Below, piece by piece: positions 1 to 40,212 of a stretch of 40,212 nt of DNA; the stretch's first letter is position 1; every line of letters begins with the position of its first letter. The notes beneath the pieces are model-generated. The model made no database searches. It saw nothing but the letters and a program-made list of their open reading frames with translations, and was not told the origin of the DNA. The DNA comes from a virus, in IMG/VR virus record IMGVR_UViG_3300006947_000029, positions 1-40,212 of that record, one strand, 5' to 3'. A program made the translations under genes and the position numbers.

Positions 1-286
1 GAAAATGAGGTGAATAAACTGTTATTGCTATATTTCCATTTTCAATAGGCTGTTTTTTTGGATTGAATAGTTCTACCAATTCTGATATTTCTGGATAATC
101 AAGGAATTCTTTACCTTCAAATTCATCATCAAAATCTAATTTTATAGAACTGAATAAACCATAAGTTGCTCTATTTCTAATTGCTGAATAGTCTACTGCT
201 AGGTGTTTTACCCTTTCATAGAAATCTTCTAATCTTTTTCGGTCATAAGTAATTTCTTTTATCTCGTATATTCTGTCTTCAAACAT
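1..286 (-). CDS. Unknown protein, C-terminus cut by window edge
   Basis: The minus-strand reading frame is open from an ATG at 286 to the left edge, giving about 95 residues and no stop. It begins MFEDRIYEIKEITYDRKRL. The visible part is charged and rich in Asp, Glu and aromatic residues, with no signal peptide, membrane segment or metal motif. It lies 17 nt downstream of the next gene (304-957), so the two are probably co-transcribed. I do not recognise the family. The last visible residues (NIAITVYSPHF) could lead into an oxygenase-like double-stranded beta-helix, but the deciding part is outside the window. Confidence 0.6.
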   Translation of the reverse strand, partial: MFEDRIYEIKEITYDRKRLEDFYERVKHLAVDYSAIRNRATYGLFSSIKLDFDDEFEGKEFLDYPEISELVELFNPKKQPIENGNIAITVYSPHF

Positions 287-303
287 TATTCTTTATCCTA
301 TTT

Positions 304-957
304 TTATTTTCTTAAAAACTCAACCACTTTATTATATTCATTTTCGTTAAAAATTAAATCAAATCGTTCACATAAAATATTAAAGTAATCTTCATCAAGT
401 AAATCATCAATTGAACCTATAACGAAATCATCTGAATTCATATGTTCTCTATAATTTTCTAAGGTACTACTTAACAATGTCTCAACTTCTTCTTCAGTAT
501 ATAACTCACTAATTAGTTTTTTTGTTTTACCAACTCTAAAATTCCACGAAGTCTCCATAAATCTTACTGAGTCTTTGTTTAACACGACTAAATGCTTTCC
601 TTTAAAATAGTTTCGAGATTCGTCTAAATTACTATGAGTAAGATACAAAAGATGTTGTCCATCTTGGCATTTATCATATGATAATATTGGCTTTTCTGGC
701 AGACCACTACGTCGAGCATAATCTAATACAGGGGGGATTGTAGTTGAGTCAGAAAATCGCCTATCAAAATGAAACTTATTTAATTCTGAATTTAATATAC
801 TATCACACGGCAACCACGGATGTTCACCATTATCTTTATGATTATACCATAAAACATTATCACACGTTGCAATTAATCTACCAATTTGATGACCTTTTGA
901 CGCCATATTAACATTAATGACGATTATAGGATTGCGATTACTATTCTCCATAGTCAT
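304..957 (-). CDS. Hypothetical protein, faintly sulfotransferase-like
   Basis: This 217-residue protein starts at ATG 957; a second ATG lies two codons later. No clear ribosome binding site precedes it. After residue 10 comes a beta-strand-like IIVINVN followed by SKGHQIGRLIA, which resembles a degenerate nucleotide or PAPS-binding loop. The C-terminal end (VIGSIDDLLDEDYFNILCERF) resembles the DL-containing C-terminal segment of sulfotransferase-like proteins. The canonical catalytic residues cannot be assigned, so the function is open. It is the first gene after the two tRNA genes. Confidence 0.6.
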   Translation of the reverse strand: MTMENSNRNPIIVINVNMASKGHQIGRLIATCDNVLWYNHKDNGEHPWLPCDSILNSELNKFHFDRRFSDSTTIPPVLDYARRSGLPEKPILSYDKCQDGQHLLYLTHSNLDESRNYFKGKHLVVLNKDSVRFMETSWNFRVGKTKKLISELYTEEEVETLLSSTLENYREHMNSDDFVIGSIDDLLDEDYFNILCERFDLIFNENEYNKVVEFLRK

Positions 958-981
958 ATTTATGTTTATGTGTGCAATTAA

Positions 982-1057
982 TGGTGGAGGATACCAGGAT
1001 CGAACTGGTGACCTCCTGGATGCAAACCAGGCGCTCTCCCATCTGAGCTAATCCCCC
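982..1057 (-). tRNA. tRNA-Ala (anticodon UGC)
   Basis: A complete 76-nt cloverleaf on the minus strand begins GGGGGAT and ends with an encoded CCA. The anticodon stem CCTGG/CCAGG encloses the loop TTTGCAT, giving anticodon TGC. The T arm contains GTTCGATCC. The acceptor stem has a G3:U70 wobble pair, the hallmark identity element of alanine tRNA, which supports the assignment independently. It lies 8 nt downstream of tRNA-Thr, so both are probably processed from one transcript. Confidence 0.96.
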
Positions 1058-1065
1058 ACTTTAAG

Positions 1066-1141
1066 TGGTGCCGAAGGCCGGACTCGAACTGGCGACCTAC
1101 TGATTACAAATCAGTTGCACTACCAACTGTGCTACTTCGGC
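1066..1141 (-). tRNA. tRNA-Thr (anticodon UGU)
   Basis: A complete 76-nt cloverleaf on the minus strand begins GCCGAAG and ends CTTCGGC, then A and an encoded CCA. The anticodon stem ACTGA/TCAGT encloses TTTGTAA, giving anticodon TGT, which reads ACA and other ACN codons. The T loop is GTTCGAGTC. It starts 12 nt after the end of the zinc-ribbon gene. Confidence 0.95.
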
Positions 1142-1150
1142 TCTTCGTTA

Positions 1151-1158
1151 TATTTATT
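1151..1158 (-). promoter_or_regulatory. Weak late-promoter-like site before the tRNAs
   Basis: The minus strand reads AATAAATA, one base from the T4 late element TATAAATA, nine bases upstream of tRNA-Thr and overlapping the end of the zinc-ribbon gene. In AT-rich DNA this could be chance. The tRNAs may simply be co-transcribed from the promoter at 2640-2668. Confidence 0.25.
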
Positions 1159-1363
1159 CAGCAGCAACAGTATCATACTTTGCATAGCCTTCATACTGCT
1201 GAATTACTTTTCCAGTAACTCTATCTTCTCTTAAAATTTGTAAATAGCCACACCCTTTAGTGCATTCAAGAATGTATCCAGTTTCAGTATCATTAAAATA
1301 CTCCTGCATTCCTTCTTCATTCCCACATTCTGAACAAGTCCATAAACTAACCGTCCCACTCAT
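1154..1363 (-). CDS. Small zinc-ribbon protein
   Basis: This 69-residue protein carries two cysteine pairs, C10-x2-C13 (CSEC) and C34-x3-C38 (CTKGC), 20 residues apart. That pattern fits a zinc ribbon of the kind found in small transcription-factor-like or phage regulatory proteins. Its ATG overlaps the stop of the thermonuclease gene as ATGA, which indicates translational coupling. The rest is acidic with a short tail. The partner (DNA, RNA or protein) cannot be told from sequence. Confidence 0.75.
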   Translation of the reverse strand: MSGTVSLWTCSECGNEEGMQEYFNDTETGYILECTKGCGYLQILREDRVTGKVIQQYEGYAKYDTVAAE

Positions 1364-1785
1364 TCTGGCTCCTTATACTCTGTATTCCATAATTCAGTAA
1401 CTCCGTGTTTTTCTCTTGCTTCGTCTTTATTACTGCCGTCATACGGTATGGCAAGTTTTTCTTCCATTAGAATTTCATTTAAATTAAGACCTTCCCAGGT
1501 AAAGTCGTCTGGAATTATAACATTTCCTAATATACGACCAAACTTTCCTTTTTTCTGTAATTCTGTGTTAAGTATGAATTTGCCATCAACTAATAATTCT
1601 TGTACTCTCTTTTTGGCTGCCAACCCCCACGTTTTTTCTTTAAGATTTCTTGTTCTAGATTCTGGAGTATCTATCCCCATAAGTCTAACTCTTGCTTTCA
1701 TGTGAACTTTGAATCCTAAATCGATATCAGCATCAATGGTATCCCCATCAACAACTTTAATTAGTGTTGCTTTATAATTATACAT
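1360..1785 (-). CDS. Staphylococcal-nuclease-like (thermonuclease) protein
   Basis: This 141-residue protein has all the active-site elements of the SNase family. VVDGDT at 11-16 supplies the calcium-binding Asp15. R34 in RLMGIDTPE, D39 and E42 match Arg35, Asp40 and Glu43 of staphylococcal nuclease. R84 in KFGR matches Arg87. The family hydrolyses DNA and RNA phosphodiester bonds with calcium. No signal peptide is visible, so it should act in the cytoplasm, perhaps in host nucleic acid breakdown. The start ATG at 1785 follows an AGAGG sequence. It is followed by the coupled zinc-ribbon gene. Confidence 0.88.
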   Translation of the reverse strand: MYNYKATLIKVVDGDTIDADIDLGFKVHMKARVRLMGIDTPESRTRNLKEKTWGLAAKKRVQELLVDGKFILNTELQKKGKFGRILGNVIIPDDFTWEGLNLNEILMEEKLAIPYDGSNKDEAREKHGVTELWNTEYKEPE

Positions 1786-1796
1786 TAGGGCGCCTC

Positions 1797-2276
1797 TTAG
1801 TTGTCTTGTCTAATAAATCTGATATCGTATGTTTGTCCGTGTCTATCAGTAAATGTAATTGTACTATGTTCATACACTCTTCTAATTTCCGTTACATACG
1901 TAGGATTATCTTCACAAATGGTTGTTCGTTTGTATCCAATAATTGTTTTATTTTTCTCTGCATTTTCGTTGGCAATTGCTCCACCAAGCCAGGCGCCTAG
2001 TGCCGTTGCACCATCATCATCACCTACTTGCTTACCAATAATACCACCTAGTATTGCGCCAATGGCAATTTCGCCTGCTTTATCGTCAGTACTGTAAACA
2101 GGAACATCAACATCTTGACATACTCTATTATTTTGTCTATGTTGTATCTCTAATGTTGAATAGGAATGTGTTAACAACCCTTCAACTATTTCGGGACTTC
2201 CTTTTCTGACTTCTGTTCCATGTGCAACTGTGACAAACATAAACATACTTGCTACTATTGTTATAAAATATTTCAT
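1797..2276 (-). CDS. Exported glycine-zipper (17 kDa antigen-like) protein
   Basis: The 159-residue protein opens with a hydrophobic signal peptide (about residues 1-20, MKYFITIVASMFMFVTVAHG) with a likely cleavage after Gly20; there is no lipobox cysteine. Residues about 70-103 form a glycine zipper (GAILGGIIGKQVG then GAWLGGAIAN) of the two-helix type found in rickettsial 17 kDa antigens and outer-membrane-associated proteins. It would be exported to the periplasm or envelope. A role in superinfection control or lysis is inference. A strong AGGAG lies 6 nt before ATG 2276. Confidence 0.8.
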   Translation of the reverse strand: MKYFITIVASMFMFVTVAHGTEVRKGSPEIVEGLLTHSYSTLEIQHRQNNRVCQDVDVPVYSTDDKAGEIAIGAILGGIIGKQVGDDDGATALGAWLGGAIANENAEKNKTIIGYKRTTICEDNPTYVTEIRRVYEHSTITFTDRHGQTYDIRFIRQDN

Positions 2277-2286
2277 ATTTTCTCCT

Positions 2287-2580
2287 TTAAACTAGTTCAG
2301 GAAACATGTTTTTCACGTAATTTTTTATAATTACGGATGTTTCCATATCAACGCTCTCTTGTAAGTCTTTTGATCGTGGTGCTTTTACTCCACAGTCATA
2401 TATTTCTCTCTTTGCGGCTCGTAACAATTCTCGCTTATTCAACTTCTGAATTTCTTCTAAAGTTTGATTTTTGTTTTCAATAGAAGCGATTAGATATTCC
2501 GACACATCGTGATGTGACATTGGAATTTCAATTTTAGCATTAATTCTTAAAATGCCATCCTTATATAATTGGGCTCTCAT
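2287..2580 (-). CDS. Hypothetical protein, first gene of an early operon
   Basis: This 97-residue charged protein (MRAQLYKDGILRINAKIEI...) has a predicted beta-type N-terminus followed by helices rich in Lys and Glu. It has no recognised domain. It is the first gene after the strong promoter at 2640-2668, with a leader of about 50 nt and a GAGAG-like ribosome site. The glycine-zipper gene follows after 10 nt. An early host-takeover role would fit the position but is not shown by the sequence. Confidence 0.65.
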   Translation of the reverse strand: MRAQLYKDGILRINAKIEIPMSHHDVSEYLIASIENKNQTLEEIQKLNKRELLRAAKREIYDCGVKAPRSKDLQESVDMETSVIIKNYVKNMFPELV

Positions 2581-2639
2581 TTTTTCTCTCTATAATAAAA
2601 TTAAAATTAAACAAATACTATTTTTGATAGCATAATACT

Positions 2640-2668
2640 AGTATACACGGTAAGATAGAGTTTGTCAA
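2640..2668 (-). promoter_or_regulatory. Sigma70-type early promoter upstream of 2287-2580
   Basis: On the minus strand TTGACA (2668-2663) is separated by exactly 17 bp from TATACT (2645-2640). It lies in a 118-bp intergenic region. Just upstream is the sequence AGTAAGGTATTTTACT, a gapped inverted repeat that also recurs in part at 32243-32259. The expected start site is about 2633. Confidence 0.88.
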
Positions 2669-2698
2669 GTAAAATACCTTACTTTTTTGCAAAATAAG

Positions 2699-3112
2699 TT
2701 AAAGATCGCCGTCTTTACGATTTTCGCTATAAAATACATTAAAGTCACCACCTGGGTAACGTGATTCTAATTTATGTACGTTTTCTGCTATAACATCATT
2801 AGGATCTAAGCCTAACGCTCTGCAACAAGTGATCCAATACCATATAATATCACCTAATTCTCGTTTTGCATGAAATATTGTTGCTTCTTCCAAAGGTTTG
2901 CCTTGAAATATACATTTCTTAACAATTTCACTAAATTCACCACCTTCAGATGCCATACCAATGGATCCTGTCAATAATGCTGCCATATTAACACCTGTCT
3001 CTGCTTCAAGTTTTTCTAACTGCGCTCTTAAGGCATCCGTATTGTTGCTTTCGTTACTTGTAACTTGTTTTACAAAATCCATGTAGGCATTTAAATCTAT
3101 TTGTTTAGACAT
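2699..3112 (-). CDS. mazG: MazG-like nucleotide pyrophosphohydrolase
   Basis: The 137-residue protein carries the all-alpha NTP-pyrophosphatase metal-binding pattern. Glu56, Glu59 and Glu62 lie in MASEGGEFSEI, followed after about 25 residues by E85-x2-D88 in RELGDIIWYW. The family hydrolyses nucleoside triphosphates to monophosphates and pyrophosphate; in marine myoviruses single-domain versions are common and have been linked to host nucleotide or ppGpp control. Its start overlaps the methyltransferase gene by 8 nt and follows AAGGAGT, so translation is probably coupled. Single-domain size fits phage MazG rather than the two-domain bacterial enzyme. Confidence 0.85.
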   Translation of the reverse strand: MSKQIDLNAYMDFVKQVTSNESNNTDALRAQLEKLEAETGVNMAALLTGSIGMASEGGEFSEIVKKCIFQGKPLEEATIFHAKRELGDIIWYWITCCRALGLDPNDVIAENVHKLESRYPGGDFNVFYSENRKDGDL

Positions 3113-3755
3113 CTTGACTCCTTTTATATGCTCTAATTCTATGATAATGTTGATGGCCGTTATGTTGTAAACTTGGATATGGTTCTGACTCGTAAATCAT
3201 AGTTAAGTCTGTTTGTGCGTTCCATCCACCTTCTTCAAGATATGAATAATCTGATCCTAATAATGCATGGCCATGCGCCTTAAAACTTGGATTGGTCATA
3301 ACAAACACTCCATTTTCTTTTAAACTGTCTGCAATATTTTTACTTGGTTTTGCACTCATATGTCCTGGAGCAAAACATCCACTCGCAGTAATTACATCAT
3401 ATTTTTTTGGTAATGGGTCTGCACAGATATCATTATAAGCAGTATCTCGATAAAACTCTTTAGCAACTTGTAAAAACTCAACTGTAATATCATATCCGTC
3501 CACATTATCATAAAATGCTGGTCGTAAATGTTTACCAACTAAGCCTGTGCCACACGCAATATCACCAACTTCAACATCTGGATTAAAATTATGAATAACA
3601 TATGCGGCGGTTTTAACTGGTGCCAACCATCTGCCTTGATTTATATCTTCTTCATAAGTTGGCCATGTACCAAATATCTCTTTTTGGCCGTCGGTATTAT
3701 CAAATCCATTATCGTAACTATCTCTTAATTTTTTACTCATCCATTCAACTGGCAT
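3105..3755 (-). CDS. Class I SAM-dependent methyltransferase
   Basis: I place the start at ATG 3755 (MPVEWMSKK), preceded by AGGAG overlapping the stop of the upstream gene. A longer frame up to 3830 would overlap that gene by 68 nt and lacks a better site. The product is 216 residues. Motif I, DIACGTGLVG, is at 65-74, followed by an acidic strand-end residue in VDGYDITVEFL and a motif IV-like stretch YDVITASGCF. This is a typical Rossmann methyltransferase core without a recognisable target domain. The substrate is unknown: small molecule, protein or DNA are all possible, but no NPPY or DPPY motif marks an adenine DNA methylase. Confidence 0.8.
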   Translation of the reverse strand: MPVEWMSKKLRDSYDNGFDNTDGQKEIFGTWPTYEEDINQGRWLAPVKTAAYVIHNFNPDVEVGDIACGTGLVGKHLRPAFYDNVDGYDITVEFLQVAKEFYRDTAYNDICADPLPKKYDVITASGCFAPGHMSAKPSKNIADSLKENGVFVMTNPSFKAHGHALLGSDYSYLEEGGWNAQTDLTMIYESEPYPSLQHNGHQHYHRIRAYKRSQDV

Positions 3756-3762
3756 AATACTC

Positions 3763-4056
3763 CTATGAAGTGACGATTTGTGATGTATTTGCGACATATA
3801 AATCTGCCGCAGCCTTTTCTGTTTTAACAATACAAATTATATTATTACTTAGTATTGTAAATTTTGAATTTTGATCAACAGTAAACATAAATGGTGCTAA
3901 TCCCATTTTACCATCTGGTGTTGGAATAAGCATTAATGGTTTTTTAACTACTGTGACTGTTTCATCTTGTTTATCAAATCGTGCGACCATTTCCTCGCCA
4001 CTTGATAATTTGATACTGACTGTATCGCCAGATTCGTATTGTGTTTCTATAATCAT
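3763..4056 (-). CDS. Small Sm-like conserved phage protein
   Basis: This 97-residue protein is a mostly beta-strand sequence starting MIIETQYESGDTVSIKLSSGEEMVARF. The alternation of strands and the short GEE turn resemble an Sm/Lsm-type barrel, and I recall similar short proteins in marine T4-like phages, but the assignment is weak. ATG 4056 follows AAGGAG at good spacing, and the gene is the first after promoter 4085-4113. It could bind RNA if the Sm-like reading is right. The methyltransferase and mazG follow directly. Confidence 0.65.
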   Translation of the reverse strand: MIIETQYESGDTVSIKLSSGEEMVARFDKQDETVTVVKKPLMLIPTPDGKMGLAPFMFTVDQNSKFTILSNNIICIVKTEKAAADLYVANTSQIVTS

Positions 4057-4084
4057 ATAACTCCTTTATTTAAATTATAGTTAT

Positions 4085-4113
4085 ATAATACACTAAATTT
4101 AATATCTTGTCAA
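4085..4113 (-). promoter_or_regulatory. Sigma70-type early promoter upstream of 3763-4056
   Basis: The minus strand has TTGACA (4113-4108), a 17-bp spacer and TATTAT (4090-4085). The start site would be near 4078, leaving a 22-nt leader with a good AAGGAG. The -35 box lies just past the stop of the PAAR gene, so this promoter begins a new unit. Confidence 0.87.
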
Positions 4114-4120
4114 TAAGAAT

Positions 4121-4429
4121 TTAGCCATTTGCTATAACATTTGTTGAGGCAGATGTTATATTTCCTGAATCAACTGAATCTGTTAATCTTGCTACTTCAA
4201 TATTGCCAACAAATACAGTTGGTGATCCAACATTAATAACTGCTGAATGTGGAACACAAACAATTCCTGACATAATGTCATGGGCGGCAACAGGGTTACC
4301 TTTACACTCTACGGCTCGATTGTTTACATATACTTTTGCTGTGGCGCCAGTTGGGCCTATGATTGTTGACGTTATATGACAGAGATGGCCTGTGTCAATC
4401 GTGTCATCTATACGTGCTACGCCTGGCAT
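4121..4429 (-). CDS. PAAR-motif tail-spike tip protein
   Basis: The 102-residue protein starts MPGVARIDDTIDTGHLCH and continues with short beta strands, Gly/Pro turns and repeats such as PTVFVGNIEVARLTDSVDSG. This is the layout of PAAR proteins, which form a metal-capped cone on the tip of the T4 gp5 spike (T4 gp5.4) and of type VI secretion spikes. It would sit at the end of the tail and help pierce the outer membrane. It is the last gene of the nrdA-nrdB-glutaredoxin unit, 9 nt after glutaredoxin, with an AAGGAA site before ATG 4429. Confidence 0.8.
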   Translation of the reverse strand: MPGVARIDDTIDTGHLCHITSTIIGPTGATAKVYVNNRAVECKGNPVAAHDIMSGIVCVPHSAVINVGSPTVFVGNIEVARLTDSVDSGNITSASTNVIANG

Positions 4430-4438
4430 GATATTTCC

Positions 4439-4678
4439 TTAACAATCCATAAAATTATCATTAACATAATCAGTTAACGCATCATAACCGCCAATTGGCT
4501 TGCCATCAATAAAAATTTGAGGATATGTACGGGCTGCTGGAGCCAGTTCAAATAACTGTTCTCTTGTGAAATCAATATTTAATTCTTTTACTTCATATGG
4601 TAACGACATTCTATCTAATAATCCTTTTGCTCTGGTACAATACGAGCAATTATCTTTTGAGTATACTTCTATTTTCAT
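4439..4678 (-). CDS. grx: Glutaredoxin
   Basis: A 79-residue thioredoxin-fold protein with the redox centre C11-S-Y-C14 (YSKDNCSYCTRAK), the cis-proline segment TYPQIFIDG and the glutathione-contact GGYDAL. Phage glutaredoxins of this size (T4 NrdC type) re-reduce ribonucleotide reductase. The ATG overlaps the nrdB stop as ATGA, which supports coupling with its electron acceptor. It acts in the cytoplasm. Confidence 0.93.
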   Translation of the reverse strand: MKIEVYSKDNCSYCTRAKGLLDRMSLPYEVKELNIDFTREQLFELAPAARTYPQIFIDGKPIGGYDALTDYVNDNFMDC

Positions 4679-5826
4679 AAACTAAATCCTTTAAATGTAT
4701 CTTTTGATACGTCTTTGTTAACTCCGCCAGTTACATAACTAGATATCTCTGTTTCTTGCGGTGCTACTTGAACTTCGCCACCTGATATCCATTTTTGCGT
4801 CCACGGTAATGGGTTTGCTTGTGGTGTTACGTATGGACATTTCATACTTAACGATGTCATACGCTTACAACATATCCACTCTATATAATCACTCAATAAC
4901 TCTGTATTCAAGCCAATCATTGAGCCGTCTTTAAATAAGTATTTAGCCCATTGCTTCTCTTGTTCAACTGCATCTACAAACATTTGTGTTACTTCATCAT
5001 TACATTCTTTTGCTATTTTAACAAAATCCTTGTCGTCTTTTGGTAACACTTTTGATAACAGGTATTGAGTACTTGCTAAGTGCAAGTTTTCGTCCCTTGC
5101 AATAAATTTTATAATTTTTGCGTTGCCTTCCATTTTTTTGAGTTCAGCAAATGCCCAACTACACGCAAATGATACGTAAAATCTGATGCCTTCTAAAATG
5201 TTTATACTATTAAGGCATAACCATAACTTTTTCTTTAATTCATACTGTGTTATATTAACTTTATAATTTTCTCTTTTGCCCAATTTGTTTCCTGGAATCG
5301 TATGCTTACCTGGACCAAACACTTTGTAATATTGTGTATACTCAATTAAGTCGTCATAATATTTACTTATATCAACAGCACACTCCATAATTTCTTCGAC
5401 ATTATTCATATCATCAAACACTTTACTTGGTTGACTATAAACATTACGAATAATATGGGTATAACTCCTACTATGAATTAACTCACTAAATGACCATGTT
5501 TCAATCCATCCTTCAAGTTCAGGTATTGTTACTAACGGTAATAATGCTAAATTAGGTGAACGCCCTTGCACACTATCTAAAACAATTTGCCTTTTTAAAT
5601 TGCTTGTAAAAATATGTTGTTCATGTATTGTAAGTTCTTTAAAATCGCTGTTGTCTTTATTGCAATCAATTTCTTGTGGCAACCAAAAGAAACCAAGTTG
5701 TTTTTCTGTTAATTTATCAAATTGTTTATATTTTAATGTGTCGTATCGTTGAGTTCCCAATGGCACATCTAAGAATGCCTTTGTTTCGGTGTGTGATTTA
5801 TTTGATTTTACATTAAGTACTGTCAT
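4675..5826 (-). CDS. nrdB: Ribonucleotide reductase class Ia, beta subunit NrdB
   Basis: The 383-residue protein carries the diiron and tyrosyl-radical residues of class Ia NrdB. D54 lies in WLPQEID. E115, H118 and Y122 lie in WSFSELIHSRSY, at the same numbers as in the E. coli enzyme. Later ligands fall in WAFAELKKMEG and ARDENLHL. With NrdA it reduces ribonucleoside diphosphates to deoxy forms for phage DNA synthesis. The short C-terminal tail ending FKGFSL is the expected NrdA-docking peptide. It starts 22 nt after the nrdA stop, with only a weak AGAG site, and is coupled to glutaredoxin. Confidence 0.96.
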   Translation of the reverse strand: MTVLNVKSNKSHTETKAFLDVPLGTQRYDTLKYKQFDKLTEKQLGFFWLPQEIDCNKDNSDFKELTIHEQHIFTSNLKRQIVLDSVQGRSPNLALLPLVTIPELEGWIETWSFSELIHSRSYTHIIRNVYSQPSKVFDDMNNVEEIMECAVDISKYYDDLIEYTQYYKVFGPGKHTIPGNKLGKRENYKVNITQYELKKKLWLCLNSINILEGIRFYVSFACSWAFAELKKMEGNAKIIKFIARDENLHLASTQYLLSKVLPKDDKDFVKIAKECNDEVTQMFVDAVEQEKQWAKYLFKDGSMIGLNTELLSDYIEWICCKRMTSLSMKCPYVTPQANPLPWTQKWISGGEVQVAPQETEISSYVTGGVNKDVSKDTFKGFSL

Positions 5827-5848
5827 TATTTTCTATTTTCTCTATTTG

Positions 5849-8134
5849 TTAAATTGTACAACTTTCACAATCTTCATCATCAAGTGCACCGGCTTTAAGT
5901 TCAACTTCATCAGTTAGTTCTAACTCGCCTTGTCCATCATACGTATTAAAATAATACAGTTGCTTACCACCATATTTATAAAACATTAGCATATGTTGGA
6001 GCATTAAACTTAGTGGAATTTTTTCATCTTCAAAAAATTGTGGATTATAACTTGTATTTACTGATATACCTTGATCTATATATTTTTGTAATACAGATAC
6101 TATTTTTAAATACCCTTCTGGAGATTCTTGATCCCATAATAAATCATATTTCTTCTGTAACGACCTAAATTCTGGTACTACTTGTTTAAGTACACCGTGT
6201 TTACTTTGCTTGATACTTACCAATGCACGTGGTGGTTCAATACCATTTGTACTATTACTAATCTGTGCTGATGTTTCTGCTGGCATAAGTGCCATTAATG
6301 TACTATTTCTAATTCCTGTCCTTTTAAGTTGCTTACGTAAACTTTTCCAAGGCATTCTTTCTTTGTGTGGTATTAACTCATCTAATTCTTTTTTATAAGT
6401 CATATTAGGCGTAATTCCATGTCCATATTTTGTTTCCATGTTGCCAGACATTGCTCCTTTTTCAAGTGCCAAATCTGCACTTGCTTTAATTAAGTAATAA
6501 CTCCACGCTTCTGCCCACTCATCAATGAGTCTCAAATCTGGGTTTTGATACGTTGTATCGTGCTTTGCTAACCAATATGCAAAATTAATAATTCCAACGC
6601 CAAGTGGGCGTCTTTTCATAGTACTTAAATGGGCTGCAACGACTGGATAATCTTGATAGTCTAATAACTCATCTAAGGCCCTAACTGCTAAATTACAAAC
6701 GTTTTGGAAATGAAAGGGTGTTTTAATGTTGCCCCAATTAATCGCAGCCAATGTACACAGACTAATTTCGCCTTCTTCATCATGAAGATGCGTCAAAGGT
6801 TTGGTTGGCAAATTAATTTCACAACATAAGTTACTTTGACGTATTGGTGCGTCTTTTTCAATAAATGCTCCATGTGTATTAGCATTATCTACATTCATTA
6901 AATATATGCGACCTGTTTGTTTACGTTCTTCTATAAATGCACTAAACAACTCTATTGCAGGCATAGTTTTTTTACGAATTTTGGTATTTCTTTCTGCTTT
7001 TTCATACAGTTCTTTAAATAAATCTTGATCACTAAAAAACGCATCATACAACCCAGGAACATCACTAGGACTAAACAATGTAACATCACCACCTTGGATG
7101 AGTCTTTCATACATTAGTTTATTAAACTGAACCCCGTAATCTAAGTGTCGAATACGGTTGTCTTCAGTACCTTTGTTATTTTTTAACACTAACATCTCTT
7201 CTACTTCTAAATGCCATACAGGATAATATAATGTTGCTGCTCCGCCTCTTACTCCGCCTTGAGAGCAGGATTTTACTGCTGCCTGAAACATTTTGTAGAA
7301 TGGAATAACACCTGTATGTGTAGCATCACCGTTTCTAATTTTAGATCCAACAGCACGGATATTTCCTGCACCTAACCCAATGCCTGCTTTTTGACTTACG
7401 TACTTTACAATTGCTGACGACGTTGCACTAATACTGTCCAAACTATCATCTGTTTCAATAAGTACGCAAGAACTAAATTGTCGTTGCGGAGACCTAACAC
7501 CTGCCATAATAGGTGTAGGCAAACTAATATCAAAATTACTGGTTGCCTCGTAAAAATCTCTTACATATTTCATACGTGTTTCTGGTGGATATTTGCCGAA
7601 TAAAGTTGCGGCGATCATCATATATGCAATTTGAGGTGTTTCATATATATGACCAGAATGTCTATTTTGTATTAAATACTTTCCACGAAATTGCTCCATT
7701 CCAACATAGGAAATATTCTCGTCTTTCTCATGCTTTAGCCACTTGTCTAACTGATCAATTTCTTCTGCGGTATATAGAGTAAGAATCTCAGGATCATAAA
7801 GACCAAGTTCAATATTTGTATTGATGACTACTGATAGTGGATGTGGATCAAAATGTCCGTATACTTGCTTACGCAAATGATAATTAATTAGGCGACCCGC
7901 AACCCATTGATAATTTGGCGTTTCATCGCTAATTAAATCAGCAGCGGCCTTAATTAAGGTCTCTTGGATTTCGTTAGTGGTGATACCGGGGAAGAAACTA
8001 ATGTGACTTTTAAGTTCTACTTCACTAGCACTCACCCCTGTTATGCCATCACATGCAAAAATTACAACTTTGTGCATTTTCTCTAAATCTAATTCTTCTT
8101 TGATACCGTCACGTTTTAGTACTGTTATTTCCAC
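5849..8134 (-). CDS. nrdA: Ribonucleotide reductase class Ia, alpha subunit NrdA
   Basis: The protein is about 761 residues from a GTG at 8134 (VEITVLKRDGIKEELD), which follows AAAGG. The frame extends to a TTG at 8209, but T4-like NrdA proteins begin only a few residues before the ATP cone, so I prefer the GTG. An N-terminal ATP-cone is followed by the catalytic barrel with FSSCVLIETDD (active-site Cys), SNLCCEINLP, GGVRGGAATLYYP and MPAETSAQISNSTNGIEPP. The C-terminus ends CESC, the shuttle cysteines that glutaredoxin reduces. nrdB and glutaredoxin follow in the same unit. A late-like GCATAAATAC lies about 100 nt upstream. Confidence 0.95.
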   Translation of the reverse strand: MEITVLKRDGIKEELDLEKMHKVVIFACDGITGVSASEVELKSHISFFPGITTNEIQETLIKAAADLISDETPNYQWVAGRLINYHLRKQVYGHFDPHPLSVVINTNIELGLYDPEILTLYTAEEIDQLDKWLKHEKDENISYVGMEQFRGKYLIQNRHSGHIYETPQIAYMMIAATLFGKYPPETRMKYVRDFYEATSNFDISLPTPIMAGVRSPQRQFSSCVLIETDDSLDSISATSSAIVKYVSQKAGIGLGAGNIRAVGSKIRNGDATHTGVIPFYKMFQAAVKSCSQGGVRGGAATLYYPVWHLEVEEMLVLKNNKGTEDNRIRHLDYGVQFNKLMYERLIQGGDVTLFSPSDVPGLYDAFFSDQDLFKELYEKAERNTKIRKKTMPAIELFSAFIEERKQTGRIYLMNVDNANTHGAFIEKDAPIRQSNLCCEINLPTKPLTHLHDEEGEISLCTLAAINWGNIKTPFHFQNVCNLAVRALDELLDYQDYPVVAAHLSTMKRRPLGVGIINFAYWLAKHDTTYQNPDLRLIDEWAEAWSYYLIKASADLALEKGAMSGNMETKYGHGITPNMTYKKELDELIPHKERMPWKSLRKQLKRTGIRNSTLMALMPAETSAQISNSTNGIEPPRALVSIKQSKHGVLKQVVPEFRSLQKKYDLLWDQESPEGYLKIVSVLQKYIDQGISVNTSYNPQFFEDEKIPLSLMLQHMLMFYKYGGKQLYYFNTYDGQGELELTDEVELKAGALDDEDCESCTI

Positions 8135-8234
8135 TATTTGCCTTTTTTTAATTTTTATTATATTATGGCCTAATGTACCATAGTGTTTCGGATGTGCTTC
8201 ATTGTGCAATAATGAGTTATTATTACGTTTTAAG

Positions 8235-8242
8235 TATTTATG
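8235..8242 (-). promoter_or_regulatory. Late-type promoter element upstream of nrdA
   Basis: The minus strand reads GCATAAATAC around these positions. The same ten bases occur upstream of two virion-like genes (11440-11447 and 25066-25073). It resembles the T4 late element TATAAATA with the first base changed. The sequence lies in the gap between the nuclease gene and nrdA. Confidence 0.5.
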
Positions 8243-8256
8243 CTAACGTACCAATA

Positions 8257-8943
8257 TCATGCTAAACCATAATATTTTTCTAATCGTTTGGCCCATGCAA
8301 ACTCCCATAATGGAAATTCATCTTTTTCGCACTCAAATAATTGCCATTGACAGTCTCCACTGCACATAAAAATAGCAATGCTCTCAATGTTTGTTTCATA
8401 TAACTCATTATGCGCCAATGCGTATGCGGCACCTTGCATAAAGTAATCATCAATCCATTCACGTTTCTTTGGTTTATTTGTCTGCTTGAAATCCATTATG
8501 GTTTGTTTTCCTTTCCATACTCCTACAAGATCTGTGGTTCCGGCATATAATCCTGGATGGCATAACATAACTTCTGTCCCCCAAATTTCATCAATATGGG
8601 GCTCTATGTTTTCAATAATGACATTGGCCATGGCTTTCGCTTCTCGGTGTACTATATTATTACCAGGATTATACTCGGTATTACCCAACACATATTGTTC
8701 TAAGATATTATGCATAATCGTACCTCTGCCGGCCGCAGTTTTGGTGATACGAGCTGCTTCTTCTGTACCAACTCTTTTTCTCCAATTTGCTAACGCAAGG
8801 CGTTTTTCTACTGGTTGAGTGGCACCCAATATGGTAGTTACACTAGGTACTGGTTCGCCAAAAGGATTCTCATATAGCCTTTTCCCATTGACTGAAGTAC
8901 GTGTAAGTTCTGTATATTTGTAGGGTGAATGTATTTCAAGCAT
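8257..8943 (-). CDS. PD-(D/E)XK nuclease, Cas4/RecB-like
   Basis: The 228-residue protein has the full motif series of the RecB/Cas4 nuclease group: H78 in GTIMHNILE, E124 in WGTEVML, D138 in GTTDLVG, D151-x-K153 in MDFKQTNK, and Q170 in QGAAYA. An N-terminal segment PSVTTILGATQ is typical of phage members. No iron-sulfur cysteine cluster is seen, so it is not a standard Cas4. It probably trims DNA ends during recombination or degrades host DNA. ATG 8943 starts only 6 nt after the -10 box of its promoter, with no ribosome site, so the mRNA may be leaderless. Confidence 0.87.
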   Translation of the reverse strand: MLEIHSPYKYTELTRTSVNGKRLYENPFGEPVPSVTTILGATQPVEKRLALANWRKRVGTEEAARITKTAAGRGTIMHNILEQYVLGNTEYNPGNNIVHREAKAMANVIIENIEPHIDEIWGTEVMLCHPGLYAGTTDLVGVWKGKQTIMDFKQTNKPKKREWIDDYFMQGAAYALAHNELYETNIESIAIFMCSGDCQWQLFECEKDEFPLWEFAWAKRLEKYYGLA

Positions 8944-8949
8944 ACTATT

Positions 8950-8978
8950 AGTATACTTGATTTTTACTTAATTGTCAA
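8950..8978 (-). promoter_or_regulatory. Sigma70-type early promoter for the Cas4/RecB-like nuclease
   Basis: TTGACA (8978-8973), 17 bp, TATACT (8955-8950) on the minus strand, placed inside the 3' end of the SGNH hydrolase gene. The initiation codon at 8943 lies 6 nt past the -10, at the expected transcription start. Confidence 0.88.
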
Positions 8979-9657
8979 GACTAGATCTAACTTTTTCTGT
9001 AAAGATATATTTTTCAAAAACAACAATATTACCTTCTTTATTCCAATGACTATCTTTATCACTAATATGATATTGGATGTTATGAGGATAACCTGGGCCA
9101 TCGATTAATTTTCTAATTTTATTAAAATCCAAAAAATGAAAATACTCAAAGTCATATAATTTTTCAGCATTCTCATACCATAATTGTTCATAGATATCAC
9201 GTGTTGAGCTCATTGCTGACATTACATTATATTCATTTGTAAAATTTTGCAAACTTTTAGGTACTTGTGTTGGATCTTTATACCCTTGCACTGACAAGTT
9301 AGGCGTGCCTCTACTTGCCCATATATGAGAAAAACCAGGCAGGAGATATTTATAATTATCCATTGGGGTATCAGATGAATGCCAATCAAAATTCGACAAC
9401 TCTTCATGACCAGGAGAATCAATTAATAAACTACTTCGTGAACTATATGTATTTCCTAAAAATACAACAGATGCTCCCCAAATTTTGGCATCTAATAACG
9501 CCCATTGAAAATAATCTGGTCCTCTGCCTCCTAGACCATAATTTCTATAAGTGTGTTGGGGGTATTTTTCTGCTAATAGATAAGACCAATGATTTGTGTT
9601 TTGGCCGGTTTGGGAATAACTTGTGACTGAATCGCCAATAAAGGCTACTTTTTTCAT
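8968..9657 (-). CDS. SGNH/GDSL-family hydrolase
   Basis: The 229-residue protein starts MKKVAFIGDSVTSY, with the nucleophile Ser10 in GDS. Block II is likely GLGGRG at 41-46, the Asn of block III may be GNT at 68-70, and D202-S-H204 in DSHWNKEG gives the Asp and His. The DSHW form resembles the AlgX/AlgJ branch that acts on O-acetyl groups of polysaccharides. A role in deacetylating surface glycans or modifying virion decorations is inference. It lies 4 nt after a virion-like gene and has no signal peptide, so it may be a tail-associated or cytoplasmic enzyme. Confidence 0.8.
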   Translation of the reverse strand: MKKVAFIGDSVTSYSQTGQNTNHWSYLLAEKYPQHTYRNYGLGGRGPDYFQWALLDAKIWGASVVFLGNTYSSRSSLLIDSPGHEELSNFDWHSSDTPMDNYKYLLPGFSHIWASRGTPNLSVQGYKDPTQVPKSLQNFTNEYNVMSAMSSTRDIYEQLWYENAEKLYDFEYFHFLDFNKIRKLIDGPGYPHNIQYHISDKDSHWNKEGNIVVFEKYIFTEKVRSSLDN

Positions 9658-9661
9658 TTGA

Positions 9662-10276
9662 TTACCAATAAATGTACCATTTTAAAGTGGTACCAGTAAC
9701 TGTGTTTATTGTTCTTTCTAATTTATATCCTAAATTACCAAAGTGTTTGATAACTTCATCCATTTGCAAACCTTTGGCACGATCAACGGATGTTCCTTGC
9801 CATGCAGTATAATATGATGTACTTGTTGGAGCTGTCATTGTAACTACTCCAGCAGTTAATCCAAGTCCAGTATTGGCTGTTCCAGCACCTATATCATGGG
9901 TCCATGTTAACCCTGCAGGTGCAGTATAGTCAAGTTTTAAATAATTGGCTGATTTACTTGCAACTAATCCAGTTATTGCCGCATCATTAATGTCAGAAAC
10001 AACTGCATTTATGCTCGTTCCTGATGTTCCTAATGTTACTGTTGTGCTATTAAAGATTAAAGTTTCACCAACAGTTATTGTTGGGTTAAGTGCAGATCCT
10101 GTAATAGATTGTGATGGTGTTGATTCAGTCATTGTAGTGGTATCGTTAACTGTTGTTTCGTATAATCCTGAGCCACTTGCTGTTATAACTGCTTTCATTA
10201 TGGCTTGCACTTCATCATAGATAATCATATCTTGTTGACTTTGTGCTCTGGCCTGTGATGCGTTTAATCCTATCAT
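9662..10276 (-). CDS. Probable virion structural protein (Thr/Ser-rich)
   Basis: The 204-residue protein has a short helical start (MIGLNASQARAQSQQ) and then a long Thr, Ser, Gly and Ala-rich beta region (about 40-160) ending in an aromatic tail TLKWYIYW. This composition is typical of fibre, whisker or head-decoration proteins. The neighbours (two acidic proteins upstream, an SGNH hydrolase downstream) and tight spacing suggest a late virion unit. A purine-rich AAAGAGA precedes ATG 10276. No specific T4 counterpart is recognised. Confidence 0.65.
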   Translation of the reverse strand: MIGLNASQARAQSQQDMIIYDEVQAIMKAVITASGSGLYETTVNDTTTMTESTPSQSITGSALNPTITVGETLIFNSTTVTLGTSGTSINAVVSDINDAAITGLVASKSANYLKLDYTAPAGLTWTHDIGAGTANTGLGLTAGVVTMTAPTSTSYYTAWQGTSVDRAKGLQMDEVIKHFGNLGYKLERTINTVTGTTLKWYIYW

Positions 10277-10277
10277 A

Positions 10278-10604
10278 TTATATCTCTTTATTAATTTTTT
10301 TACGTGCTAATTTATCAATAGTTTTATCCTGTTTCTCTGGATCAACTTTTAATTCTTGATAATGACTTTGGTCACTATCTGCATTGAAATATACTACATT
10401 ATCTTTAACATTTCGTACAATTGCGAGAGTTCCTAAAAGATCAAATAATGCGTGGGCGTCTACGTCAACTTCTTGTGCTGATAATTCTTTTACAAGTGAA
10501 TCTATACTAATTTGCTCAACTCCTTCTCCTGCCATAGCAGTTAATAAGTCAAGTACAGCATCTTTTATATCTAGATTTTCTGTAACTAAATCAGCGTAAC
10601 GCAT
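10278..10604 (-). CDS. Conserved phage hypothetical protein
   Basis: The 108-residue protein (MRYADLVTENLDIKDAVLD...) is predicted to be helical in its first 70 residues, then has a short beta segment NVKDNVVYFNAD and a basic tail. The arrangement resembles a small winged-helix-like fold, but no motif proves it. It begins one base after the stop of the acidic protein upstream and ends one base before the next gene, so translation is probably coupled. Similar proteins recur near structural genes in marine myoviruses as far as I recall. Confidence 0.6.
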   Translation of the reverse strand: MRYADLVTENLDIKDAVLDLLTAMAGEGVEQISIDSLVKELSAQEVDVDAHALFDLLGTLAIVRNVKDNVVYFNADSDQSHYQELKVDPEKQDKTIDKLARKKINKEI

Positions 10605-10605
10605 T

Positions 10606-11406
10606 TTACTTCTCGGTGCTTAGTACTGCGAAGGCTTTTTTCAACAATTCTTTGCTTACTTTGCCTTGATCTTGCGCCTCTTTAACCATGCGAATTGCTT
10701 GAACATATGCATCTTCTTTAAATTCACGTCCAGTTTCATCTGTTGTAATATCTGCCGCATCTGCGCCTGCAAACTCATCGTCTACAACATCAATATCCGC
10801 ATCCATATCCATATCCATTGCAGGTTCAACTGCCATGTCCATATCCATATCTGTTTCAATTGTTCCGCCTTGCGCTACTAATACTGCGTTATTTACTTGA
10901 TCATTTGCTGACTTAACAGAGTCAAGAGCTGCGCCAATTGCCGCTTCGGCACTAGCCGAAAATGCTTCTGCTTCTGCCATACCAACTTCTTCTTTCATTG
11001 CGTTAGTAATTGACATCAAATCTTCTACTTGCATACTGGCTAAATTTTCAGCCATTTTTTGTAAGTCATCTGCCATTTGCTTCGCTGCAAGTAATACCTC
11101 AGCCGAATCTAAATCAACATCTGATTCTTTAATAGTTTTATTTTCTTTCACTGTATTATCCTTTTGTTTTTTTGCTTCTTTAATAGCCATCTTTAAACCT
11201 TCTGTTACTAACAATAATTTTTGATAGTATCTATCAGTTACTTCAACTCCGTTTTCTTCAAGTTTAGTAATCAGTTTTTTTGTAGACGATTGTACGTTCT
11301 CTAATTTCTCAACTTCTGCATTGAAATTAAAATCTAATTTAAACACTTCTGATAGTGCTTTTTTAATTTTTACAAGTTTTCTTTCTTGTAATTGATCTAA
11401 TACCAT
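10606..11406 (-). CDS. Acidic coiled-coil protein with Asp-Met repeats
   Basis: The 266-residue protein has a charged helical first half (about 1-150, rich in Lys/Glu with heptad-like Leu spacing), an Ala-rich stretch, and then a low-complexity Asp-Met tract (DMDMDMAVEPAMDMDMD) at about 190-208. A final helical segment follows. Acidic helical proteins like this are typical of prohead cores or internal scaffolds, but that role is inferred only. A late-like GCATAAATAC and an AGGA site precede ATG 11406. Confidence 0.65.
   Translation of the reverse strand: MVLDQLQERKLVKIKKALSEVFKLDFNFNAEVEKLENVQSSTKKLITKLEENGVEVTDRYYQKLLLVTEGLKMAIKEAKKQKDNTVKENKTIKESDVDLDSAEVLLAAKQMADDLQKMAENLASMQVEDLMSITNAMKEEVGMAEAEAFSASAEAAIGAALDSVKSANDQVNNAVLVAQGGTIETDMDMDMAVEPAMDMDMDADIDVVDDEFAGADAADITTDETGREFKEDAYVQAIRMVKEAQDQGKVSKELLKKAFAVLSTEK
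10788..10852 (-). repeat. Hexanucleotide repeat encoding Asp-Met
   Basis: The plus strand repeats the unit atccat with small breaks, in two blocks separated by about 20 bases. On the minus strand it encodes alternating Asp and Met codons in the acidic protein. Short tandem units like this are prone to slippage, so the copy number may vary between relatives. Confidence 0.7.
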
Positions 11407-11439
11407 AATTTATCCTCGCTAATAATATCTATTATAATG

Positions 11440-11447
11440 TATTTATG
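11440..11447 (-). promoter_or_regulatory. Late-type promoter element (GCATAAATAC)
   Basis: The minus strand has CATAAATA inside GCATAAATAC, 33 bases before ATG 11406, in a short intergenic gap. Identical ten-base copies occur upstream of nrdA and of the virion-like gene at 25042. Confidence 0.55.
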
Positions 11448-11464
11448 CTTAAACGCTATTTTGT

Positions 11465-12025
11465 TTACACTTTATTTAATGTATTTATTAACTCGTGAAC
11501 CTCGTCCCACGAATTATAACAATCAAACTGAAACTGAAGCCTAGGTTCCGATGACTTGCTAACTGAATGCCATTTACTTCCTGAATTAAGAATTATTATA
11601 GTTGGGGTATACTCATATACATCCAATATATCAGACTCTTTAGATTCATAGAAATTTATTGATTGTGGGAATGTTAGTGGGAATGTTATACATGTTGGGC
11701 GGCTGGCATCAATATGACGTGCTAATCCTTGCTCTTTCATATTACTCCTTGATAAACAAAATCCATTTAATCCAGTGCCATTGTCGTGTGGATTATAGTC
11801 CATTCTTATGTCAAAATCTTTAAAAACATTAAGATAATGTTGTACTATTGGCTCCTCTAATAACATAGGATCATAGCATACATCCAGGGGAGTGGCTGTG
11901 CCATATGCACTTGTGTAATTATCAAATTCATAATTGTCTATAAAATCTAAAAAGTCTCCAGGATTATATTCTATTTGTGGGAGTTCTATTAAGAACTCAC
12001 TACTTTGCCATCTGTTCTTGTGCAT
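11465..12025 (-). CDS. 2OG-Fe(II) oxygenase-like protein
   Basis: The 186-residue protein shows the iron-ligand pattern H104-x-D106 in RHIDASRP, a distal H153 in SKWHSVS, and R162 in EPRLQFQF for 2-oxoglutarate. This fits the 2OG-Fe(II) dioxygenase or aspartyl-hydroxylase-like fold. Its start lies inside the 3' end of the radical SAM gene (37-nt overlap), and it follows that gene in the same unit, so it may act on the product of the radical SAM pathway. A TATAAATA lies 15 nt upstream. The substrate is unknown. Confidence 0.72.
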   Translation of the reverse strand: MHKNRWQSSEFLIELPQIEYNPGDFLDFIDNYEFDNYTSAYGTATPLDVCYDPMLLEEPIVQHYLNVFKDFDIRMDYNPHDNGTGLNGFCLSRSNMKEQGLARHIDASRPTCITFPLTFPQSINFYESKESDILDVYEYTPTIIILNSGSKWHSVSKSSEPRLQFQFDCYNSWDEVHELINTLNKV

Positions 12026-13923
12026 GCCATTTTCTTCCTATATTTATATTCTTCATCAATTTCACTACTTCCTTGGACCAAATTATCCCTCGTTGATGTC
12101 GCTCTGCCCATACCTGTTTCAGTAAACTCAATTTCTACTTCTTCATCTACATCATTTACAAAGTCATAGTCAAATTTTACTCTCCAAGGATAACTTACAT
12201 CTCCTCTAAACATACTGGCATCATTAAATTCTATTAAATCAGTAGGAATATCAAATTGAGAAGCAAACACGTTTATATCTTCTTTAACACGGTCTCTATC
12301 ATCTATGCCCAAAGAATCTCTAAATCCTATGTTTTTTAACGCAAGTGTATATTCATATCTATCAGTTCTAAATAATAAATGGTCTTTATAATATTGATTT
12401 AATACACCATCACTATTTGCTATATATTCATGAAACTTATTATAAAAACCAAGAAGGTCTATAATATCATGTGTTTCACAATAATTCGCAAGTTCTCGTG
12501 TAAAGTTAAACTCGTGTCCTAATCTAGTACACCACGTCCATGCAAACATTTCTCGCATTTCATCTCTGTTCATCCATTTAGTTGATACAACTTGTTCCAT
12601 ATATTCTCTAACTGGACGATATTTAGGGTTGGCAACACCAGGAAATTGAACCAATTCATGTTCTAATTCAAATTTCTTTCTACTTTCTTCTGAGGCTAAT
12701 TCGGCTCCAGGTAATAATGCAACTGCATATATGTCACAAGATACGCCAGACCTAACAACATCTAGATAACCATCTTTCCAAGTGTGGACTGTTTCTCCTG
12801 GATTACCTAACATCATTTCTGTACTATACGGCAGATCCATTTCTTTACATGTATCGATATAAAATAAGAAATCTTTTGAAACATCCATTGTTGCACGTTT
12901 AACTAATTCTAAAGATGGTTCGTGTCTACTCTGTATGCTCAAACATAAAGACTGCAATACATCTGCATCATACAATTTTTTTGCCATCTTAATAAATTCT
13001 GATTTATGATTTTTTGCCCAGTTAACAAAGAAACTTTTTGGATATCCATGTTTCTTCTTACTTGCAATAACCATATCAACAATTGTGTCATCTCGTTCTT
13101 TAAATAATCCAAAGTTATTATCAACGTAATAGAAACTTCCCAATTTATTCTCAACAAGCCAATCTAATTCTTCTTGTACTCTGCTTAATTCTGTTTTATA
13201 AACTTTATTATGGTTTAACGCACCTAAGTCACAAAATGTACACGCATAAGGACACCCTCTAGTTGTTTCCATTATTGGTATATGATTCGGTTGTACATTA
13301 GGAAATAATCCTAATAAGTATGGTGAAGGAATTAATGATAAATCTTTTATTCTATCTTTTCCAACTGCGGTGTAGTCTAAATTCCAAGTCCATCCACTAT
13401 CAAGATTAACAGATACATTAGGTATCATTGACATTTCTTCTTTAGATGAGCATTGTAAGATTTTAGTAAAACGTTTCTCGCCTTCGTAATATATAGTAAC
13501 ATCAACATAATCGTGTTTATCCCACCAATCTCCGTGTTCAGCGCCATTATGATCTGCCGGTGACATTTTAGTTGTGACTGAACCTGGAGGGTCTAGTGGT
13601 AAATGTGGACCGCCATATACTATCAAACAATCAGGATATTTTTCTTTAACTTTCTTTGCTACAACATCAGTGTAGTTACAATTCCAAACATAACACCCAA
13701 ATGCAAATATTTTAGGATTAACAAGACTAGCAACAACCTCATCTGGTTGTACTTTTTCAAAAAATATTTCTTTACAGTTATATTTTTCTTTAATGTCATC
13801 ATGCGTCTGTGCGTAACTCCATACTGAAGCGGCTGCATACGGCATAAACATTAAATTGCCAGGCATTATAGACAAACTAAATTGTGCCAGATATATGTTA
13901 TCTTTTGTGGTCTCTTTAATCAA
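11989..13923 (-). CDS. B12-binding-type radical SAM enzyme (copy A)
   Basis: The 644-residue frame starts with TTG at 13923, overlapping its twin by 8 nt; no better start aligns with the twin. Residues about 8-110 form a Rossmann-like cobalamin-binding-type domain ending YGGPHLP, without a clear DxHxxG motif. The radical SAM cluster is C224-x3-C228-x2-C231 in RGCPYACTFC. A helical C-terminal region (about 450-644) is shared with the twin. Compared with the twin, this copy has an insertion at about 110-132. Such enzymes perform methylations, cyclisations or rearrangements on unactivated carbons. The substrate is unknown. Confidence 0.88.
   Translation of the reverse strand: MIKETTKDNIYLAQFSLSIMPGNLMFMPYAAASVWSYAQTHDDIKEKYNCKEIFFEKVQPDEVVASLVNPKIFAFGCYVWNCNYTDVVAKKVKEKYPDCLIVYGGPHLPLDPPGSVTTKMSPADHNGAEHGDWWDKHDYVDVTIYYEGEKRFTKILQCSSKEEMSMIPNVSVNLDSGWTWNLDYTAVGKDRIKDLSLIPSPYLLGLFPNVQPNHIPIMETTRGCPYACTFCDLGALNHNKVYKTELSRVQEELDWLVENKLGSFYYVDNNFGLFKERDDTIVDMVIASKKKHGYPKSFFVNWAKNHKSEFIKMAKKLYDADVLQSLCLSIQSRHEPSLELVKRATMDVSKDFLFYIDTCKEMDLPYSTEMMLGNPGETVHTWKDGYLDVVRSGVSCDIYAVALLPGAELASEESRKKFELEHELVQFPGVANPKYRPVREYMEQVVSTKWMNRDEMREMFAWTWCTRLGHEFNFTRELANYCETHDIIDLLGFYNKFHEYIANSDGVLNQYYKDHLLFRTDRYEYTLALKNIGFRDSLGIDDRDRVKEDINVFASQFDIPTDLIEFNDASMFRGDVSYPWRVKFDYDFVNDVDEEVEIEFTETGMGRATSTRDNLVQGSSEIDEEYKYRKKMACTRTDGKVVSS
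12041..12048 (-). promoter_or_regulatory. Late-type TATAAATA upstream of the 2OG oxygenase
   Basis: An exact TATAAATA on the minus strand, inside the 3' end of the radical SAM gene and 15 nt before ATG 12025. It could add late transcription of the oxygenase gene. Being within a coding region, it may also be chance. Confidence 0.35.
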
Positions 13924-15778
13924 CTACTTTTCCATCTGTTCTGGTACATACCATTTTCTGTTTATATTTAAAATCGTCACTAACAGCGTTCGAACCCTGC
14001 ATTATATTATCTCTTAAAGATGTCGCTCTGCCCATACCTGTTTCAGTAAACTCAATTTCTACTTCTTCATCTACATCATTTACAAAGTCATAATTAAACT
14101 TTATTCTCCATGGATACCGCACATCTCCTCTAAACATACTGGCATCATTGTATTCTAGTAATCCATCAGGAATGTCAAATTGAGAAGAAAAAGATTTAAT
14201 ATCTTCTTTAACAAGGGCTCTATCTCGCAGACTTAAAGAATCTTTAAATGCTATATATTTTAACGCAAGTGTATATTCATATCTATCAGTTCTAAATAAA
14301 CAAACTTTCTTGTAATAATCGTTTAATATTCCATTGCTGTTTTCTATGTATTCGCAAAACTTATCGTAGAAACCTGGCAAGTCTATAATATTATGAGTTT
14401 CACAATAATTCGCAAGTTCTCGTGTAAAATTAAACTCATGTCCGAGCCTAGTACACCACGTCCATTTAACTGTATCTCGCATTTCATCTCTGTTCATCCA
14501 TTTAGTTGATACAATTTGTTCCATATATTCTTTAACTGGACGAAATTTAGGATTAGCAACTCCAGGAAAATAGACAAATTCTGTTTCTAATTCAAATTTC
14601 TTTCTACTTTCTTCTGATGCTAATTCGGATGCAGGTAATACTGCGACCGCATATATATCACATGCTACTTCTTTGCGAACAACTTCTATATATCCTTCTT
14701 TCCAACTTTTAACTGTCTCGCCTGGGTTACCTATTATTAACTCTGTACTATAAGGTAAATCTATATCTTTACATTTATCAATATAAAAATCAAGGTCATT
14801 AATGCCAAATCCTCCACGCTTAACGATTGAAAGCACTTCAGTATTTCTAGTTTGTAAACTCAAGCATAGAGATTGCAATATATCAGCATCATATAACTTT
14901 TTTGCCATATTAATAAAATCAGATTTGTGATTTTTTGCCCAATTAATAAAAAAACTCTTTGGATATCCATGCTTCTTCTTACTTGCTATAATCATATCAA
15001 CAATAGTGTTATCTCTGTCTTTGAATAATCCAAAGTTATTATCAACAATAAAATAAGTTCCCATCTTATTCTCAACAAGCCAATCAAGGTCATCTTGTAC
15101 TCTGCTTAATTCTGTTTTATAAACTTTATTATGATTAACTGCACCTAAATCACAAAATGTGCAGGCATATGGACAACCTCTTGTAGTTTCCATTATTGGT
15201 ATGAGATTTGGCGTTGGATTAGGAAATAAACCTAATCGATATGGCGATGGTATTATTGATAGGTCGCTTATGCGGTCTTTTCCAACTGACTTAGTATCTA
15301 AGTTAAATGTCCAGTCACCATCAAAGTTAACACTTACATTAGGTATCATTGACATTTCTTCTTTGGTTTTAGATTGAAGAACTTTAGTGAACTTTTTTTC
15401 ACCTTCATAATGTATGACAACATCTACATATGGATGTTCGCTCCACCACTTATCATTAGCAGTTATGGGTATATGAGGTCCACCATAAATTATTAAACAT
15501 TTGGGATATTTCTCTTTAACTTTCTGTACTAAGACATCAGTATAATTGGCATTTACAATATAACAACCGAACGCAAATACTTTTGGATTATCAAGACTAG
15601 CAACAACCTCATCTGGATCTATTGTCTCAAAGAATATTTCCTTTAATTCATATTTTTCTTTGATGTCGGTGTGTGTTTGTGCGTAACTCCATACTGAAGC
15701 GACTGCATATGGCATAAACATCTGCTTACCTGGCTCTAATACACAACTAAATTGTGCTAGATATATATTATGTTTCAT
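13916..15778 (-). CDS. B12-binding-type radical SAM enzyme (copy B)
   Basis: I choose ATG 15778 (MKHNIYLAQFS), which aligns with the start of copy A. The frame is open to 15820, but that start would overlap the ligase gene by 53 nt. The 620-residue product matches copy A over nearly its whole length. It has the cobalamin-type N-terminal domain ending YGGPHIP and the cluster C202-x3-C206-x2-C209 (GCPYACTFC). Its start overlaps the stop of the AMP-ligase gene by 11 nt, which argues for coupled expression. Two active-looking paralogs side by side suggest two successive or alternative reactions. Confidence 0.88.
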   Translation of the reverse strand: MKHNIYLAQFSCVLEPGKQMFMPYAVASVWSYAQTHTDIKEKYELKEIFFETIDPDEVVASLDNPKVFAFGCYIVNANYTDVLVQKVKEKYPKCLIIYGGPHIPITANDKWWSEHPYVDVVIHYEGEKKFTKVLQSKTKEEMSMIPNVSVNFDGDWTFNLDTKSVGKDRISDLSIIPSPYRLGLFPNPTPNLIPIMETTRGCPYACTFCDLGAVNHNKVYKTELSRVQDDLDWLVENKMGTYFIVDNNFGLFKDRDNTIVDMIIASKKKHGYPKSFFINWAKNHKSDFINMAKKLYDADILQSLCLSLQTRNTEVLSIVKRGGFGINDLDFYIDKCKDIDLPYSTELIIGNPGETVKSWKEGYIEVVRKEVACDIYAVAVLPASELASEESRKKFELETEFVYFPGVANPKFRPVKEYMEQIVSTKWMNRDEMRDTVKWTWCTRLGHEFNFTRELANYCETHNIIDLPGFYDKFCEYIENSNGILNDYYKKVCLFRTDRYEYTLALKYIAFKDSLSLRDRALVKEDIKSFSSQFDIPDGLLEYNDASMFRGDVRYPWRIKFNYDFVNDVDEEVEIEFTETGMGRATSLRDNIMQGSNAVSDDFKYKQKMVCTRTDGKVVD

Positions 15779-17186
15779 ACTCGTCAACAATCCATTCACT
15801 ATTTTCTTGTAGAGTTTCATTCATAAAGAATAAATTTATCTTTGGTGCTTGAAACTTATCACCTTTGCTTTGTAATAATTTTGGCATTGTGTCTTTTACT
15901 CTGGTAAATTTAATTGGTACTTGGTAGCCTTCGACTTTATTTTTTGTATAATTATAAAAGTGCTCTGGACTAACATTTCCAGAATAAACACATCCTGGCA
16001 TTTCACCTCGTTCATCATCAACATTTATTTTATACAAATAACAATCGTTAACTTTTTCATGCTTTCCGATATATTCTGCTATCTCATACGGAAAAATATT
16101 TGCTCCACCTCTACTAATAATTACTTCATTGGCACGGCCAATAATGTTATAATTTCCTTCTGGTGTGATTTCGGCTAAATCATCTGAATCCCACCATTCA
16201 CCGTTTGGCGTATTTAATCCACGTACTTCAACTGTACCTTTATCACCAATACGAACTTCGCCGCCTGACAATATATGCCAATCAACTTGCTTACCAACAT
16301 GTCTAATATCTTCACCTTTCTTAGCAAAGTTAACCATGTACGTGCCAACTGAGCCTTCGCCATATACATTCATATATTGGTCTGGGTTATAAAATTTCTG
16401 CCATGCTTCTTGTTGTTCACTAGTTACAATTCCCCCAGTAAACTCTACCGTATTTATTTTAAATGAGCCTTTATTTGCATCCATTACCTTTTGTAACGAT
16501 AATGGGAACCCAATTATCCATGTAGGTTTTTGGTATTCACAAGCACTATCATATTCACTAGGATCTTGGATAACGTGTACCCATCCACCCATCATTAATG
16601 TATGATATGTAAGGTCTTGTGACCACGGAATGTACGGTTGCATAATATTTAAAAATCTGTTAGTTTCTGGTAATGCAAAGTCTGGGTTACCTTTAAGTCT
16701 ATATGATATTGCCTGGCGCCCGTCGCCACCCCAATTACTTTCATCTAATTCGTACACCCCACTATAACATGACGGAATGCCATACTTATTGGTTGTGCCT
16801 GATGAGTACTGACACATATACTCTTTTTCTTGTGTAGTGGACTTTTCAAAATGTATGTGATCAATTGATTTTAATGTACCATCTTTGTTTAATCTAACTA
16901 CTGCGTTGGCATTGTTCTTTTTTAATCTTGCATCTTCTGTGTATTCAGATGCTTTCCATGGAAGTGTTGTACCACTACCATCAAATGAGGCTGCCACCAT
17001 CCATATCCAAGTTTCAACTCTATTTGTTCCTTGAATAGCAATTCTGTGATGTTTAGTATAGCCGTTGTCAATTAGTATTTGTTTACAATCGAGAACTTCG
17101 TTTACAAATTCATTGTAAGTAAGTAATCTATGTTTATCTGAAATTGCTGGCCTGTTGTTTCTAGGAAGCAGGTAAAAAGGACGCAT
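15768..17186 (-). CDS. AMP-forming acyl/aryl-CoA ligase-like enzyme (ANL superfamily)
   Basis: The 472-residue protein has the ordered ANL motifs. The phosphate-binding YSSGTTNKYG is at 127-136, YGEGS at 275-279, the ribose-binding SDDLAEI at 334-340, and the hinge GRANEVIISRGGANIFPYEI at about 350-369. A C-terminal PKLLQSKGDK holds the likely catalytic lysine. Such enzymes activate a carboxylic acid with ATP and transfer it to CoA, a carrier protein or an amine. It is shorter than typical members (about 500-600), mostly at the N-terminus. No carrier protein is visible nearby. It starts one base after the upstream gene and leads the radical SAM pair. Confidence 0.88.
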   Translation of the reverse strand: MRPFYLLPRNNRPAISDKHRLLTYNEFVNEVLDCKQILIDNGYTKHHRIAIQGTNRVETWIWMVAASFDGSGTTLPWKASEYTEDARLKKNNANAVVRLNKDGTLKSIDHIHFEKSTTQEKEYMCQYSSGTTNKYGIPSCYSGVYELDESNWGGDGRQAISYRLKGNPDFALPETNRFLNIMQPYIPWSQDLTYHTLMMGGWVHVIQDPSEYDSACEYQKPTWIIGFPLSLQKVMDANKGSFKINTVEFTGGIVTSEQQEAWQKFYNPDQYMNVYGEGSVGTYMVNFAKKGEDIRHVGKQVDWHILSGGEVRIGDKGTVEVRGLNTPNGEWWDSDDLAEITPEGNYNIIGRANEVIISRGGANIFPYEIAEYIGKHEKVNDCYLYKINVDDERGEMPGCVYSGNVSPEHFYNYTKNKVEGYQVPIKFTRVKDTMPKLLQSKGDKFQAPKINLFFMNETLQENSEWIVDEYET

Positions 17187-17187
17187 A

Positions 17188-17616
17188 TTAAAACTTGTCC
17201 TTAATCGTTCCTTTAATAGTTTTCATTTTGCGAATCGCTTCACCATGCTTTGCTGCTGCGACGTTTATTTGGAATGAATCGTTGCTTTCGTTCATTCTTT
17301 GTTTATGATTGGCTGCTTCGTTTAAATAATTATTATATTGCTCATCAAGTTTGACAATTTCAGCATTATCACTTTCAATAGAATTTTTCTTCATTAGATG
17401 ATTTTTAATAATTGCAGTTGCACTCTCAAACAATGCTAAGTGACCATACAACACTTTGCTATTTTCAACAACTGTGTAATATGTTTTCTTGTATTGTCCA
17501 ATTGTTTCTTTTTCCAATATTACATTAAACTTTCCTATACCAAATATATTTTCATTGGTTAATTGGTCTAATGCTGACTGTATTAAGTTCTTTGCTTTTC
17601 TTTTTTCGTTTGACAT
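17188..17616 (-). CDS. Conserved phage hypothetical protein
   Basis: A 142-residue Lys/Asn-rich, mostly helical protein (MSNEKRKAKNLIQSALDQL...). A central beta-type stretch (about 28-58, KFNVILEKE...YYTVVENSK) is flanked by long charged helices. No motif is recognised. Its ATG overlaps the upstream stop by one base (TAATG), and the AMP-ligase follows after one base. It therefore joins the late-looking small genes to the biosynthetic cassette in one transcript. It may be a virion or assembly protein; function unknown. Confidence 0.62.
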   Translation of the reverse strand: MSNEKRKAKNLIQSALDQLTNENIFGIGKFNVILEKETIGQYKKTYYTVVENSKVLYGHLALFESATAIIKNHLMKKNSIESDNAEIVKLDEQYNNYLNEAANHKQRMNESNDSFQINVAAAKHGEAIRKMKTIKGTIKDKF

Positions 17617-17825
17617 TATAGGCTACCTATGATTCGTGAAAAATATTTTTTACCATCTTTCATTATTCGTTTTGCTACACCTTTACTTACTAAACCTTGA
17701 GCAATATACTGATCTTTTTCAGATAAATCTTTACTACAATGCTCTTCAGCAAGTGTTTCCCAAAGTTTATGTTCTTGGTTTGTTATGAATACGCCAATAC
17801 CACCAGGACATTCTATTAATTTCAT
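17616..17825 (-). CDS. Small conserved hypothetical protein
   Basis: This 69-residue protein starts MKLIECPGGIGVFITNQEHKLWETL and ends with a basic YFSRIIGSL. The central KDQYIAQGLVSKGVAKRIMKDGKKYF looks like a small winged helix-turn-helix, where the last strand pair follows a Gly. A clear GGAG precedes ATG 17825. It overlaps the next gene by one base. Function unknown. Confidence 0.62.
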   Translation of the reverse strand: MKLIECPGGIGVFITNQEHKLWETLAEEHCSKDLSEKDQYIAQGLVSKGVAKRIMKDGKKYFSRIIGSL

Positions 17826-17827
17826 TT

Positions 17828-18301
17828 CTATCTCCTACTAAGAAGTTGCTTTAATCTATTTATCTCTGCTGAATTTTGAGATGCTTGATTTGAATTTGAT
17901 TGTCTGTGTTGGTCATCTGGATCTTTTGATTGTCTAGATCCTGTTGATTGCTTGTTTGAACCAGCAACTGTTCGAGTTGTGCCGCCGCCTTTTTGTACTG
18001 AATTGGCTTTATTTTGTCTATTTTGTTGGGCAAACCCCGTCTCGCCTTTGCGATCAGTTGCGGCGCTTTGACTATGATGTGTTGCTGCTGTTCCATAACC
18101 ACTTTCGCCTATATTTAAATCTACCATCTTTGAAAACTCTTCATCATCTTCATTTTTAATTATATTGATAAGTTTCATTGTATCGCTAAAATTTAATTCT
18201 GAAAACTGTTGTTTTAGTTGATCAGCAGTTATCTCAATACCAAATTTTACATTGGCATAATCTATAACTGAATCAATTAGTGAATTATTTTGTATTTCCA
18301 T
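17828..18301 (-). CDS. Protein with a disordered Gln/Ser/Asn-rich tail
   Basis: The first 70 residues are a folded helical region (MEIQNNSLIDSVIDYANVKFGIEI...). Residues about 75-145 are low complexity, rich in Gln, Ser, Asn, Gly and Thr. A short helix NRLKQLLSRR closes the protein. Such tails are common in virion-internal or scaffold-like proteins. The ATG overlaps the upstream stop by one base, so it is coupled to the basic protein. No function is assigned. Confidence 0.62.
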   Translation of the reverse strand: MEIQNNSLIDSVIDYANVKFGIEITADQLKQQFSELNFSDTMKLINIIKNEDDEEFSKMVDLNIGESGYGTAATHHSQSAATDRKGETGFAQQNRQNKANSVQKGGGTTRTVAGSNKQSTGSRQSKDPDDQHRQSNSNQASQNSAEINRLKQLLSRR

Positions 18302-18591
18302 TATCTTCTATTCTTATTTAGTGATCTAACAATTTTACTTGCTGGATTTGTTCTTTTTACTCGTTGTGCTTTTTTCATCATACGAGCGCCTTTGGCTGCT
18401 CTTGTTCTACGCATAACATAACGCTTCTTTAAATCAAGTGGAGCATTACATTGCTTTGGACTTCCTACAATCCTGCCTTTACGTTTACCAACTAGGCAAC
18501 GAAACTTTTTAACTACTTTATTTCCTCTTTTTGCAAAAATTACTTTTGCTTCGGATATAACAGTACTATATGATTCGTTTAAAAATTTCAT
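18301..18591 (-). CDS. Small highly basic protein
   Basis: The 96-residue protein is very rich in Lys and Arg (VKKFRCLVGKRKGRIVG and RRTRAAKGARMMKKAQRVKR), with two Cys at about 32 and 48. It resembles basic nucleic-acid-binding proteins, and I recall similar conserved proteins in marine T4-like phages. DNA packing or binding to the capsid interior is a reasonable guess but not demonstrated. It begins directly after the holin-like gene. Confidence 0.66.
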   Translation of the reverse strand: MKFLNESYSTVISEAKVIFAKRGNKVVKKFRCLVGKRKGRIVGSPKQCNAPLDLKKRYVMRRTRAAKGARMMKKAQRVKRTNPASKIVRSLNKNRR

Positions 18592-18891
18592 TTATCCACC
18601 AACTGCACTTAATACTGCAGGTGCTATGCCCCCGCCTAAATTTAGTAACAACAATACTATTGTTGATAGCAAACCAGCAACAACTGTTGCCGCTGCACCA
18701 AATATCAACTTATTTCCTGATAATTTATCTGCAGTTTGCTGATCAGACATTTCTTTAATTACGTCAACTAAATCGTCAACCTTTGTTTCTAATTTATCTA
18801 ATTTATCTTCTAACACTCGATACCTCGCCGCGCACAAATCTACATGTGCTTCAAGATTTTCACTCTCAAGTCTGGATTGTTTTATTGCCAT
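18592..18891 (-). CDS. XhlA/holin-like membrane protein
   Basis: The 99-residue protein has a coiled coil at about 16-50 (YRVLEDKLDKLETKVDDLVDVI) and one hydrophobic segment at about 64-88 (LIFGAAATVVAGLLSTIVLLLLNLG), followed by a short Gly/Ala tail. Coiled coil plus a C-terminal membrane helix is the layout of XhlA/hemolysin-associated holin-like proteins. It may act at the inner membrane during lysis. It follows an exact late-type TATAAATA at 18967-18974 with a leader of about 70 nt containing a hairpin. No T4 gpt holin similarity is seen. Confidence 0.65.
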   Translation of the reverse strand: MAIKQSRLESENLEAHVDLCAARYRVLEDKLDKLETKVDDLVDVIKEMSDQQTADKLSGNKLIFGAAATVVAGLLSTIVLLLLNLGGGIAPAVLSAVGG

Positions 18892-18938
18892 TTAATTCTT
18901 CAATTTTTTAGCAGCATCTTAATTGAGCTGATTTACAT

Positions 18939-18960
18939 AAAGACATATCATTATGTCCTT
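18939..18960 (-). promoter_or_regulatory. Hairpin in the leader of the holin-like gene
   Basis: On the minus strand AAGGACAT and ATGTCTTT form an 8-bp stem (one G-U pair) around a 6-nt loop. It begins a few nucleotides after the expected start site of the late promoter. There is no U-run afterwards, so it is more likely a 5' stabiliser or translation control element than a terminator. Confidence 0.4.
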
Positions 18961-18966
18961 GTATAC

Positions 18967-18974
18967 TATTTATA
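18967..18974 (-). promoter_or_regulatory. Late-type promoter (TATAAATA) for the holin-like gene
   Basis: Exact TATAAATA on the minus strand, followed by GTATAC, in the 87-bp gap just after the stop of gene 18979-19404. It matches the T4 late -10 element and precedes a lysis-type gene. Confidence 0.6.
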
Positions 18975-18978
18975 CGTC

Positions 18979-19404
18979 TTAGCCATCTGATGTCACATAT
19001 GTTTTGGCAAAATACATATTTTTTGTATTTCCATAACAAATCATTGCGTTATCATCACTCTCAATTGTTTCATTTAATCTAGTTGCGACAGGAACGTTGT
19101 TAACATCATGTAATGCATAATAAAACTCGTCTTCATAAAGTTTCCATGCTTCTATATCACTAGAAAATGTTACTTCCCAAACAGTATGTGTTCCAGCGTA
19201 TGCATCTCCAAAATCATAGTCGCTTAAATCTTGCTTTGGTAAGACCTGCACATGGACATCTAATAACTGTGTCCTCATTGCTAATGTTTGTGTTAAACTG
19301 TTTAAATTTTGTGATTGTTTGTACGGATGACTGTACCCTTTTGGGTTATTGTCGCCTGAATCAGTGATATCAATTAAAGTGAAGCCAACATAAGTGTTGA
19401 GCAT
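18979..19404 (-). CDS. Conserved phage hypothetical protein
   Basis: A 141-residue protein starting MLNTYVGFTLIDITDSGDNNPKG with a mixed alpha/beta profile. It contains HTVWEVTFSSDIEAWKLYEDEFYYALHDVNNVPVATRLNE, suggesting a compact domain with a beta sheet and one helix. It follows the upstream gene after 2 nt and precedes the late promoter for the holin-like gene. Small proteins of this type are common next to virion genes in marine myoviruses; no role can be assigned. Confidence 0.62.
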   Translation of the reverse strand: MLNTYVGFTLIDITDSGDNNPKGYSHPYKQSQNLNSLTQTLAMRTQLLDVHVQVLPKQDLSDYDFGDAYAGTHTVWEVTFSSDIEAWKLYEDEFYYALHDVNNVPVATRLNETIESDDNAMICYGNTKNMYFAKTYVTSDG

Positions 19405-19406
19405 GG

Positions 19407-20096
19407 TTAAAGTGGTGCTGATTTACCAATTGCATAGCCACCTGCAAACGCACCAACTTTTCGTGCAATTGTTTTACCAATACTACCTTTCTTAGCACCA
19501 CTGATGCCTAGGCCTTTATCTCTCACATAACGATTAAACGTTGGTGCTAAATCACTACGTTTAGCATTTAATTTAAAATGCCTTGTAATCTGTGACGCTG
19601 CCAACTGTTGCTGTGTTGTATTAAGTCTATCCCAATCTTGTACTAATCTTCTTGCTGCTCTTAATTTAGGATCTTGAATTGCAAGATCTTTTTCTAATTT
19701 AAATAAAAATGTTTTTGCTTGTTGTTGTGTTAAATTTCCTGATCTCATTTGTTTAACAAACCTTGTAATTTTTGATCCATCAATGTTTACTCTATTCATT
19801 AATAGTTTATCTTTTTGACTTGTTAAAAAATCTGGATTCTGTAAACTATAAATTGTTTGATATAAATCTGTTCCACCAGGACTTGGTTTATTAAACGAAC
19901 CATATTGTGCTGTTCTGGCTGCGTAAGCCGTTGCCTGCGGTGCATAATCATAATCCTTGCTCATTACGAACAGGCTTAATGCACTTACAAATAAGTGATC
20001 AGTTAAGACACGAGCGCCTTCACGTGAAATTTGGTCGCGTGTCTTAAACATACGAGCCTCTCCAAGTGTTTGTATAAATTCTAATTTTTCACTCAT
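19407..20096 (-). CDS. Hypothetical protein, probably virion-associated
   Basis: The 229-residue protein is basic and helical, with Gln-rich patches (NLTQQQAKTF, NTTQQQLAASQ) and a Gly-rich hydrophobic end (RKVGAFAGGYAIGKSAPL) that might insert in a membrane. There is no signal peptide or enzyme motif. It overlaps the upstream DUF6356-like gene by 4 nt (ATGA) and follows a GGAGAAAGAAG stretch. Function unknown. Confidence 0.6.
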   Translation of the reverse strand: MSEKLEFIQTLGEARMFKTRDQISREGARVLTDHLFVSALSLFVMSKDYDYAPQATAYAARTAQYGSFNKPSPGGTDLYQTIYSLQNPDFLTSQKDKLLMNRVNIDGSKITRFVKQMRSGNLTQQQAKTFLFKLEKDLAIQDPKLRAARRLVQDWDRLNTTQQQLAASQITRHFKLNAKRSDLAPTFNRYVRDKGLGISGAKKGSIGKTIARKVGAFAGGYAIGKSAPL

Positions 20097-20293
20097 TCTT
20101 CTTTCTCCATTGATTTATAAAGTGCAATAATTTGCTCTGTTGCATATTTCTCAAAATATGCTGGCATTAATATGTGTACTAATAATGCTAACTCTATCTT
20201 TTTTAACTTAAATATAATCTTTGAGGCATACATAAAGTGTGACCAATAAGTCATATTAACATTATTCAAATGCTTCTTTGACTCTTTAAACAT
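20093..20293 (-). CDS. Small membrane-associated protein, DUF6356-like
   Basis: This 66-residue protein begins MFKESKKHLNNVNMTYWSHFMYASKI, then has a hydrophobic stretch KIELALLVHILMPAYF, and ends with a helix. The NMTYWSHF start and a single membrane-like helix followed by P-x-x-F recall DUF6356 proteins, which occur in bacteria and some marine phages. The function of that family is not known to me. It overlaps the next gene by 4 nt. No ribosome site is evident, so translation may depend on the upstream gene, whose stop lies 2 nt before. Confidence 0.6.
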   Translation of the reverse strand: MFKESKKHLNNVNMTYWSHFMYASKIIFKLKKIELALLVHILMPAYFEKYATEQIIALYKSMEKEE

Positions 20294-20295
20294 AT

Positions 20296-21495
20296 TTATC
20301 GTTGCTGTGCCATATTAGCTGCAGTAAAACCAGCACGATTAACTAATTTAACATCTTTATCAATTACATATCCTTCACCACCACGCTGTCCGCCTGTTGA
20401 TGCTTCTATATCTGCTTTTTGTGAATCTAATTTATTAATAACTTGATTTTTTATTAATTTAATACTGTTAATAAACCCAAACAATGCATTAAATCCATCT
20501 TTATTATCTGTAACCCATTGGCCAAGTCGTTGTTTCTTTTGATCACTTAACTTTGCAGTATCAATCCAATCTATAAAGTTATTACCTAAGTTAGATAAAT
20601 TTCCAGTTTTTACACTATTATTAATATACGTATACAAAATATCTGCAAAGTTCTTCATTTTTAATTCTTCAGGCACATTTAATAAATCATCTATTGATTT
20701 TGAATGTTTATTTAAAAACTTTTCCAAATCGTCTACTGCTGGAATATCAACGCCTGGCGACTGTGTCATTGTTACAGGTGGCATAATCATAGTGCTACCG
20801 CTTTGAAATCTGCTCATATCAACGTTATTTTTGTTTCCATCTAAATCTATAGCCATATGAATTACTATACCAACGTCGCTATCTGCAATTTTTTTACCAA
20901 TATCACTTTGTGCATCAACTGAATATAAAGTTGTGTTAGGCTTAAACGTTAGTCTTCCTTTGTCTAATTGAGGAGTGGTGAACCAAAGCAAATCGCCATG
21001 TACATACCCTCTAAAGTCTGCAGGTACATTACTTTCTACTTTAGACCAAATTGCTTTCATCTTGCCAATAAAGTCTCCGTACCCTTGTGGATTTTTTTCA
21101 TACCCTGGACGATTTTTCAACATACCCTCTAATCCGTCTGCTGACTTTACTTTACCATCATATCCCTTTGCGCCGAAGCCACTTTTGTCAGTAAGTATAA
21201 ATTCACCTTTTTCATCGCGGCCAAATATGACTGCTGGTGAACCATCCCACTTAATTGTTATAGTGCTTGGGTTTGATTCTATTTGATGTAATGCAGAAAT
21301 GGCTTTTTTACCACCTGCGTATCCTTTTGGACCGTCAAGACCTAGAATAAGGTCCTCTAAATGCTGAATTCTAGCACCTTCTTTTAATTTTTTTATGTCT
21401 ATTTTATGTAAGCCTGAATGTTGAGTAATACGAGAAGAACGATTATTGCGATCGTTACGTTTCTTTAAACCGGCTAATATATCTTTTATCTTCAT
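20296..21495 (-). CDS. Ligase-like nucleotidyltransferase (KxDG motif)
   Basis: The 399-residue protein contains K82-W-D-G in TITIKWDGSPAVIFGR, matching motif I of the ATP-dependent DNA/RNA ligase and capping-enzyme superfamily, where the Lys takes AMP. VHGDLLW (165-171) fits motif III. EGYVI (374-378) fits motif IV and is the same core as in T4 RNA ligase 1. VKLVNR (382-387) fits motif V. A helical insert of about 150 residues separates III from IV. The predicted activity is nucleic acid ligation or adenylation; the substrate is unknown. The start is ATGA-coupled to the small gene upstream. Confidence 0.72.
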   Translation of the reverse strand: MKIKDILAGLKKRNDRNNRSSRITQHSGLHKIDIKKLKEGARIQHLEDLILGLDGPKGYAGGKKAISALHQIESNPSTITIKWDGSPAVIFGRDEKGEFILTDKSGFGAKGYDGKVKSADGLEGMLKNRPGYEKNPQGYGDFIGKMKAIWSKVESNVPADFRGYVHGDLLWFTTPQLDKGRLTFKPNTTLYSVDAQSDIGKKIADSDVGIVIHMAIDLDGNKNNVDMSRFQSGSTMIMPPVTMTQSPGVDIPAVDDLEKFLNKHSKSIDDLLNVPEELKMKNFADILYTYINNSVKTGNLSNLGNNFIDWIDTAKLSDQKKQRLGQWVTDNKDGFNALFGFINSIKLIKNQVINKLDSQKADIEASTGGQRGGEGYVIDKDVKLVNRAGFTAANMAQQR

Positions 21496-21740
21496 TTATC
21501 ATCTCTTACCTTTTTAATACCACGAACAAATCTATCACTATCACGATTTTTTATGCTTAATAATAAACGTTTTTGTAAATCAGCTGCGGTTGGTTCATCA
21601 AATGAAGTTTCAATCATTTCTAAAAGATTAATAATACTATTAAGAGCATTAATTCCTCTACTTTCCAATAATTGTGTTCTATCTTTTACTGGAGATATTG
21701 CATTAATCTCTTCCAATAAACTACGAGTTCTCTTTTTCAT
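21492..21740 (-). CDS. Small helical hypothetical protein
   Basis: An 82-residue, mostly helical, charged protein (MKKRTRSLLEEINAISPVKDRTQLLESRGINALNSII...). Its stop overlaps the start of the ligase-like gene by 4 nt, so it may be a partner or simply coupled. A late-like CTAAATAC lies about 35 nt upstream of ATG 21740. No domain is recognised. Confidence 0.6.
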   Translation of the reverse strand: MKKRTRSLLEEINAISPVKDRTQLLESRGINALNSIINLLEMIETSFDEPTAADLQKRLLLSIKNRDSDRFVRGIKKVRDDK

Positions 21741-21771
21741 AATGATTTTTCCAAGGTTACTTTATATATAT

Positions 21772-21779
21772 GTATTTAG
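21772..21779 (-). promoter_or_regulatory. Possible late promoter (GCTAAATAC)
   Basis: The minus strand reads GCTAAATAC, one base different from the recurring GCATAAATAC site, in the 60-bp gap after helicase gp41. It would start transcription of the ligase-like gene pair. Confidence 0.4.
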
Positions 21780-21800
21780 CCTAAATTGCCACAAAACTAT

Positions 21801-23204
21801 TTAATCTTGCTTTTTAAGAATACTACGAAAACGGTCAGTTTGCTCAACTGCTGATTTTTCAGGTGGCACATCTAGGCTATTTTGTGATTTTAATTGTGTT
21901 TTCTTTTTTAATTTATCATAAATTTGTGTAGGTTGATGCGTAGTGCTACCTTCCTCATCTTTATCTAAATCCGTAATACGCAATCCTTTAATATCAAACT
22001 TTAAATCAATCTTTTGTCCTAAGCCAGCACTACTACGTGTTTTCATAAACTGTATTTGATACCTACCTCGCTCACGCATTGCTTGACTTGTAAATATTCC
22101 AATTACATTGTCAGCAGTATGAACTTTACTTATACCGCCTGCCATATGACTATGGTCAAATTCAACTTCTTCAACTGCGGATCTATTTAACTGCGATGCT
22201 GTTGCAAACAAATATTGATTTTCTACTGCAAAGTTACGTAATTCTTCTGACACAAACTTATCTTTAATAAACAAATCACTTGCACTTACTTTTGTTTGTG
22301 CTGGACTCATTAAATCTAGATAATCAAGCAATACTGCATCAACTTTAACATTAGTTTGCACTTCATATTCTTTAATATAACTGGTTATATCATTTACTGT
22401 AATACCATTAGGCATTTGTATAAGTTGCAATGAGCCTGCGTTTTTTCCTTCCATTTTAACTTTTAAATGAGTATCATCTTTTTGTGCAAACACTTCTTTT
22501 GTTGAATACCCAGTAAGCATACTATCAAGTCGCATTGCACATAGTTCTTCACTTAATTCAAGTGTAATATAAACTACATTATGTCCTAATAAACTCCAAT
22601 TTAATGCTAAATTCTGTAGGAATAAACTTTTACCACCACCTGAACTTGCAGCGAAGATATTAAGTTCTCCTTGATTAAATCCTCCATATAATGGAAAATC
22701 GATTGTTGCCCAGCCTGTACTTGCTGCTCCACGAGAATCTCTTACTCTTTGTATGCGTTCTCCTGGATTATCCCAATAATCAGTACCCATGTGCTTTGTT
22801 AATCCAAGTTGTACGGCATCTTTGACTAATTTTTCAACTGCGCCAAATTCTCCTTTTTCAAGTAAGTCTGTACTTTTTAATATGGCGCCTTCTAATGCTT
22901 TTTGTTTACAAAATTGCTCAAACTCGTCAATAAACCAATCAATATGTCGTTCATTTACTTTATCACCAACACCTACTAACTTTACTCCTGTTACTGCTTC
23001 TATTTGCTGTGCTGTTGGTAATGCTCCATGACCGGCCGCGTGTTCTTGTAAGAACTCAATTGTTTTACGTAGTCCTCTATCAAAATATGCGCTGTCTAAT
23101 ATACCGTTAACACGTACAAACAAATCCTTGTTGTGAGCAATAAACTCAACAAACAATGTTTGCAGTTCTAAATTATATTCTCTTGCTTCTGTATTATCTC
23201 TCAT
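21801..23204 (-). CDS. gp41: DnaB-like replicative helicase (T4 gp41 type)
   Basis: The 467-residue protein has an N-terminal helical primase-interaction-type domain (about 1-135) and a RecA-like motor. Walker A is ASSGGGKS at 186-193, followed by TLELSEELCAMR and Walker B VDAVLLDYLDLM. The later segment ASQLNRSAVEEVEFDHSHMAGG corresponds to DnaB motif H4. This matches T4 gp41, the hexameric 5'-3' helicase of the replisome. Its ATG overlaps the stop of the primase gene (ATGA), so helicase and primase are made together. Confidence 0.94.
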   Translation of the reverse strand: MRDNTEAREYNLELQTLFVEFIAHNKDLFVRVNGILDSAYFDRGLRKTIEFLQEHAAGHGALPTAQQIEAVTGVKLVGVGDKVNERHIDWFIDEFEQFCKQKALEGAILKSTDLLEKGEFGAVEKLVKDAVQLGLTKHMGTDYWDNPGERIQRVRDSRGAASTGWATIDFPLYGGFNQGELNIFAASSGGGKSLFLQNLALNWSLLGHNVVYITLELSEELCAMRLDSMLTGYSTKEVFAQKDDTHLKVKMEGKNAGSLQLIQMPNGITVNDITSYIKEYEVQTNVKVDAVLLDYLDLMSPAQTKVSASDLFIKDKFVSEELRNFAVENQYLFATASQLNRSAVEEVEFDHSHMAGGISKVHTADNVIGIFTSQAMRERGRYQIQFMKTRSSAGLGQKIDLKFDIKGLRITDLDKDEEGSTTHQPTQIYDKLKKKTQLKSQNSLDVPPEKSAVEQTDRFRSILKKQD

Positions 23205-24214
23205 TTACAATATTTCCTACTCATTACTTTAATTTTTGTTGGATTACGTACTGCACTTTCTAAAATACTTTTTACAGTAAATAATCTACCATACTTCATT
23301 TGCGCATCTGCGGCATCTTTGCATCCATCCCATTCTGGAAATGCAACTTCCCAACCGCGTTCAACTGCTGTTTTTATCATTGACAAGCCGGCCTTGTCTG
23401 CGTCTGCTAACACCACAACACGCTTTTTTAAACTATCAATAATATTTGCTTGATCATCATTTATATTATTACTGCCTATTGAGCATCCGTCTGTTACCAT
23501 TGCATCTAATTGTCCTTCGCTAACAATCACTGTTTCTTTATCTGCAGTTTGATTATCTAATCCAAACACAAAATTCTTAGGTGGTTGCTTATTATAATAT
23601 TTAGGCATATCTTTAGGTGGTTCACCAACCCATCTGCCCGTGTATCCAACTGGCACGCCTTTATATGTACTTACTATTATAAATCGTTTATTCATACGAG
23701 CCGGTTGCTTTGAATCTGTAATCATAAATCTATCATCAGCGACATCAAACCCACGAGTTGTCAAATAGTCTGCTGCCTTAGTCCATTCATCTTGTGGCTT
23801 ATTTACTTCCATAAACGGAGTTGACCCTGCAGGCAATTCCATTCTTTCCCAATCAATTACTACAGGTTCCTTTCTTTTTGCTTTACGAGATAGTATCTTT
23901 GCTAAGTCGTCTTCTTGCATTAATTCTAATTGTAGACGCTGTACATCACTTTCATGTGCGCCAAACTGTAACATCATCTTTTTTAATTTGTAACTTATGC
24001 GTTTACCAGGACTCCACCCAGTTGCATACCCACAATTAAAACAGTGATATTGCACTTTCTCATCTTCAAACTTAAATCCGCCTCGACCTTTTGCGTCTGC
24101 ACGAGTTTCACCGTTAACGATGCACATAGGACAGTTTCCTGAAGTCCAACCGCTAGGATTACTGCGCCAATTAACTGGAACCAGAGTTCGTACGTATTCT
24201 GTAATTAAGGCCAT
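23201..24214 (-). CDS. gp61: DNA primase (T4 gp61 type)
   Basis: The 337-residue protein has an N-terminal zinc ribbon with C28-x2-C31 (NCPMC) and C58-x2-C61 (CFNC). A TOPRIM domain carries the catalytic Glu in SEGQLDA (232-238) and the DxD in LADADKAG (269-276). Bacterial-type primases use these to bind template and make RNA primers; T4 gp61 works with gp41. ATG 24214 lies 6 nt after the promoter -10 box without a ribosome site, so initiation is probably leaderless. The helicase gene is coupled downstream. Confidence 0.94.
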   Translation of the reverse strand: MALITEYVRTLVPVNWRSNPSGWTSGNCPMCIVNGETRADAKGRGGFKFEDEKVQYHCFNCGYATGWSPGKRISYKLKKMMLQFGAHESDVQRLQLELMQEDDLAKILSRKAKRKEPVVIDWERMELPAGSTPFMEVNKPQDEWTKAADYLTTRGFDVADDRFMITDSKQPARMNKRFIIVSTYKGVPVGYTGRWVGEPPKDMPKYYNKQPPKNFVFGLDNQTADKETVIVSEGQLDAMVTDGCSIGSNNINDDQANIIDSLKKRVVVLADADKAGLSMIKTAVERGWEVAFPEWDGCKDAADAQMKYGRLFTVKSILESAVRNPTKIKVMSRKYCK

Positions 24215-24220
24215 ACATAT

Positions 24221-24249
24221 AGTCTATACTCTAATTACTATTTTGTCAA
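24221..24249 (-). promoter_or_regulatory. Sigma70-type early promoter for primase-helicase
   Basis: TTGACA (24249-24244), 17 bp, then TAGACT (24226-24221) on the minus strand. It overlaps the last codons of the virion-like gene ending at 24224. The primase ATG starts 6 nt after the -10. Confidence 0.82.
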
Positions 24250-25042
24250 TGGTTCCTGAGCCAGTATTATCTATTTTGGCTCTCATGTACTTTAAATTTG
24301 AGGAAAAACTAAAAGGCTCGATGCCTGTGAATGCGGTAAAGTCGTGATATGCATAAGAAACTCCAAGTTCTATATCGAACCAGTCACTATCAGAAGGTGT
24401 TTCAACTGTTGCGCCTTGTAAATAAAAATCACCAGTAAATGCAGTAGCATATACTCCTATTGTAATTAAGCCACCTGCTTTGCCGTAATGTGCTGGACCA
24501 TTAAATTTATCTGAATAGTCATAAACACCGTTCTTAAGGGTATTAGTTACAGTTTGTGTAGTTAAAGGAATATATCCTGCGTCATTACTACAATCAACTG
24601 CAAAAGTAGGGCGCATATTTAAATCAGTAAATAATGGCAATGTTAATCCGCGATCATTTGTATAACTGACCGTTAAATCATATAATCCAGTATCTGCATT
24701 TGATAAATCATTTGCATTTACAACTAATCTAACACAGCCTAATTCATAATCTGTAATTACACATTTTTTATTTACTACAACCGCTCCAGTTTCTCTATAA
24801 ATTAAATTAGCATTTAGTGTGAGTCCTTGTAGGGCGATAGGTTTTCTATCTTGACTTTTAATAAAAAAGTAAAATTCATTATCATAACCTCTAAACAATT
24901 TTAGATTTCTATAATTAACAGGAGCATTAACAGTAGTTCCACGTGAACTTGTATATTGTGCTAACCCTTCAGTTGTTGCTTGGTCTTGTATTGTGTAAAG
25001 ATCACCTGCTTGGTTGATATTGTAACTTGTACTGTAATTCAT
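24224..25042 (-). CDS. Probable virion protein, beta-rich
   Basis: The 272-residue protein (MNYSTSYNINQAGDLYTIQDQ...) is rich in Thr, Ser, Asn, Gly and aromatic residues, with alternating hydrophobic strands. Examples are LKLFRGYDNEFYFFIKSQDR and GLITIGVYATAFTGDFYLQGA. It contains no enzyme motif. This fits a tail fibre, baseplate or head-decoration protein. It follows the late-like GCATAAATAC (25066-25073), with AAGGAA before ATG 25042. Its 3' end holds the primase promoter, so late and early genes are interleaved here. Confidence 0.68.
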   Translation of the reverse strand: MNYSTSYNINQAGDLYTIQDQATTEGLAQYTSSRGTTVNAPVNYRNLKLFRGYDNEFYFFIKSQDRKPIALQGLTLNANLIYRETGAVVVNKKCVITDYELGCVRLVVNANDLSNADTGLYDLTVSYTNDRGLTLPLFTDLNMRPTFAVDCSNDAGYIPLTTQTVTNTLKNGVYDYSDKFNGPAHYGKAGGLITIGVYATAFTGDFYLQGATVETPSDSDWFDIELGVSYAYHDFTAFTGIEPFSFSSNLKYMRAKIDNTGSGTIDKIVIRV

Positions 25043-25065
25043 TAATATAATTCCTTATGTTATAG

Positions 25066-25073
25066 TATTTATG
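25066..25073 (-). promoter_or_regulatory. Late-type promoter element (GCATAAATAC), minus strand
   Basis: CATAAATA within GCATAAATAC on the minus strand, 23 bases before ATG 25042. It faces away from a CTAAATA on the plus strand (25098-25104), giving a divergent late promoter pair in 68 bp. Confidence 0.55.
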
Positions 25074-25097
25074 CGAATTAAGTGAAATATTACTTGA

Positions 25098-25104
25098 CTA
25101 AATA
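25098..25104 (+). promoter_or_regulatory. Late-like CTAAATA for the plus-strand gene
   Basis: The plus strand reads TTGACTAAATAGATATAATG. CTAAATA ends 6 nt before ATG 25111, which would make the mRNA leaderless. There is no Shine-Dalgarno sequence. The TTGACT is too close to the TATAAT-like bases to form a sigma70 promoter. Confidence 0.4.
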
Positions 25105-25110
25105 GATATA

Positions 25111-25482
25111 ATGAAACATAGATACCAAGAGCTATTAGACCAATATCCATTCTTAACTGTGGTTAGTTACGCAGGTAAAGAGTATTTAGGTATCATGCAA
25201 AATGTCGACACACATATTGCAAGTATGTACATATACGACCGGCTAAAATCAATTGAAGAGAAACAGTTATTTTTAGAACTTGGAGAAGAATGGTGGTGGG
25301 AAACTAATCGCCAATTACCAATTAATTTATCATTATTAAATCGCTGGCCATTTCGTGAATGCACTCAAAGTTTTAATGTAAAGCAAATGGATATAGTTGC
25401 TGGTCCTGAAGTAAAATTACGCAATAGTATTACGAGGCGTATTAAACGCAGAAGCATTAATCTTATGAAGAAAAATCTTTGA
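25111..25482 (+). CDS. Conserved phage hypothetical protein (only plus-strand gene)
   Basis: The 123-residue protein (MKHRYQELLDQYPFLTVVSYAGKEYLGIMQN...) has an N-terminal helix, then strands with VVSYAGKEYLGIMQNVDTHIASMYIYD, and a Trp-rich segment EEWWWETNRQLPINLSLLNRWPF. Its C-terminus is strongly basic (RNSITRRIKRRSINLMKKNL). I recall similar proteins as conserved in marine T4-like phages, function unknown. Its end overlaps the convergent gene 25463-26041 by 20 nt. Reading frame, length and start context support it as a real gene. Confidence 0.75.
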   Translation: MKHRYQELLDQYPFLTVVSYAGKEYLGIMQNVDTHIASMYIYDRLKSIEEKQLFLELGEEWWWETNRQLPINLSLLNRWPFRECTQSFNVKQMDIVAGPEVKLRNSITRRIKRRSINLMKKNL

Positions 25483-26041
25483 CTATTTGATTCATTTGCA
25501 CAACAATTGCCATTGCATAAGCCGTTGCGTGTGCTTTTTTAAAGTAGTAACTATCATCTGAAGGCTTAACCCAAACTTCACTCATTACTTTATCCCAACT
25601 CTTGCCTAACAAATTCCTTTTTGCTGGACGTATAATTGCCAATACTGCCGCAAGTTGTTCAATACTTTGTGGTTTCATTTTATTAACAATGTCATAATGC
25701 CTATGAATATGAAACATACCTTCAACTATATCTTTATGCTCAAGCAAATCCCACATTGGCTCCATGTCTAATAACGTATCTAGTTGTTCTTTACTTTCAA
25801 TTTTATCATACAAATTAACATTAAGAATATCTAATTTAAAATATCCTGTTTTCTCTGCTGTTTTATGATCTACTGTGGATATTCCAGTATATGGATCTTC
25901 AGGAATTTCATGAAAGTAAACTCCAGTATTATGTTTAACCTGTTTCCCATCTCTATTAATCATAGCAGGAGTATTGCGAATTAACTTCAGCAACTTATCT
26001 CTATTTGCTACATCAATATCAATATCAGTATTTACTATCAT
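25463..26041 (-). CDS. Mini-DnaE: DNA polymerase III alpha-like palm/fingers fragment
   Basis: The 192-residue protein aligns by eye with separated parts of bacterial DnaE (about 1160 residues). NTDIDIDVANRDKLLKLI (4-21) matches the palm segment PDFDVDFCMEKRD with two catalytic Asp. GYFKLDILNVNLYDKI (66-81) matches the KFDFLGLKTL region. MFHIHRHYDIVNKMKPQS (109-126) and QLAAVLAIIRPAK match VFQLES...IALVALFRPGP. YYFKKAHATAYAMAIV (165-180) matches FNKSHAAAYAL. The third catalytic Asp region, PHP domain, beta-binding and OB parts are missing. It may be a polymerase-derived accessory or decoy factor. It overlaps the zinc-finger gene by 4 nt. Confidence 0.72.
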   Translation of the reverse strand: MIVNTDIDIDVANRDKLLKLIRNTPAMINRDGKQVKHNTGVYFHEIPEDPYTGISTVDHKTAEKTGYFKLDILNVNLYDKIESKEQLDTLLDMEPMWDLLEHKDIVEGMFHIHRHYDIVNKMKPQSIEQLAAVLAIIRPAKRNLLGKSWDKVMSEVWVKPSDDSYYFKKAHATAYAMAIVVQMNQIVKDFSS

Positions 26042-26721
26042 AACCCTGCTTTCTCCATTATTTCTTTAACCCAATCATAGTCCGTTGGTTTGCGTTTCAT
26101 TCTTACTTGCCAAAACTCAGGCTCTATATACTCAACTACCATTTTTATTTGTTCATCATTCAATCTTTCTAACAAATCCTGTGCGGTGTTACTTCCATAT
26201 AATATCCAAGGACTAATACGACCAGCACATATATGAAGTACTGCTACATTTGGGTGTATATTTTTAAAATAATTTGCCCAGTCGCATTTTTCTTCTTCTG
26301 CCCACCGTTGCATAAACAAAACACTTCTTTCAACTGCTCTATCAACACTTTCTTCTTTAAACCTTCGTTTTATCCAAGTATTGAACTGCTGATCACTCGC
26401 CCAATTGTCTAACTTAACTCCATTTCTAATTAACCACATTGTGTAGTTTTCAACACTATCAATTTTTACATCAATACAATATTTTGCAAACTTTATAAAT
26501 GCCGCATAATATGGACTTTTTGCAAAGTCACTATAACTTTTATCTTTTTTACTATTTGTACTTATTTTATAAAATAATTGATATGTACGGAATGCTAATT
26601 GGACATCATGGTCGCCCTCTTGCATATGGCGTTGCTTTTGCCTGCACATATGAACTGCCAGAGTACTTTCTCTTTTAAAATCACTATTACAGTATTCGCA
26701 CTTATATAACGTCATTTGCAT
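26038..26721 (-). CDS. C2H2 zinc-finger phage protein
   Basis: The 227-residue protein starts with a single zinc finger, C8-x2-C11-x12-H24-x7-H32 (YKCEYC ... HMCRQKQRH), followed by a helical domain rich in Trp and aromatic residues (about 40-225). The finger suggests nucleic acid binding. ATG 26721 overlaps the upstream gene by 20 nt; an ATG two codons later is an equal alternative. Its stop overlaps the mini-DnaE start (ATGA), so the two products may act together, possibly at the replication fork. No known domain covers the helical part. Confidence 0.72.
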   Translation of the reverse strand: MQMTLYKCEYCNSDFKRESTLAVHMCRQKQRHMQEGDHDVQLAFRTYQLFYKISTNSKKDKSYSDFAKSPYYAAFIKFAKYCIDVKIDSVENYTMWLIRNGVKLDNWASDQQFNTWIKRRFKEESVDRAVERSVLFMQRWAEEEKCDWANYFKNIHPNVAVLHICAGRISPWILYGSNTAQDLLERLNDEQIKMVVEYIEPEFWQVRMKRKPTDYDWVKEIMEKAGL

Positions 26722-27523
26722 ATTCTAAAAACTTCTTATATTCAATTCCAATCTTTTCATTATACACTATATTCAGCTCTTTGCACAGCCCTTCTAAATC
26801 AATATTAAATAAATCTTCTATAACTATTGCACTATCACAAAAAACTTGCCAACGGATTTCCGTTTCTGCTCCTAGATCTTGGCAGATATCATGCTTAATC
26901 ATATTTTTTATATTTTCTTTTTCTTCAGGACTTGGCACATTAACACCATCATGATGGAAACAATATTGTAATTGCCAAAATTCTAATTCACCACGATTTG
27001 CATATTCCAATGCTTTAGGATAAATTTCATTCATCATACGTTCATTGTATATCTTGTTATCTTGTTTATGATCATGTACGTGCATTTGTATATTTTCTAA
27101 TAATTCTACAGGAGATATTAATCTACTTTCATATACTTTCCAAAACAAATCAAACATTTTATCACTAGGTTGAATTACAATTTTATTTACATTATTATTA
27201 TCCCAAGAAACAGTTTTTTCCCAACCCCCGTAACTTAATCCAAAAATAGTGTTGCATTTAAAACTATTTGCGAATTCATTTAACCAAGTAAAATCACATG
27301 CTAAATTTCTATCTTCAACATCTTCAATGAAATAATGTGACCAATTATCTGGATCATCTGAATGATTATCCCATGGATCTAAATAACAGCCTTTCTTTCT
27401 TTCATCAAAACCATTTTGACGAAAGTCAAAATAATTACTTTCATAACTATCACTCTGTTCCAATACCCAACCCAACACTGATGCCATCATTGGAATTTGA
27501 CTATATATGAACGCATGTGGCAC
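26702..27523 (-). CDS. Hypothetical protein, Trp-rich
   Basis: The 273-residue frame starts with GTG at 27523 (MPHAFIYSQIPMM), preceded by AGGTC; ATG codons in frame come later (residues 12-13). The protein is acidic and rich in Trp, Tyr, Asn and Asp. The C-terminal IVIEDLFNIDLEGLCKELNI recalls the DL-containing tail of sulfotransferase-like proteins, as in gene 304-957, but no phosphate-binding loop is seen. It belongs to the 28499-25463 operon. Function unknown. Confidence 0.62.
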   Translation of the reverse strand: MPHAFIYSQIPMMASVLGWVLEQSDSYESNYFDFRQNGFDERKKGCYLDPWDNHSDDPDNWSHYFIEDVEDRNLACDFTWLNEFANSFKCNTIFGLSYGGWEKTVSWDNNNVNKIVIQPSDKMFDLFWKVYESRLISPVELLENIQMHVHDHKQDNKIYNERMMNEIYPKALEYANRGELEFWQLQYCFHHDGVNVPSPEEKENIKNMIKHDICQDLGAETEIRWQVFCDSAIVIEDLFNIDLEGLCKELNIVYNEKIGIEYKKFLEYANDVI

Positions 27524-27525
27524 TT

Positions 27526-27996
27526 TTATTTAAGACCTGCAATTAACTTTTTAATATCTTTTTTAGGAGTTCCTAGTTCTTCGAGCATATTTGTTACATC
27601 TTTCTTACTATATTGCGACATTACTAAATCTAATTCATCATCATTAAGAGATGGATGTAAGTCACTGAACACTTTCGCAAGTTTATTCAACTTTACTCCT
27701 TTACTAGGTGCAAGCCACGGATGATACATTTGTTTTCCTATACCTACTGCCTGCATTAACTGTAACTGCAACTGAGGGTGATGCCTCAATACATTAAAAT
27801 GAACATTGACTAATTCATTTACCCATTCTAAATAATGAAACTCAATATCTTTACTATTATTCTTTACACTACTCGCAAACCGCATTAAAACCCATGGACT
27901 TAGTTTTTTCTTTTCTTCATCATTAAGGCTATCATACCAAGATCTATTCTTAGTATCAATAACTGCCATTTCATGTTTTATTGTTGTATTAGCCAT
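27526..27996 (-). CDS. Conserved phage hypothetical protein (helical)
   Basis: I prefer ATG 27996 (MANTTIKHEMAVIDTKNRSW); a TTG at 28005 would extend it by three residues into the gene upstream. The 156-residue protein is mostly helical, with LSPWVLMRFASSV and HPQLQLQLMQAVG and a basic end PKKDIKKLIAGLK. I recall it as a conserved protein of marine T4-like phages without known function. It starts 2 nt after the upstream stop, with weak ribosome site TGGTAAG, so coupling is likely. Confidence 0.68.
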   Translation of the reverse strand: MANTTIKHEMAVIDTKNRSWYDSLNDEEKKKLSPWVLMRFASSVKNNSKDIEFHYLEWVNELVNVHFNVLRHHPQLQLQLMQAVGIGKQMYHPWLAPSKGVKLNKLAKVFSDLHPSLNDDELDLVMSQYSKKDVTNMLEELGTPKKDIKKLIAGLK

Positions 27997-27998
27997 AC

Positions 27999-28499
27999 TT
28001 ACCAAATTTCATTTAGATCTAATACTTCAGGAATTTTTGAACTTTCCTTTACAAGTAAAATACATTCACTTTCAGGTTCATCACTAAGTGGCACAACTAA
28101 TAAGTGCCCAAATTTTAACTTAGGCGCATGCCATTTAACGTCTGTATAAATGTTTACCATATCTACATTATAAAAACTTGGCCTAAATCCAGTCAATGGA
28201 TTTAATGCGAAGGCTTGGAACCCACGATCATTTAAACTCATTAAACTTATTACTTCAGGATCTCCTGCTTCTTCATCACAAATTACTATACTCCAGTCTA
28301 AAGGTGCTTTTACTTGATATGGTCCTATTTGCAATACTACTGCTGGACTATAAAAACTCTCTAAAAAAATAAGAGGAATAAAATAATAATCTACTTGCTT
28401 TGGATTTTCATAATCCAAAACGCCGTACCTCAAATCGTCAACTGTTTCTGGGATTTCGTCTAACTCGTATGTTGTATTTTCTACTGTTAAAATACGCAC
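27999..28499 (-). CDS. Conserved marine T4-like phage protein
   Basis: The 166-residue protein begins with GTG 28499 (RILTVENTTYELDEIPE) after a strong AGGAG at good spacing. It is a beta-rich, acidic sequence containing YYFIPLIFLESFYSP, APLDWSIVICDEE, SLNDRGFQAFALNPLTGFRPSFYNVD and VKWHAPKLKFGHLLVVPL. I recognise this as a family widespread in cyanophage-like myoviruses but do not know its function. It heads the five-gene run that ends with mini-DnaE. An exact TATAAATA (28520-28527) lies upstream. Confidence 0.72.
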   Translation of the reverse strand: MRILTVENTTYELDEIPETVDDLRYGVLDYENPKQVDYYFIPLIFLESFYSPAVVLQIGPYQVKAPLDWSIVICDEEAGDPEVISLMSLNDRGFQAFALNPLTGFRPSFYNVDMVNIYTDVKWHAPKLKFGHLLVVPLSDEPESECILLVKESSKIPEVLDLNEIW

Positions 28500-28518
28500 T
28501 TTTTTCTCCTGGTGTTAT

Positions 28519-29970
28519 CTATTTATAATCTACTTTTTCAATTGTATACGGAAACTCTGCTTCCTTGTAGAACTTCTTTCTCTCACGCAAATGTCTTTTG
28601 CTATATTTTGCCGTGCTGGCAATATCCCAAATTTCTACATGATCTTTATCTGACGCTTTTCTTACACCACGCCCAATACTTTGTATTACTCTAACAAAAC
28701 TTTTACCTGGTTCTAATAATACCATATTAAATATGCGTGGTATATTAATACCAACCGCTGCAACTCCATATGTTGCTACTACAATTTCATTTGTTCCTTC
28801 GTTAATCTCATCATAGTGATCTTTACGTTTTAACGTTTTCATTTCACCACTTACAAAACTTGCTTCAGGTAAGTTTTTACATATTTGTTTACCACTTTTA
28901 ATACGATCAACAAGAACAAGAGTGTTTCCACTTTCAGATATTTTCTTAATCAATCCACTAATATAATCCATACGATCTGTATCAGTTGTTAAAAAACTTA
29001 ACTCGCTTTGATAATTATGATATTCTGTTATCTCTTTCATCTGTACTATATTAACATTGCATTTACTTAAAATGCCTTCATCCTGTAACGTGCTTGTTGA
29101 CAACTTGTTTACAACCTCACCAAGGCAGGCCTGTAAACTTGCCTTTTCATGCGCTGCCTTAGGAATGGTTCCAGTTAATCCCCACCTTAGTGGAACATTA
29201 TGAAAGTCTTTAGTCAACATCTCTTTTAAAACATCTGCCTTTGCTTGGTGTACTTCATCTACAATAACACATATGACATCCTCAGCAAACTCTTGTAACC
29301 CTAAATCTTGCAATCCATCTCTGAATCGTTTCTTAATACTGTTTAAACTTTGCCAAGTGCAAATTGTATGAGTTTTACCAAGTTCTTTTTTATCACCATA
29401 ATAAACACCAACATCAAGACCAAGATTTTTATAATCTTCATGTGTTTGCCTTACTAAATCTTTATTAGGTACAATAACAATACTGCGCCCATATTTTTCA
29501 ACTCGCTCACTAAGTGCTGCCGTTACTAATGTTTTGCCTGCGCCTGTGGCAATTTCTTGTAAGCAATGTGGTGTTTCTAAAAACTTATTGACAATGTCAA
29601 CTTGGTAGTCACGCAACATTATAGACTCACCAGCCATTTGATGCTTTTCAGGCCAAACTTGATTCGCAAATGAAGTTGTTGATATTTCTGTAAATGACAA
29701 ATCATGATGTCCTCTTAAATCATCTATTTCTGGTTCATAACCTGCTGCAACTATAATTGGCAAGACTCGATGTAATAAATTAATATATGTTACGCCGCCA
29801 ACTGTAAAGTAACTCGTGCAACCATCCCATCTGCCTAACTTATAGGCAGGAACATGGAAAGCATGTGGCATAAAAAACTTGAGTTCTTTTTCGCATTCTC
29901 TACGAGTTTCGATATCTAAGCCTTCTATCTTACAATTAACTTCATCTTTAAGAACAATTTTACATTTCAT
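28519..29970 (-). CDS. uvsW: UvsW-type recombination DNA-RNA helicase
   Basis: The 483-residue SF2 helicase has an N-terminal substrate-binding domain (about 1-100) and LRDYQ at 119-123. Walker A is ATGAGKT (141-147), the Walker B DEVH box is at 238-241, motif III is TGTIPK, and the second RecA domain has QSIGRGVRK near the end (motif VI). T4 UvsW unwinds R-loops and branched DNA and drives the switch from origin to recombination-dependent replication. ATG 29970 lies 7 nt after its -10 box with no ribosome site. The last codons, Tyr-Lys-stop, contain TATAAATA. Confidence 0.93.
   Translation of the reverse strand: MKCKIVLKDEVNCKIEGLDIETRRECEKELKFFMPHAFHVPAYKLGRWDGCTSYFTVGGVTYINLLHRVLPIIVAAGYEPEIDDLRGHHDLSFTEISTTSFANQVWPEKHQMAGESIMLRDYQVDIVNKFLETPHCLQEIATGAGKTLVTAALSERVEKYGRSIVIVPNKDLVRQTHEDYKNLGLDVGVYYGDKKELGKTHTICTWQSLNSIKKRFRDGLQDLGLQEFAEDVICVIVDEVHQAKADVLKEMLTKDFHNVPLRWGLTGTIPKAAHEKASLQACLGEVVNKLSTSTLQDEGILSKCNVNIVQMKEITEYHNYQSELSFLTTDTDRMDYISGLIKKISESGNTLVLVDRIKSGKQICKNLPEASFVSGEMKTLKRKDHYDEINEGTNEIVVATYGVAAVGINIPRIFNMVLLEPGKSFVRVIQSIGRGVRKASDKDHVEIWDIASTAKYSKRHLRERKKFYKEAEFPYTIEKVDYK
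28520..28527 (-). promoter_or_regulatory. Late-type TATAAATA overlapping the uvsW stop
   Basis: Exact TATAAATA on the minus strand is formed by the last codons and stop of uvsW. It is 20 nt from GTG 28499, leaving room for the AGGAG site. It would start a late transcript of the 28499-25463 genes. Confidence 0.5.
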
Positions 29971-29977
29971 ATCAACT

Positions 29978-30006
29978 ATAATACGCTATCTTCTTTGATT
30001 TGTCAA
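29978..30006 (-). promoter_or_regulatory. Sigma70-type early promoter for uvsW
   Basis: TTGACA (30006-30001), 17 bp, TATTAT (29983-29978) on the minus strand. The first TT of the -35 box is also the end of the terminator U-run. ATG 29970 begins 7 nt after the -10. Confidence 0.9.
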
Positions 30007-30032
30007 TAAAAAACCCCACTTTAAGTAGGGTT
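30005..30032 (-). terminator. Rho-independent terminator after the AAA+ operon
   Basis: On the minus strand AACCCTAC and GTGGGGTT pair in an 8-bp stem (one T-G wobble) around the loop TTAAA, followed by TTTTTTATT. It lies 24 nt after the stop of gene 30056-30328. The U-run merges into the -35 box of the uvsW promoter, so one unit ends and the next begins with shared bases. Confidence 0.9.
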
Positions 30033-30055
30033 CTCTATTTGGGGGTGGCGCTGAC

Positions 30056-30328
30056 TTAAAACTCGTCGAGTGCATCTTGCAATTCTTTATCTGACATTGA
30101 AGAAATGCCTATGCTTCTAGCATAACTTTTAGAATACTCATCAGAAACAACATTATAAAGACATTGTTCATCTTGGTAACGATCAAATTGAGCAGGAGTA
30201 GTAATGCCGTAATCTGCCCAATGTGTAGGGTCTTCTACAATAGTACCAATCCAAAGATCTGGATTAGCATCCATTTCCTTTTTGCTGGCTTTGTTAATTG
30301 ATTTAATATGTGTAGTAAGATTTGACAT
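30056..30328 (-). CDS. Small conserved hypothetical protein
   Basis: The 90-residue acidic protein (MSNLTTHIKSINKASKKEMDANPDLWIGTIVED...) has a short helix and a Trp/Tyr-rich centre (HWADYGITTPAQFDRYQDEQ), with SISSMSDKELQDALDEF-like helices at the end. AAAGGAG precedes ATG 30328. It is the last gene before the terminator and lies 16 nt after the AAA+ ATPase, so it shares that promoter. Function unknown. Confidence 0.68.
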   Translation of the reverse strand: MSNLTTHIKSINKASKKEMDANPDLWIGTIVEDPTHWADYGITTPAQFDRYQDEQCLYNVVSDEYSKSYARSIGISSMSDKELQDALDEF

Positions 30329-30344
30329 AATTCTCCTTTATAAT

Positions 30345-31202
30345 TTACGCTCTATGCATACATGTAACTTCAGCAGTTCGTTTCCATTTTTCATCTCCGA
30401 AACTCTTTTTCAAGTCTGCTAATTTTGTTACCATACGCAAACTAAGTTCACGCATTCTGTGTTGATTGTCATTCAAAAATCCTAATATTTCTGTAACTTC
30501 TGGTTGACTAAATCCATATTCATCAAGCATACCATCTGCAACAATTTGCTTACAACGTAATAATTTTTCACGTGTAGTATCCATTGTTAAATCTAAATAA
30601 TGACATCTTGACAATATTGCCGCTAAGTGATCTGCAAGTTTACCACGTACCTTATCAAACTTTAGGTTTGTAATAAAAACTACACTACCTTCAAATTCAA
30701 ATTTATCTGGAATTCCTTCACGTCTTAATAATGCACTATCTGTATTCCAGTTCAATGTACGTTTTTTACTTGAGTCTAATGCTGCCTTTAACAAGTTTAA
30801 TGAAGTTTCATCATGTAATACAGTATCACAATCATCTAATACCAATACATTGTTTTTGTTTGCATTCATATATAATACTTTATACAAACCAATGGCGCTT
30901 GAGGCACCTTTAACAACTTCATAACGCAACTTGTTACCAGCAATTTTATCAAATAAACTGCTTTCTTCTAATACTTTTTCAACACCAAATGATTTACCAA
31001 CTCCTGGAGGTCCTGTTACAACCATTCCACGTACAACACCATCAATTGCTGCCTGAGTCATATCATCTAAAATTGCAAAACGCTCACGCATACGTTGTAT
31101 AATTTGAGCATCTGTTTCGTTTGGATTATCAACCGCATCGTCAACTACTTCAATTAACTTGGTTGCTTTTGTTTTTCTTGTTTTTAATTGCATCTTTGCC
31201 AT
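30345..31202 (-). CDS. AAA+ ATPase
   Basis: I use ATG 31202 (MAKMQLKTRKTKATK), preceded by GGGGA, rather than GTG 31217. The 285-residue product has Walker A GPPGVGKS (64-71), Walker B LVLDDCDTV (about 120-128), a sensor-1-like VVFITNLK, and an arginine in AAILSRCHYLDL. The C-terminal part is helical, as in clamp-loader or RuvB-like AAA+ proteins, though I cannot tell which. In marine T4-like phages such an ATPase of unknown role occurs among replication genes. It is transcribed from a near-perfect early promoter and possibly also a late one. Confidence 0.82.
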   Translation of the reverse strand: MAKMQLKTRKTKATKLIEVVDDAVDNPNETDAQIIQRMRERFAILDDMTQAAIDGVVRGMVVTGPPGVGKSFGVEKVLEESSLFDKIAGNKLRYEVVKGASSAIGLYKVLYMNANKNNVLVLDDCDTVLHDETSLNLLKAALDSSKKRTLNWNTDSALLRREGIPDKFEFEGSVVFITNLKFDKVRGKLADHLAAILSRCHYLDLTMDTTREKLLRCKQIVADGMLDEYGFSQPEVTEILGFLNDNQHRMRELSLRMVTKLADLKKSFGDEKWKRTAEVTCMHRA

Positions 31203-31224
31203 ATTTAAAGTCCCCACTTTTTAT

Positions 31225-31232
31225 TATTTATA
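31225..31232 (-). promoter_or_regulatory. Late-type TATAAATA downstream of the early promoter
   Basis: Exact TATAAATA on the minus strand, 22 nt before ATG 31202 and starting just past the early -10 box (31239-31244). Tandem early and late promoters would keep the AAA+ gene on through infection. Confidence 0.45.
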
Positions 31233-31238
31233 CTATGT

Positions 31239-31267
31239 ATTATACAGTAAGACGTCTTACTTGTCAA
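31239..31267 (-). promoter_or_regulatory. Consensus early promoter with palindromic operator-like spacer
   Basis: A full consensus TTGACA (31267-31262), 17 bp, TATAAT (31244-31239) on the minus strand. The spacer is the perfect 16-bp palindrome AGTAAGACGTCTTACT (31246-31261) plus one base. A near copy with two changes sits in the promoter at 32103-32131. Confidence 0.93.
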
Positions 31268-31329
31268 GTAAAATCTGCTTTTTCTTTTGTAGTAAAATCA
31301 ATGACTTACAATTATTTTTGAAAATAATT

Positions 31330-32073
31330 TTAATCTTGTACGATTTTTACCCTGTTCATAAAGGTTTCTTGGGCATGTGTGAAGCGACCAACTTCATGTT
31401 TATTGACGGTGCCTCGGATATTGATAGTTTTATCATTAATTATATCACTGATATCTGGTTGATCTCTCCACCAAAACTTGATAATATCTGATCCGTTATA
31501 CAATGTAGTAATCATATACACGGCGCTTTTTTGTATGTATTTGGAGTCAAGAACAAGTACACTTAACTCATAACGTTCTTTTGGAACGCCAAAATGTTTA
31601 CTAGTAAACCGAACTGCGTCAAGTTTATCTTCAATGTTTTTGCGTTTTACATCTATTAAATTCATATTTGGAATACTTGCCAATACAGCAACATTAAAGA
31701 TACTAAGTTTGTTTTTAGATTGAAAAGAATTTACAACACCTTCTTCAAAATTATTTAACCCAGTTGTTAGTTTTTTCATCACAAACTTTGCTTCAAATTT
31801 GTCAATGATGGTTTGGGCATTATCATATGATATAGCACTAGGTTTCTTACCATCTAAAATATCTTGAATAACCATTGTTTTGTTATCAAAATGTATTGAT
31901 TTAATGTTATGATCCTCACCATACTCTGTATACCCTTCACCAGAGCGTATGAACCCTTGTTTCTCGTGTGTTTCTATTGCAAGTGCCAGTATGTGTACTG
32001 GTGAGCATTTTCCCACTTCTATCGCAGTTTCCTTCTTTGATACAAACTTAGGTGGTTGCGTTTTCATTTTCAT
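31330..32073 (-). CDS. Hypothetical early DNA-metabolism protein
   Basis: A 247-residue Lys-rich protein starting MKMKTQPPKFVSKKETAIEVG. The middle has predicted strands with FNVAVLASIPNMNLIDVKRKN and YELSVLVLDSKYIQKSAVYMITTL. The end, INIRGTVNKHEVGRFTHAQETFMNRVKIVQD, looks like an OB-fold strand set used in nucleic acid binding; this is tentative. It is alone between its own promoter (32103-32131) and that of the AAA+ gene. The leader is about 20 nt without a Shine-Dalgarno site. Confidence 0.68.
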   Translation of the reverse strand: MKMKTQPPKFVSKKETAIEVGKCSPVHILALAIETHEKQGFIRSGEGYTEYGEDHNIKSIHFDNKTMVIQDILDGKKPSAISYDNAQTIIDKFEAKFVMKKLTTGLNNFEEGVVNSFQSKNKLSIFNVAVLASIPNMNLIDVKRKNIEDKLDAVRFTSKHFGVPKERYELSVLVLDSKYIQKSAVYMITTLYNGSDIIKFWWRDQPDISDIINDKTINIRGTVNKHEVGRFTHAQETFMNRVKIVQD

Positions 32074-32102
32074 AGTAGGATTTAATAGTTAATATACTTC
32101 GT

Positions 32103-32131
32103 ATTTTACAGTAAGGCGTCTTGCTTGTCAA
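32103..32131 (-). promoter_or_regulatory. Early promoter with imperfect copy of the palindrome
   Basis: TTGACA (32131-32126), 17 bp, TAAAAT (32108-32103) on the minus strand. The spacer AGCAAGACGCCTTACT differs at two positions from the perfect palindrome at 31246-31261. In all, 26 of 29 bases of the two promoters agree. Confidence 0.88.
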
Positions 32132-32172
32132 GTGTTTTTTTGAAAAAGTTCTGACATTAGTTGACTACGCCC

Positions 32173-32192
32173 CCAAAAGGCGAAGCCTTTGG
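32173..32192 (+). other. Hairpin followed by T-run (plus-strand terminator-like)
   Basis: CCAAAAGGC and GCCTTTGG pair around GAA with one bulged A, and the plus strand continues CAAATTTTTTATTTTT. That is a terminator for plus-strand transcription, yet no plus-strand gene lies to the left. On the minus strand it is a hairpin without a U-run. It may stop antisense transcription or be part of a structured RNA. Confidence 0.4.
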
Positions 32193-32260
32193 CAAATTTT
32201 TTATTTTTAACTGCTATGTTAATAAGACATCTTAAAGGTGGCTAAAATGCCTTACTTTTA

Positions 32261-32284
32261 AAACCCGAAGTTTCCCCCGGGTTT
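32261..32284 (-). terminator. Weak terminator-like hairpin after gene 32297-32524
   Basis: AAACCCG and CGGGTTT form a 7-bp stem around a 10-nt loop on the minus strand, followed by only four T before A residues. It lies 13 nt after the stop of the upstream gene. It could be a weak terminator or an RNA 3' end stabiliser. Confidence 0.5.
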
Positions 32285-32296
32285 ATGAACTTCAGT

Positions 32297-32524
32297 CTAC
32301 TGACTATCGACAAATGAATATAACTTATTTGCTTCTGCTAGTATATCTTCTGATGTTGGATACTTTGGTGCATGTTCTGTAGACAGTATTGCACCCGTTT
32401 CTGGATGTCTATCTGTACTATTTTCCCATTTATTTCTTGCATCGTCAAACTTTGACATTACAAAGCCTTGTGCCATTGAAAGTATCTCTGTGCGTATCTC
32501 ATACGCATTCTTATTTGAAACCAT
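32297..32524 (-). CDS. Small conserved T4-like phage protein
   Basis: The 75-residue protein MVSNKNAYEIRTEILSMAQ... is helical at the start, with a His/Pro turn region (DRHPETGAIL) and an acidic helix at the end. The SNKNAYEIR start is familiar to me from marine T4-like phages. A strong AGGAG precedes ATG 32524, and it has its own promoter with a leader of about 45 nt. Function unknown. Confidence 0.72.
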   Translation of the reverse strand: MVSNKNAYEIRTEILSMAQGFVMSKFDDARNKWENSTDRHPETGAILSTEHAPKYPTSEDILAEANKLYSFVDSQ

Positions 32525-32575
32525 ATGTTTCTCCTATGTGTGTGTTTCTGTGTGTAGAATCGTTCCTACTATTTA

Positions 32576-32604
32576 ATAGTAACACACGAAAGGGGAATTG
32601 TCAA
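32576..32604 (-). promoter_or_regulatory. Sigma70-type early promoter for 32297-32524
   Basis: TTGACA (32604-32599), 17 bp, TACTAT (32581-32576) on the minus strand, just after the UvsY-like gene. The -10 region is within the palindrome ACTATTAAATAGT. The -10 is the weakest of the set (four of six). Confidence 0.75.
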
Positions 32605-32609
32605 GTCAT

Positions 32610-33068
32610 CTATAATGAAACATCATCTAAGCCGGCGGCTCGTAACTTAACTACATTATTAATTTGGAATTGTTTTGCTTCTAAGGCTTTAACTATGCCT
32701 ATACATCTATTACGAACTAAACTAAATTCATTAATAATGTACTGTAAATTTACAACATCATCTTCGCCATCAACAAACTTCTCAGCATCTCTGCTTGTTA
32801 ATGCCTTATTATAACTCTCTAAGAACTTACGAAATGTTTTACTACGTAATCTACGCATTTCTGTATTAAGATGTTCTAGTATTGCTTCTGCTTCTTGTAA
32901 CTGATTAAACCTATGTTCTACTATACCAGGCATATCTCTGCTTTGCTTTTCAAGATTGCCTTTCATACTACATTCGTACCGTGCTTCTTCTATTTCCTTT
33001 TCAAAATGAGATATTGCGTTAACAATTTCTCCCATATTTGCTGAAACTTTACGATACCATTTACTCAT
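32610..33068 (-). CDS. uvsY: UvsY-like recombination mediator
   Basis: The 152-residue, helical, charged protein (MSKWYRKVSANMGEIVNAISHFEKEIEEARYE...) has SKTFRKFLESYNKALTSRDAEKFVDGEDDVV in the middle and ends NLQYIINEFSLVRNRC...AKQFQINNVVKLRAAG. The end resembles T4 UvsY (LQYWGILLDF...KSRGFAIKHIQDMRAF). UvsY loads UvsX on gp32-coated DNA, and this gene lies with uvsX and gp32. The similarity is modest, so the name is provisional. It starts 3 nt after the acidic protein. Confidence 0.62.
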   Translation of the reverse strand: MSKWYRKVSANMGEIVNAISHFEKEIEEARYECSMKGNLEKQSRDMPGIVEHRFNQLQEAEAILEHLNTEMRRLRSKTFRKFLESYNKALTSRDAEKFVDGEDDVVNLQYIINEFSLVRNRCIGIVKALEAKQFQINNVVKLRAAGLDDVSL

Positions 33069-33071
33069 TGT

Positions 33072-33314
33072 TTACCACTCTTCCTCTTCTTCTTCCTCTA
33101 TATGTTCAATAATTGTATCAAACGCTTCTTGTAGATACTCATCTACGCCTGTTATTTCTTCTGCATTAAATTGTATATCAATATCATAATCTTTTAATTG
33201 TAACAAAAATGCATCTGCAAATTTTACTCTATCCTTAACAGGAATATACTGCTTCGCTGAAACATATATCTCTAATAAAAATTCTAAATCTGCTTCATCT
33301 ATACTATTACTCAT
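33072..33314 (-). CDS. Small acidic hypothetical protein
   Basis: An 80-residue helical protein ending in a run of Glu (IIEHIEEEEEEEW). The acidic tail might bind a DNA-binding neighbour such as gp32 or UvsX, but that is inference. GGGGAG precedes ATG 33314, and the gene follows the oxygenase by 19 nt in the uvsX operon. No domain is recognised. Confidence 0.65.
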   Translation of the reverse strand: MSNSIDEADLEFLLEIYVSAKQYIPVKDRVKFADAFLLQLKDYDIDIQFNAEEITGVDEYLQEAFDTIIEHIEEEEEEEW

Positions 33315-33333
33315 TTATGGCTCCCCACTTTGT

Positions 33334-33927
33334 TTATTTTTGGACACAATATTTAATTAATATTGAGTTTCTATCTGTTGTATCTTCTTCTATTGGTTTT
33401 ACTCGATGTATACTATATTCACTAGACTTAAATATCCATGCTCTATTAGGAATAAACTCTATCTGTGTGGAATCATCTCCTTCCTCACCTAACCATGTTC
33501 CAGTATGTTCCAAATCATTGTTTGTTGGACAATATATTTGTAACGAAACCATTTCTTTATTCCATGATTTAATATCGTTATGTTGCCCTCTCCAAAAGCC
33601 TTTTTTATCTTTATGTATAGTGTATGCGATCTTATTTATAGAATATTGTAAATCACATACATCTTTTAAATACTGCAACATAGCCTCACTAGACATCTTT
33701 TGCATAAAGCCTTCCCAAAAACTAGAATTTTGAGTTGTTTTTGAAATATCAACTATATGTTGTTGATCTGGATAACACGGCTCGTCAGGTAAATGTAATG
33801 GCTCACTAGTATCTTCATGTATTACATTTACCAATTTACGATAATAATCTTCATCAAAAAAATCATCAATTATAATATGCGGAAATGGTGTTATTGAGTC
33901 TTTTCTGAAAGAATCTATATTATTCAT
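33334..33927 (-). CDS. 2OG-Fe(II) oxygenase
   Basis: I choose ATG 33927 (MNNIDSFRKDSITPFPHIIIDDFF), overlapping the uvsX stop by 8 nt; the frame is open to 33969. The 197-residue product has the typical start PFPHIIIDDFF, the ligands H116-x-D118 in GQHNDIKSW, H174 in YSIHRV, and R186 in DRNSILIKY for 2-oxoglutarate. The fold is that of prolyl-hydroxylase-like enzymes common in marine phages. Its position in the uvsX operon suggests a role at early or middle time; a protein or nucleic acid substrate cannot be distinguished. Confidence 0.86.
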   Translation of the reverse strand: MNNIDSFRKDSITPFPHIIIDDFFDEDYYRKLVNVIHEDTSEPLHLPDEPCYPDQQHIVDISKTTQNSSFWEGFMQKMSSEAMLQYLKDVCDLQYSINKIAYTIHKDKKGFWRGQHNDIKSWNKEMVSLQIYCPTNNDLEHTGTWLGEEGDDSTQIEFIPNRAWIFKSSEYSIHRVKPIEEDTTDRNSILIKYCVQK

Positions 33928-35023
33928 TCGTTGCATCAATAAATTCTTCTGTGTCAACTTCTTCAACAATTAAATCATTTACACTTTCTGGTTGACTATC
34001 AAATTCATCCATTACTACATCTAATGCACCATCTTTATTTGCATTCCATGGCTTACGAAACATTTTAATTATTTCGCCTGTTACAGGACTAATGTATTCT
34101 AAACTGTTTCCACTTTTCTTTAAAACTCCTTTTGCTTCAAAAAAGTCTGTTAATCCACTATATGGACTCATTCCTGTTTCATATGGAATTTCTACTTGTA
34201 CACTTTCAAATGGCTTTGCATAACGTGTTTTCATTACTTTACACGCTGCTCTAATACCATGTACTTGGCTAGTTTTATTTCCATCAGCATCTACTTTAAG
34301 TTTTAGTTTACGCATTGCAATAACAATACTACTTGCATAGATAAAGCCTTGCCCGCCTGAGATTCTATCATCTGGGTCAAACATATCTTGTGATGCATAC
34401 GTGTGATTTGTAGCCATTAAGCCTACATTGTATTGTCCAAACATATTAACTGTATTACGAACTAATGAAGTAAGTGCTTTAGGCTTACGACCCAAATCAC
34501 CTTTCATGTCACCCTTTTCAAATTGTGCTACGTCTGTTGGTGTTAATAGCATACCTAACGAGTCAACTACAAATAATACTTTAGGACGATCTGCTTCATC
34601 TTTATCAAAATATTCTGCTTTATAGTCTTTCATAAAGTCACTAATTGTTTTAGCAACGTCATCTATCATGCTCATATTTAATTTAAGTAACTTATCTTCA
34701 CTTGTATCTACCTCAAGTGCGTGTAGCCACTTTTCATCAAGTGCGTTTTCACTATCAATTAAAATAACGAAAATACCTTGCTCTTGTGCTGCCTTTACAA
34801 TGTTACCTGCAGCGATATATGATTTACCTGAACCGGATTCTCCTGCTAATACTGTTACTTTTCCAAGAGGTACACCTTTATTAAAATCATCACTGATTAA
34901 TTTATTAAGGGTATAATTACCTGTTGAGATCCATGTATCTGGATCATTAAACCCAACACTCAAGCCGGGTACCGCTTTAGTTATACTTTTACGGAATTTG
35001 CTTACATCAAATGGTCTTGCCAT
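33920..35023 (-). CDS. uvsX: UvsX RecA-like recombinase
   Basis: The 367-residue protein has Walker A GESGSGKS (61-68), Walker B VLFVVDSLGML, and the RecA-type loop with NHTYASQDMFDPDDRISGGQGF. T4 UvsX forms filaments on single-stranded DNA for strand exchange and recombination-dependent replication. GGAG precedes ATG 35023. The gene follows gp32 after 62 nt, in which there is a GUAA-capped hairpin, and it has no own promoter in view, so it is probably read from the gp32 promoter. Confidence 0.95.
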   Translation of the reverse strand: MARPFDVSKFRKSITKAVPGLSVGFNDPDTWISTGNYTLNKLISDDFNKGVPLGKVTVLAGESGSGKSYIAAGNIVKAAQEQGIFVILIDSENALDEKWLHALEVDTSEDKLLKLNMSMIDDVAKTISDFMKDYKAEYFDKDEADRPKVLFVVDSLGMLLTPTDVAQFEKGDMKGDLGRKPKALTSLVRNTVNMFGQYNVGLMATNHTYASQDMFDPDDRISGGQGFIYASSIVIAMRKLKLKVDADGNKTSQVHGIRAACKVMKTRYAKPFESVQVEIPYETGMSPYSGLTDFFEAKGVLKKSGNSLEYISPVTGEIIKMFRKPWNANKDGALDVVMDEFDSQPESVNDLIVEEVDTEEFIDATNE

Positions 35024-35049
35024 AATTTATCTCCAAAGAATTTGTGACT

Positions 35050-35071
35050 GGGAGACAATTACTTGCCTCCC
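35050..35071 (-). promoter_or_regulatory. GNRA-capped hairpin between gp32 and uvsX
   Basis: On the minus strand GGGAGGCAA and TTGTCTCCC form a 9-bp stem (one G-U pair) closed by the tetraloop GTAA. There is no U-run. It may protect the gp32 mRNA 3' end, mark an RNA cleavage point or tune uvsX expression. Confidence 0.65.
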
Positions 35072-35085
35072 TTGAATAATGTTAT

Positions 35086-36087
35086 TTACTCGCTGTCTTT
35101 ACGTTCACGGATCATTGCAAGAATGTCTTGCGCATTAGCCGGTTTGCTCTCTGGAGCTGCCGCAGCAACTGTTTCCATTTCTGGTGCAGGTGCTGTTACA
35201 GGTGCTGCCACTGGTGCTGTTGCCTCTGGTGTTGCCACAATAGGCGGTACAACCGTACTATCTGTTGTAGTACGAGGACCAGTATTAGGTGCATCTACAC
35301 CCCAAGGGCGGTAAAAACCAGCAAAACGTTCTGGATCATACAATTGACCGTCAACTGATGCTTCAAACATTTGATGAATTGCATTCAAATGTGCTGCATC
35401 TGGTTTCTTAGGTAAAAAGTCATTTAAGTTATATAAGCCATGAGTTCCAATTGCATCACGTTCTTCTTGATTCAAACTACGCTCACGTCTTGCCCAATTA
35501 CTTGTTCCATAATCAGCATATTGACCTTTTTTACCTTTAGTAATTTTAAAGTCTGTGCCTTGCTCATAATCCGTTGGAATTTCTGGAAATTCTGGATCCA
35601 TGAGTGCCGCACTAATAATTTTATAAATTTGAGGTGATATAACAAAACGTCTAATTGGACTTTCTGGTGCGTTTTCTTCTGTCATCTCTGTTTGTGTTAC
35701 AAAACCTTGAAAGATGTATGAACGCTTTTTCCAATATTTACGTGCCATATCTTCCATTGAAGGATCTTTAAACCAAGGACGTATTTCCGCATGTACCGGA
35801 CATTGCTCTTTCCACATCTCAACACATGGTACTTGTACCAATACTGATTTGTTTTCATCTTGTCCTTTAACGCCAGGAAATTCTAACTTAATCATTTGGC
35901 GTTCTTTCCAAAAGTATGTGTTAGTTTCGTCTGCGTCTGGTAAAAAGCGAAGTGTTGCGCTTGTGTTTTCGTCGATTGACCAATGTGGAAATACTATATT
36001 GTCACCACCACCTGATCGTCTGTTGCCTCCGCTTTGCGCGGTTTCTTGCTCGAGCAATTTTGCTCGTATTTCTGCTAAAGTTGTCAT
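35086..36087 (-). CDS. gp32: Single-stranded DNA-binding protein gp32
   Basis: The 333-residue protein fits T4 gp32 in order. It has a basic N-terminal LAEIRAKL and NRRSGGG region for cooperativity, then an OB-fold core with aromatic and basic residues. A metal-site-like C-x8-C-x2-H sits in PCVEMWKEQCPVH. A Pro/Ala-rich linker leads to an acidic tail (ILAMIRERKDSE) for partner binding. It coats single-stranded DNA and recruits UvsX, UvsY, UvsW and the replisome. AGGAG precedes ATG 36087. The leader is about 100 nt, as in T4 where gp32 represses its own translation. Confidence 0.93.
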   Translation of the reverse strand: MTTLAEIRAKLLEQETAQSGGNRRSGGGDNIVFPHWSIDENTSATLRFLPDADETNTYFWKERQMIKLEFPGVKGQDENKSVLVQVPCVEMWKEQCPVHAEIRPWFKDPSMEDMARKYWKKRSYIFQGFVTQTEMTEENAPESPIRRFVISPQIYKIISAALMDPEFPEIPTDYEQGTDFKITKGKKGQYADYGTSNWARRERSLNQEERDAIGTHGLYNLNDFLPKKPDAAHLNAIHQMFEASVDGQLYDPERFAGFYRPWGVDAPNTGPRTTTDSTVVPPIVATPEATAPVAAPVTAPAPEMETVAAAAPESKPANAQDILAMIRERKDSE

Positions 36088-36132
36088 TTATATTCTCCTA
36101 TATTTGCCTTTGTTAGCCTTTATTAGTAATAA

Positions 36133-36145
36133 GACAATCCTTGTC
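36133..36145 (-). promoter_or_regulatory. Small hairpin in the gp32 leader
   Basis: GACAA and TTGTC pair around GGA on the minus strand in a leader otherwise rich in A and G, with repeats of AATAAAGGC and AAAGGCAAA. In T4 the gp32 leader has a pseudoknot and an unstructured A-rich stretch for autoregulation. A pseudoknot could not be drawn here with confidence. Confidence 0.35.
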
Positions 36146-36195
36146 CTATTTTTGTTTTTGGTATTCTTAGTACCTTTGCCTTTATTGGTATATAC

Positions 36196-36224
36196 AGTAT
36201 ACTACGTTTCTTGCTTACTGTCAA
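36196..36224 (-). promoter_or_regulatory. Sigma70-type early promoter for gp32-uvsX
   Basis: TTGACA (36224-36219), 17 bp, TATACT (36201-36196) on the minus strand. The TGA of the -35 box is the stop codon of gene 36221-37510. The -35 is flanked by a perfect inverted repeat TTGCTT/AAGCAA with 6 nt between the arms. Confidence 0.9.
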
Positions 36225-37510
36225 GCAATTTTCTTACGTAATTCAAGAATTAAATCTTGAACTATTGATTCATTTAGATCTGCGGTTTGTCCATCTGTTC
36301 CTGTCATATTCATTGCCAACATAGCAAATTTTGACATAACCCTTATATGTTCTGGACTCATGTGCTGGATTTCTCCGCTCATTTGAATTAGCAAATCTTC
36401 TAATTCTGTGTTTGTTGTGTGTCCTGCTATATATGTTAGCATTACACCTAATTTGTCTATCGCACCATGATCACCACTAAACTTTATTGGATCTAAGTTA
36501 TTTGGATTATCATATGCATCTTTATCAATTGCGACATCAAGTTTTCCTACTTTTATAATATTATACAACTGTTTTATATAAGAGTCAAATCTTTCTTGCT
36601 CAATACTTGCTTCAGTAACAACACGATTTACTTTTTGTATCATTAATTGCATAGTTTCGATTACCACCTCCTCTAATTCAAAACTTGCTGTTATATCAAT
36701 CGTCTGTTCTTCTGAAATTTCTTCTAATACTGTTTGGGTGCCTTCAAATTTGTTATATCCTTTTAAAGTTGACAATGACTTAATAATGTTTCTATGCTCA
36801 ACTAATCTATTGCGAACAATATCAATAATATTTTGATTATCTTCAGTAACTAATTTATTTGCTCTTGTATGCTTAACAAAATTTGTTAATTCTGCCATGT
36901 CTTCACATATGGACAAAATTGCTTTACCTTTACTATCGTATGGAGTACCGCCTTCATTGACATGCATTGTCATTGCTCTTGCGCCACCTATGTATTTGTA
37001 TGGAAATGCAAACTTTTCACCTTGTTTATTTTCTATAAACAACTTATGAATATTTCTACTTCTTGAGCCACGTTTTTCTTCATTAACACCTTCAGTATGC
37101 TTAATAATAAGTTTTGCATTTGGACTTTGTACGTAACTTGTTTTAATAGTTCCGTATGCTTTGCTAAATCCTTCAACAACAGGCTCAACACTTTGGTGAC
37201 TAAAATCTTTTGGTGTTATTTTTTTATTAAATTTACGTACTGTATACTCACCTAAATGTTTATGTGTTGCAACTTTGATTGTTTTTAGTAATTCATCATT
37301 TTTAGTTATGTCATAACTGTCACTTGCTTGAGCTGTTACTTCAAGTTGACCTTCATTCATATTCATAGATACCATTAATCCCTGATCATACGCATAAAAA
37401 CGTGTTGCTTCGTTAGGATTAATTGTTTTGATACCACTTTCAGTGAACAAACGTAATTTATAGTTTGCACCTTTAAGAATATCGAAAATTTGGTTTGCTA
37501 ATTCTTCCAT
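36221..37510 (-). CDS. Conserved phage protein of unknown function, beside terminase
   Basis: The 429-residue protein has an N-terminal alpha/beta region, a basic KFNKKITPKDF segment, then EEKRGSRSRNIHKLFIENKQGEKFAFPYKYI, and a helical C-terminal half. It resembles conserved proteins I have seen in marine T4-like phages, where they are encoded among structural genes. There is no catalytic motif. ATG 37510 lies 5 nt after an exact TATAAATA, with no Shine-Dalgarno site. A virion or packaging role is inferred from this late promoter and from terminase. Confidence 0.7.
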   Translation of the reverse strand: MEELANQIFDILKGANYKLRLFTESGIKTINPNEATRFYAYDQGLMVSMNMNEGQLEVTAQASDSYDITKNDELLKTIKVATHKHLGEYTVRKFNKKITPKDFSHQSVEPVVEGFSKAYGTIKTSYVQSPNAKLIIKHTEGVNEEKRGSRSRNIHKLFIENKQGEKFAFPYKYIGGARAMTMHVNEGGTPYDSKGKAILSICEDMAELTNFVKHTRANKLVTEDNQNIIDIVRNRLVEHRNIIKSLSTLKGYNKFEGTQTVLEEISEEQTIDITASFELEEVVIETMQLMIQKVNRVVTEASIEQERFDSYIKQLYNIIKVGKLDVAIDKDAYDNPNNLDPIKFSGDHGAIDKLGVMLTYIAGHTTNTELEDLLIQMSGEIQHMSPEHIRVMSKFAMLAMNMTGTDGQTADLNESIVQDLILELRKKIA

Positions 37511-37515
37511 ATATG

Positions 37516-37523
37516 TATTTATA
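37516..37523 (-). promoter_or_regulatory. Late-type TATAAATA for gene 36221-37510
   Basis: Exact TATAAATA on the minus strand in the 19-bp gap after terminase. It ends 5 nt before ATG 37510, which is too close for a normal leader. Confidence 0.65.
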
Positions 37524-37529
37524 CAAATA

Positions 37530-39092
37530 TTACAAAAAACTCATTGGCATTGGCTCATCCCAATCATCATCATCTGGGCTCGCTGAATTTAAATACTCAA
37601 ACGCTGCCTCTTCATATTTTGTGATTTCTAGTGCAATACGAATAACAAGAACCACCGCCATAACTAAGTCATCCTTTTCACCTTCTTTTGCTGAGTAACT
37701 ATTTCCTTTTGCAATAAATGTTTTTAATTCGCGTAATAAGTTAGTACTTGCTATTTCTAATTTATCAGTTTCAATCCAGTATTTTAACTTTGCACATGCG
37801 GCTATTTTACTTTTGTGTGTAGTTGTAAAGCCTCGTCTATGTACTTTTGCATTTCCATGTGCTTTACTTTCACTTATAAATGTACCTGGTATAAACTCTT
37901 CACCAAGTTCTTGTACAGTAACTAGGGCCGCTTCGCCTAACGTATTATTTTCCATACTATAATATATTTCACTTTTTTGTTTTGCTTCGTCATCTATATA
38001 CTTGCATATTTGTTGTAATATTTTTACTTGTTGTTGTACTGGCGTTCTATTATGTTGCCATTCAGCAACTTGTTTCATGCCAGGAAGTTCATATACTTGT
38101 ATAGCCGCATTATCACCACCAGTACCTAAACTTGGATCTAATCCAACTAAGTATATATTACCTGCGGCGATTGGCTTATACCAACGAACCTCTCCTTGTT
38201 TAGCATATGCATCACGACTTTCCATACTTGCTAATTTTATACTGTCAACAAGTGTTTCATCATAAGCAATAAATTCACAATTATGTTCTCGTCTAAACCT
38301 TTGTTCACCAATTTTTCCTTGCTCTTCTCTTGCCCAGTCTTCATCTCTATCAGGATGTACTGTCCAATTTGCTAAGAAAGAGGCGAAGCCATTTCTACCA
38401 ACATCAGTTTCATTACCATAGTCATCAACATTTTTATTTGCTTCATTCCAAATTTGTGCGAACTGATCATCATCTTGGTTTGGCGTACTTGTAATAATAC
38501 ATTTACCGCCTGTACTTAATGTTGGAGATAACGAAGTCCAAAATTCTTTTGCTACATTTGGACGTACAAATGCAAACTCGTCTAAGTATGCAAGTGAGAT
38601 GGAAAGACCACGTCCAGTATTTTCGGTTGTTGCTTGTGCAATAATACGTGAACCGTTATCAAATTCTAAACTACCTTTATTATAACTTGTAACACCTGCT
38701 CTAATATGGTCTGGTAGAGTTTCATATGCAAATCGTACACGTTGCATAATCTCTTGAGCTCCGCTATACTTATGGGCTGCAACTAAAACCACTGAATCAG
38801 GTACAAACATAGCATACCACAACAAATATCCTGCGGCACACGTGGATTTACCTGTCTGACGTGCTAACATACTAATACTGTATCGATTATTATGATATAC
38901 GTCAACTAGGTCTTCTTGATAATCATACAATGTGAATCTCATTCGTCCCCTTGTAGGGTGTTGAATGTAGCAATGATTAATCAAAAAATATTTAGGGTCT
39001 TTAGCACATAGAGCCAATTCAGTTAATTCTTCTTTGGTGAAGTTTTCTTTCTTATATGCTGTTTTTGTTAATTTAGTATCTGCTGTACTCAT
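37530..39092 (-). CDS. gp17: Terminase large subunit (T4 gp17 type)
   Basis: The 520-residue protein has the ATPase motor with Walker A ARQTGKST (77-84), Walker B YLDEFAFV (169-176) and the coupling motif ITSTPNQ (about 200-206). A RuvC-like nuclease follows, with VGLDPSLGTGGDNAA (Asp319), SMENNTLGE and KDDLVMAV for the metal residues. It cuts concatemeric DNA and pumps it into the prohead. It is shorter than T4 gp17 (610 residues) and ends PMSFL. ATG 39092 lies 5 nt after TATAAATA. Confidence 0.96.
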   Translation of the reverse strand: MSTADTKLTKTAYKKENFTKEELTELALCAKDPKYFLINHCYIQHPTRGRMRFTLYDYQEDLVDVYHNNRYSISMLARQTGKSTCAAGYLLWYAMFVPDSVVLVAAHKYSGAQEIMQRVRFAYETLPDHIRAGVTSYNKGSLEFDNGSRIIAQATTENTGRGLSISLAYLDEFAFVRPNVAKEFWTSLSPTLSTGGKCIITSTPNQDDDQFAQIWNEANKNVDDYGNETDVGRNGFASFLANWTVHPDRDEDWAREEQGKIGEQRFRREHNCEFIAYDETLVDSIKLASMESRDAYAKQGEVRWYKPIAAGNIYLVGLDPSLGTGGDNAAIQVYELPGMKQVAEWQHNRTPVQQQVKILQQICKYIDDEAKQKSEIYYSMENNTLGEAALVTVQELGEEFIPGTFISESKAHGNAKVHRRGFTTTHKSKIAACAKLKYWIETDKLEIASTNLLRELKTFIAKGNSYSAKEGEKDDLVMAVVLVIRIALEITKYEEAAFEYLNSASPDDDDWDEPMPMSFL

Positions 39093-39097
39093 ATTAC

Positions 39098-39105
39098 TAT
39101 TTATA
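39098..39105 (-). promoter_or_regulatory. Late-type TATAAATA for terminase
   Basis: Exact TATAAATA on the minus strand, ending 5 nt before ATG 39092. It follows the terminator-like hairpin at 39113-39134. Confidence 0.65.
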
Positions 39106-39112
39106 GATGAAA

Positions 39113-39134
39113 ACAGCGTGTAATATCACGCTGT
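39113..39134 (-). terminator. Terminator-like hairpin before terminase
   Basis: ACAGCGTG and CACGCTGT form a perfect 8-bp stem around ATATTA on the minus strand, followed by TTTCATC. The U-run is short. It separates the acidic Cys-rich gene from the terminase promoter. Confidence 0.65.
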
Positions 39135-39156
39135 ATTCTTAAATATTTAATGTTTA

Positions 39157-40212
39157 TTAAACTTTATTTTTGCTTTCTTTGTAGGCTTCTGTGATTTCTT
39201 CAACTGTATGCTCTGTGATACCGACTTTCATGTCTTGTGCATCTAAATACTTTTTAAGACTTGTATTTACATTTTGTGCAAAATCATATGCTTCGCCATG
39301 TGACGTTGCTTCTGTTTCACTTGCATCTTCTGGACTGTTTGCCCATTCATTAATTTTTTCTTCAATTGCTTCTTCACTCAAGCCTGCATTTTTCATTAAT
39401 GTAATTAATTTTGTAGTATCCATAGTTGGAGCCTCCTCTATTTTTTGTTCATTAACTGCATTACAACCGCAACCACAATCTGGACCACAATCGCAACCTG
39501 ATCCATGACCACATGAGCAATCTTCAGTTAATTCTTCTTCTTTTAATTTTTTATCTTTGGCGGCTTTTTTCATTGTTTCTTTTTCATCGCCATCACCGTC
39601 AATATCAGCAAAATCTGGTTTTGCTTTTGCTTCATCTACTGGTTTGTCGCCATTCTTAGCGGCTAACATTTTCGCAAATGCTGCCTTCTGTGCTGGACTT
39701 TGTGCTTCTTTAATTGATTCTTCTACAGGAGAAAATGTTGAATAGTCTTGGCATGCACCGCATCTCGCCAATCCGTCATCGTCAATTTCGCCATCTGGTG
39801 CTGCGCCACAACAATCACTTAATTGCCCTGTATCATATGCAGCATCTGCCATTGAAGTGGATTCAAAGTTTGCATCATCTTCGCCATAATCACCATCTTC
39901 ACCTGGGTGATTCATATCGTGGTGTCTACGGAAAGTATCAACAAATTCTGATATGTCTTGTCCGTCCATCCAACGTGCTAATTCATCAACTAAAATATTG
40001 TCTTCAAGACCTAATTCGTCTTGTAGTGTATATAATGGTTCTGCAAATTCGCCTACTGCTTCTTGTGTTATTTCTTGTGATTGCATTAAAGGTTTAGATC
40101 TTAGTGGAGCACCACCTTTATTCCAACCAGGAAACTTACTTCTTATTTTATTATCAAGATCAACACTTAACCAAGGACGTTTAAATCCATACTTTTCAGT
40201 GTGAGTGCGTAC
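39157..40212 (-). CDS. Acidic Cys-rich zinc-ribbon protein, N-terminus cut by window edge
   Basis: The frame is open to the right edge, upstream of ATG 40086, and codes for plausible sequence there (VRTHTEKYGFKRPWLS), so the true start lies outside. At least 352 residues are present. A zinc ribbon reads SDCCGAA...ARCGACQDY. A DIDGDGDEKE stretch resembles a calcium-binding loop, followed by a Cys cluster (CSCGHGSGCDCGPDCGCGC). The rest is acidic and helical. The D-x-D-x-D element followed by a Lys-rich stretch is familiar from marine T4-like phage genomes, but I cannot name a function. Confidence 0.72.
   Translation of the reverse strand, partial: VRTHTEKYGFKRPWLSVDLDNKIRSKFPGWNKGGAPLRSKPLMQSQEITQEAVGEFAEPLYTLQDELGLEDNILVDELARWMDGQDISEFVDTFRRHHDMNHPGEDGDYGEDDANFESTSMADAAYDTGQLSDCCGAAPDGEIDDDGLARCGACQDYSTFSPVEESIKEAQSPAQKAAFAKMLAAKNGDKPVDEAKAKPDFADIDGDGDEKETMKKAAKDKKLKEEELTEDCSCGHGSGCDCGPDCGCGCNAVNEQKIEEAPTMDTTKLITLMKNAGLSEEAIEEKINEWANSPEDASETEATSHGEAYDFAQNVNTSLKKYLDAQDMKVGITEHTVEEITEAYKESKNKV

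Follow-up and report, generated by a model that had tools for sequence, protein, structure and literature searches.

The window analyzed here, the whole 40,212-nt stretch of a linear IMG/VR record with a G+C content of 34%, encodes four ORFs with overlapping ends on its minus strand between positions 11465 and 17186, at the coordinates first described. These genes, those bordering them and two more distant genes that may be associated with them are as follows (L003 and L004 denote two related marine viral contigs):

15768..17186, minus strand: ANL-superfamily (AMP-forming) ligase, 472 aa, full length, divergent (PF00501, hhalign, motifs)
13916..15820, minus strand: predicted class-1 cobalamin-dependent radical SAM methylase, copy a (TokK/CysS matches; KedN5 201.5 bits)
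11989..13923, minus strand: predicted class-1 cobalamin-dependent radical SAM methylase, copy b (KedN5 184.4 bits; 73% to copy a)
11465..12025, minus strand: putative 2OG-Fe(II) oxygenase, 186 aa (H104, D106, H153, R162 motif; no profile match)
10606..11406, minus strand: virion structural protein, downstream border (phrog_14154 E 2e-14; 31% to its ortholog PA5oct gp247)
17188..17616, minus strand: upstream border gene (weak tail-assembly-chaperone match, phrog_31021 E 0.0018)
3105..3830, minus strand: SAM-dependent methyltransferase, likely associated (Methyltransf_23 E 2.6e-7; 75% to the L003/L004 genes)
304..957, minus strand: 217-aa protein, possibly associated (60% to L003 8313-8948)

Re-derivation from the sequence recovered the four genes, their coordinates and the overlaps of 11, 8 and 37 nt that had been given in the sequence-only reading. 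The 11-nt overlap between the ligase and copy a holds with ATG 15778 as the probable start of copy a; the first ATG of that ORF, at 15820, would give an overlap of 53 nt. Copy b starts at a TTG codon (13923) and overlaps copy a by 8 nt and the oxygenase gene by 37 nt. The ligase ATG lies 1 nt past the stop of the upstream gene (17188-17616), and all cassette genes are under purifying selection (dN/dS 0.05-0.26).

The TerL protein of the window is 55% identical over its full length to the terminase of Pseudomonas phage PA5oct, with best matches exclusively from jumbo phages, while UvsX and NrdA are 62% and 56% identical to their PA5oct counterparts. The backbone genes are also colinear with those of PA5oct from the terminase to the ribonucleotide reductase, with UvsX, helicase, primase and exonuclease in between. 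These matches and the colinear backbone suggest that the window is a piece of a larger jumbo myovirus genome; by its sequence, we classify it as a fragment of a PA5oct-like marine jumbo myovirus. PA5oct itself is a 287-kb Pseudomonas phage of the Arenbergviridae, and the window displays the shared colinear backbone of that family, a placement read from a fragment only. The cassette is missing from the matching site in PA5oct, where gp248 adjoins gp247. As the window genes upstream of the cassette (17188-20096) have no match in PA5oct, the insertion has a blurred left border.

Certain other features of the window were observed. An SGNH/GDSL-like protein (8968-9657) lies amid the virion genes and is unmatched in the PA5oct stretch. 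Beside UvsX is another candidate 2OG-Fe(II) oxygenase (33334-33969; PF13640 E 7e-4, below cut-off), which carries the PHROG label endonuclease V. The T4-type late promoter TATAAATA occurs at 9 sites in the window, a number close to chance, with 9 of 9 on the coding strand. Rfam searches detected no cobalamin riboswitch in the window and the related records.

Predicted activities of the cassette proteins

The ligase matches the AMP-binding family PF00501 with 44.3 bits (gathering cut-off 29.9), and hhalign against a MenE/FadD/A-domain profile gave 97.5% over 407 columns. It displays the motifs YSSGTTNKYG (with the SSGTT and YG elements) and GRANEVI (with the GR hinge), the A7 Asp and the C-terminal A10 Lys; the Glu of the A5 motif (YGxTE) is missing and the P-loop is altered. 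Judged by its profile matches, the protein is a genuine full-length member of the ANL superfamily, although a divergent one. Exact-pattern and relative searches across 2.9 million viral contigs yielded only two further members, and in all three phages known to encode this ligase a methylase adjoins it in the same order. AlphaFold2 models of the ligase and the oxygenase reached a pLDDT of 29 and 40, respectively, too low for the models to be of use, these values arising because the underlying alignments were too shallow.

Both radical SAM proteins retain an intact CxxxCxxC [4Fe-4S] motif (ETTRGCPYACTFCDLGA). The best family for both is NCBIfam KedN5 (E 2.9e-54 and 1.8e-59), and their scores of, respectively, 184.4 bits (b) and 201.5 bits (a) fall short of the 700-bit cut-off for membership in it (NF033712). 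TokK and CysS are the sole solved-structure matches of these proteins, copy a recovering them with E 3.6e-56 (7kdx) and 4.1e-37 (9n1b), respectively. The alignment with TokK spans residues 34-494 and places an N-terminal Rossmann B12 domain ahead of the radical SAM domain; the match to PF02310 is weak and below cut-off. We predict both proteins to be class-1 cobalamin-dependent methylases. The PF00501 score and the TokK match bear out the ligase and radical SAM classes proposed in the sequence-only reading. With TokK and ThnK, the carbapenem C6 methylases, and CysS from cystobactamid biosynthesis, the cassette methylases share the domain order, the CxxxCxxC motif, the absence of a DxHxxG motif (by inspection), the Trp below the cobalt in copy b and significant similarity across the B12 and radical SAM domains. 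However, identity is only ~25-30%, the C-terminal substrate domain is unalignable and copy a has a Val in place of the Trp.

The two copies are arranged in tandem and are 73% identical, with a dN/dS of 0.23 between them, and of 0.15 (a) and 0.13 (b) against the L003 methylase. In the phylogenetic tree they pair with each other (SH-aLRT 96) and the single L003 copy is their sister (100), pointing to a duplication in the window lineage after its split from L003. The proteins described as twins are a recent duplication and not two steps distinct by design, the relatives being single-copy. In TokK (W76) and CysS (W75), a Trp lies on the lower face of the cobalt (PMC12846815, PMC13331322). This Trp is kept in copy b and both close relatives (L003 and L004), whereas copy a has a Val and is the sole exception among the matches listed, where 114 of the 115 aligned viral relatives keep the Trp. 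As TokK accepts Ala, Phe or His at the cobalt-facing position (PMC9692996), copy a is probably still active despite its substitution. Its role would probably be to use a related substrate or to add a further methyl group. The duplicated pair offers a natural experiment on what the residue beneath the cobalt does.

The putative oxygenase is characterized by the pattern H104-x-D106...H153...R162, i.e., the HxD...H facial triad with an Arg, which is invariant among six relatives. It has no matches in Pfam, NCBIfam or PDB, and hhalign against a set of phage 2OG-like proteins gave a non-significant 0.5%. Thus, of the earlier class assignment the residues stand, while profile and structure matches are absent; going by the invariant motif only, the product of 11465..12025 is a probable 2OG-Fe(II) oxygenase. 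Its relatives are found in other phages lacking the ligase or the methylase: in one such contig (L136), the relative is preceded by long structural-looking ORFs and followed by an epimerase gene (assigned by Pfam) and a radical SAM gene.

Related phages and the wider methylase family

L003 and L004 encode ligases 85-86% identical to that of the window, along with a single methylase. The 61.5-kb L003 contig carries, in this order, a methyltransferase, the ligase, one methylase, the oxygenase and a homolog of the window gene 304-957, while the end of the L004 contig falls inside the methylase gene; in both, the methyltransferase ortholog is directly upstream of the ligase. The 37-nt overlap between the methylase and oxygenase genes is identical in L003, in keeping with the single coupled unit that had been proposed from the overlaps, and the oxygenase gene there shares 4 nt with the 304-957 ortholog (8313-8948). 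The window retains the methyltransferase (3105-3830) and the 304-957 gene away from the cassette. The 304-957 protein has no family match, for which reason its candidacy as a sulfotransferase was dropped. NrdA (78%) and NrdB (71%) are less conserved between the window and these phages than the ligase; dN/dS against them is 0.055-0.07 for the ligase and 0.12-0.15 for the methylase.

The block of L003 and L004 has the nrdB, glutaredoxin and PAAR genes upstream of it. Thus, the placement among virion genes that had been noted for the cassette holds for the window but not for these phages, where the block is elsewhere on the backbone. The same order at different backbone positions suggests a unit that travels and persists together. 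The sequence-only reading had viewed scattered homologs as weakening the case for one pathway, and on this the picture is divided: the ligase and methylase adjoin in order in 3 of 3 ligase phages at two backbone positions, while the oxygenase occurs alone elsewhere and, in the wider methylase family, the ligase is missing from 48 of 50 records.

A motif scan recovered distant relatives of the methylase in at least ~115 distinct viral contigs (L010-L129 among them); among ~50,700 phage records, only one weak match was found. TokK/CysS-type methylases, previously known from antibiotic producers, are recurrent cargo of aquatic viral contigs. On the listed contigs, frequent neighbours are genes for an epimerase, glycosyltransferase, SGNH-like hydrolase, DegT aminotransferase, UDP-glucose dehydrogenase and amidinotransferase, with QueE/QueD/FolE and radical SAM/SPASM proteins as further neighbours, these names being assigned partly by eye and some by Pfam. 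Most of the relatives among the matches listed sit in sugar/glycan islands that lack a ligase. Their commonest neighbour is a 400-aa family (cluster 0). Despite the queuosine-type genes near methylase relatives in other phages, DNA hypermodification was set aside, since the cassette itself gives no pointer to it. An ANL match is present in 2 of the 50 methylase-bearing viral records, many of which are fragments. Beyond L003's own, 17 listed contigs bear homologs of the window backbone, with the methylase at varying positions. One of the two records with an ANL match, the PA5oct-like contig L057, has a methylase relative ~2.4 kb from an AMP-binding protein, which overlaps a hexapeptide transferase, in a locus flanked by UvsX and a homolog of window 35086-36087. 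It represents a looser form of the ligase/methylase combination, independent of the cassette. AMP-binding proteins with a seemingly partial ANL fold were also observed in phages with KedN5-like methylases, at L003 9732-10430 (232 aa) and L057 7477-8499 (341 aa).

In a plasmid cluster of Streptomyces sp. NBC_01546, a methylase gene is followed by an overlapping adenylation (A-domain) gene, with an adjoining, divergently transcribed GntD-type hydroxylase gene. It resembles the cassette in combining a methylase, an adenylation enzyme and a neighbouring hydroxylase, but it is bacterial, with other protein subfamilies, NRPS-type genes nearby and another hydroxylase family. Similarly, Sinorhizobium medicae has a related methylase beside an AMP-binding protein inside an NRPS-type cluster. 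Scans of bacterial genomes yielded no close relatives of the cassette proteins. The combination had been put forward as one without a described phage counterpart; with these clusters, it does have precedents in biology. For phages we found no description of TokK/CysS-type methylases or of this cassette in the open-access literature. Elsewhere, such an enzyme set is encountered in antibiotic-type clusters of bacteria, and its ligase-methylase-oxygenase version suggests that natural-product style chemistry is carried by phages.

A possible acyl-modification pathway and its alternatives

CysS consumes two SAM per methyl in a ping-pong mechanism and uses a pantetheinylated aromatic acid, having been demonstrated on pantetheinylated 3-methoxy-4-aminobenzoate (PMC12846815). 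Given this preference for pantetheine-linked substrates, thioesters made by the ligase would be a plausible feed for the methylases. The substrate of TokK likewise has a pantetheine arm, and the substrates of both enzymes fit with a thioester-making ligase. In the pathway we propose, the ANL ligase would adenylate a carboxylic or amino acid and load it onto a pantetheine thiol, either that of CoA or another. One or both methylases, with the class predicted from sequence, would then methylate an unactivated carbon of the thioester at two SAM per methyl, and the small oxygenase may, going by its motif, hydroxylate the methylated product. Finally, other phage or host enzymes would most probably attach the acyl group to a sugar or a protein, either on the virion or on the host surface, a step suggested by the neighbours of the methylase family in other phages. 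No carrier protein was found across ~115 kb of the three records; hence, the thioester partner would be CoA or a host carrier.

We tentatively favour, at somewhat short of an even chance, the cassette being mobile cargo of an aquatic jumbo myovirus that makes an acyl (or aminoacyl) block, C-methylated and possibly also hydroxylated, probably for glycan or virion decoration. It is possible, if rather doubtful, that it represents the first phage pathway in which acid activation is followed by cobalamin radical C-methylation on a CoA/pantetheine thioester, copy a having a new cobalt environment. The missing YGxTE Glu and the changed P-loop of the ligase speak against the pathway reading, as do the lack of a carrier protein in the three records, the lack of a profile match for the oxygenase and its occurrence apart from the other genes, the scarcity of ligases beside phage methylases of this family and the restriction of the combination to three genomes. 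The cassette is nonetheless real, well conserved and unusual, and is a variant of the auxiliary-metabolism islands of phages rather than a categorically new system.

The four genes might instead be unrelated functions gathered in an insertion-tolerant region, with overlaps that merely reflect a compact phage genome. The solitary oxygenase relatives, or those beside other genes, the lack of an ANL match in most methylase-bearing records (often fragments) and the KedN5-like methylases at many PA5oct-like backbone positions with differing partners are all consistent with this; yet the order and the 37-nt overlap are the same where the block sits elsewhere, and across the 2.9 million viral contigs the ligase is found only with the methylase, making such independent cargo unlikely, though not negligibly so. 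That the product is a diffusible metabolite, a signal or an inhibitor of rivals or host enzymes, as in the carbapenem and cystobactamid pathways, appears improbable: while TokK and CysS, the nearest characterized relatives, belong to natural-product biosynthesis and bacterial clusters have adenylation enzymes next to related methylases, the three records have no carrier protein match, condensation, ketosynthase and export genes were not noticed in the window or L003, and the phage relatives, among the matches listed, are mostly with epimerase, glycosyltransferase and aminotransferase genes.

Still less probable is direct modification of a neighbouring structural protein by radical SAM methylation and hydroxylation, with the ligase acting elsewhere. 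Virion genes on both sides of the window block and the structural-looking ORFs ahead of the L136 oxygenase relative would be in line with it, but the nrdB-side location in L003 and L004, the small-molecule substrates of the TokK/CysS relatives and a ligase left without explanation argue against it.

As regards the supply of cofactors for the favoured acyl-block pathway, the L003 phage encodes IscS (L132 14573-15787; 725 bits, cut-off 548), IscU (L132 15817-16227; 209.5 bits, cut-off 192.4), both above the NCBIfam cut-offs, and a ferredoxin-NADP reductase, which could feed iron-sulfur clusters and electrons to the radical SAM enzymes. T4-like marine tailed phages have been reported that carry IscU together with as many as 12 radical SAM genes, and the L003 phage is akin to these in having IscS, IscU and a number of radical SAM/SPASM genes; however, TokK/CysS-type methylases and an ANL ligase are not described in the passages of that account covered here (PMC5332604). 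Directly after iscU in this related phage (L132; G001, IMGVR_UViG_3300027833_001904), positions 16227-16588 encode an alphaproteobacterial-type permuted tmRNA, which hints at an alphaproteobacterial host for this phage.
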